64,000 nt of DNA from Cucumis sativus. Taxonomy: Eukaryota; Streptophyta; Magnoliopsida; Cucurbitales; Cucurbitaceae. Location: assembly GCF_000004075.3 (NCBI RefSeq), contig NC_026655.2, positions 4,402,001-4,466,000 of the forward strand, in the 5' to 3' direction. The notes beneath the pieces are model-generated. The model searched no databases and was not told the DNA's origin. It was given only the letters and a program-made list of their open reading frames with translations. Both the position numbers and the translations under genes were made by a program. Of the stretch, positions 1 to 64,000 are shown piece after piece. Position 1 is the first letter of the stretch. Every line of letters starts with the position of its first letter.

Positions 1-1002
1 GTGCTATTAAAAGATGCCATTACCATTTCAAGGTACTGTCCTTATTCTATAAAACATCATATTCTTTGGTTTTGATTTAAAATTGGTAAACAGCCAATGA
101 ATGAAGTCTTGAAATCTCTACTCAATAGGGGAACACAAAATTCATTGATTCTGCACAAATCTGCATAACATAAGAAAAATAAAGAAGAAGAAGAAGAAGA
201 AGAAGAAGAAGAGTGTATCAGAACCGTCCATTTCCAGAAGAAGGAAAAAGAGAAAAGAGAAAAGAGTATCAAAATTTAGAGTCCTTACAAATTTTGACCC
301 TTCTGACCTTTCTGGTGTGGGACACTTCCATTCCAGCTGCAAGCCATCCTGACCTATAGATCTGACTTTTTTCAAACCCTACCAATTTTTTTGTTATTAC
401 TGTAATACCCTTTATTGTTATTATTCTCAATAAATATTTGATTTGATGAGGAAGCATCAATTTGGCTTAGAATGCAATAAAGAGTTTTAAAATATTTTTT
501 TTAGAAAAAGAAAAAAAAAGGAAAAAGAGAGAAAAGGTTGTTCACAGATTCCTGAGTCTGTGAGACTCTGCTATGTGTATGATGGCACATAACCCACAAA
601 CTCTAACAAGAAGACAAACAGAGCCCACCTAACAAACAGCACAAGAAAGGAGGAGAGGAAAAAGAAAGAGAGAAAGAGAGAAAGAGAGAAAATCGCTTCA
701 TAATCACTCCTTTTTTTTGTGGTTTTTTTCTTGTTTTTCTTCTTCCAATTCCTCTTCATTCAAATCTGGTAATGGAACAACAAAAAAGTTTGATTTAACT
801 AAAGTTTATTAAAGTTTTATGCTTTTCTCTCTTTCAACTCAATTTCACTCCTACTCTATTCCCTTTGTTTCACTTTCTCTTCTAAAAGCCTTTGTTTTTT
901 GTTTATTTCTTCCATTCATTTCCCTTTCTTCTTCTTCTTCTTCTTCTTCTTCCTCCTCCTCCTTCAGTTTCGTGCTTACATTCTAATCCTTGTTCAACAA
1001 TC
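1..1002. other. 5' flank and leader of the RING gene
   Basis: No coding gene is supported here. The stretch holds purine/pyrimidine-rich tracts: a GAA microsatellite (182-213), a GAAAGA-rich tract (about 660-692) and a CTT/CCT tract (about 927-963). The last lies just before the chosen start codon and is typical of a plant 5' leader. Small open frames of poly-Phe or poly-Ser type here are translations of these simple repeats. Confidence 0.6.
182..213. repeat. GAA trinucleotide microsatellite
   Basis: About ten near-perfect GAA units in a row can be read directly. A matching CTT tract sits at about 927-950 in the leader of the RING gene. Confidence 0.9.
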
Positions 1003-3030
1003 ATGCCTGTAGTTACAGTTGGTGAACACATGAAATTGAGAAGACCCAGAAGCGATTTGAGCCATTTGAACCAACCCATTTCAGAATCAGATCCGAACCC
1101 ATCAATCCCTTCTATAATTCAATCCACTCGTTGCAAATCCACCATTTCTTCTCTTCTTCTCTCTACTTTTTCCAATAATACAACTAGTGGCCCCAATGAG
1201 TCTTTACCCTCTTCCATTATCACCACCAATAGGAAGAAGAACAATTTCTCTTCTGCAACTCTCCGGGGTCTCGGTTGTACAACCGCCGCTTCTCAACAAG
1301 TATCTGTTCCGGCTGTAATTCGAACTTCAGCGGACTGGGAGAAGAAGAAGACAAGGAAAAAAAAGCAGAAGAGCTCTAAGAACAAGACCCAACAAGGAAT
1401 TGTTGATGCTTCTCATTTTCAACCTAATTCGAGTATGAACTCTGCTAGCTGTTTAGACGCCCAGGATGTTTGGTGTGGCCCTGGAATTGGATTCTCTGCA
1501 GATGCGGCTGCTTCTGTGGATTGTGTTGTTGCTAGAAGACATGCTTCTGGAAGAGGAAAAATCGATTTGGAGAAGATTAATCAGAGGGAGGTACTCACTC
1601 TTCTTTGTCCTATTTTGTTCTGAATTTATATTTTGAATTTCTTTCTTCAGTGTCGATGTGTCCTTCTGTTGTTGTTATTGTTAAGCATTCGTGTCGATTC
1701 CTTAGTTAAAGAAGAATTTGGATGTTTATTTTATTTCGGCTTTTGTCATTTTATTATCCAGATGTGGGTTTCTTCTGGGTTTTTTTAATCGAACTTTATA
1801 GTCTCCGTTTTTTTTTTAAAAAATTTTCAATAGGTTTCTTCTAATTCAGTTTTACCCTGTTCGACTTCCATTCTTGGAACTTGTTTGATTTCATTCTTCT
1901 TCGTAAATTCGAGTAATTAATGCAAATGGGTATGGATTAGATTCGATTCTTTGGGGCTATAAAAATGAGAAATCACTTGTTCATCGTTGAGTATCGATAA
2001 CAAACTCTGTTTAATGTGTTTTAACTTCCTCTGCTTTTTCTATTTCAGCGTTCTTGTTTAGGAAGACGAACAGTGAGCCCCGAGACCCTCTTATTTTTGG
2101 ATTCTGATTCTGAAATTCCAACTGCTCGATCATTGGAACTATCTAGGAGTCGGTATTATCGCCACGTTCGTCATCCATCCCCTGATGGCCTTGCTGAGGT
2201 GAGCCATCTTTCGTATTTTTATTCAGTTTCATAAATATAAGTTTCTGTTGAAACCAATTAGTTGATTCTACAACTCTGCCCCTGAGTTCTAAAAATATAT
2301 GATTCAGTTGAGTTCTTTGTTCGTTGTGTTAATCTTCTCATTCTCTCCCTTAATGGTCGTCTCCTTTTCACATTATGGTGTTCTTTTTATACAGTACTGA
2401 ATAGAATCTCTGTTTCACAATGTTCAAACGATATTGATTTGCTCATTTGATATTACAATTACGTTATCTAGCAGATTATGATGTTTCAGAGCAGTTTGCT
2501 AATGGGTGGAAGGTTCGATCTACACGACCAATTTAGAGAATTACGACTTGATGTTGATAACATGTCGTATGAGGTTAGCATCTTTCTCCAGTTTCTCCTT
2601 TTTGACACGATGTGATTACTAACACCTTATTTCCTAATGGAAACAGGAGCTGCTTGAACTCGGGGAAAGGATTGGCCATGTCAGTACCGGATTGAAAGAT
2701 GATGAGATAGGAAGATGTATTAGAAAAATGAAACCCCATGTAGTGAATGAGCTAACAACTCATTTACTGTCTCAAATGGATAGGAAATGCAGCATCTGTC
2801 AGGTGAAGTAGAAAGAGTTCAGTTTTGCTGGCTCTGATTGGCATTTGTATGTGTAATCACATTGTTAACATCTTCAATGATTTTGTACAATACAGGAGGA
2901 CTATGAGCCAGATGATGAAATGGGTAAGCTGGAATGTGGGCACAGCTACCATATACACTGTATAAAACAGTGGCTTGCACAGAAGAATACGTGTCCGGTG
3001 TGTAAGACAGCAGCAGTGGGCCGAGGTTGA
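1003..3030 (+). CDS. RING-H2 E3 ubiquitin-protein ligase, 375 aa
   Basis: Five exons: 1003-1590, 2049-2198, 2475-2573, 2647-2802 and 2896-3030, all joined in phase 0 with GT..AG introns. The start is the ATG opening MPVVTVGEHM; the frame is open upstream, but that part translates a CTT repeat. The first ~200 residues are low-complexity, Ser-rich and basic. Next comes a segment like the conserved region of MBR/BIG BROTHER-type ligases (DVDNMSYEELLELGERIG). The C-terminal RING-H2 (residues ~327-369) has C-x2-C, then C-G-H-x2-H-x2-C, then C-P-V-C, so all eight zinc ligands are present. The family transfers ubiquitin from an E2 to a substrate; the substrate cannot be told from sequence. The acceptor of exon 3 could also be three bases earlier (one extra Gln). 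The likely Arabidopsis counterpart, from memory, is At1g73760. Confidence 0.88.
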
Positions 3031-3838
3031 ACGGTTAGTCCATCACGTCTAGCAGTTCTTCGACTCTGTCTGCTTGCTTTCTCCCCTATGGGTGTATAGA
3101 TTTCATTGCCTTTTTACATGAGCAAAAGCATTCGTTCATTTGTGTGAAGCTTCCCTATCTGCTTATTTAGATATGATGGGCGCCATTTTCTTGTTCTTCA
3201 GTTTTCTAAACATTTCATGTGATGGTGATTTTGGATCGCGACTTGATTGCATAGCTTTAAGACCTCAAAGTACAATGTCTTTCTTGTGTTCCCCAAGAAT
3301 TTCCGTCGGGGTACCCAAAAACAAGGAAAAAGGAAAAAAAGAAAAAAAGAAAAAAGAAAAAAAAGAAAGCTCCTATTCAACTTATGAGCATGTAAAAATG
3401 TTATAATCTGCTTTCATTGTGGCACAGCTCTGCCTCTAGTGATTGAGTTAATGGTTGAAATCAAATGATAATTTGCAAAAACTTATTTATGATTGCTTCC
3501 TTTTTTAATAGCTCATAATTCAATTTCTTGGGTTTTTGGATGAACTGCACTCTTGTGTTTTGTTGAATTGAGTTGAGTAGTTGTACACTGATTGATTCCA
3601 CAGACTGGAGAATTTTTCCAGAAGTTGTTATAAACGATTCCGTTCCAAATTAGATAACCTAGACCTTCCCTAGCCAATAATTCGCTTCATATATTCTTCA
3701 CAGGGTTGTATATTGGTCATACAATTGTGTATATACAGTGAGAAATCTTCGTATACTTTATCATGGAAGATACACTACTGTTCCTTATTTCAACTGGTGG
3801 GATGTATATATCTAAAGGAGCTGAATGGTATGGTAAAA
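3031..3838. other. Convergent 3' spacer between RING gene and hydrolase
   Basis: Both neighbours end here, so most of this is probably 3' untranslated sequence. An A-rich tract with GAAAAA units lies at about 3325-3370. A 88-codon open frame at 3140-3406 runs into that tract and has no recognisable protein features, so it was not called. Confidence 0.6.
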
Positions 3839-6673
3839 TCAAACCATGTCATGGCGGTTAAGAAAATCAGCTACCAACGGATATACTTCACTTGATGCCT
3901 GCATCCCATGACATTGAATACAAAGAGGTTAGAGAAATTATAGATCAAGGTAGCTTAAAAAACTGGCTGTGAATGAGAAAAATCTGTACCAGACGGCTTC
4001 CCACAATATCATAGTGAGCATAGTGAGGTCCACCAGGCTTGCCAAGAACTTTGTAGGAAACTAACTGCCTAGGAATTTCTTTCACAGTTTCTGATCAATG
4101 TTAAAAAGGATTGGGAAGAGAGTCAATGTGGGTGATGAATAGAGTCAGAGAGAAGCCATGGTGAGGGCACTCAGGTATTGTAGTAGAAATCCTACCATAT
4201 ACCGCTTCAGGTGGACAAATAAGGTCTTGGTCTCCAGCAAGAGCAAGGATTGGAACATTGCCTTGGCGTAGATGATCCTTGTACTGGAATGTACCGTTCC
4301 TGTCACGTAAGCCCCCCTTTTCAAACACGGAAGATAGCTGCAAGAGAACCTTTGCAGGCACAGATCCTGAAAATTATATTATCAATCATGTCAACAAGTG
4401 TAGAGTTCCATAATGCTGAAATGAAACTGTCATTAGTAAGTTTTTCATTGACAAACAAAAGGAGAAGTATTTAACCAAAGCCATTCAACACAAGCTTCTC
4501 AAGCAAGGTGGGATGTAACATGTCTTCCACAGATACTTGGTCCTTTAACCAAGCCAAAACATAAGGAGGACGTGATGCAAGAGGATGAGCAATAACAAGC
4601 AATGGCCCGATGGGAAACACTGGAACATTAAAATTTTGTGCAGGATCTTTCTGTACATTTAAGATGGATTTGCCATTAGTTTCTCAATCTAGTACATGTG
4701 GTTAGCCAAATTGCGGAAGAAATCATCTGAAAATGCTTGTACAATCACTTGCCAAAGGTAAAAGAAGTCTGAGTGATGAATTTGATGGTCTGTAGTCAAG
4801 TGAAGAAGCCAAAGTAACAACTGATGCTAACTGCGGATCAACTTTCTTAAAGCCTGAAAAAGAATAGTAACAGTCAAGAAAGGTCCATTATAAAGAGCCC
4901 AACGTTCTGAATGATTGGTCTTTAAGATTATCGAAGTAGTTAGAACATTATGAAAGATAATAGGAAGGCATGTCAAACTCACTACAGCGAGAGATCATGG
5001 CATATAGCAAGATACCCCCCATCGAGTGGCCGATCGCTAGCAACTTGCCATCATTTGGTTTGGATTGATTCCTTATGTACTCCATCTAAAATGAAACATC
5101 ACATCCATGTTCATCATTAAAGTTTCTCATTTGACGGTGTGGTGGAAGAAGTACTATTTTCACCCATGCATGAAAAAACCCATGAAAAAGCACCTCACCG
5201 CAGCAGGCACGTCTTCTTCCAAGTAGTGGTCGAAGTCCCAATCGTACTTCTCATACACATCAAGTTGTTCCTGGAACTCTTCTAATGCAGAGGTAACACC
5301 TTGTACAAAAGGCTGGAATGGACCCAATTGTTGAGCTCCGTCAATTATATTGATAAGATTCTTATTCCATTGCCCAAGTTGAGTAGCAATGTTAGAAGTC
5401 TGTCCTGTAACAAATTTTAAAAAAATTAAAGAAATGAAAGCTAAAGTTCTTACATCTCCCAATACCTGAAGTTAATACTATAGATCTCGGAATGCAGTTA
5501 GGAAAATGAAAGAATTTTTAACACACCATCTCTAGAAGAGACATTGGAACCCTCAGAATTTTCATATACACTGGCCTTGACTAATGGCTGCTTTTCCAGT
5601 GTTTCAGATTCTATCTTCTCAGTTGTGCTAAGTCCCAATCCTCGAACTTCAAGAATCCATGTGTCATATCCTTGGTTGGACATGTAGCGAGCAAATGAGG
5701 ACTGAAAATATTACATTGTAAAAATAGTTGTAAGAACCGAGAATAATGGATGCTCTAGATGAAGTCCACGAAGATAACATAATAAGGTAGAAGAGAGCTC
5801 ATTTGGCACATTCTACAGAAAATAACAGAATGATCATTCTAAAACTGGAAAAAGAAAGATCAATCATAGTTCTTCAGTCGGTAATGGCCGGCAGCCAAAA
5901 GAAACGTAGAGAATTTCTCAAACGAACAGTTTGCAGATCAAGTTGGTAATATAGAAGTTTCAATTTCAATCCCCATCTTATTGCCGCAGAAAATGAAAAG
6001 ATCGAAAGAACAAAGTAATAATAGGAAAAGAAATGAGAAAAGTAGAAAGAAAATGCAACTCTATCACTCTCACTTACCTCTGGAGAAAGATCGTATCCAA
6101 GAGCATTGCTCCCAACCCCTGATAACAGCAAAAGCGGATGATTCCTCGATGGCGCCTGTTTGCAAAACAAAACACTCTCTTTTACACACACTTCTATCTG
6201 TTGACAAATTATCTCAATACCCACCAAGCTAAATTAGAAGCCCATGTTCTATTATGTTCCACAAGTGTCAAACATTCACAATTTATACATCAAACAGAAG
6301 CGATGGGGTTCAATAATAAAAAATCAAAGAGATTACAAAAGAAACTAAACCCAAATCAATTTATAAGATCAGAGTGAGAACGAACCCGAAGAGAAGGGGG
6401 GTAACGCCAGAGAGCGAGCTTCCAATCAGAGTTAGGAACCGAGACGTAATGAAGCTCATCGGCAGTACAGATCAAACCCGTCTTATTATCATTCAACCCA
6501 TACGCGCCACCGTAAAACGCCTTGACAGACTTCACGGCGACCACATTCCGTCGGCGTAAGACCCACGAGGGTTCTAAGTGCCCTTGTCCCCTGAATCGGT
6601 GGAGATGACGGCCGGGATTTTCGCTCCGGCCGATAGAAGAGAGATCGAAACGAAACAAATATAGCGTCGCCAT
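3839..6673 (-). CDS. Alpha/beta hydrolase family protein (UCP031088 type), 485 aa
   Basis: Ten exons, high to low: 6386-6673, 6078-6155, 5527-5701, 5199-5404, 4983-5085, 4753-4853, 4476-4650, 4196-4366, 3990-4090 and 3839-3898. They join in frame to 485 residues plus stop. The nucleophile elbow GHSMGG puts the catalytic Ser near residue 270. GDQDLICPPEAV supplies the acidic residue (~423), and GGPHYAHYD a His (~455 or 458), giving a complete triad. The N-terminal 90 residues contain many Arg and could include a targeting sequence. The reaction and substrate are unknown for this family. The last exon is only 20 codons; a frame that runs straight past the exon-9 donor gives an unrelated tail, so the spliced ending (ASSEVYPLVADFLNRHDMV) is preferred. 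The intron at 4651-4752 starts with GC. From memory the counterpart is At1g73750. Confidence 0.85.
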
Positions 6674-7850
6674 AATTTGGTCTGCGTTTGAGGGAATCAG
6701 AGATTGAAGTATAGAAATGGTAGAGAAGTTATTGGTTGTGGGTAATTAATTAGATAGCAAGAAAATGACATGGTTTGAATAGGGCGGTTGCGGGAGATTT
6801 TAGGAAGAGAACAATTTAGGAGGAAGAAACTACAAAAATCGGTGAAGGTGAAGGCGAAGGCTGAGTGTCATCAAGTTGGGAATTTGGTTGTGCATCCCTC
6901 GTGGCACTCCGAAGTGGGGCCTACTTGACCAGCTTTTGACTTTTTTAACACGTTGGTGGGCCCTGTTCACCGCTGACGTGTATGAATCAAATTCATTTTG
7001 CAATTAAAATATCCATTAGAATAATTTAATTTTGTTGTGTTCTTACCAATTTAATTTTTGAACAAATTCAATGTCCATCTACTTTTGCTTCTTAATTTCT
7101 AAAAGGAGTATTCTAATTATAGATTATCAAACTTTCAATTGTGTTTTACAATAGATTTTTTCTTGATTTTACACTAAATATTTACTTTTTATATTAATGC
7201 TTATTAATTAATTTAAAATGATTATGTGTGAAACCTTAATTTTAATTACTATAGGGATGAAAAATAGTGAAGTCTATTCCATTATATATGTTTTTGGGGA
7301 ATCCTAACAAAAAATAGCAAAGTGGATTGATGGACAATAATACAAGTTTATATGATAAAATTTAAAATTTGACTATAATTTTGTAAATATTTTAATTTAT
7401 TTTATTATTTTTAGAAATGTCCTTATATTTTTTTAGTTCTTTAAAATAAATTAATAGACATTAATTATTAGGAAAAATGTAAATATTGAAACTCACTAAA
7501 GACTAAAGTAAAAAGAAGTCAAAGGATTAGATTAAGTGTCTTTTTTTATTAATTTTCAAAGTGTAATTTAGAAATCCAAACAAAAACTTAGTCCATGAAA
7601 ACTCCTCATAACAGAAGTTTCTAAATGAAGTAATGTCAAAAACATGCAAACCAAAAGGGGTCTTTAATTTTCTCAAAATATGACTAAACCCAAAGTTGGG
7701 CAGTGGGAAGTGGAACGTCTGGTAGAAAATCTAACCTTGAGAAGAGAAAAACAAAAAAAAGAAATGGAAACAATTTTAATTTCTCCAAACACAAAACAAA
7801 ATTGTTATCGAAGTCTACTTCGTAAAGGTAACTCATCCGCCATTATTATA
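6674..7850. other. Promoter of the hydrolase and AT-rich spacer
   Basis: The 6674-6950 part is the likely promoter/leader of the hydrolase. From about 7300 to 7430 there is an AT-rich segment whose end (TTAATTTATTTTATTATTTT at about 7390-7410) recurs near 54370 and 63540. No gene is seen; a 65-codon frame at 7680-7877 overlaps the last MurG exon on the other strand. Confidence 0.5.
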
Positions 7851-10800
7851 TCAATGCTGCTTGGCCTTCCTAGTTGACAAGTCTATTAAGCTTCCAATGT
7901 GTTGAACAATTTCAGTAGAGGCATTTGGTTTCGATACTCGCAATGCTCTTTCAGATAGATCTGCCATTTTAGTCCCATCACCTGTAAACAAATAAATACT
8001 CATACTATGAGATGATCTAAAGTTGATACTATTATCACTTTTGATTATTTATGAGACTAATCTTTCAGTTTCTTCAAACAAAGTGAACAGAAGAAGTCAC
8101 CAGAAAAGTCAATGAAATGAGGCAAAACAAAGAAGAATTATATATTGTATTGGCTACTTCATGAAGTTTTCGTCTCATAACAAAAAGTCGATGTTGCAAC
8201 AATAACAAAGACTTGTTACAAAATAGAAAGGAAACAAGTTTAATTTTCAAAAACAAAAACGAAATAGTTACCAAACGGGACCTTCATTTTGAAACTTAAG
8301 AAAAATAATTTTCAAACAATTTAGTTTTGTCTTTGGAAACTAGCTATGAATTTTCAAATGCTTTTATTAGAAATATGAAAATCATGCCAAATAAGTCGTA
8401 AAAAGACAGCACAATTTTAAAAAACCAAAGTCTAGCTTGTTTTATGTTATAAAACATATTAGACTTTCTTCCATTAACAAAGTTGCAGTATAAGCAATAA
8501 GTAGTACCATTTTAGATGATTCGTACTGATTCATAGTAAAGATCTCAAAACCACAAGCAAACTAACGCATGAGTTTCAAAATAGATGATTTCATTAGCAG
8601 ATCATGTTCAACATACCTAATATCTCTTGAATTGCACTTGCAAGCGTGGTTGAATCTAGTTCATCTTCATTAATGACTGTTGAACCAGCCATGTCAGCCA
8701 TTATGGAAGCATTTCTAAACTGATGTCCTTCATCTTCATGAGGTGATGGTATCTAAAGTTACAGAATCAAAATCTATAAGGTTCCTTTCAAATAATTTAG
8801 AACATTCAGAAAAGCTTTGTGTGGAGGGGTTGTAACTTTTACCAGTATAGATGGCTTTCCAGTTGCTAGGATCTCAGAGCAAGTCATGGCCCCTGCTCTA
8901 GAAACAACGAGATCTGCAGCTGCATAAGCCAAATGCAGAGAATGCATGAACCTTCACCAATAAAAGGAAAAACACCAATTCAATCTCAAAGCCGGATCTA
9001 TTACATGCTTATACATTTATGAAGTTCATCATAAGATGCTTACATGTAGGATTTTATGAAGGAAACAATGAACCCAGAATATCAGGTGATTACATCCACG
9101 CCAAAAATATTTGATTAAGACAACCAATACCATACAAATGGACAAATCTTGGTCATCTAATCTTCAAAATTTGGTTGTATTAAGTATCAGCAAGCATACC
9201 TCAACTGGCATTTATTAACCTATGTATGTTGGCATACGAGAGTGTTATTAACCACAAAGTTTGCAGTTCGAATCCCTCTACATTTATTGATCTAAAAAAT
9301 ATCAAAGCAAGAAGATCAAAATTGTTCATCAAGAGAGGCCGTAACACTAGACATGCATCCATGTATAGTTCAAAGAGATAGGGTGACACTTCCATAAAAG
9401 TTCAATGAAGTGATTTTTTTCCAATGTTGGCCAACATCACCATTATACGAGCATCTTACACAGTACGAGCATGGAGCCAACAGGGTTTTGAGTTTTCTAG
9501 ATTCAGTCATGCTTAATCTTATTATCTGCGTTGATTAGCAAATGTCAAACACTCATACTTCAGTTCTAGGATACATGTAGATGCTTGACTCTGATGTTCT
9601 AAGTTAGAGGTTCCAAAAGATCTTCAGCAGCAACAAATAAAAATCTACAAACAGTTGCTGTGGTCTCAGAAAGCTCTCTCCAAGTATTTGCTGTCAACCA
9701 ATAGATGCACTCTAGAAGATAATGACATCAAAAATTTCAATTTATGCACAACCATATATGAAGATGAAGACATCTAGATTTTAATATCAAGACTATAAAG
9801 AACATGGAGGCAAGTAAATGCAGGTTGTTGGAATTCATAATCACGACTAAAATCAGTGAGCAAGAGGAAAATTGAAAGGCATTTAATACTGAGTAAAGAA
9901 ATTACGGCGTTAAATGCAGACGGGGATGGTTTTTCACAAGGCTGTCCATCTCATCAAATGTCTTCACACCAGTCTGCCATATAATGTACAAATTCTTGTT
10001 CTCCAACAACATCTGATAATACAGATTCAACATGGCAATATTGATGGCATTTGCACCCAAAGACCCCCCAAGAATAAGCAACACCTTAGCCTCCAAATCC
10101 TCACCCTTCCTTGATCTTGGAAAGAAATGCAAACGTGCCACAGACTTGGGCACGTGCTGTTTCAATGTCAACCTCACCGGGTTCCCACAAACCAAGCATT
10201 TCTTCTTCCTTGGAAAGCACTCAACTGTGGAGTTCAATACAACGAACACAATATCTGCAAAATGAGAAAGAACCCAATTCGCAAAACCTGGAACCGAGTT
10301 CTGCTCTTGGATTGCAAGCTTGACGCCATTAATAAGCTTTGCAGCAAGGCAAATCGGGAACGAGACGTATCCACCTGTGCCAATGACGATGTGGGGCTTG
10401 AAATCGATGAGTTTTTTGTAACTCGCAATCACGGATTTGATCACATGTAAAGGAAGGAGAAGGTTTTGGGGAGATATAATAGGGTGAGCTAACTGACTGG
10501 CCAGAACTGTGTCGAACTCGTACCCGGCTGAGGGGACGGCGGCGCTTTCCGTGCTGTTCGGTGTTCCCAGAAAGAGGATCTGTGCTGTGGGGTAAGCAAG
10601 TAGGAGCTCATCGGCAATGGCGACGGCGGGATAAACGCGACCACCAGTGCCTCCAGCGGCGAAGACGACTCTCAGGGAGTTAATCGTGCTGTTTGAAGTA
10701 GTGGGGTTTTCGTCATCTGATCGGTGATTAGATAGGCAACAGATGATTCTGAGAGGCCTGAAATGTTAAAAAGAAGAGTTGTAAAGATTCGGTTATTGAT

Positions 10801-10938
10801 CACACAGTTGAAAGAGATTGAAGAGTAACCTTGCCTGAAATTTGGGGAGGAAAGGAGGGAGTGAGAAGTCTTAAACGGCGGAGTTGAAGGGCTAGATTTG
10901 GAAGGTAGAGAGAAATGAAAAATACTGGTGACCGCCAT
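7851..10938 (-). CDS. MURG: Plastid MurG-like UDP-GlcNAc transferase (lipid II synthase homologue), 443 aa
   Basis: Five exons: 10835-10938, 9906-10757, 8843-8951, 8617-8752 and 7851-7981. In bacteria MurG adds GlcNAc to lipid I to make lipid II at the inner membrane. Plant homologues are thought to be plastid relics of cyanobacterial peptidoglycan synthesis. Residues 1-35 are rich in Ser, Thr and Pro with few acids, like a transit peptide. The N-terminal glycine loop AAGGTGG-R-VYPAVAIADEL, GTGGYVSFP, IQEQNSVPGFAN, CGNPVR, LGGSLGA, SRAGAMTCSEI and EGHQFRNA follow the MurG order, and the key SE.. and ..Q.. motifs of the donor site are present. The usual His after the glycine loop is Arg here. 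The first intron begins with GC and is flanked by a 9-base direct repeat. From memory the counterpart is At1g73740. Confidence 0.85.
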
Positions 10939-13105
10939 TAGAGCTGATTGTAAAGCTCCAAAGGAACAGAAAAATGCATGCTGTAAACAATCTTTTCTTC
11001 TTCCTCAATTCTGCTTCTACTTCTTGGCTGCAACTTTCAAATTAATAGGAATGCAAATAATTTGTTTCTCAATGTTAAGGAAATTTCAATAAACAAACAT
11101 TCACATGAACATTTAATTACACCATAAATTTTAAGCAAAATCTCCATTTGAATCTTACCAAAAAAACTATTTGTCTTTTCTTATTTCTTCAAGCTCAAGA
11201 TCTTGGACTTAGATAAGTTATAAGATTCATTCACTAGATTCTCCAAAATTTAAAAGAGTTCCAAAGTTTGATTCGATGCTGTATTGGAATGTGTGAGTAA
11301 TAAAAAGTGAAGTGGAAATAGGATTGGAACGGTTGAAAAAAGAGTTTTACTTATAGATTTAAATTACTCAAACCAAATATAGAGGAAGAAGAAAGTATCG
11401 TTATAGTATAGGAATAAAAGTATGGAACTCAAGTAGAAAATATCAACTCGAGTACAATTCTTGTTTTCGTTTTATATACGAATAATTTAATTTATACTTC
11501 TTGAATACATTAGTTTTACATTGTAAATACCATTCTTGATACCGTTTGTTACATATTAGTCTAAGAATAATATTTATAGGTTAACTATACCTCCCTCCTA
11601 ACGGCTTCTTTAACAAATAAAATCGATTTTTCTCTCTTTCAATCCTTTTGATACTTTCTTCCTTAATTTATCAATAGTCGGTGATAGATATATGTCAATA
11701 TCTTAGTGAGGTGCACCTAAGTATTGTTTGTAATTATAAGGTTGAGATTATTCCCTTTCCCCTTAGTTACATTGTTGGGTTATTTAATGAATTTTAAAGT
11801 GATTTATGATTTGTTAGGCCCATAGACTTCAATTGAACATGGGCTACTTAGTTTGGTTTGGTACTCATTAATCCTAAGGAAAAGTAGGTTGCAACATTAT
11901 GTAACATCAACACCATTGCCCAAATTGATAGCAATTCAATATGCTTGATAACAAAGTGCTTAGTTCACTTAGAACAATAGATGAAGTGAATTTCTTTTTG
12001 TTTATGTGACAATGATAATGAGATTTCAAAAGAATATGTCTTTTTTTGTTTAGCAAATCTATCACAAACCACTTGAACGTTAACTCTTCTTTAATTTATC
12101 TTTCAAAGTAGGTAAGACATCAATTATTTATCCTGTTTATAAAACATTAATATAATTAAACGTATAACTAACATCAGGGATAACATTTCTAATAAGATAA
12201 GTTGGGAATGATTTTTGAGAGATAAAAAGTGATTTTGGCTTACTAGGATTGTTCAAAAACACTATTAGTACGAGGTATCTTATACGAGAGCAATTTTTCT
12301 TGAATTGTGTTCAAACCTTTTCCATTTGTTCACCTTTACTAAGTATTGTAACAGATCCTCAAAAACATTTTTTCCCTTGATAGGAATATATTTGGGATAG
12401 GGACAGAGTAAAGAAAGTGGATAGAAGTGCTTTCCAGTTTCCATTCCACATAGCAAATTGCAATTTTGTGTAAGAAGACAGCTTGAAACACATGGAAGTA
12501 TTGAGACATTGCATGTGAATTGATACTCGTTTTTAACTAACGCAGCAGTATATTATAAGGTTAAATTTGACTTGCAAATTCGTCATCTTTTCTAAGAAGA
12601 TACTATTCAAATTGAACTCAAACACTTCTTTAATAATGAACAAAACGTCTCATCAAAGCACTTTTGTATTTTAGTGGCCAATGGCCAGATATTCTTTAGG
12701 AAGCCTTTGTCATAAGTAGAAGCCAAACATTGGTTCTCTCTCAAAATAACTTATTTAGTAACTGAGTAGGAGTTTCTTGTGGTGATGTTATTAAGAGAAG
12801 ATAAAAGAGCAACAAACAATGGCAAAATTAATCCGTGGGGCAACTCGACTCGACTTGACGTACCACAAGTTTACATAACATTTCAAAGCATAAAGGTATA
12901 ACAGAACCTTTACATAGCAGGTATCTCATAGCCAAACACTTGATCCTTTAAGTCAACACTTACACACATTCAAGCAATGGCTGTGGATTATATAATTTGC
13001 TTTCAATCTCACCCAAAACTCAATTCTCAATGTTAAGAATAACTGAAAGAAGTAAAGTATGTTCTTTGTAGCAAATTGCACTTCAGTTTTGATTTGCAGA
13101 GCCGT
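10939..13105. other. Gene-free AT-rich spacer
   Basis: About 2.2 kb between the MurG start and the DUF599 stop. It is AT-rich, has no open frame of interest and no recognisable mobile element. A short GTGATAGATAT stretch near 11683 resembles the GATAG-type repeat seen elsewhere in the window. The right end probably contains the 3' untranslated region of the DUF599 gene. Confidence 0.5.
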
Positions 13106-14799
13106 TTATGTTGATGTCATATTGTGACTTGCAAGTAGAGGAGATTGAAGAGAAGAGTTTGCTGCAAAATTGATTCCCCTGAGCCGAAAAAAATTTAGAA
13201 CATCCATTTAGAAAACCATGGTCAATATGCAAAATCATAGAGCTAGATATTAAGATCAATTACACATATGAAAGCACTCACCTTGATTGACCAACAGATT
13301 CAATGTCACTGTTGTTCGCTTCTTCCTTTTGTACATATTCATAAGGATCGTAGTTGGAACTTCCAGTATAGTCCAAGAAGTAAAGAACAAATGTTATAAG
13401 ATAACAACTCGCAAACATTGAAAGAGGACCAAAGATCCAGAGGAAGAGAGGAATTGTGAAATAGAAAGCTCGTAATCCGAGCGACCAAAATAAACTTCCT
13501 CGATTCAATATAGCAGCAAGATACTCTTTTCTTCCTTCACCATCAGGCAAAGTGACTAAGAAGCTGGCATGAGCATAGTATCTAATAGACTGCACATTGC
13601 AAAGGAAGGCAACGAGAAAACACAAAACAATGTAACGGTACTTTCCAGTACTTGATGTGCTGCTCACAAAAACACTAATCAATGAGCCAATGGTGATCGT
13701 CGTCGTGGCCATAAGCGTAGAAGCCATGATGTTGTTTCGTATGGTTTGAACAGCAAGAACACCATTCTTTGCAGGGTCCTAAACAAGATCACTCAAGTAG
13801 TTTAGTCAGCCATGAAAGTTTCTCTCCTCCTCCACCTCCACTGAAGTAGGAGAGAAGAGGACAAAATGACTTCTCAAGTCCATAAAATTTAAAAGTAAAT
13901 TCTACCCTTCTGAGTATTAATTAGTTTATTCAATATAATTTCCGGACTAACAAGTTGTCTATCATTTAGAAGTGTATGTGAAAGCTTAATGTAATGAAAC
14001 AAGTTCTTTCATCTTGACACAAATGGAACCACTTAAATCTCTATCTATAGAGAGGACAAAAAAATGTTTGTAATCCTCAGAACTAGACAATATTGCCATC
14101 GTAGATATCATAAGACCTGTAAAAATAAACAAGAACTCTAAACGTTGTTCTCAGTTTCAAATTTTGAATTTCATACTAGTTTTCACTCACTTGTATCGTT
14201 TTTATTTTATGAACAGATATAAAATAAGAGAAGAATTTGTTGTAGTGAATTGAGTCACCTCAAGGCCACACTCTCTTGAATGCGAAACAACCTAAACATT
14301 AAAGAACTTGATGTTTCGACGAAGGAGAAGAAATAGAAGCTAAAAGAAGAAGAAGAAATCGAAGCGGTGGAACTTGAAAGAAGCCACCGAGTTCTGAAGT
14401 TTTAGTAATTGAAAGTCTTGACGTGGGCTGTGGCCAAATATTTTGTTTTCTAAGAAAATAATAAAGAAAACTTAATCACAAAGGCGAAGGCGACTGCATG
14501 ATTGAAGAGCCTCGCCTTGGCATTCCAAGAGGCTCATAGGCCCCTCGGCGCCTCGCCTCGCCTCTCACCTTAGGCGCGTGCCTGGGGTCGCATCAATTTG
14601 ACACACATGGAAGAAAAGAGTGACGAGAGGCACTCACTGAAATCATGGTGGAGACCCATTGTCTGCGAGACTCAGCGTTGATTCCGATTACTGTTCTTTT
14701 AGGCCTCCTGTAAATGGTGATTATGAGCCAAAGATGGTAGCTCACCAGCACCGCAAAGCCAAGCGGAACCATTAAATATTCAAGACCTTTCACTTCCAT
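13106..14799 (-). CDS. DUF599 family membrane protein, 243 aa
   Basis: Three exons: 14638-14799, 13282-13778 and 13106-13178, joined in frame. The start MEVKGLEYLMVPLGFAVLVS leads directly into the first membrane segment, as usual in DUF599. Conserved family features are RRQWVSTMIS, DPAKNGVLAVQTIRNNIMAS and RYYAHASFL. Four or five hydrophobic segments are visible (residues ~8-29, ~75-95, ~98-120, ~150-190). The hydrophilic tail after LDYTGSSNYD is the cytosolic or lumenal end. No function is established for the family. The long first intron holds a GC-rich element at 14485-14592. The last exon is short (24 codons) and relies on the splice sites alone. From memory a counterpart is At3g18215. 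Confidence 0.83.
14485..14592. repeat. GC-rich AGGCG/GCCTCG element in DUF599 intron 1
   Basis: A dense run of AGGCG, CGCCTCGCC, AGGCTC and GGCGC words in otherwise AT-rich intron DNA. Similar words (TAGGCACAAGGCGCAGG, GGGCTTGGAGCCTTGGGC) recur at about 35110-35390 inside an eRF3 intron. It looks like a fragment of a dispersed plant repeat; the family was not identified. Confidence 0.45.
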
Positions 14800-15550
14800 C
14801 CTTCTTCACCACCTCCTGCAAACTGCAAAGTACCAACTTTTTGCTTTCCCCCGAGGCAAACTAAAGATTATATCAATGACAACTTATACTAGTACCAACA
14901 CTCAAACAGGCTTGCAACCACGTCTTTCTGTTATCATTGTCATACAGTTGAAAATACGAGTTTGAATATCAGAAATCATTTTTTCAAGATTATTATCACA
15001 TCAAAGTGACAGAAGCACGTATTAAAATGGCTGACCAATTAACTGTCAAACATGAAGCACGTGTAACAAGACAAACAACTAGCACGCTACCAAGTGCTCA
15101 GTCTAAAAGTTAAAAACAAATGATAAGTAATAATGAAATCATACAAAAAAGATGGTATTCATTAAGACGAATCTTTATCTTCTCGTTGAGAAAGACGTTT
15201 TTTTTCCCTTTAAAACAATCTCTGTAAGTTAATAATAGGGGTCTGTGGACCTGTGGTTTTTCAGAAGTTTAGAAGAAATAATAGAAAATATCATCTGCAT
15301 TAACACGGTAGAAAAAGAAGGCATACACCGACTAGTACATTTGTTGAACTGTTGGGCACATAGGGGGCCCCCTTCAAGCCCATTATACAAATTACATAAA
15401 AACTTGGGATATTTTTTTTTTCGTTTTCCCTTTTGTATTATTTAGGGTCAAGAGTTACATGAAGGAAAATCGACTGGCAAGACAACGCCAGGTACACAAC
15501 AGATTAGAGGAATGCTCTCTCGAGCTGGCTGATTTTGGAAGAACCCTTCT
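14800..15550. other. Spacer between DUF599 start and PAPS1 stop
   Basis: It contains the leader/promoter of the DUF599 gene and the 3' untranslated region of PAPS1. No gene is supported. A GGGGGCCCCC palindrome at 15362-15371 stands out in AT-rich sequence. The 88-codon frame at 15459-15725 is the complementary strand of the last PAPS1 exon plus a Lys-rich run. Confidence 0.5.
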
Positions 15551-20352
<4,802 letters not shown>

Positions 20353-23300
20353 TCAAAAGTAATACACAAATTTTACAATCTCGTTTTTCTTTTCCTCTCT
20401 CGCTCACTCTCTCTCTCTCTCTTTTTATTAAGAAAAGGGGATGCCAAAAGTGTATTGCTTGATTATAATTTTTACCAATTTTTTTCCTTTTTTTTCACAC
20501 CTTTTCCCCGTAGAAAATCATATCAAGAAAGGGAAAAAAAAAAATAAAACGAGAAGATAATAATCATATAAACGTCAATAATACAATACCGGGAAGGGAA
20601 AATCCATTAACATGGAGACCAAAGCTACAATCAATTGAAACTATATAAAAAAAAAAATTGAAAATAGAACAAAAAGAAAAAACTTGTAACCCTAGTCTAG
20701 TTTTCTTATAATATGTGACTATAGAACAGAGTACAAGACCGATCAGGCCCAAAATTGATACAGTAAACTCAATCTTGTAGTGAGAAAAGGAGAATTAGAA
20801 GCAGAAAACAATGATCAGACAGAAAAAGGGAGAGAATATCGGCGAGACAACATGAGCAATCAGAACGCGTAGGGCCTTCGCTTTGAGAGGTGGTGCGAGT
20901 GAAAATCCTTCGATGATCAGCGTCAGCAAAGCTCAAAGATATGCAGCTTGAAAATATAGAAAAGAAAAGGCAGTCATCGATGGAGCTTTCAAGAGGGAAA
21001 CATAAAGGAGTTTTGGAGAAAGAGAGAGCTTCAGAGAATTACCGAGAAGAGAAGAGAAGAGAAGAGAAGAGATTGGAAGTGGGGACGAACCGGCTCGGAT
21101 TTTGGCTCAAATGCCGCCAATGTTAATATTTATATATAATAACTTTTACGCCTTTTTTTCTTCTTTTCTTTTTCTTTTTCTTTTTCTTTTTATCTTTTCC
21201 TATTTCTTTCTCTCTCGATTTACGTAAGCAAATTGCAAAAATCGAACTCCTCGAAGAATTTTTAGGCTTACCTTATAAATGTAATACAAAGTTTCATTTT
21301 TATTTTAGTTTTCAAATTTATAAACTCATTTATTGTATATCCTATTAACGTGATATTAGGTTAAATGTCAGTCAAGTAGCAAAATTAATTTAGCTTAATG
21401 ATATCATAATTATTAAATTAAAACAATTATTTGAATCATATAAATTAATAAATATTTGCTAGTACAATAAACTATTACATTCCTGACATAATTAATTGTG
21501 CATTCGTTGCAAATATGTGATTGTATATGTTACAAACATATGATTGTATTGAATTTTGCGTTATCATGCCATGATGCTAATTATTTTTTTTATTGTTATT
21601 TGATATTAGTTGTAATAAGATTGTCCACTATAGAGATTGCTTATATTAATCATCAATCACATTAATTGTCATGCTACGATAACTATCCAATTCCAATTGA
21701 AAATTATGTTTGATGGTAAATACTATTTGATTTCCAATGATATTAAATATAACGGGATTGTTGTCTAATTATTATTTAATATGGATCGCTAATGATGGTG
21801 ATTAATATTTTGATTATTGTCTTCTTACTCTTTGATATTGGTTACTATCTACTAATTATTATTATCTTATTTCTATTTCAAAATAATTGTTCAGAATATG
21901 GATTTATCATCTCCTCATCAATCGATAGTTGATAGTTATATGGAGTTTAACTTAAAAATTATTAGGCCCTTATAATTTAATATATATTAAACACAAGTTA
22001 AAAGAGGTAGAGTTAAGTTCTCTCCATTTCTTAAAAGTAACAGTAAAATGGTAAAGAAAGTAAAACTGAGAGAAATAAAATATGAACTTCTCCCTATTTC
22101 TCACCCTATGTGGGATCAAAATTTGATTAGTTAAGGAGAAAATGTATGAGAGAAGCAAATCAAACATCACATACTCATGAATAGAAAAACACTTGCGTAT
22201 AAAAAGTTGTTATCCAAACCAAAGAAACCCATAAAAAAGATGTTAGTTTCTTTTAGCATAGCCAGTACGGCGATCAGATCAATGTTGATAGAACCCATCA
22301 CAATGATCAAAAAGTTGAGTGTAAAATAATGTACTTTGTACAATATACAAGCTCTTGATGGTTTTCAAACAACAGTACTTTTCGTAACAAACCTTTTGAT
22401 GTCCTCTTTTCTTTCAGTCCTTGGTGAAAAGGGAGATTTCCCATCTTTGAAGTAGGTATAGCCGTATGGGTAAAGATCTCTGTGAGCTGTAAGATTAGCT
22501 TAAGCTTATTCTCTACCCCTTATTTCCTAAATTCACTTCCTTTGGATCCATATACTGGAAAAAAGTCAATGGATAATAAGCCAAGTGAGTGTATTACCGT
22601 GGTTCAAGAAGTGCTAGTTCATTCCAGCTTGCCAATTACTCTATTTTTATTGATCCCTATCGTGGTGTCTTCTAGAAATAACGAAATCTTAGGGAACTTC
22701 TATTTGGGAGGGTGTGAATCGTGATGGAGAAGGTGACCAAGTCAAGTGAAAAGCAGCTAGTCTTCGTCTTCCCAAGGTCTATTTATGGCTTAGATATAGG
22801 CAATATGAAGCAAAAGTTTGTTGCCCTGTGGCTACCAAATACAAGCAACCACAGCAACTGGAGAAGTTCTTAGCACATCGTCACTAAGTAAATTCTCATC
22901 TCAGTGATCAACATCGTGGGTAGCTGGAACTTTTTGAGTGGATAGGCGCCTAGAGTTATAGCCCCTATTTAAAAGAAGTTTCAGAGGGTTGAATCCCATC
23001 GAACTAAGTTGTTTTCACTAAGATGTGTGTCATACTGCCAATACTATACTAGTTAATCGTTCAAGTTCAAAAGCTCTTTCCTTGATGAAGGGTTTCTACT
23101 TCTCTGATGGACAGTATGTCGGTATCTCCCTCCCTTTCATGTGTGTGACTAAGGAAGCTGTGTTCGAGAAGAATGGCCTCTTATAATCTACACATGAAAG
23201 ATTCAGGAAGCTTTGAATCTTGGAATCTTAGACTTCATCTTAGTCTTAATTCTATTGGTACTTAAAAGTCATATATGCAGTTTGTTTTGGGCCACAGAAA

Positions 23301-24027
23301 TTTCTTCACAACAGCATTGGACAAAAGTTGATGAGATGGAATTAAACTCGGCCAAGATTTATGTGGGGCATTAATGTGGACCATGGTTCAATCTAAGCAA
23401 CACAAAAGTTACTCTGGCAGAATGTGTCGCACAAATCCATGCGATCAAATCAAACTGAGACTAAAAAGACAGTACATTAACTAAATCATATCGTTTCATG
23501 AATACTTCAAAAATTGGGTAGAATTACTAGCTCCAATAGATTAGTTCTCTTGCACTAATCTAGAGTGCCTACCAATTCTATCCCAAGAATCATCCCAGCT
23601 ACATCATTAAAGATGACAAGTTTTCTTCATACACTTGATCTAGAATAGAACTACGGCTTTTGTAAAAGAAGATAAATATTACGATAGGGAATCCCAACAG
23701 AAACAACTACTAAACAGATTATATAGGCAGAAACCAAAAAAGGTATTAGAGAACCCCAATATGTGATATCTGAGAAAAGTAGTATCACAGTACAACTCAA
23801 ATAATTGATGAAGTTTGATGACTACACGTAAACATGAAAAAGATAAGGATCCATAAAATCTCCTAAGAAACAAAAGATCATGCCAATATACTATAGGCAA
23901 ATAGCAATAAAATAAACACAATAAAATTCTTTTAGCGATACCAAAACAGAGCACTAGATTCTATTCGCAAACCAAAATGGAAAAAAACAACAAAACCAGC
24001 ATTTTTCTCTCAATTAAAGCCCATACT
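20353..24027. other. PAPS1 leader/promoter and gene-free spacer
   Basis: A CT dinucleotide tract (about 20396-20422) lies close upstream of the PAPS1 start, and a GAGAA repeat (about 21046-21071) lies further upstream; both suit a plant 5' region. A leader intron is possible. From 21.2 to 24.0 kb I see no gene: the largest frames are 60-91 codons without recognisable features. A 126-base segment at 22155-22280 has a diverged copy at 27327-27446. The 22.7-23.4 kb part has slightly more balanced base composition but gives no readable protein. Confidence 0.5.
22155..22280 (+). repeat. Dispersed repeat, copy A
   Basis: It is similar along its length to 27327-27446: both start CAAATCAAAC, share AATAGAAAAACACTTG, AACCCAT, TTAGTTTC and end near GCGATCAG. 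The copies have the same orientation and lie on either side of CCT4. The element type was not recognised. Confidence 0.6.
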
Positions 24028-25629
24028 CTACCTCACTGTGACAATGTCATCAATCTTCAAAATCATTCGAACACACTCTGTAGCTAGAGTGATTGCACTT
24101 GTACTTACGAGAAGTGGCTGAACAACATTCTCCTCCAAGATGTTCGTGATCTGCCCCTTCCTTACATTAATTCCAGTATTGATCTCACCCTGAGCATGAC
24201 GATTCCTCAGTTCTGTTACAATGGTGATTGGGTTCAACCCAGCATTTTCAGCCAAAGTATATGGGATAACTTCAAGAGCCTCTGCAAAGGAACGAACACA
24301 GTAACCCTCCATGCCATGCAACACTTTTGCCCATGCACCCAGTTGCCTTGATAGCTCAATTTCTGGTGCACCACCACCTGCAATCAAGAACCTTTTATTT
24401 ACCAAACACCTAACAACGCACAGGGCATCATGCAAGCTTCGCTCAGCCTCATCAATCACTAGTTGGTTAGACCCCCGAACAAGTACGGTAGCAGTCCGCC
24501 CCATATCCTTAATGCCCGTGATCTTAACAATCTTCCCGTCTCCCATTGAAGCCTCCTCAACAAGCTCTGCATACCCCAACTTCTCAGCACGGAAATGTTC
24601 AATATTTGCAATTGGAAGACAATTGAGGGTCTTCGTAATGAATTCAATGTCATCGCGTTCAACATCCTTAATCACCAAAATCTTAGCTTTAGCAAGGTAA
24701 TGAAGTGACAAATCTGTCACTGCATCTCTCAAGATACTCTTCTGAATCAACAATACGTTACACCCAGTTGCTCTAATCTTCTTAATCATACCTAAAATGT
24801 AATTTCTCTCCTCTTTCAATATCCTATCCATCTGAGTATAATCCGAGACCACAATACTCTGTTCAATGTCAGTTTTAGGTGGTGAAATCTGGAATTGAAT
24901 AACTGCAATCTTAGCATTCTCCATTCTGGTCGGTCCACCAGCCGCATGACTTACCTTCTTGTCAAACACCAATCCCTTCACAAGCACAGTATCATCCACG
25001 GTCCCGCCCAGCTTCTTCACAATCTTAATATCTCTCAAATCAACCAAATCTGGCTTACCAGGATCAACAACCGAGAGCACAGAATCAACAGCAAGCGGAG
25101 CAAGCAGTGTCGAGTACTGACTAACAACTTTACTATTAAGCGAAGTACTCGCCGATTTAATCAACGACTCTCTATCCGAGAGCTCAACAGGGACAGCCAT
25201 TGCCGTCAACACATCAACAGCCTTAATGGCGGTCTTATGGAGGGAATCTGATATTACAGTGGGATGAATCCCATGAGACAAAAGAGAAAGACACTGTTTA
25301 AGAAGTGAACCTGCAATAACGACCACGGTAGTCGTACCATCTCCAGCAGCAGAGTCCTGCGACTTGGAGAGTTCGACAAGCATTTTAGCAGCAGGTTGGA
25401 GAACTTCCATTTTATTGAGAATGGTGGCTCCATCATTAGTAATAATAACCTCACCGGAAGCCGTGGAGATCATCTTGTCCATACCCTTAGGGCCAAGACT
25501 AGTACGAACAGCATCAGCGATGGCTCGAGCTGCTATGATATTAGCCTGTCGAACGTCCTCTTTGCGCTTGTTATCAACGTAGGACTCGGTTTTAGAGGAA
25601 CGGGGCTGAGATACAGCGGGAGCCGCCAT
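24028..25629 (-). CDS. CCT4: T-complex protein 1 subunit delta (CCT4), 533 aa
   Basis: A single uninterrupted reading frame of 533 residues, the usual length for CCT4. It is one of eight subunits of the cytosolic TRiC/CCT chaperonin, which folds actin, tubulin and other proteins in an ATP-driven cycle. The group II chaperonin motifs are present in order: LGPKGMDKM (~45-53), TNDGATIL (~64-71), GDGTTTVVV (~96-104, with the catalytic-loop Asp), and GGGAPEIE (near 420). The N-terminal tail is Ala/Pro/Ser-rich. The C-terminal end IDDIVTVR closes as in CCT4. No intron interrupts it, unlike every other multi-domain gene in this window, yet it has an intact frame and family-typical ends, so it does not look like a processed pseudogene. 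From memory the counterpart is At3g18190. Confidence 0.96.
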
Positions 25630-26547
25630 GGATGAGAGAGTTAGAGCTCAAAGGATCCGCAGATAGTAAGTGAAAAATGGAATCAAGCGAGGGAAATTGA
25701 GAGGAGATGTACGCTTAGAAATGGCTGTTCGGCAAAACCCTAGAGAGCTGAACTGAGAACGGAAGAGACTAGAGAAGGAGGGAAAATTGGAGAGATTGTG
25801 AAAGGTCAAAATTGCCCCTGCATAGAAATTGAGTAATTCTATTAAGTTTAAATGTATAAGAATAACCCAAGAATAAGTGAAACTATTCAACCCATATATT
25901 TCAACCACCAACTTGATTGTGACCTAACTTAACTTAACCTGAAAAAAAATTCAAGTAAATAGTAAATTTTACAACATCACTTCCTTCAACACAACTTTAC
26001 GGACCTCACATCTCTCTGACTCACCCTCTCCCTCTCGTCACGCCTTTCCTTCTCAGTTTCCATTTGGCTTCTAATTTCATCATCTCTTAGTCTTTCTTGC
26101 ATCACTAACCACGTTTTATTCGTTTTAATCTAACCCAACCCCGTTTTATTCGTTTTAATCCAACCCGTATCTTAAAGGAAATCATGATGTGAATATTTAA
26201 GGAGTAAATTAAGAAAATGTAAAAAAATATATGCTAACAAAACGCAGAGTCAAAATTCAATTTGATTTCAACAGCTTTTGTTAATATAATTTGGAGCAAA
26301 TAGTACATTTTAGAAAATTCTTATTGATTTAGCAAAAAAAAAAAAAGAAACTATATTTTGAATATATAATTGATTTTATTGACTTTACATATACAATTTT
26401 GGTTCTTTTGGTTCTAAAGAATATTGGAAGGACAAAGGAGTGATATACTTTCTTTTTATTTCTTGTGCATATCCAAACACGAAAATCTAATTTAAGTGAC
26501 TTTAAATCACTTCTGATTCCAGACGCAACTTTGATTGTGATTTGAAA

Positions 26548-26940
26548 TCACTTTCTTACTTCAAAATTCAAGAATTTAAAATTATTTTTTGTCCACATCC
26601 TTACGCAAAAACAATGGCAATAAACATTGTAAAGCCTTGGGGAAGGTTTGATTTGATTTGAAAATCCACAAACCTCCCTCAAATCCATACCATTCCTAAA
26701 TTTCACACCAAGAAGAATTTGACCATGATCATCTCCAATTAACTCCCCCAAACAAGAACATTTTATTTTGATGCCCATCCCCGAACAAGTAGTTCGGAAG
26801 ACTCGTTTACCTGTCAAAATTTTGACTAGTAGAGCATTCAGATCAAACCGAAGCGCATTACTCATATCATAACCTGCATAACCTGCCCTGTCTTGAACCA
26901 CTTTAACTAGTAAATTCAAATCATTTTGTGGTGATTTCAA
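26548..26940 (-). CDS. Orphan 130-codon open frame, doubtful gene
   Basis: An ATG-to-stop frame starting MKSPQNDLNLLVKVVQDRAG. I do not recognise the protein. Its composition is more protein-like than the low-complexity frames nearby: mixed charge, six or more Cys (CSGMGIKIKCSC, VYCHCFCVRMW) and little repetition. The middle (ALRFDLNALLVKILTGKRVFRTTC) alternates hydrophobic and polar residues as a beta-rich fold would. It could be a lineage-specific gene, one exon of a larger gene, or a decayed copy. No promoter or flanking exon could be supported. Confidence 0.25.
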   Translation of the reverse strand: MKSPQNDLNLLVKVVQDRAGYAGYDMSNALRFDLNALLVKILTGKRVFRTTCSGMGIKIKCSCLGELIGDDHGQILLGVKFRNGMDLREVCGFSNQIKPSPRLYNVYCHCFCVRMWTKNNFKFLNFEVRK

Positions 26941-26980
26941 CTATTTGGAGGAAAATGGTAATACGAAATCTACAAAACAA

Positions 26981-27086
26981 AATAACTAATCGTAGTTTTA
27001 TCCCTGGGGCGTACTTACTACAAGCCAACCATTAATAACTAATCGTAGTTGTATCCCTGGGGCGTACTTAGTACAAGCCAACCATC
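26981..27086. repeat. Tandem duplication, two 53-base units
   Basis: Units 26981-27033 and 27034-27086 differ at about three positions. Each begins AATAACTAATCGTAGTT and contains TATCCCTGGGGCGTACTTA. The near-identity suggests a recent slip or unequal exchange. Confidence 0.92.
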
Positions 27087-27326
27087 GTACTGTACCGTAT
27101 CCATTCCATTTTTCTACCGTTTTCTTCTAAATACTAAGAAATAAATAGACAAGTTAATAAACTCAAATCATCATGTTTAGTAGCATCATGAAGCTAGTAC
27201 AGAACAAAACCACCATGACCATGGGGATACCAAAAAAAACATTCAATTACAGGGAAAAGAACATGATAGTTGAGAGATGTGGATTGGATTAACTAAGAAA
27301 CTCTACGTTGAATATACGATGATGAA

Positions 27327-27446
27327 ACAAATCAAACTTTACACTCATAAATAGAAAAACACTTGTGTATAAAGTTGGTATTCAAACAGATGGAACCCAT
27401 TAATAATTTTAGTTTCATTTAGAATATAGCCAATACCGCGATCAGG
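27327..27446 (+). repeat. Dispersed repeat, copy B
   Basis: This is the diverged partner of 22155-22280, in the same orientation, about 5 kb away. The shared words are listed under copy A. Confidence 0.6.
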
Positions 27447-27839
27447 CATTGACTCCATGGAAAAACAGCTCCGAGCATGATAGGCCTTTGTGCGCCAGCT
27501 CATGTCAAATTTACCATAAGTTACCCTGATCAAGATTTCAAGTGTTTAAAGTCAGTGTGTGAGTATAACTCGAATAAGACAACTGTTTAACCCTGCTACA
27601 TATAAATGTAAGATATTAAATCTAGCCATCATGGAATCCAAACTTTACTATATTATATTGCCTACAAGTTCTAAGATGTGGTTTCAGAATTACAATGAGT
27701 TCCAGGTGAAACTTTAATTTAATCTATCTCTACTGTAATACTTTTCGTAAATGTTGGCTTAAAGCTTCTTGAGTTTTATCATATATGTTAGCTTGGAAGA
27801 GCATCCGATGTTCAATTATTATTAAGGCTAAATATATGT

Positions 27840-28180
27840 TAATTTTCTTTTTATAAGAGAGAATTTCATTAAGAAATGAAATACAAAGATACAAGAGAAC
27901 AAAGGAACCAAATCAAATGATATACAAAAGGTGTTTCCAGTTTGCAATAAGGAAAGTAAAACAGAAACTATGGCATTTTAGCGCTTCAGAAGACTTGTAT
28001 ATATCTCCTTGAAGATAAGAGCATTTATTTCATCCAAAATCTTCCATAAAACCACAAAGATAATGCACTTCCACAATTTCTATTTGGAAACTTTAAAAGG
28101 AAGACCGATGAACAGTAATCTGAAGTCCGAACCAACTAAAAGTGTCATCTGGTAAGATCACATTCCAGTCAAAAGGTTAA
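27840..28180 (-). mobile_element. Probable LINE (L1-type) 3' tail fragment, minus strand
   Basis: Read on the minus strand, the fragment carries short stretches resembling the very C-terminal region of plant L1 reverse-transcriptase proteins (SSEALKCHSFCFTFLIANWK), followed by a Phe/Leu/Ser-rich 3' tail (TTGTATCTTTGTATTTCATT at the low-coordinate end). It is 5'-truncated and interrupted in frame, as most plant LINE copies are. The assignment rests on recalled family sequence. Confidence 0.45.
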
Positions 28181-28329
28181 TATATGTTTAAATCCATGAT
28201 GTTCGGGTGTTTTTTTAACTTAGTTCCTTGTGTTTTCCCCCTCCAGAGGTTTCAATGTAGGAAAGGTACCAAGCACAGCACATATTATCTCCGTAGTGGC
28301 ATTATTCTTTTTTCTTTCTCCTATTCTAT

Positions 28330-28910
28330 TAAATCGCTATGGGAGGATTAAAGAATGTGAAGTTTTTTTTAAAAGATCTATATTCAGTGATTTGGAAGGA
28401 TCGTTACCTAATTAAATCAAAATCTTTCTTTGGGAGCTTAGCTTAATTACAACAAATAGGTTGCAACGGAGGATTCCTTATGTACACTTGTCTTCATGTT
28501 TTGTTGTGAAAACCTAGCGTTAAATTGCATGGTCACCTCTTCATGCATTGTCGATTTGCATCCCCTTTTTTGGATTGTTGTTAGGAAGCTTTTGGATGGT
28601 CTATGCCATTTCCCAACATTGTTTAGGATTTTTTCAGATTTGTTTATGTGGGTCATCTTTTTCACAATTCAACAAAAAATTTATGACTAGCTCTCACTCG
28701 TGTGTTTCTTTGGTCTCTTTGGGTGAACAAAACGGTCGTATTCTGGATGTTTCCATTTCTTTTGATCATTTTATGGACATGGTTCTTTCTACAGCTTTCG
28801 TTGGGTACAAATCAATAGTCCTTTGCCCTCTACAGCTTCTCTATATTTAGTTTCCAATTAGAGATTTTTTTTCTAACTCCTCAATAGGGTGGTTGGAGTT
28901 TTACTCCTAT
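28330..28910 (+). mobile_element. L1-type LINE fragment, C-terminal zinc-finger region
   Basis: In three frames on the plus strand the order IKIFLWELSLITTNRLQRRIPY, then AFGWSMPFPNIV, then WLALTRVFLWSLWVN can be read. This is the arrangement of the zf-RVT region that follows the reverse transcriptase in plant L1 LINEs (..FLWEL..RLQRR.P..FGWS..LWLAL.RA..W.LW.ERN..). Frame changes and stops show that it is dead. Only this end is present; no endonuclease or polymerase core is in the window. It ends at or near the MITE-like element starting at 28920. Confidence 0.7.
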
Positions 28911-28919
28911 GTTTCCTTC

Positions 28920-29290
28920 GGGCTCATTTGATAACGTTCTTGTTTTTCGTTTTTCATTTCTTGTTCCTCGTTTATTTTTTTTTTTGAACTAGAAACCGAA
29001 ATATGTTCGATAACTATTATGGTTCCTTGTTTCTTGAAAAAAGAAACAAAAACAGAAACTTATATTAGAGGAGCACCTACTACCACTAAAGCAAAGGCTA
29101 CTCGTCTAGTCAAGATGGAGCAAATAAAAAAAATATAGAAACAGAAATAGGAGAAACTGCTTTTTGTAGTTCCTCCAACTTGGACCCAATTTTGGAAACA
29201 TTCCTTAATATTTAGAAACAACAAATGGGAATGGTTATCAAACAAGTGTTTCTTGAAAAATAAGAAACAAGAACATTATCAAACGAGCCT
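28920..29290. mobile_element. MITE-like element with ~25-base terminal inverted repeats
   Basis: The left end reads GGGCTCATTTGATAACGTTC and the right end, on the other strand, AGGCTCGTTTGATAATGTTC, each followed by TTGTTT. This is a clear imperfect inverted repeat enclosing about 370 bases without coding capacity. No clean target duplication was seen, possibly because a SINE inserted at the right edge. The superfamily is not certain; the ends resemble common plant hAT-type MITEs. Confidence 0.7.
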
Positions 29291-29299
29291 ACAATTCTT

Positions 29300-29494
29300 T
29301 TTTATATTCGTGAGTGTATGGGCCAGCTTACGCGCACCTTGACTAATCCCACGCCTGACCCTACAATATTTGGGTGTCAAGAAACCTTATAGAAAATTAA
29401 TTCCTAGGTAGGTAGTCAACATAGATTGAACCCATGACCTCTTAGTTAGTTATTGAGACTATGTCTCCCTTATTACCACAAGGTCAACCCATGA
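29300..29494 (-). mobile_element. tRNA-derived SINE (Au-like), minus strand
   Basis: Read on the minus strand, the 5' part has a box-A-like TGACCTTGTGGTAATAAGG and a box-B-like GGGTTCAATCTATG (complement of 29420-29433). The body ends AAGGTGCGCGTAAGCTGGCC, as in plant Au-type SINEs. The flanks 29275-29296 and 29497-29518 match at 18 of 22 positions, consistent with an aged target-site duplication. Confidence 0.75.
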
Positions 29495-29652
29495 TGATTA
29501 TCAAACTAACCCTCAATTAATGAAATTGTATATTTGTTAAAATAAAATTGAAATAAATAAACGAAACTACAAAAACAAAAAAAACTTAAATCAACAGAGA
29601 AGAAAATAGGAAATGAAATCTCTACACAACCAACCTCACATATCAAAATTGT

Positions 29653-32600
29653 TTAATTGCTAGCAGAAGAAATATCGGTGACTTTTCCTACGGCAACTGT
29701 TTTCCCTACAAACAAAAAGAATACAATAGTTATAACTACAAGATTGTTATGATAAAGATTAGCATAATGAGTTCATAAAAATAGGCAAAGTGATATTTGT
29801 TACCTTCAGTACGAAGAGTAAATCTTCCAAGCTGAGGAAAATCAGAAAACTTCTCGATGCAGATCAAGTTATTGACCTGCAAGGTACCATCCGGATGTTA
29901 ATTCATAACTATGGAACTTAACTAATTCCACAATAACCAATCAATAAACTGTTCGGCAGACACAATGACAGATCAATTTCTACAAGCATAGAATTTGAAC
30001 AAGGAACAATTTTTATTTATAAAGAAATCAAATATATGTATATATTAATTCATCTTCTATATTATATTAGAACAGCTCAAAGAAGTTTATGGTTAAAGAT
30101 CAAAGATTTCTCATAAAGGTTAATAAATGATTAATAACACACACAAACACACCCCTTTCCGAGGATATAGCATTGTTGTCTCCAAATTATACTTAGTGAA
30201 CCAACCCTCATCAATGTCTATTATCATTGGAAGCTGGATTTCAGAAGTAATTTTTCTGATTTGGAGGTGGATGAGTGGGGCTACTTTACATGACTCATAT
30301 GCTGCCTAATGCCAAGCCAAATTATAGAGATGACAGAGATTCTTCAATGAACAGTAGCAAAATCTATTAGTGATTAACTTTGATCGTTGATAACAAAATT
30401 TATTGGTGATACAAGTTTACTGTTGATAGACTCATATTAGTGTTATGAGGTATATCAATAGATTCTATCAGTAATTAGAGTTTACGACTCATAAACTTAT
30501 ATAATTGGAAGTCAATGATATCCAAGGACAGATTCCAAATAATATATCACTTACACAGAAGGTTATCATTGATAAACTTTTATTATGTACTTCTAAGTTT
30601 CAATCATAGATAGCTGTGGTACAGTTTAGTTAATTTTACAAGTTGCAAATTAATTATTTACAAAAATAAATAGAAGGAAAAGTACACTAGTGATACACTC
30701 ATATCACTCTGTTGATATGAGTCTCATTGATAAACTCACAACACTCTGCTGATACGAGTCAACAGAGAGATATGCGAAGACCCCTACCACTCCATTTGGG
30801 ACAGGGTTTACAATATCTATTTTAACATTTGCCTGAAAAATATATCATACTTCCTTAAGAAAAAAATTTCAAAATTCCAGAATAACTCATCCAGGCAAAG
30901 TTTTTTCTAGAACGTGATGACACTGAAAATACTTCAGTCAGGATATGCCATTCCAAGCCTTATATTGACATATGTCAATTATTGGGTAAGAAATTGAACC
31001 TGGACGCGGCACAAAATGACTGCACCATTCTTCACAAAGAGAACTTTCTTTTTCATAGGTTTCCTAGTCTTCGGATCAATCTGCTGTAGCAGCTCTATGA
31101 TCTCACATTCTTCAACAACAGCATGAATGTGAAGTACGGCCTTATATCCAGCTGTAAATATTGCCTAAAGCAGTTGTATGACTTAGTTTACAATTTTGCA
31201 TCACTAAAGAAGGGAAGATGAAGTAACAAGTTCAAAATTATTACTCACATTATCCAGAAGCTCAAGAATCTGCAACTGTGCAATAAACTCAGAAACAGAG
31301 GGAATTGGCTTCGCTGCAATTTTTTTAAGGGAAGGATGCATTAAGTGGAAAGAATAGGCAATAATATAGTGTGGAAGATCGCATTGTTCATGACTATGGA
31401 ATTATAGAGAACTAAAAATGGCAATAACGCAGTAATCAACATCAAAGCAGAAGCATCAAAGTTAATGCTGAAATACAAAAGGTTATCCAGAAATAATGGT
31501 ATACTAGGGTTTTACGATTTGCAATTCTATCCTACAACATCAGCACGAGTGTAGAATAACAAAAAAGCTCATAAAGTATTTACTATTTAGGGCAAAGCAT
31601 GAAAATTTTGATGGCAAGATAAAAATTTTATAGCAGATGAGAATCTTAAAGGGAAAACTGGAGCACCAGTTACAAGATATGTTTCTCGTGCTCATGGTCG
31701 AGAGTCAAAGCTGACCAGTTACTGCAGTGATGGTGGCAGGAGCAGTTCCCATCCCCAGGAGCAAGTGATATTTAATCATAACCTGCCTTCTTCACCCATT
31801 TCGGGATTCGTTAATATCATTTTAATACTTTAAAAAAGTGCATCTCTCTTTAACTGAAATCTGGTCAGGTGTAAATTTCTTAATAGTATGTATCCGGCCA
31901 ATGTTGAGATCCTAATCTTTGGGAATAGCTTTATAGATGGGCATTGAGTTTATTTAACTAAGAGTAGTAAACTGAATGGAAAATAGTGATTACAATTATA
32001 CACTATTACACAATCAAGCTCAATTCTTCAAGAATAGCCAATAGGCCAGAGCTTTAGAAGAGTCCAAAAATTCACTTTCAACATGACCCTAATAAAATGT
32101 AATTCACTGTCAAATGTGCCCATGAATATTCTCACATTTTAGGATGTTTAAGTTGTCAAGTTGTGCGTGTACTTTCATCAAAATGGGATAACTACTTTGC
32201 GTTGAAAACAAATTACAATCAATTTCATGATTTTTCATCATTAAACTTGATTCTGGGGAAGGAAAAAATATTATTCATCATAGACCTCAACCATGCATAC
32301 TCAAACAATAAAGAAACACGGGAAGAATAACAGAACCATACCAATGCTTGATAGTACAAACCCAGACATTATATCTTCTTCTTCAATTCCAGATATTCTA
32401 ACACGAAGATTTTCCCCAGGTCCAGCACTCCGAACTTTATTTTCATCACACATCACAGCAGTAACTTTCACCTGAATCTGTGTGTATATCAAAATCCCCG
32501 ATCCCAATTGTAAGACAAAAGGCAGAAAGAAACTTGAAAAAAACGCAAAAAGAGTGAAAATTAATAAGTTCTTTAGCAAGTACCTTATTTGGCATTAACA

Positions 32601-35600
32601 ATAAGGAATCTCCCTCACGAACAGTACCAGATTCCACTTTACCCATAACAGTTGTTCCCATGTCCTTGAACTTGTCAATGATTGGCATCCTACAAGTTGA
32701 ATATCAATTATTTGCATTAACTAATCACAACAGCACTCTGTAGAAGGTGTCGATAAATTTACAAATGTGTCAGGAAAAACATTAACTTGAGGAAATTTCA
32801 GGTGACTTTTTACCAGCTTGATTTGGTGTTTGGGTTTAGTTAGTACTCATAGAATTAAATTTGGACAATTTTTTGTTATGAGAGGACTCTGTTGATATTT
32901 ATGTGTTTCATTGGTTGATTGGTGAGAAATTTTTTCACTTGGATATGAAAAGATGTTTGCTTCATCATATATTCAAATCCAAGGTTCAATAAAATGATCT
33001 TAAATGTCAGAGTTAGGCGAGAAAATGAGTTATTTATACAAAACCACACTTTCATTGATAAAAAATGCAAGAGTACAATGAGCATAGAAAAAATATATAA
33101 TATTATAAAAAGAGCCAAAGTAAAGCAAAAAGAGGCTCCAATCACCAAAATAAGCCTAGGGGAAATTACAAAAATCTTATGCACAGGAGCTTAAAAAGAG
33201 ACATGAAACCTCACAAGGTACCAAATCTCCTCCAAGTTCAGTATTAGCGTAAATATGAAGTTTCCCAAAGTACTATTAGTATAAATTCCTCATAAATTTA
33301 GACGTTTGTCCTAGAACACAGCTCCACAAAAAAAAATCTTAAACTAATTACAAGCAAAGTGAAGTAGAGAACCCATATAATAGGATGTTGGGAATTTGCG
33401 GCTAGAGTTTTAGAGGGTGGAAGTAGTCACCTAAATGGATCTTTTGGATTTCTTGGTGGACCTTCAATCGTATCAAGGATTTCAAAGAAGCACGGACCAT
33501 CCCACCATGGGCATACTTTCTTATCCACTCTTGTTTTCATATTAACACCATGAAGACCGGATATAGGTAAAAATTGGACATCTGCAAATTTAAACAATTA
33601 TGGGACCGCGTAACTAATCTACAATTTGTATCTCCAAATTCAAGAATCAATATTGACAAACAAGAAAAGGAACATGGAGTCCCTGTACGCAACAACTCCA
33701 AAGCATGTTCACAAATTTAAAGCCTACTATAAACAAGCTAAGTATGTGACTTTGGCATCCTAAAAGTTATGGATTTCTTTCACTATACCCATGATTCATG
33801 AATGCACACAAGTAATATGTGAAGATGCAAAAGACAAACTCCCTATTACTAATTAGTAATAAACATTAAAACACTAATTCCTCAAATCATGATTGATATC
33901 TTCAATCTAGCTCAATTAGTTACTAAAAAGTTGATAAAACTTGATTTTCAAAAAGAAAAGCTAGAAAAACGCCTAAAAATCGAAAAGACACCTTTTATAC
34001 AATCATGAACTTAAGAAACTGCAAGAAAACTATTGAATAAGAAAGCAACAAAGAGAGCAAAAATAAATTAGAAATAAAAACAATAACTGACAGAATAACA
34101 CATAATATTGCTGTACAAGGGATAATTTTACAGTACCTTTCTTTACATTGTAACCAGAAGACTTCAAGAAGGGTGCCATCTTGGACTCTATCTCATCATA
34201 CCTGCAGATAGCTTCCAACAAAGTAAGTAACCAAACCAGATGACAAAATAAGGGGGATAAGGAGGCAAGGGAAAGGAAGTTAAAAACACCTTTCTTTTGA
34301 CCATTTTACAGTGGGTTCATCCATCTTATTCACTACAACAAGAAGCTTGGCAACACCCAAAGTTTTGGCCAGCAAAACATGCTCACGAGTCTGTCCACCT
34401 CTCTCATATCCAGTTTCAAATTCTCCTTTCCTGGCAGAAATTACCTTCAAACATAGAAATCCAAAGAAAACGAGTCAGGTGCATAGGTAGATACAAACGC
34501 ACAGGGCAGCAAAGGTACCAGACTACCAAGGCACAGAAAACTAGAAAGAGTAACAACTCACCAGAACCCCTATATCAGCTTGAGATGCCCCACTGATCAT
34601 ATTTGGAACATAACTTTTGTGACCCTGAATCAAGACAGAAGAAAAATATGAAAACGCTCCCACACCATAAATCACACAGATAATACATAATTAAGCAAAT
34701 AGAAGAACATTAAAGGGAGAGAGGAGATAGAACAGGAATGAACACCTATATGAAAAGACTTCGAACAGTAGTTACTATTTTTCCTGCCTCTCAAAAGTTT
34801 TGAGTTAAAATTCCTTACAAAACAATGCAATTTAAAAAGGAGTCACCTGCCTAGAGTAGGAAAAGGAAAACTGAAAAGTGATCACAAAATCGTTCTAAAG
34901 AAAGGTAAGAGACAAAGAATCTAGAGAGAGATGAAACATAATTATGAATTTTTTAAATCCTCAGTAGCAATAGAAAAAATTGGTCCAGGATAGCATTGGC
35001 CTTTAAATCGATTTGAAGAGGAACGGTGATCATAGAATCAAACAAAAAGTATTTAGTCATTCATACCCAATCCCAACACTAATCAAAAGTTGAACATTTA
35101 ATGTTTTTAAATGCCCAAGGTGTGCACTGGCCCTCTGGCCTAGGCACAAGGCGCAGGCTTTTTCTTGTGAGGTGGACTACTTATAAAAATATTTCATAAC
35201 AAAGAGAAAGCATAGGTTGAAGTGGAAATATGGAAAAAAGGACCCCAAACACAAGAATTTTTGCATTTAGGCTTAGTAAACGTAAACTTGATTCTTTTAA
35301 TTAGTAAAGAAGGATTATATTTTCAAAAAATGAAAAAGCCCCAATCCCCAGGGCTTGGAGCCTTGGGCTTCTCAAAAGGTGCTCCTTATGTTTAGCATTC
35401 ACTTTACTCCCTCTGTTCATTCTTAATCAAAATGTGCCATAGTTCACTTCTTCTCCTAAATATTAAGTATTATAGCACATAAAATTATGATACTAGTGAT
35501 ATCTATGAGCATTGTGGAAATATATAAATACACTCACCGGAGCATCCAAAATTGTAAACCTTGTGGTCTCAGTTTCAAAATGCGCTCTACCCACTTCGAC

Positions 35601-38211
35601 AGTTTTTCCCTACAATTACCAAAGATAATGAATTAGTGATATAATAACATGGAAACTTCTGGCCATTAGCATTCATCTTAAAAGTTACTAAGAGAAAAAA
35701 ATACAGGTATTCAGCATGAGAGATATAATAAGGCAAGAACATGTGTACATTTTTTAGAACCCAACTATACATCATTATGAATTGACAAAGAAAGAGTTCA
35801 ATAAAAAACGATACCTTAACTCTCTCCTCTTCATTTGTGTCCATGATATACGCCATGTACCTAATCGAAGTAATAAGAAATAAAAATAGAAGAAGTGAAG
35901 TTGCATTACATAGAAGAAATAACAAACAAATAGTGTTTGGAACCATAAGAATTCCATTAAACATAATTGTCTAAAGAGACATCATATGAAATGAAGTTCA
36001 CCTAGAACCATGAAGTATGTATTGGGACTTCACCTAGAACCATGGAGTATACATTTGGCCAAATTGAACTTAATTTTCTTTTTCTGTGAGAATTTAATTT
36101 CAATTTTAGAAAAGAGATTAGCTTTTTGCTAAATCTACTAAAATGTATTTCCCTAAAACAAATGAAGCCTGGATATGCATGATTCAGTGACCAGCCAACC
36201 TAAGATTAAATTGAAGAATTGGAATTGGATAAACATTGTTTATGTAAAAACAGTTAGTTAAAGTCAGGAAGTGAATCATACCAGCTTTCTCTGCTTTTAT
36301 CTTTTGCTTCTTTTTCATACTTTTGGATTGTACGCTCATCAACCTGATCGCTGAGGAAAAGTATCTGGCCTCCAATTGTAGACTTTCCAGCATCTATCAA
36401 TTTTAATTTGAATGAATACTTAAAGTGAACAGAGGAATTAACAAAAACAAGCTATTGAAAGGAGATTTGTTAGGTGTAACAAACAGTATGCAAACAAGTG
36501 ATAAACAAACTAAGCCATTAGAATCCTGAAACACTCAACTAAGCATATGGGGCTCGTCAAGTTAAACGTGACCAGTGACCAAATGATTAGACTCAATGTT
36601 TCAGAATGTAACGTAAGCTAGCACGTGCAACCCTGTGGTCATACATGCTAACACATGCACACCTGCCAAATGGTTTACTTACCAACATGACCAATGAACA
36701 CAACATTCAAATGTCTTTTCCGATCCAATTCCAAATCCTCTTCAACTTCGTTTTCATCAGCCAACGAAACTTCCTTCTCCTTAGCAGATGTGTTCTCCTT
36801 CACTGTAAAAGTAGCGCAATTGTTCATTCACAGTACAGAAAACAAATTGAACTTCTTATACAAACAAGTATAGCTTAATCGCAACTAAAGAAATATTCTT
36901 AAAGCAAGCAAGCCTATCTGAAATCAAAATAGAAATATCGTTCGCCGTCACCTTGTTATTCAAGGTGGTTAGCTTGGGTTTGTTGGGTGTGATCCTCTGC
37001 CCTCAAATTCAAAATTTACCACAGTAAAGTCCTCAAAAAAGTTATTTGTTATTGTGTTTTTGGAGTAAGTGAGTAACTGATATACATCAGCTCTTCCATC
37101 AAATATATTGTCATGATTGAAAGCAGGATAGTTACACAGATCAGCAAACAGACCATCACTCATTCATTCCTCCTTTACTAAAAGCTAAAAATTATCTTTT
37201 AATTTACTGCCAAACAAGTCACGATTTTCTATAAGCAAGAGAAATACGTCACAGTGACTAGTAAATTGACCAACCTTCTTCCATCTCGTTGGACTTCACA
37301 GTTTCTTCTGTCTGCACATCTGAATTAGGAATTCCATTATTAACTTTGGTATTGAAACATTGAAGAGCCAAAGAGAAAATACAACGACTTCAGTAAATTG
37401 ACTAACCTTCTTCCAGACTTTTTGATTCCACAACATCCTCCATCTTTGCATCTTGATTAGAAACCCCATTAACATCTTTGGTAAAGTTCCGAGCAAGGCA
37501 GAGTCAAGGAGAAAAAACAAAATTAGCAAAATGGAAAATCACTGGGATCATGTATATGAATCGTTTGAAATGATCGACAGTGCCAGTCTGCTGAAATTAC
37601 TGTACCTGGTGGATCAAGTTCTAATGCACGAATTTCCTCCTCGATATCTGTTAATTTTAGAAATATAAAGTATAACCAACACAACTCGTAAGTAACATAA
37701 TAATCTGACACAATGTTATTTTACCAACAAATTCATCCAGAAGGCATGTACGGTAGTTTGCCTCCATTAATTGATTGCTATTGAATGCTGGAAGAAGATA
37801 AGTAAAAGCATGCAACTTAAGGAAATAGATATTCCATGTCAATCCAAATATTAGCTCCATTTCATCGAGACAAACTAAACGGATGCGATGAACATAACTA
37901 ATATCAGTTATTAACATCCAAGTGAGTTCCTAAAATCTTGATTAATCGTAAACCAGAAAAACCATTACAAGCAAATAAAACTGAAGATTCCGCGTAAGCT
38001 AATATAGCGGGAAAAATCAACAGTTCAACGAATCATTAATTCCATTCGATAGTTGAATTAAACAACAAGATAAATTGATCAAAATCAATAGATCCCGCGA
38101 ATTGGATTCTGGAAACCATGCAATATTTTAAGTTGGACGGGTAGTTACGGGGATGCTGAAGGAAGTGATGGACAATCGAAAAATGACAGAAGATGCGAGA
38201 ATCATACCCAT
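29653..38211 (-). CDS. ERF3: Eukaryotic release factor 3 (eRF3/SUP35-type GTPase), 521 aa
   Basis: Eighteen coding exons: 38208-38211, 37606-37647, 37407-37475, 37275-37343, 36683-36802, 36282-36393, 35815-35860, 35538-35609, 34562-34624, 34290-34444, 34137-34201, 33431-33581, 32584-32689, 32342-32477, 31249-31313, 31000-31164, 29804-29876 and 29653-29705; the sum is 522 codons. eRF3 helps eRF1 release the finished polypeptide at stop codons, using GTP. The G-domain motifs are GHVDAGKST (~99-107), DAPGH, and NKMDEP; domain 2 has MPIIDKFKDMGTTVMGKVESG, and domain 3 runs to the C-terminus. The N-terminal extension is short and acidic (MDIEEEIRALELDPP onward), as in plant eRF3. The first coding exon carries only ATGG. 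Exons 3 and 4 are a tandem duplicate pair. A further in-frame 63-base exon is possible at 37725-37787. From memory the counterpart is At1g18070. Confidence 0.92.
30340..30780. repeat. GTTGATA/GTGATA-rich repeat tract in an eRF3 intron
   Basis: Many near-copies of TTGATA, GTGATA and ACTCATATTAG/ACTCATATCAC words are packed into about 440 bases. They match in style the AGTCTATCAG/TGATAGA repeat at 47190-47220. It looks like the dispersed 'GATAG' repeat of cucurbit genomes; the boundaries are approximate. Confidence 0.45.
33030..33215 (-). mobile_element. Possible retroelement 3' end in an eRF3 intron
   Basis: The words TTTCATTGATAAAAAATGCAA followed by an A-rich stretch resemble the 3' tails of plant non-LTR elements read on the minus strand, as at 27855-27875. 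There is no coding evidence, so the call is tentative. Confidence 0.2.
35100..35395. repeat. GC-rich AAGGCGC/GGAGCC element in an eRF3 intron
   Basis: Two GC-rich clusters (35110-35165 and 35340-35390) with words such as CCTAGGCACAAGGCGC and GGGCTTGGAGCCTTGGGC flank AT-rich DNA. They resemble the element at 14485-14592 in word use. Confidence 0.4.
37725..37787 (-). other. Candidate in-frame cassette exon of eRF3
   Basis: This 63-base segment has a good acceptor (CTTATCTTCTTCCAG) and donor (GTAAAATAAC). Its phase (2 bases, 20 codons, 1 base) fits exactly between the ATGG exon and the exon encoding IEEEIRALELD. Inclusion would insert 21 residues after the start Met; skipping gives the family-typical MDIEEEIRALELD. 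Confidence 0.4.
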
Positions 38212-41200
38212 GGAAGTGTGGCCGTAAGCTGCAGAGAAGTAAGTCTAGGGTTTCTCGTACCGTAGTGAGCAGGAAGAAAGCTTCACGAGGTAAGATGAAG
38301 CTGCAATGGGCTTATGGTACAGATGCTTATATCTGATTGATTCTACGTCCGTTACCCAGCGACCCGGTTCATCCAGACCGACTTGGTTGGCTCGAATTGT
38401 CTTTGTTGGCCTGGTTTAGATTAATTGTACTTTCGCATTTTCGCAAAACGCTGCGTTTAGATTAATGTTTCGATACTTTTTTTCTTCTCCAAATTATATC
38501 ATTGTGTAACGGTTTATGGATGATAGATAAATCAAATGACATATTGGAGAAAATCCATGAATAATGTATATGGTTCATTGAAACCACCTACTTAATATTT
38601 TGTATTTAAAAAGTTTTGTTGTCAACTAAATGTGATAGATTGATCGTTTACTTGTATTTCAGTTGGCCTAATGCATCACGTATGGTTTAATGACCAATTC
38701 ATTTAACACTCGATACATGAAAGAATGATGTAACTTTGGTTTGATTGACTTTTCATGGTATGGTAAAATCTCACCCCTTTTGATGAATATTGCGGATTGT
38801 GTTTAACGCTGTACTGTTTTCAACATTCTAACGGTATCACAAGAGGATGTCCTTCATAGTTCACCACCTCGTGTGAAGTTGAGATTTCTCAAAGCTATCT
38901 ACCACGATGAGTTAAGTCATTTCGTGTATATTGATATAGATAAATAGTTTATCTACATGCGACGAGATGGTAATGACTTGTATTTTCTTAATAAAACTTA
39001 CATGTTATCCAAAAATGCTTTTCCACTCTATGTATAGGATGTAGTTATGGAATAAAAAAACAATCATAATAAATACTGTCTTACATGCCAGTGTATGTGT
39101 TGATGGGGCTTTTTTAGAAAGCACAAGTTCAATGATTCGGCAACGTAGATATATAAACAATACTAAGAAAGACAAACCAAGAGAATGAGATAACTTATAA
39201 AGGTTGTATTTTGCATCTTCACTTTCTAAAATAAATTTATCATATATGAAAGTTAATTTAAAAGTGGAATAAGTACATTTTGTATTAACACAACACTAAT
39301 TGGACATAGCTAGTGCTACATATATGGAACATTTGTATTTATTACTAGTTTTACATGTTTTTCTAGAGAGAGATTTCAGTATAACATATCATATATATAA
39401 ATGAATGTTCACCATTCACATAAACATTTAAAACATAAAAGTAACAAAATAAATTATAAGATTCTGAAATACTATTTTATTTTAGTATTAGAGAGATTAT
39501 TGGTTTTTGATGGCCCAATTCTAATTGTGATGGGCCAATTAGCCCAGGCCCAATACCATATAATGTAGAAATTACCGTTTGCAGATCAACACTGTCACGG
39601 GCTTCCACGGCCCATGCTTTTATCTCTCCATGGCTCCCGAGGCCAACCATCCACGTGGCCTCAAGTTTAGAGAATAAGTAATGTTTTTAAAATTAACTTC
39701 TACTAATAATTTAAAAGTTAATTACACTTATTGAACATCAATAATTATTATAAAGTGATAAAAAAATAGTAAAAACCAATCAATTATCTGTATATATTTT
39801 CAGTTGATTGATCCAAAGTAAGGATTAAGAACCCATGTCTAGTAAAACAGTAAAGTTGAAAATGCATTTTTTAAACTACGAGAACTAAATGCAAACAAAA
39901 CTCAAGACTATAGTATATGTATAACCATTTTGAAATTTAATAACCAAAATTTAAAATAAATCTCAACCCCTTGTGAAAATATACAACGTAATAAAACACA
40001 ATGATGAAAAAAAAAAACTAGAGTAACCAAAGTGAGCATAACTGATATTGCATGCAAATGTGTCGTTAGCAATTAAGATATTAGTTGTTTATCCTTTATT
40101 GTATTATAAAACACAAATTTAAAAACGTAGATAAAAGTTCCTTAAATACTTAAATGTGGCGTTTTGAACACTAAATTGAGTTAGAAAGCATGTAGTCGAC
40201 ACAACAAAGTTTATGAAACGAGTTCATAAGAATGGTTAGATGTGCATAATTATTCTTAAAAAAAGATTTAAAAAACAAAAACAAACATAACATAAGATAA
40301 CATAGTGAAATTTATGAATAAATGTGTAAATTTTAAAGAGTAAAACCAGTTCGCTAGTGAAGCACTATAAAATAATTACTTAAAATCATCTATCTTAATT
40401 ATATTTAGAAAAACAAATCAAATACTTATGATCCATTTAAGTCAAATATTATCAATAATTAACAATAATCATATTTTGCTACTCTAAATATTATTTAAAA
40501 GTCTCAAATTAAGTTCCGTAACAACTATTTCAAAATTCACAGTTTCATGTCATATTCATCATTTTTTTATTATTTGCTACTGGATTTATTATTTGATTAT
40601 CAAACTAAAATAATTTACGTATTAAATACAAACTAAAATAATTTACGCTAAAAATACAACTATAACAATATAAGATTATGGTAGATAAATTTTAAAAATA
40701 TAAACTTTTACAAAATACCAAGTAGCATGATAAAATTTAAAATGTTGGTATAACTCGTGTATATTTTAGTTTAGTTTGGTATTAAAAAAATGATGTATTA
40801 AAGTAATTGTTTATGGAGTGAAAATGAATGATTTACTATTAACCTTTTGAGAAAAGGTAAAAAAAAAAAAAAAGGAAGGAAGAAGGCCGACAGGAGACGT
40901 GCGATCCAGCTCATTTTACGGAAAGTGTGGGTCATAATTACAAACCGCACTCTCTTCCTTCATTCCATCACTTTGACTCAAAAATCCACGTGGCATCAAG
41001 TTTAGGCGAAGAGGTGAAGAAGAATGTCAGATAACGGACTGGGCTGTAATGTAATGTTATCATCGTCGTCGTACACCTTAAGATCTAACCCTAGATTTGG
41101 TGGGTGACCTCCTTCTTCCTCCTCTACACATTAATCCAACCCCCACTTGACCCCAACTTCACTCATTCATTCATTCACCCACCTACGTCATCCCAACCCA

Positions 41201-44200
41201 ACCCATCCATTTCAAGACAGAAAATAGGTGCGAAACGAAACGCAGAGGAGCAGCAGTACCCCCATGGCCGGACTCGCTCACCTTAAGTCGTGGTCGGCGT
41301 AGGATAAAAGAGAGAGAAAGCAAAAAAGCTAATGTGCGCAAAGAAAAGGAAAAGTAGGGTCCAAGGAGAAAAGACACAGTGGCAGGTGTTGTCAATTCAA
41401 ATGTCTCTTTCGGTTTAATCGAAAATATAAACTAAGTCAGCAATAGCCATTCATTCATCCTTTCAAGTTTCTTCATACACGTGGCCCTTCTTACCATCTC
41501 ACCATACGAAAATTCTTTTTTTCAATTTTCTAAAACTAAATTAAACACTTTCATATTTGTGTTTTAATTTCATTTCTTTTGGGTATATGCATATATATCA
41601 TCGGTTTTCGATGAATAAGATTCCGATGGGGGAATTGTCACGAGCTTTTGTCCGTTGGAAAGATGCCGTGCATTTAATACCGTGAAAAAGTACAAATATC
41701 AAAAAAGCATTGGAAAGATATTTGTTCATCTCTCTCCCTAAAATAAAATTAATAATATATCACAATTTGCTTTCAAACCCTTTTCAACCTATCTATTGTT
41801 CTTATTTGCAACCTGTGTTATCAAAATCATTAATATCTAACTTAACTATTCACAACTTACACACATCTTTCATATATCTATCACAAATATAATATTATCA
41901 ACCCTAGTTGAAAGGTTTACTAATTTTGTGAATTTCAAAAAACTAACTTTTGTTTGAGATTATTAATAATAATCGATAACTAATATCATGTATCACTATT
42001 TCAAAGTAAATTTTGTTTGTTATAGTGTTTACTAATACACGTACGGTTTGTTATTTTCTATCGATTCGTTCTTTTCTCTATATTTCTACGTTAGATGATC
42101 ACTCTCCAATACAATATTGAAGTCCAATATGAACATTTAAAAGTATGTTTTGTTATTTAATCTAACTTGAATGGAAACGTCCTTTGTTGAGGAGAAAATG
42201 GGTTGCATGGAGCATGGGGTGTTGTGGGGGGTTTTAAAAAGTGGGAATTTCGTACATAGATCAAGACATGGAGAAACAAGTACATGAGGATTGGTTTTGG
42301 TGAACAAATAAAAGAAGCAGTGTGACCCATTATTTGGCCTACAGTGTGCAATCTCTCCTTTGTCTATGTGTTTGTTTGCTCACATTTATGCATTTAATGA
42401 TGTGCTCATATCCTATATATGTTTTATGTCCAACACATTATATATCTTTGCACATTATCATTCATTATCTATATGGTTTCAACGTCAATTTTCCTCTTTA
42501 TTTTTATTGCATGGTCAAAGATTAATTATTGGCTTGGGGAAGTCCACAAATTTGAGCCATATACTACCAAATAAGAGTTATAGTAATATGAAGCATGACT
42601 AGTTACATTTGTAGACAATCGAAAAGTCGGTAAACAAAGACTTGTAACAAAGTAGACGATTGAATGTCAATAAACTACACACATGTATTGGTTTTTCATT
42701 TTTAAAATTTAGGCCGGCGTTATAAATATTGCGTTGGCATAAATATAAAAAATAAATAGATTTTTAAAACTTTACCGACAAATTAGAATTTCGTTGGAAT
42801 AAACACGTTTTTCTTCATGTAAAATTATGTGTCGGGATAAAAAGTATCGGAATTGTCAAAAATTCTCACACCGACATCCACAAAAAAATATTTAAAGTCC
42901 ACTAAAGATTCAAATATTTTTTCTCTTTCTCTTGAACTCTTGCAACAATGACACACGTACTTGAACGTGCCCTAAAAATCAACGATAAAAAAGGCGAATA
43001 AAGTGACTTCGTATTTTTCATATCTAGCTAAGCACCTAAAACAAAAATAAAATATAGGGTTGCATGATGACTACTTGGATAATTCGAAAGAGTTGAGTAC
43101 GAGCTATTCGTAAGTATAGTAACTCGACAATGAATGGAGAACATCTATCTTACTATCAATCAAAACATCAATGATAATAAATATTTGATGAACAATACAT
43201 GTGTGTATGGTATGATCAAATTAAGCCATATACTTTGACTTATCGTACCCTTAAAATTATTGATTAATATAGGTTTAAATTTTCACAAACTTTATAGTAA
43301 AACGCGTTGAATTGGGAAGCCATAATTGTAGTAATTAATTGGGATAATTAAAACCCTAGTATGGATATAATTGATAATCTATGTGTATATGCTTTAAAGG
43401 ATTCAATTAATTACGAGTAGTAATTGAATCGTTGGGAAGACGTCGGTCAAATTATAGAGCGTTAGCTCAACTTTCACTTTCTATCATTCATTAATTTTCA
43501 TCCCTTTTTCTTCCAAAAAGTCTTTCTATACCTAAACATTTTCCAAAGTATTTCTTCAATTGTTTGGCAAATATTTTTTTTTTTTTCTATAAAATATCTT
43601 ATTACTTTCAGCAAACAAACAAACATCTAATTCAATTTATCAGTTTAATTTCTAATTTGTTGTTAAAATTAACAGAGATTGTATCATGGGAGTGAATGAA
43701 CCAATTAGAAACTAAATATTACGTAGACTTATTACGAATTTTAAAGTAGACTAAATATTACACTTAAATTTACGAAAATGACATAATTGAATGAGAGAGA
43801 TATTGAATAGTACAAAACTATGTTAAAATAATTGAAAACCACTTCTTATAGCAACACATCATCTATATTCATACCTAAACTAACTTGATCGAGTATGAGT
43901 GTAAAATGACCGTTGATCGAAGCCTTTAAATTTTATTTACAGTGTTGTTTCTTAAACGAACTACCTTATATTTGATCGTTTGACTTGATTTTTCAATTAT
44001 CATAATCTACCACCGCCAAAGAGTCACTTATACTAACAAACAACTTACTCTCAAATTCCCTGATAAATAACATCACGGAAAGGACACCCAACTGTTCACA
44101 TGAAGATTAAAAATAAAAAAAAGGGTTTTTTTTTTATATTTAATTTGAAAATGAACAAATAAATAATAAAAGGAAGGAAAAGAAAAGAAAATTGTAATAG

Positions 44201-44335
44201 TGGGAATCTCATAAGAAGGAGCATCCCAAGATCTTTCCTTGGTAGGAGCAAGGAAAAAAACAGGCTAACTTCTGCTCAACCCCACACCCTTTTATTTCAC
44301 TATTTTTTTTTATATATCTCTTCCTTCTTTTTCAC
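38212..44335. other. Long gene-free region upstream of MIR159
   Basis: About 6 kb with no supported coding gene. It starts with the eRF3 leader/promoter. Most is AT-rich. A short more GC-rich island lies at about 40880-41400, with a G-box (CCACGTGGC at 40986-40994), TCGTCGTCG and C-rich stretches. Other G-boxes are at about 39650-39660 and 41477-41485. The small frames at 41104-41286 and 42322-42602 have no recognisable features. It may hold distal control sequence for the microRNA gene or an unannotated non-coding transcript. Confidence 0.45.
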
Positions 44336-44343
44336 TATAAAAA
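44336..44343 (+). promoter_or_regulatory. TATA box of the MIR159 transcription unit
   Basis: TATAAAAA lies in a CT-rich setting about 320 bases upstream of the hairpin, a normal distance for a plant primary microRNA. The start of transcription would be expected near 44368; this was not verified. Confidence 0.5.
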
Positions 44344-44654
44344 TTTAATGCTCCTTTCCTTTCAACTTCATCCCTTTTTTCCTCTCTACTCTTCCATCTT
44401 GCATCTCCCATTCTCTTTCCTCTTTTCCCCATCCCAAAAAGAAAAAAAAACCTTCTTCCCTTAAAAATGGTTCCTCTAGGGTTTTCACACCTTACCTGCC
44501 CTCTCCATCTTTTCCCATCTGGGGTTTCCCTCTTCTTTCATGGGTTCTTCTTAGTTTTTTCGAACTAGTTGTATTTTGTGTAAAAATCTCATCTTTTTCT
44601 ATGTTACTCCTTCTTTAAATACTACTTTTTTTTTGCTCAAATGAAATTAGGGTT

Positions 44655-44864
44655 TGAGGCAGAGCTCCTTGAAGTCCAATAGAGGTTTATGCCAGGTTGA
44701 TTGAGCTGCTAAGCTATGGATCCCACAGCCCCTATTGCTATATCTATCATGTTGTTGTATAATATCTTTAAAGCTGATAGGCCTGTGGCTTGCATATCTC
44801 AGGAGCTTCATCACCTGTTTTTGTTAGATCCTTGTTTGGATTGAAGGGAGCTCTACATCTTCTC
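44655..44864 (+). ncRNA. MIR159: MIR159 microRNA precursor
   Basis: The 3' arm at 44835-44855 reads TTTGGATTGAAGGG then AGCTCTA, which is the miR159 sequence over all 21 bases. The 5' arm (about 44662-44682, GAGCTCCTTGAAGTCC...) is the matching passenger strand. Between them are the conserved upper-stem blocks GCTGCTAAGCTATGGATCCC and GCATATCTCAGGAGCTTC of MIR159/319 precursors, so the long loop-to-base-processed fold is kept. miR159 directs cleavage of GAMYB-type MYB mRNAs and affects anther, seed and vegetative development. It sits alone, 6.4 kb upstream (by transcription direction) of eRF3 and about 2.7 kb before the NdhT stop. From memory, MIR159B in Arabidopsis (At1g18075) is next to the eRF3 gene, so this is probably its orthologue. 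Confidence 0.96.
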
Positions 44865-47586
44865 TCTAGTTTATCATAATTTTTTTAGCTTGTGGGTAAT
44901 GAATTAGAATCTACCTTTAAGGGTTTCTAGATCATAGTTTACTTAATTATTTGTTATTTTGTTACAAGGGTAATTAATAGCTTTTCCTTATTTATTCTTC
45001 TTCTTCCAATTCTCATCTCTTCTTCACTGACCTCTATAATTTATTTTCTCTGAACTTTCTCATGCCTTTATTTATTTCTTTTGACTTTTTTTATGATCAT
45101 TATTATTGTTACTCTTGTTTGGATCTTGCTTTGATTGGTGGGATCTGTAGTAGTTTCATGATTTTGTTTTTCTCATGAATCATGAGTGGAAGTGGGGATT
45201 TTGGTTGTGTTCTGAGTTGTTAGGGTACGAGATGTTGTTTGATGTCTTCACTCTTTGGACCATTTTTTTGTGCTACTTTTTGATTCAATATGAACTATAG
45301 TAATAATAATAATTTTTTTAATACCAAATAATGTTAACCCCTTCCTGTTTTTGTTTCTTTGATTATATCCAGGAAGTTTCTACTGTGTATATTAATGTTC
45401 TGACATTGTATCTTTGGAGATGAATGATTCTGACTATTAATAGTTATTCGTATTTTAGCTTTTTTTTTTTTCTTGTATCGTTAAAATATTATATTTAGTA
45501 CAACGATCGTGGATCTATTTATCTATACTGCTGGGCATTTTGAATGAAGAAAATATAGCCTTGTTGAGTTCATTGTGAATCAATTATTAGGTTAATTTGC
45601 ATTCTATACTATCCATTTTTTTGCTCTTAGATCTAACAAAATGTTAATAATTGATCATATTTATTGAACTTTTGCATGCAGAACCAATAATCAGAAATGT
45701 TCATAATAACACAATTTTTTAAACTTATTTGATGTTGAAATCAGTGGTTTTTTATCAACATTTTAAGATCTGTTAGTTTTATGGACGATAATTTGACCCA
45801 AGTTTAGACTTGTCTATTTATTTTATTTGAGAAAAATGGCAAAAGAGTTTAAACAATTTTTGTGAAATATGGTATTTATAATTTTCATTTTAACTCACTC
45901 ATTTTAAATCGTATCTGTGGTTACATATTGATCTAAATAATGTATTGTAGATGTACATTTGTTCATCTCAATTTAAACGAAGGTTAACATGGGTTTGACG
46001 AATACTTCTGAAGATTATACTAATAAGAAATATTAGTCTAGTTAATCAGCAAGTTTAGCCTGATGATTAAAATATGCTTGTTAATAGAAACGTCTTTGCT
46101 ACTTCTTATGTGCAGTTGTTTTTCTTTAACGTAAAATCAAAGTGCATTTGAGACAATGAATTGCTTATTATAGTTTGAGTTCAGAAGAAAGGTGAAATAG
46201 TAAAACTGTAGTAATAGTGAATACTATAGTGAGGTTTTTTACAAATTGTGTTGACACGAATTGAATATTACGTAATAGTATTTACGTTGTAAAAAGGTTT
46301 GATAAGTAAGCAAAAAATTCAGTCTGTTGTCTCAGTTCATCAACCTATATTAATGATATGTTGGTGGAAAGATATGAAATGGTGAAACCATTTCTGTGTA
46401 TTGGATTTGAGCTTGTATATAGTTTTCTCTTGATTATGAATTGTATAGTTGTGCAGTTTTTGTTCCATCCAGTGAAAGTAGGGAGAGGGAATATGAAGAG
46501 GTGATTGAAATTAAATCAAAATGTGACATGATGAATGCAACTGATCTTCAAGAACATCTTTCACTTGGTGTGTGTATATAACAGTGTGTGGATGTTCAGA
46601 TATTTTACTGCTTTGTACTTCTTTACTGTATACTCCAACCAATTTTGTTAGTTGAATTTATTGGTATGTTTACGTGGCTAACACTTGTACATTTCTTTTG
46701 TATCTAAAGAGACTTATCATTCAATAAGATTGATATCAATTTTGTGTCTCCATGTTCGTCCCAAGTCATATTGCATTTGAAGGTTAACTCAACACCTTTT
46801 AAACTTAATTGTTATTTTCAACCATTCTTATACGCTCACTTGTGTCAATATCTCTACCCCTTCTAAAGAATCATTGCTAAGAACACAAACATAATTTTGA
46901 TCTAAAAATTATGTTTTACTTACAAAAATTGCATTTTATACTGTGAAATTGACAAATATGAATTAACGATACTATGTTTTTAAATTTGTAATTTTTGTAA
47001 ATTCTCTTTTTACTTAATTTTTGAAAAGGTGAGATTTAAATTAAATTTTAAAGAAATGATCTTGAATATTCTTTCAATAAAGGATAAAAACAAAATAAAA
47101 TTAGTTGGAAGAGTTGTAAGTATAACAATTAAATTCTAAATAATTAAGTATGTAATAACATTTTAAAAAGTTTAGAAATATAGCAAAATGTGTTGATAGA
47201 AGTCTATCAGTTGCAGGTTTATAATGGTCTGACATAAGAGTCTATTTATAATTTTGTTATCGTAAATTTTATTATATTTGTAATTTTTTAAAAATATTAG
47301 TAGATAATTAATTATTATTTTTAAAATTACCATAAATTATTTAACACAATTTATTTCAGCACATGTACGACCAATCTCAAACGATGATCACGCAACACTT
47401 GATGGAACAATGGTAAATATACCATTGATTTTGATTTCGAACGGAAAGGAATTGAATGGTATAGAAATATTTTCAAATATAGTAAAATAAACGAAAACAT
47501 TTATAAAATGAAAGCAAAATCTTATACGACGGATGTAGAATATAAAATTTTGTTATATTTTTAGGAATTTGTATGTATGTAATATA
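44865..47586. other. Gene-free spacer after MIR159
   Basis: The 5' part is probably the 3' end of the primary miR159 transcript. The rest is AT-rich with no open frame of interest. A GATAG-type repeat occurs at about 47165-47300 (ATAGCAAAATGTGTTGATAG, AGTCTATCAG). Confidence 0.5.
47165..47300. repeat. AT-rich 'ATAGCAAAAT..GATAG' dispersed repeat
   Basis: ATAGCAAAATGTGTTGATAG, AGTCTATCAG and a TATTTGTAATTTTTTAAAAA ending follow the plan of a repeat with TAGCAAAA at one side and a T-rich tail at the other. Relatives are suspected at 7310-7430, 54270-54430 and 63350-63570. Confidence 0.45.
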
Positions 47587-48917
47587 TCAATAATATGGTT
47601 CTTTGAAAAGCAAGACATAAACAATGCAAGCTATAGCAAAGAGAATGATAAAGATATCTAAAGTAAGAGCAGTGGAGGCTTGATCACTCAACTCCAAGTT
47701 TCTTCCTCCAAGCCTATCCACCATGTCTGGAGTTGATACCCAATTTTGCAATTCTTGTTCGTAAGGATCTTCTAACTTCATCCTCAATTTGTCCGCTTGA
47801 CGACTCGCCTCTTCTTGTGCAAGCGTCCAGTCGTAGAACTTTCGACTTTCTTCGTTGCTTAGTACCTCATACACTTGTTTTAGTTTCATGAATTTCTCCG
47901 ACGCAACTTTTAGAGGGAGAGAGGTCGTGTCCGGATGATACTCTTTCGATAATCTTCTATACGCACTTTTTATCTCTTCTACCTCTGCCTCTGCATCTAC
48001 TCCTAAGAACCTTCACGTATATTACACATAAGAACACACTATTATATCTTTGTATAATTTATGAAAATCGATAGTATTCGTGGATTGAAACATTTTTTAG
48101 ACCTAATTCAATTGTTGGATGTAAATTTCTTCGCACCGAATAACTCTTATTAAATTATGAATAGAACCCAATCCAACCGTGAAAGTTTGGTTTGGACTGG
48201 ATTGAGATACTCTTTTCACTTATTAATTTTTATTTAATTATTTTCATATATTGAATTAAGATTAACAACTCTATTTCAATTTATATTACAAACAATTTTC
48301 TTTTTAAACGGTTGCAAGATGATTTTTAGATGTATTTGGAGAATAATTTGTCAAAAAAAAGGTTTAAATATAATTCTATCATAGGAGGAAAAACGTACTT
48401 ATAAGCTTAATACTAAGTTTGGGTTGGTTTGGATTAGTTTAGATGATGCATATATACCAACTTAATCTATAAAATCTTCATTTATTTGAATCCTGCTCGA
48501 GCCGGTAACCCTACCGAAACTATATGCATTGAGTGAGCTGGATTTGTTTGTATTTTTTGGACACTCCTACATGAGATTGAAGAATATACAATAAGACTAA
48601 CCTAATTAAGCAAGGAAAAAACCTTTACTCACTTACTGGTAGTGAGAATCAGAAGAGTTGTTGAGCAAGTCTGCCAAACTTGGACCCAACATGTTATTAC
48701 TGACATTGTTTTGATCATTACTCTCCTTTTTCTTGCGTCCAATCCATCCTTCTTCCTCGTTTTGCCAATGAATTCTTGTGTCGACCCCCGGTGGAGGTCG
48801 TCGGCGGTCGTTGTTGGGAGCTTGAGCTGCATAGACGCGCCATGTACGAAATGTGGGAGCAGAGGAATGGAAGGTTTTGTGAAAGAGGAGAGAATTGGGA
48901 AATGGAGGAGAAGCCAT
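47587..48917 (-). CDS. NDHT: Plastid J-domain protein with C-terminal membrane anchor (NdhT/CRRJ-like), 234 aa
   Basis: Two exons: 48637-48917 and 47587-48010, joined in frame. Residues 1-30 are rich in Ser and hydroxylated residues and basic, like a chloroplast transit peptide. The J domain (FLGVDAEAEVEEIKSAYRRL..., about residues 94-155) has the HPD triad in KEYHPDTTS. A single hydrophobic helix near the C-terminus (IFIILFAIACIVYVLLF) leaves a five-residue end. J domain plus short tail plus one membrane span is the plan of CRRJ/NdhT, a subunit of the ferredoxin-binding part of the chloroplast NDH complex (cyclic electron flow). A different plastid J-protein is possible; the membrane anchor and length support NdhT. 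The transcript probably starts near 48.95-49.0 kb. Confidence 0.8.
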
Positions 48918-51288
48918 GGAAAGGAATGGAATGGAAGGGGAAGAAGAGAGTTAAATCAAAACCATTACCACTGCTTTGTGTGGATGAGAATGAATACTCA
49001 CACTTCAAAGCTACATCTTTCTAGCCTTTCATTCCCCCTTGACCTATTAGTAAATTGTTTTCTTGTGCTTCTTCATTCTTTTAATATTTATAAAGGCAAC
49101 TTATACATTATTTAAAAAAACTCCTGAGATATTAAATCTCAGGCAAACTGAATTACATCATAGAATGATTCTAACATAGTTAAAAAAAATAATAAAATGT
49201 TTAGCTACTGTATTGTGGTATTTGGACGACTACTTATTAGAAATTAAGATGGTTAAAAGGCACAATTATCTAAATTTGTCGTCCAATTTTACTACTTTTA
49301 CAATAAAGAGTAAAGTGGACAGTTTTTCCAAAAATTTATTGTAAAGGTTTAAATTAATTTTATTATTGTAAAGGTTTGAATTAATTTTAAAGTGTTTAAT
49401 TTTTTTAAAAAATATTTTAAAAAAGTTCGGGATATTTTTAACTTTTCAAAACAATCAATTTTTAAGAAAACATTTCAAACAAATTTTTTTAAAAATAAGT
49501 TTAATAAAATGATGTATATTAACAAATTTTTAACGTTTTATTATTATTATTATTTTATTTCATAACCTTTTTTTAGTATATCCCTTTTACATTCGAAAAG
49601 AAAAAAAAAGTATGGCTGAATAGTGAAATGCATGGTTCAATTATTAGCCAAATATTCTTCAAAACCTAACAAATATACATGATTCAAATTATATTGCATT
49701 AAATTTAGAATTTGAGCTATATGGTTCGACTTACATTATACTCAAAGAATTGAACTATGTTCTATTCAATCAATTCTAGTGCTCAATAACTATGCAAAGC
49801 AACAACGTCCTTCCAACCCACAGCTAAGACAAAATTGACAATGAAAAGCATTAGATAATTAGGCCAAGTCAAAGTGTAAGATTGCCTATTGAGCGCAACG
49901 GTGGCATTTTCCTTGTCGCACTTCACTAACATGTGCACCATACAATACGCGACACACTAATAGTGGAAATAGTATTCGCTACTTAAGTAGACAAGCTATG
50001 TACTATCTTAAGCATCAAAGTACTTTAGACGTAATACGCAAAGCTATACACACACAACACTTATAGACATTATTTTAAAAGTCTTAACAGCACAAATCCG
50101 GATTGAACAGCTGGTTTTAACATTAAGAAGCCACATTTTATCTGCTATATCTAGAATCAATTCGAACCATACTTATCGATTGATTGGATTTCTTTAAGTT
50201 TGAAAAAATGATCATCAATATCAGTCCAAGTGAAAAAAAAATGTTTAGACTTGGCTAAAATATCCACTGCCATTTGCCCCAGCAAAAGAAATCTCTCTAG
50301 CTTCCTTAGAACTCAAGGAGTACAACCTATAGAACAGAAGGTCGTAAATAAATCTCTCTAAATTAAATCTGTCTAGTGGTTTATTTCGGAATAATTAATC
50401 AAATATCAACCATTTGATAGATAGTCTGGGTTAAACAATTTTTACACAATAATCTATATTCAAGTCAGAGAGTAACCAAGTAACACGGTTAGCAGAAGTA
50501 GGTGTTTTCAAATTACTTCACTGAAGGTACAGATACAAATCAATTCAATATAAAATTTGAAAATGACACAAACTTTGGAGGCCAAGAAAAGCAACCAACC
50601 TCTTATAATAAGCAGAAATCTAACTCATCTTCCATGTAGGCATACCATAACGGCAACAAAAGACGTTGGGGGTCTTTACTTTTGAGTAGCAAAAACCATG
50701 GTTAGGACGCTCCCCTTTTTCATTGAGATGACAAAAAAACATGTCATAATATACCAGTATAATTAACATGATACAATACTGTAAAGGTTAAAAGTTTCCG
50801 CCATCACTAAACTTAGCTTTCTCCTTTACGAACTTGACAAATTTAGATTGAATTATAGTATTAAGTTATTAACTCATATGTTGTACGAGGAAATATATGA
50901 GTATATTAATGGTAGAATAGAATTAGTCCCAATTTATGCCCTGAGATTGCTAAACTAATGTGAAGAGGGGTATGGTAACACATGACAGATATCTCATTTA
51001 ATACGAGATATTGAAAAGAAATTAACAGTAGAAAGGAAAATATTGTACAAATAGTGTTAAGTTAGAAATTCTAATATACGAAGGTGAAATGGAAGTGAAC
51101 TTTGGGTTAAACGTCAGATATTAAGAACAAGAGACGACATCTAAAGCATACCTTATGATACTGGAAGGGAAACAGAACCATTTTCTACATTGACTTCCAA
51201 ATTCCAGCCCCTGAATCGTTAATCTCAGCTCAGTTGTAAATATGAAAACACATGAGTAATAAAAATAGATCAAATTGAAAGGGTAATA
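48918..51288. other. NdhT promoter and AT-rich spacer
   Basis: About 2.4 kb with no supported gene. The left end is the NdhT leader; the right end is the MOS4 3' untranslated region. The 157-codon plus-strand frame that overlaps the left end is mostly the complement of NdhT exon 1. Nothing else was recognised. Confidence 0.5.
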
Positions 51289-54107
51289 TTACTTTTCTGC
51301 TGCCTCTCTCCTCAATTCCTGTATTTGACCCTCTAATTGAAAGCATGCCACTTGGATTTCCATATTTTTCTCACAAAGCTCCTTCCATTGCGTGGATAGA
51401 GCATGAAGCTCATATGCAGCGTTTTGCTGGGCATTGCATAATTAATCAACCAAGTATTTCAAAGAATTGGTCTCTGCCCTACTGTATTATGAATTACAAG
51501 GATGCTACTTACTTGATGGAATTTCCTTTCACGGTTCACTTTTTCAATCTTCTCATTCTGTTCCTGAGCTAATTTTTGCATTCTGATAACAATCAACATT
51601 GTGGCAATATAAGTAACAATTATATATGGTCACTTTTGATCAGATAACAGATGCACTCGGTACTTTCATGTTCATTTCACTCAGAAACGACAGATAAAAT
51701 GTGGCCAAGTGTTCCATAAAACTAATGCCTGTGATGCAATAGTTTTCAGTTTTCATAGCAACAGTCCTTGCCTCAGATAACATGCCCATACAAGTGGATG
51801 TTGGAATCCACCATGGATAATATTTAAACACAGAATCGTATTATTATTAGACCACGAAGATTCCAAACATTAAGTTCTTGTGTATCCCGTTTTATACAAT
51901 TAAGAGGATTGATTCATAGTTTGTAAGTAAATCTATGAAACCGCCCTAGATCAGCACCTATCCCAATCTGTGTGTACATAGGTTGGTTGGCATGACTATA
52001 AAGAAAATTAGAAACCACCAAAGAATTGTCAACAATGCATCAACTGTAAAATATGTTTTTCCAAGTACCAAATCAACAGGCTTTACGTCCTTAAATGATG
52101 TGAAATGCTAACCCTTCTCAAATTTGAACCCTAGTCTGCAAACATAAATGCAGAAAGAAAGAGCCATAGGCAGGACCAACTTTACGTGGATGGTTCATGT
52201 CTGCTGAGTATTGGAGACTGTATAGCTTCATTAATGAGTCAATTCAGTTCAGACAGAGAATCATATACCGTATACCTTCACCGATGGCAAAATCGTTATG
52301 TAGCTACCTGTTAGGTTATGTTTTGCTTGGTTGGAGGCCCTTTCTTAGATTGTCTCTTCCTTTGTTAGTTTCTTCTTTTTCTTTTATGTCCTTGTGTTCT
52401 TTCAATTTTTCGTGATAGAAGTTTGGGTACTAATTATAAAAACGAATAATAATGAATATAAAAACTAAAAAAACCAACTAGCAGTACATTAAAGAAAGGG
52501 AGATGCACAAATATGATGTAAAACAACTATTTCTCCATTTGAAATTCTTTTTTCTTGCAAGTAATGGAACAATTTACTCTATAGGATGTTAGAAAGCAAA
52601 GGATTGATTAGGAGCTACATTTGATTCAATAAAAACATAATTAGTAGCACGCATAAAACATGACATAAAAAAATAATAATAACAAACCTTGATAGAAGTG
52701 CTTCCAGCTGTTTGTTGTGCTGCTTCCAGATATCAGGGCCATATTTTGACATCAGATCCAAATTTTCCAGCCTACAGTATGACAAAAATGCACCGCCAGT
52801 GGTTAGGTTCCTTATTATTTCGTAATGAATCATCAAGACCTCTCTAATGTTTCTTTTCAGGGTTTGGACGCATAATCTTCAGTATTTTGCTTTTTCTTAC
52901 CAAAACTGTATAAATCACATCACACCTCTCATAAGCATGGCCCAAATGTACACAAACTAGATATAAGAAACCCACTGCAACCAAGAAAATGGACATAAAT
53001 ATGACCAACGGGAAAGAGTTACATGCAGCAAAGTGATTTCCAGGGTCAGTAACATTAAGTACTCAGAGCTGGCTATCACAACGGTGTTTTGGGCCCAGTA
53101 TAAACCATAAATTTAATAACTTAAGAACACCCATGAAGATATTGACTCGGGATTGCAGATATTAGAAGAGCTGTATGCGTTCAAGTAGTCGACTCTACTG
53201 ATCTCCATAAAATTAAGTTGGGCAAAAGACAAATCTTAAATGCCTATAATAGAACACAATCAAAATGTATCAACACTTCACCTCAGCACTTGATGACGGA
53301 GTAAGCATTGAGCTTTCTGAAGTGTCTGCTTCCAAGCAGTTTCGTCATTCTTTTTATTTGGAGGTGGTGTCTCTAATTTATATCTTGCAACGTCAAGAGG
53401 GACTGGAGGCCTCCCAGCTCTTACACGCTCATACTCCCTAGCAAGCATCGGATGATCCTGAGTTCAAACTTCGTTCAGTTGAATAGATTATCGCTAATAT
53501 TATCACATTTTTAAATATTCTCGTGATCAATCAAACGTAAAGGTTAAAGAACTAATGTAGAGTGGCACGTCCCATAGTCATTGGATGACACACGGTGACT
53601 TTCGAATAAGCAATATGCCAATATCTATGTTCTTGTCAATCAGTTAATTTTGATTTCAATTTCTTTAGCTCGTTTTCGATAAACGAAAACAGAAACAGCA
53701 GATGAAGCTTCTAAACACTTCCAAACTCATCAATTAGTAACTTTCTAGCAAATATACCCAGCGGAAAAGAAGTAAGTTCTTTCAGGCACAATAGCCTATG
53801 AAATCAAGCGTAACCTAGAGAGAACTCCGAGGTAAAAGGAAATGGCAAGTGAAACTACCTCGAATTTGAACTTAGGAAGAGGAGGTAAGTCTTTGAGAAA
53901 GTCGGCGGGTCGCTTGGAGCTACGCCGCATCTCTTCCTCGACCAAGCGATCAACCTCTGCTTTGACCCTTGGGTCGGCATAGTCGTCGTCGATGTAGGGC
54001 AAAGCGTCGATAACCTCCGCATCTGCAGAAACGCGCCAAGCTGGTTGAGATGGCTGCGGTGGAGCTTCGAGCATTAGGATATCCCCATTATTGTTGTTAG
54101 CAGCCAT
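51289..54107 (-). CDS. MOS4: Pre-mRNA-splicing factor SPF27/BCAS2 homologue (MOS4), 238 aa
   Basis: Five exons: 53859-54107, 53282-53457, 52688-52771, 51513-51582 and 51289-51426; sum 239 codons with stop. The start is [16 protein letters not shown]; an in-frame ATG six codons earlier exists but is not family-like. SPF27 is a core member of the Prp19/NineTeen complex of the spliceosome; in Arabidopsis MOS4 is also needed for some immune responses. Conserved features are [27 protein letters not shown] near the N-terminus, [10 protein letters not shown] in the middle, and a long coiled coil to the end ([20 protein letters not shown]..., ELRREAAEK). It is head to head with EXO1, with 858 bases between start codons. 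From memory the counterpart is At3g18165. Confidence 0.9.
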
Positions 54108-54269
54108 TGTCGCCACCACGAACAACAGAGGTTTTGAGTTTCGGATTTACTGAAAGCTCAGAGTGCGAGAAGACGAAGATTCCGCGGCCGCCCGCGTCGA
54201 ATTTTGTTCAGTTTTCTTCTCTCTTTAATTTTAACACGTTTGGGCCTCAAAACTTTATGAAATTAACAT

Positions 54270-54430
54270 TATAGTCAATAAAAAAAACTATAGAGTTTAT
54301 ATTCTAAAAATATAAAAAATAGTAAATTTTACCAAATATTTATAATATATATAATAAAAAAATTTAAATGTTTTAATTTATTTTACTATTTTTTCATTGT
54401 TGAAATATCAAAACGGTAAAATTTAAAATT
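54270..54430. repeat. AT-rich dispersed repeat between MOS4 and EXO1
   Basis: The word order AAATAGTAAATTTTACCAAATATTT then TTTTAATTTATTTTACTATTTTTTC resembles 63470-63565 and 7385-7412. The boundaries are approximate. Confidence 0.45.
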
Positions 54431-54596
54431 TAATAATAAACAATTCTCCTAATATATATGTAGTATATTTATTAAAGTTTAAACATACTTTTGATTTAAT
54501 AATGATATCATGGACACAACTCACCAAATTTAGGGTTAAGTTCGTATGGTTTATCCGATAAATGAGGAAACGATGTGAAAAAACAAACGCAAAAAT

Positions 54597-54632
54597 CGGA
54601 AGCGCGCGGATGAAGCACCGAGCGCGCTTCCG
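54597..54632. promoter_or_regulatory. 11-base perfect inverted repeat in the EXO1 promoter
   Basis: The left arm CGGAAGCGCGC (54597-54607) and right arm GCGCGCTTCCG (54622-54632) are exact complements around a 14-base spacer. It is a GC-rich palindrome in AT-rich DNA and could bind a dimeric factor or form a stem in a transcript. Confidence 0.75.
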
Positions 54633-54647
54633 GCCATTTAAAACACC

Positions 54648-54655
54648 TTTCGCGG
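54648..54655 (+). promoter_or_regulatory. E2F-like site upstream of EXO1
   Basis: TTTCGCGG fits the plant E2F consensus WTTSSCSS and lies about 310 bases before the EXO1 start codon. E2F control is common for plant DNA replication and repair genes. Confidence 0.5.
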
Positions 54656-54965
54656 TAAAACTATTTCAAGCCATTTGACCCTATTGTCCTTACTCCGATC
54701 ACAATATTACGAAACACTCGAAAACGATTTCCCTTCCTTTTTGTTTTCTTTTGTGGCCATTCGCATTAATTGCATTTGCTCTATTATGCTTGCTCTACCC
54801 CTGTCTCTGCTTCCACATTTGCTTTCCCTCCCGCCATTATCGATGCTTTGAGCTTTTCATCAGTGCCACAACGTTTGAGGTTCAAAAGAAGGGGAAAAAC
54901 TAAGTTAAAACCCCCAAAACCCTTGGACTTCTCTTTGAAAATCGTCGGTGTTTTGTTCTAGTGAA

Positions 54966-57900
54966 ATGGGGATAAAAGACCTCCTCAGGTTTATGAAGCC
55001 CTACATTGAGCCCATTCACATCAAGAAATACGCGGGCGAACGTGTAATGTATCCCGTGTTTCTATTTGGTTGTTTAGTTTACTTGATTCATTGATTCTTG
55101 AACCGAGCTTTTTTTGCAGGTGGGTATCGACGCGTATAGCTGGCTCCACAGAGGAGGTAACGTTTCTGCTTCTTCATTATTGCAATGTGTTCTTTTTGTG
55201 ATGTTTGGGAGGGGGGGTTGTTATCCATTTTATTAACACTGCTTTTGTAACAGCTTATTCTTGTAGTATGGAGATTTGTCTTAACTCTAATAGTGATAAG
55301 AAATGGCGATATATAGACTACTGTATGCATAGAATCAATCTGCTTCGTCACTATGAGATAGTCCCAGTTGTTGTTTTCGACGGCGGGAATATTCCGTGTA
55401 AGGCAGTCACTCACCAAGAAAGGCACAGGTATGTTCTCACTGTTTATAGTATTATTCTCTTTTGAAATTTTGTAGTTTAGCTTGTTGTAAAAATGGGTGT
55501 ATATGGCCTTCCCAGAAAAAAAGAGAAAAACAGGGAATTAGCGATGGAGAAGCTGAAAGAAGGGAATGTTAATGCTGCCTCTGAGCTTTTCCAGGTTTTT
55601 GACATTCTATAGATGCTATACTTTTACGGTTATACTATTTACATTCAGCTTTCAAAACTGGGAGTATCTTTCAGATGTGGGAGCTAAAAGTTTTACATTT
55701 GAAGTATAATTTATTCACTAATAAGCTCGGCTCAAACTCACTCACTGCATCAATGACAAAGTATATTGCTGTTAAGGAGTTGAATATGTTGTTACTAGTG
55801 TATTTGGGTTCTCATTAAAAAAAATATGAAGCCACCTGACTATCAAAGTTTAAATTGGCTAGTAGTTAACAAGAGCCTAGTTAACAAGGAGTTATAGAGA
55901 ATGAGTTAAATCCATGGTGATGTTGGCTACCTATCTAAGATTTAATATTCTATAACTTGCCTTGACATTCTAGTGGGTAGGATTCAACAAGTTGTCTTGT
56001 GAAATTAGTGGAGGTATGAGTAATGTAATGTGAAAAAAAAAAAAAAGTTTAAGCAATCTCCATTGCCTCTCACTTTGCAAAATACTCCCTTTTATTCGTT
56101 CACAAGCAATCTAATGTGAATTTTAGATGCTTTTTATTATAGTTTGTATTCATGTCTAATTTCACGTTGTCTTTTTTTTTTTTGGTAGCGAGCAGTGAAC
56201 ATTACTCCATCCATAGCAAATCAACTAATAAAGGCAAGTGCTTTTCACATAATACAAATACAAATACATTGTATTCACATTTACCATTTTTTAAAACAGA
56301 GTTTCTTGATAAATATCTGAACTTCGGTATGCTAGTTGTGATCACACTGCATCAACAGAGTGTTTCTACTTTTCTCCTACATTAACTGTTTCAGTTGTTC
56401 ATCATTCTAGCTTCTTAGAGAACACGACATCGAATTTGTGGTAGCCCCTTATGAGGCTGATGCACAGTTGGCATATCTTTCCAGCCTTGGAACACTAAAC
56501 GGAGGAATTGCGGCTGTGATCACAGAGGATAGTGACATGATTGCATATGGTTGTAAAGCTGTAAGAACTTGCACAATGCTTTGATTTGATGCAAATGGAG
56601 GTCCAGTGCTCTCATGCTGCCTTTGTTTGAACTATTTGTTGCACGAAAGTGTCAAGCCTTTCTTTGTGTTGATTGGGATTGCTTTGCAGACAATCTTTAA
56701 GATGGACCGATATGGCAATGGTGAAGAGATGATGCTAGATAAGATTTTTGACTCTGCAGGCTGTACACCTTCCTTCAAAGATTTTGACAAGGAATTGCTC
56801 ACAGGTGAACTCCTAGTCCCCCGTCCCCCATATTTTCCTTGCAATTGAACGTGAACAATTTTTATTGCAATCAACATTACTTGCACCGAAGCAAACTGAC
56901 TTCTGTTTCTGTTTTCTACAGGCATGTGTGTCTTAGCTGGCTGTGACTTTCTTCCTTCAGTTCCTGGAATCGGCATCGCAAGGGCTTACGCATTGGTCTC
57001 CAAGTATCGGAATCTGGAACGTGTAAGCACATCTGTTTTCTCTTGCATCCAAAATTTTTAATGATTGATCATAACCCTAAACCCTAAACTTTAAACCTAT
57101 AGAGGCGTTCAAGAAATTTTCTACACTCTTTTATCCAAAAAGAAATAATAACAATCTACATCCCCTTGGAAAAAAGAAAAAAGGGACATTTGAGATGTTT
57201 GTGCCTAAAACCATCCAACGTGTGCCAAGTCATATCTTCCTTTTCTACGGACAAGGAAATATTCTTTTATGTGACAGCAAGTGCATGGTTACCATTGAGC
57301 AGTAAGATTCATCTCACGGTTTTCTTTACATTCTCAGCAATAGATTCGGGCCTTCAGCTGCAGTAAATTTCTCCTATTCTAGAGCTCAAGCTTTTAAAAT
57401 TTGATAACTGGATACTCTCTTACACTTCAGCTACCTTTCTCTTGGATAGTTCAATTGACATATCGTTATATAATTCATTCATTCATTTTATCGCCACTGC
57501 AAAACTTAAATATCACTTGTGTGGCTATTTACTTTTAAGCCATCTCAGGTTTTGACTTCATAAACAACGTTTGAGAGCAATCATCTAAAGCTGGTTTTAA
57601 TTGGCATCTCTTTCAGGCTCTCTCTGCTTTGAAGCTTCAGAAAAAGGAACAAATGCCTGAAGATTACTTCAAACTTTTCAGACAAGCTATGGCAGTCTTT
57701 CAGCATGCAAAAATGTGTGTGTGTACAATGAAAATGTGATTTAGCATTAACCACTAATTCCATAATGTATTCATCCAATGACTTGTTTTAGTTCCATGCA
57801 GTTATGATGCTGAAACGAGGAAGCTTATACCCATGAAACCGCTTCCCCTAGAGCTTCTGCAGGTCCTAGGTGAAGAAATTGATTTTTTGGGACCGTATCC

Positions 57901-59700
57901 TTTATCCAATAACCATTTTTACCTGCTTGAGTTCGTATTTTCTTGGGAACTGTCATCTTTATTCCCACACGAGTACATATCAATATAAGCATTAGAAGTA
58001 GAGTGAGAGACTCCTGAAGTTAAAGGGCCAACCTTCGTCTAACGATTCTGTATTAATTTATCTGATATTATCATGTCTGGCTTTGTGCCTTGTTTGATCA
58101 ATGCCCCTGCACATCGATACAATTCTTCATTAAAGCTACTTTGGTTATTGGTACTGTGATTAATATCAAGGAACCTGGGACGGAGGATGAGTTAATGACC
58201 AATTCTTGGTGGATTTTGTTGGAGGGCGTAAAATATATGCTTTTTTTAGTAACTAGTCAGGAACCATTTTTTTTTGTTATTATTTTTCTTTAACCAATTA
58301 TGATGGAAATAGAGATATGCCTCCTTCAATAGCTGTTTCAATAGCCGAAGGAAGGTTAAACCCCGTAACTATGGAGGCCTTTAACTATTTCTCGAGTGAA
58401 GAATGTAACCAAGACCTTATAATAAAGAATAAAGAAATACTTCCAAGGACGGAGAAAGCTGAGGTATCTGAGGAGGAGAGCTGTTTTATGGTCGTTGGTA
58501 AGGACAGAGAAAGACATATCCCAGGTTAGTTTTCTGGTACAACTTGAAGATACTTATTCCTGGTTCAAGCTTAAGTTTCCTTTCAATTTCAATAATATGA
58601 TATTTCTTTTATAATTTTTATATTTTTTAATTCTTGATTCCCGATAAAAGCAAAGAAAATAGAAACTAGCACAGACATGAGTCGGCCAAAGAACTTTAAA
58701 ACAGCAAAGTTCGCATTTCTGTGGTTAGTAGGAAACATTGTTACTTGCAAACTTGACTTGGTAGATGCATCTAGTTATCTATAAACGCCCTTAAGGTTAC
58801 TAGAATACATTAGAAATACCTTGATGGATTCCCACCGTAACTCAATTGAAGAAGTCTATATTTAGAACGTTTGAGTGAAGGTTGTGGTATATGTGGTCTT
58901 TTTAATATAATTTTAAACTGGTTTTGAAAATTAACTCAAATTCCAATAAGTTGAATGACACGAAGCTCCTTCAAAAACTAATGTTTTGATAGTATGTTAA
59001 GTTATTCTTTGAATGTAATTTTCAAAATATATTCTTAACCAAAACAAATACAAATACTTTATTATAGTTAATTTTATGATATATCGAATTGTGGAATGAA
59101 CTATATTGAGAATGTTCAATAACTAATCATCTTCATCATTTTATGACAGATAAGAAAATTAAACCTGTAGCAGGCTATAAGAAGTCTAAAGAAGACTTTG
59201 CACTTGAGAAGCTAATTACACCGTCGAGTGTTCCAAGAACAAATGAAGTCAAGCCTGTTCTTAACTACAAATCAATAAAGACTCCGGATAACAATCCATT
59301 CAAGAGAAGGAAAGTTGATGAATTGCCCTTGGAACCAACGCAAAGGGTTGATGAAGAAGTTTCAGTCGTAAGTGAGGATGAATGTGCCTTATTATCGAGC
59401 GCCACTTCAGATAACTTAATATCAAAATCTTCTAATAAAAGAAAACTAAACGAAGCTCTTACTGACCAAAAGGACAATGCTATTGAGCATATATCAGGGG
59501 TGACCCAAGAAGAGGATTTGGTGCTGTTAGAACTGCCACCAGAATCCCAAAAAAGCGTAAACTCAAAGGCAAGCAGTGCTATAGGTAGAAAAAGAGTTGT
59601 AGGCAAGGAGAACAAGGGAAAGAGTAATAGTTCAGGGATTCCAAAGAATAGTATATTGAACTTCTTCTCTAGAGTATTATCATGTAAATTTCTGTCTTGA
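54966..59700 (+). CDS. EXO1: Exonuclease 1 (XPG/FEN1-family 5'-3' nuclease), 577 aa
   Basis: Twelve exons: 54966-55043, 55120-55156, 55254-55428, 55516-55594, 56189-56233, 56411-56560, 56690-56804, 56922-57022, 57617-57714, 57802-57894, 58313-58524 and 59150-59700; sum 578 codons. EXO1 resects DNA ends and removes mismatched strands in repair and recombination. Key motifs: [10 protein letters not shown] start, [11 protein letters not shown] (Asp ~30), [44 protein letters not shown] (H3TH region). The metal-binding acidic residues of the XPG-N and XPG-I domains are all present. The C-terminal third is Lys/Ser/Glu-rich and disordered. The intron at 56234-56410 is GC..AG and that at 57895-58312 looks U12-type. 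The final nine residues after NFFSRV may be replaced by a further exon; this is not resolved. Plant EXO1 exists in long and short forms; this resembles the shorter one (At1g18090, from memory). Confidence 0.9.
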
Positions 59701-60116
59701 CAATCCATTCTGTACTTCTCTAGAGTGTAATTTTTCTGCATGGATTGACCGATGCAATCTTCTTAAATAGCCGTTTCAATATTTAATGGTATTGATGATA
59801 AGAAGGCAGTCTTGTTTTGATCCAAATCAGCTGAATGGGGAAGGCCAGGAAAGCTGTTGAAATTATCTTGATATTACAACTAGATACGTAGTTGGTTTGG
59901 ATTGTTAGAATTGATATTTCTTATGAAAAGTTAACTAATTTTATTCCTTAAGGTGGCAAACTTAGACATCACCTCAGATTGGAACTCGTCCATTTTTACC
60001 AGAAGATTACAATGGCAAGGAAATAGATGGATACAATATTACAGCTCATGAAGAACTAAAGCTTTCTAGGGGCCAAATACATGGTAGAAACTAAGAAAAG
60101 TGGAGACTGAAGCTCC
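59701..60116. other. Convergent 3' spacer between EXO1 and beta-glucosidase
   Basis: About 415 bases in which both genes end. It is presumably 3' untranslated sequence on both sides. No other feature was seen. Confidence 0.6.
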
Positions 60117-62960
60117 TCATTTCTTCTTTCTTTCAAGTAGTTGCTTGAACCAATATGCAGACATCTTTGGATACCTCTTAAGATTACTATAATCTACATA
60201 GACAATGCCAAATCTTGACGTGTACCCCAACCTCCATTCGAAGTTGTCAAGCAAGGACCAAGCAAAATATCCAATAACGTTAGCTCCATCGTCAACTGCC
60301 TTCTTGAGTTGTGTCAGATAGCCTTTGTAGAAGTTGATTCTAGTAGTATCATGTAGTCCCTTTGGAAGAGTGACATTACCTGGGTCATCCATGCCTGCAA
60401 ATCCAATTTCCTTTTAAAGTTAACACAAATATTGAACTACTATTTCTTTGATCTCAATAGATTGTTGATTACCATTTTCTGATAGAATGACAGTTGGGTT
60501 CCCATAGTACTTTTTCACATACATTAATGCTTTGTACATTCCCCATGGGACATTGTATAGCCAATAAGAATGAGCCTGTAAATGATTGAAATCATAACTT
60601 TCAGGATAAAGCAGACAACTCTTATTTGCTAATATAACTAAGAACACGAAGAAGTGAAAGTACCCTTGGGCCAATAGGAACTCCATTCTTCTCATCTGCA
60701 TAGTTATTGTCAAGCTTGGGTCAGTAGAAGGCTTAAAAGGACAAACAAAAGTTGAAACATTTTCATTTCAATTTCTTAAAAGGACATGTGAAAGATAGCT
60801 AGCTCACAGGCAAATCCTGCATTCCAGTCTTGTTGGTAGCCAGGCACTTTAGCTTTTCGTTGATGCGGATCATACATGTAGTAAGTCGTGTATTGGTTTA
60901 TCCCGACTAAGTCTATCGAGCCTTTCACCATTTTGACTTCCTCCTTTGTGAACTTAGGCAGCCTGTTACCCACGATATTTTGAACTGTTCTAGGATACTC
61001 ACCATATACAATAGGATGAAGAAACCTAAGCGAATCCGAAACATTCACGCGAACGAACATTTTAGTATGAAAGAAATGGATATGAAAATGGATAAGCATC
61101 AAGGGTGTTGAACTTTTACCATCCAATGTGGAAATCTCTTGCCCTTTGAGCAGCATAGTTGTCAGCCTTTGAACGAGTAAGAGGTTCGTACCAAACGAAA
61201 TCCAAAAGAATACCAATTCTTCCCTTTTGTTTTTCCTAAACCAGCAAAATCCCAATGAGAAATCCTAAAGAGACTTTTTCATGTCTTATGTATGTGTAAA
61301 ATTGTCTAAACTAACTTGATACTTCTGACGATATCGTTGAACAGCAGCTGCATGAGAAAGAATCAAATGATGGGCAGCAATATAAGGTTCGGTCCCCGAA
61401 TTTCCAGCCGTGCAATTTCCGTATGCTTTAGAACACCTCCCAGGAGCAAAAAAACCATTATCATATCCTAGAGCTGCCACGACTCTTGGTTCGTTAAACG
61501 TCATCCAATTCTTAACTCTATCCCCAAACGTTTTGAAACAAAATTCTGCATAATCTGCAAAATCCTTCCTACAAAAAACCAAAACCACATTTAACATTCA
61601 AACTCCAATTCAAACCATCTATACCGTTACCAATAACCAAACTACTACAGGAAAAGTAAAATTCTTACACTACTCTGTCACTCAATAGGCCTTTATACTC
61701 TTCTTCCAAGGCTTGAGGAAGATCATAGTGATACAAATTAGCATAAGGAGTTATGCCTACAAAACAATGAATCAAATCAAGTGTTATTACAGTGTTTGGT
61801 CAATCAAAAGGTGAAAACTTAATAATGTTTGGTAAACCTTCTGCTTGTTCTCACCTCTTTTGAGTAAATAGTTAATCAACTTATTGTAGTATGCAACTCC
61901 CTTCCAATTCACTTTCCCTCTTCCATCTAACATTAACAACACACTTGAAAATTAATGAAAAAGTAAAAAGTAAAAAGTAAAAACTTCACACCTTAACATT
62001 ATAATAATGGCAGTGCTTCAATCAATTACTTGGGAAGATTCTGGACCATGAAATTGAGAAGCGGTATGCATCAAAATTTAGCTTGGCCATGATGTCAATG
62101 TCTTGCTGTTACATTAAAAAGCCATTAAAGATCTCATCGATAATATATTTAGGTCCAATTTTGTATGAAGAAATCCCAAACTCATAATTTTTTTTGTCAA
62201 TTTATAAACTTCAAGTTTAGCCACCGAAATTTTGAAATCTAAAAAAAAAAAAAAACAAAAAGTATAGTTTTTAAAAACTTGCCTTTTGCCTTTGAAATTT
62301 GGTTAAGAAATAAAGCATTATGATGAGTAAACCACCGACATAAATCATAAATAGTTAACTTCTTTGGACAAATTGCCAAAACTATAGTTGCAATAACACG
62401 CTCAAATGGTTCAAATTTGATTCTTCAAACTTATCCGTTATAGAAATTGAACTTCCAAATGATAAAAGTTGAATGGTTGAAAGTACAAAGGCCTATAATG
62501 GCAACTAACACTGGTGGTTCTTTCCAATTTGTGCTTATTAAATGGTTTTAAAAAGTATAGAAACTCATGAAAGACTGAATACCGGATATTTATGATACTG
62601 ATCCACCGAGATCTCTCCAGTACCATTGTTCGCTACAATTCCTGTTCCCAAAACAAAACCACATTCCCAAATTAGTTAAACAGCTAAAAACTAAAACAGA
62701 ATCAGTTCAAAGTAAGAAAAATCAAATCCATGGATAATTGTACCAGGCTTTTTGATGAAGACATCCCAAATGCTGGGGCCACGCCCTTCCTTATCCGCCA
62801 TTCCCTCCACCTGATACGCCGACGTCGCCGTTCCAAAGATGAATCCCTTGGGAAAGCTGTCTCGGCTAAGTCCGCCGGTGTCGAAATGGACGGTCTCAAG
62901 GTGCATTGCGGTGGCCGCACACAGCATGCAGACCACCGGTAGTAACAAAGCAACTCGCAT
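60117..62960 (-). CDS. BGLU44: Glycoside hydrolase family 1 beta-glucosidase, secreted, 503 aa
   Basis: Eleven exons: 62744-62960, 62583-62641, 62030-62105, 61855-61926, 61669-61756, 61316-61568, 61120-61235, 60808-61025, 60664-60695, 60473-60575 and 60117-60394; sum 504 codons. GH1 enzymes cut beta-glycosides with retention. The acid/base Glu is in [10 protein letters not shown] (~197) and the nucleophile Glu in VILSENGMDDP (~410), both intact. [15 protein letters not shown] and [13 protein letters not shown] are standard. The start [19 protein letters not shown] is a clean signal peptide. An in-frame ATG 22 codons upstream (63026) exists, but would put a polar stretch before the signal. Sequence is closest, as recalled, to BGLU44/43 (At3g18080/At3g18070), reported to prefer mannosides and cell-wall oligosaccharides. 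It is convergent with EXO1. Confidence 0.92.
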
Positions 62961-63349
62961 CCTCAAAACCACACTCAACGGGGAGTTGGAAACTTGCAAT
63001 GGAGGTGTGATAGAGAGCTTACTCAAAGCATCACTTCACTGACTCTCCATTTTTATAGATGAAATAATAACCATTAAATTAAAATATCATTTTGTTAACT
63101 CTCTAATTACTTTCTCCAATTTCTCTTTTATACTTTCATACAAATTATTATCCATAAGGTTTGATCAACGAAATTATGACATTTCACATTAGTGTAATTA
63201 AGTTCTAAACTTATAATTTAACCTATCTTATTCATTTTTAGTTAAATTACAAAACTGGTTGCAATAATAATAATAATAAAAAAAAGAAGATAGAATTGAT
63301 TTTCATGATTTTAACTTTTAGTTTTCAATTAAATGATTGTAAAAAATAA

Positions 63350-63570
63350 TAATGGACAAAATATTTACCTTCAACCAGAATTATAAAAAAATAGCAAAAT
63401 TTTTTATAGAAAGTAATAGAAGTTATTACATTAGAATCCAAAATTTTGCTATAAATGAATTTTTTTTTAAAAATAGTAGATTTTACAAAATATTTGCAAC
63501 CTATAACAAATTCTATAAGATAAAATTCAGAGTTTTGCAATATTTTAATTTATTTTGTTATTTTTAAAAT
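63350..63570. repeat. AT-rich dispersed repeat at the right end
   Basis: AATAGCAAAATTTTTTATAG, CAAAATTTTGCTATAAATG, and the ending CAATATTTTAATTTATTTTG follow the plan seen at 7385-7412 and 54365-54395. Short frames of 71 codons on both strands here are AT-rich repeat translations, not genes. Confidence 0.45.
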
Positions 63571-63933
63571 GAAATTTAAATAGTTTGTTTTTTTTTTATT
63601 ATTTTTTAATAACCCTTCTTAATTATAGACTATAAAATATTAAAATTAAAATTTCTTCGATACAAATTAAACCAAATTTACACTAATAAAACTATCCACC
63701 AACTTTATAAATTTTGGAAAGATAATTGGTTGATATTAAAATTGAATATTACAAAGAAAAGAGCAAACGTAAATAAATAAAAAAGAGAAGAAATGGAAAA
63801 AAATGAAAGGTTGAAGAAAATGGTGTGTCCATACAAAAATGGGGTCCAGAAGAAATAATGATTTAAGGCATCTTTTCCACATATCTTTCCATTTGATATT
63901 TCTTTCTTTAATCATTTTTGTCCTTACCTTTTA

Positions 63934-63951
63934 TATATATATATATATATT
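63934..63951. repeat. AT dinucleotide microsatellite
   Basis: About nine consecutive TA units followed by TATAATTG; a simple repeat. Confidence 0.8.
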
Positions 63952-64000
63952 ATAATTGATTTGGAAGATTATTGTGTTGGAATTTTTAGAATTGCTCGTG

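Follow-up and report, generated by a model that had tools for sequence, protein, structure and literature searches.

EXO1 has already been reported as a gene with a U12-type intron in mammals. In Zrsr1/2 mutants, mouse Exo1 is named as one of the genes whose U12 introns are affected (PMC7312986), and a U11-null preprint counts it among the minor-intron genes (PMC13192996); work on human RNPC3 variants put EXO1 on a shortlist of genes with U12 introns (PMC7612377). DNA repair is one of the functions in which U12 introns are reported to be enriched (PMC3584512, PMC10639083), the strength of this functional enrichment being questioned in one of the two reports (PMC10639083). In Arabidopsis, 269 U12-type introns are recorded in IAOD and 292 unique ones in ERISdb (PMC7367187). 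The published consensus for the U12 donor is RTATCCTTT (PMC2846911) and the optimum distance from branch to AG is 11-13 nt (PMC3584512). U12 introns are biased against phase 0 and, when they are GT-AG introns of phase 1 or 2, against A or G at position -1 (PMC7367187).

The intron described here, intron 10 of a plant EXO1 gene, lies in a window of 64 kb, which is the whole stretch of DNA that was analysed. Judged from its sequence, this intron, which has GT-AG ends, very probably belongs to the U12 (minor) class. No report of a U12 intron in plant EXO1 was found among the matches listed from the open-licence literature (titles and the starts of abstracts), and an entry for it may well exist in IAOD, U12DB or ERISdb. 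The original prediction implied that a U12 intron in EXO1 would be new; this novelty is weaker than suggested, as mammalian EXO1 is already described as a U12-intron gene.

The coding region was modelled with 12 exons, spliced by hand (Table 1), and the best match of the spliced product was EXO1, over FEN1, XPG or GEN1. Residues 1-350 matched human EXO1 structures with an E value of 2.5e-68 and FEN1 with 5.9e-17; identity to the human nuclease fragment was 39%. Pfam detected XPG_N (1.2e-19) and XPG_I (3.2e-15) in the same 350 residues. The match to human EXO1 and the two domains confirm the earlier assignment of the gene. In the protein alignment with human EXO1 there is no gap at the intron 10 junction (..FLG-P|D-MPPSIA..), where Pro324 of the plant protein faces human residue 315, as counted in the alignment. 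The junction 57894/58313 therefore rests on protein homology and not on splice motifs. Further downstream, the tail encoded by the last exon (59150-59700, + strand) gave no Pfam match. Close to the end of this tail is SILNFFSRV, which may loosely resemble a PCNA-binding motif.

Table 1. Features of the plant EXO1 gene and of its intron 10 (positions in the window)
Feature	Position	Strand	Details
EXO1 coding region, ATG to TGA	54966..59700	+	12 exons, 11 introns, 577 aa, XPG_N and XPG_I domains
EXO1 exon 10	57802..57894	+	ending ..EEIDFLG-P(CC)
EXO1 intron 10, GT-AG, 418 nt, phase 2, predicted U12-type	57895..58312	+	junction defined by homology; donor score U12 minus U2 +14.5
5' splice site GTATCCTTT	57895..57903	+	exact U12 consensus; ..ACC on the exon side, a poor fit to U1
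In-frame read-through if intron 10 is retained	57895..57988	+	Pro324 followed by 30 additional codons and the stop TAA 57986-57988
U12-like branch site TTCTTTAAC	58286..58294	+	consensus TTCCTTAAC with one C-to-T; branch A 58293
Branch-to-AG segment, without polypyrimidine tract, TAG end	58295..58312	+	pyrimidine fraction: see text
EXO1 exon 11	58313..58524	+	starting (A)-D-M-P-P-S-I-A

The exact U12 donor that had been claimed for the intron is present and matches RTATCCTTT at 9/9 positions. The branch-like motif claimed with it was also found where expected. It matches the U12 branch consensus TTCCTTRAY at 8/9 positions, with T instead of C at position 4, and its branch A is 19 nt from the last base of the intron. 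This distance is within the published search ranges of -55..-5 and -40..-5 and above the 11-13 nt optimum. Over the 18 nt that precede the terminal AG (58293-58310) the pyrimidine fraction is 0.39, the lowest in the gene, the other ten EXO1 introns having values of 0.56-0.83. The phase of intron 10 and the C at -1 both fit the reported U12 biases.

The position scoring that had been proposed as a check was run using U12 and U2 matrices that are approximations built from consensus; the remaining ten EXO1 introns served as controls. On these approximate matrices intron 10 was the only one of the 11 with a U12 donor score above its U2 score: it favoured U12 over U2 by +14.5 bits, compared with differences of -4.5 to -25.8 for the others. 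Its branch score of 9.4, on the same approximate basis, was the highest of the 11, the runners-up having 7.4 and 6.6. Of the features that had been named as speaking against the U12 class, neither a low U12 score (+14.5) nor a good polypyrimidine tract before the AG (pyrimidine fraction 0.39) was found.

Base pairing with the snRNAs was predicted using what we take to be the relevant ends of U1, U11 and U12. Only in intron 10, among the 11 EXO1 introns, did pairing with U11 (-5.2) beat pairing with U1 (-1.5). U11 pairing energies as strong or stronger were obtained for introns 5 (-6.1), 2 (-5.3) and 7 (-5.2, equal to intron 10), and these three introns also show strong U1 pairing. Pairing of U12 with the branch was best in intron 10, narrowly (-6.0 vs -5.5). 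The U12-type reading is thus supported by the donor, the branch and the missing pyrimidine tract, set against ten controls from the same gene.

The motifs alone prove little, as their counts in the window are near expectation and their combination also arises in shuffled DNA. RTATCCTTT was seen once (2.17 expected), RTATCCTT three times (5.78 expected) and TTCYTTRAC six times (5.16 expected); the donor motif was accordingly rejected as significant by itself, about two being expected per 64 kb. An exact donor followed within 3 kb by a TTCYTTRAY branch and an AG gave two pairs in the window, both using the intron 10 donor; the second branch is at 60444, past the end of the EXO1 gene. Such a combination was present somewhere in 7/60 shuffled windows. 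Ranked by score, the intron 10 donor is the top U12 site among 6438 GT sites on both strands of the window (1/6438 reaches its score). A branch as good as that of intron 10 lies 8-40 nt upstream of 47/7435 AG sites, and within the 10-20 nt range of about 0.16%. The evidence is one of position: the U12 motifs coincide with a junction that homology has fixed, and an exact donor together with the branch on such a junction is very unlikely by chance.

This bears directly on the possibility that intron 10 is a U2-type intron whose donor resembles the U12 consensus by chance, with the major spliceosome using these same sites to remove it. Such a reading would be consistent with the GT-AG ends and with the expectation of 2.17 donor motifs per window; TTAAC also fits a loose U2 branch, and a T-rich stretch (58267-58291) is found directly upstream of the branch. 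The donor, however, is a poor one for U2. It misses the U2 consensus at -2, -1, +5 and +6, its U2 score of -2.4 is the lowest of the 11 (intron 1 is next at -2.1), and its predicted U1 pairing of -1.5 kcal/mol is the weakest among them. There is also no pyrimidine tract between the branch and the AG, and the coincidence of exact donor and branch with the homology-fixed junction would be left to chance. A U2-type intron is, therefore, quite improbable.

The junction itself could also be different. The earlier statement that only this junction keeps the frame was too strong, as nine GT-AG pairs (donors 57830-57959, acceptors 58240-58344) are in frame and stop-free. Among the nine, 57895/58312 gives the highest alignment score against human EXO1 (50, compared with 20-40 for the remaining eight pairs), so that the predicted junction ..IDFLG-P-DMPPSIA.. 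is borne out by homology, and it is the only pair with a U12-like donor (12.1 vs <= -6.9). Splicing from a U2 donor, TAG|GTGAAG, at 57870 to the AG ending at 58314, whether as the main or an alternative form, would keep the frame without stops and give a product nine residues shorter, and this donor has the better U2 score (0.4 vs -2.4 for 57895). Nevertheless, it is a weak donor, and its use would remove residues that align with human EXO1 (score 36 vs 50). We regard this junction as highly improbable, although it may be used in a minor alternative form, and the U12-type intron at 57895-58312 is the preferred reading.

The statement that no other modelled intron has this donor was followed up by a donor scan of the window, and holds to that extent; two further exact RTATCCTT sites, both ATATCCTT, occur at 5666 and 24503, the latter opposite a long minus-strand ORF (24028-25629). 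A loose scan of the window returned 21 donor-branch-AG combinations, intron 10 included. A perfect TTCCTTAAC is present at 11082-11074 (- strand), on our reading upstream of the ATG of a gene on that strand whose product has a glycosyltransferase-28 domain. The scan gave no exact U12 donor for this site, the single paired donor being one mismatch off, and as a U12 branch it is probably due to chance. The window also contains a MIR159 microRNA precursor (44650-44867, + strand; Rfam match of 105.4 bits), one of the features that point to a plant as the source of the DNA.

Some other introns of the gene are unusual in their own right. Intron 5 (56234-56410, + strand) is best read as GC-AG, AAG|GCAAGT ... 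CTAG|CTT, a class that makes up about 1.2% of plant splice sites (PMC6310983). EXO1 would thus combine GT-AG U2, GC-AG and U12-type introns. Intron 9 (57715-57801, + strand) has a weak donor inside a GT repeat that offers five GT positions (AAT|GTGTGTGTGT); use of either 57715 or 57721 keeps the frame, so a form of EXO1 with two extra residues is possible. A telomere-like short repeat, aaccctaaaccctaaac, is found within intron 8 at 57073-57089 (+ strand).

By analogy with the known minor-spliceosome pathway, GTATCCTTT would be recognised by U11 snRNA and U11-48K, and U12 snRNA would pair with TTCTTTAAC, leaving the adenosine bulged. With the C-to-T change in the branch a G-U pair with U12 snRNA would remain. 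U6atac would take the place of U11, and the first AG downstream of the branch would be used. Removal of the intron would join CC|A and so restore Pro324, which lies in the final portion of the region homologous to the nuclease domain.

Retention of intron 10 would lead to the loss of residues 325-577. As the retained intron stops after 30 codons, full-length EXO1 would be expected to depend on minor-spliceosome activity, and because intron 11 lies downstream, nonsense-mediated decay might act on a transcript that retains intron 10. Production of full-length EXO1 in this plant would, then, probably rely on the minor spliceosome, whose impairment could lower the capacity for mismatch repair and end resection. 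A U12 intron in EXO1 fits the reported enrichment in DNA repair and would be nothing unusual in a gene of this function.

The pattern scans carried out on contigs of other kinds gave no relative of EXO1: there was no pattern match in one scan of viral contigs, and none of the 29 pattern matches in one scan of prokaryotic contigs was such a relative.

Among the closest described cases is mammalian EXO1, which has both the gene and the intron class in common with plant intron 10. In mouse, a variant in intron 8 of the gene is reported to yield truncated forms (PMC6930371). It is conceivable, though somewhat doubtful, that the minor introns of plant and mammalian EXO1 occupy one shared codon (codon 315 of the human protein, phase 2, from the alignment). 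They would then derive from a single intron that has stayed U12-type from the common ancestor of plants and animals onwards, and in both kingdoms EXO1 production would depend on the minor spliceosome. A comparison of the positions in plant and mammalian EXO1 would separate one ancient conserved minor intron from two separate ones. In recent surveys the share of U12 intron positions common to human and Arabidopsis is low, with 8/93 alignable human U12 introns conserved in position in Arabidopsis (PMC7367187) and a figure of 5.5% (PMC10639083); an older study gives a higher value (PMC2426677).

Compared with plant U12 GT-AG introns in general, EXO1 intron 10 is alike in its RTATCCTTT donor, its near-TTCCTTRAY branch, the lack of a pyrimidine tract, its non-0 phase and its setting in a DNA-repair gene. 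It differs in the C-to-T change at branch position 4 and in a rather long branch-to-AG distance of 19 nt. For the first of these differences there is a precedent in the U12-type intron of Monodelphis RNF121 (PMC7367187). That intron belongs to an unrelated gene and ends AAG, not TAG. It is also a phase 2 intron, given as CCC|GTATCCTTTT and TTTTCTTTAACC in Table 1 of the source (PMC7367187), and it shares with EXO1 intron 10 the donor CC|GTATCCTTT and the branch core TTCTTTAAC, including the T at position 4.
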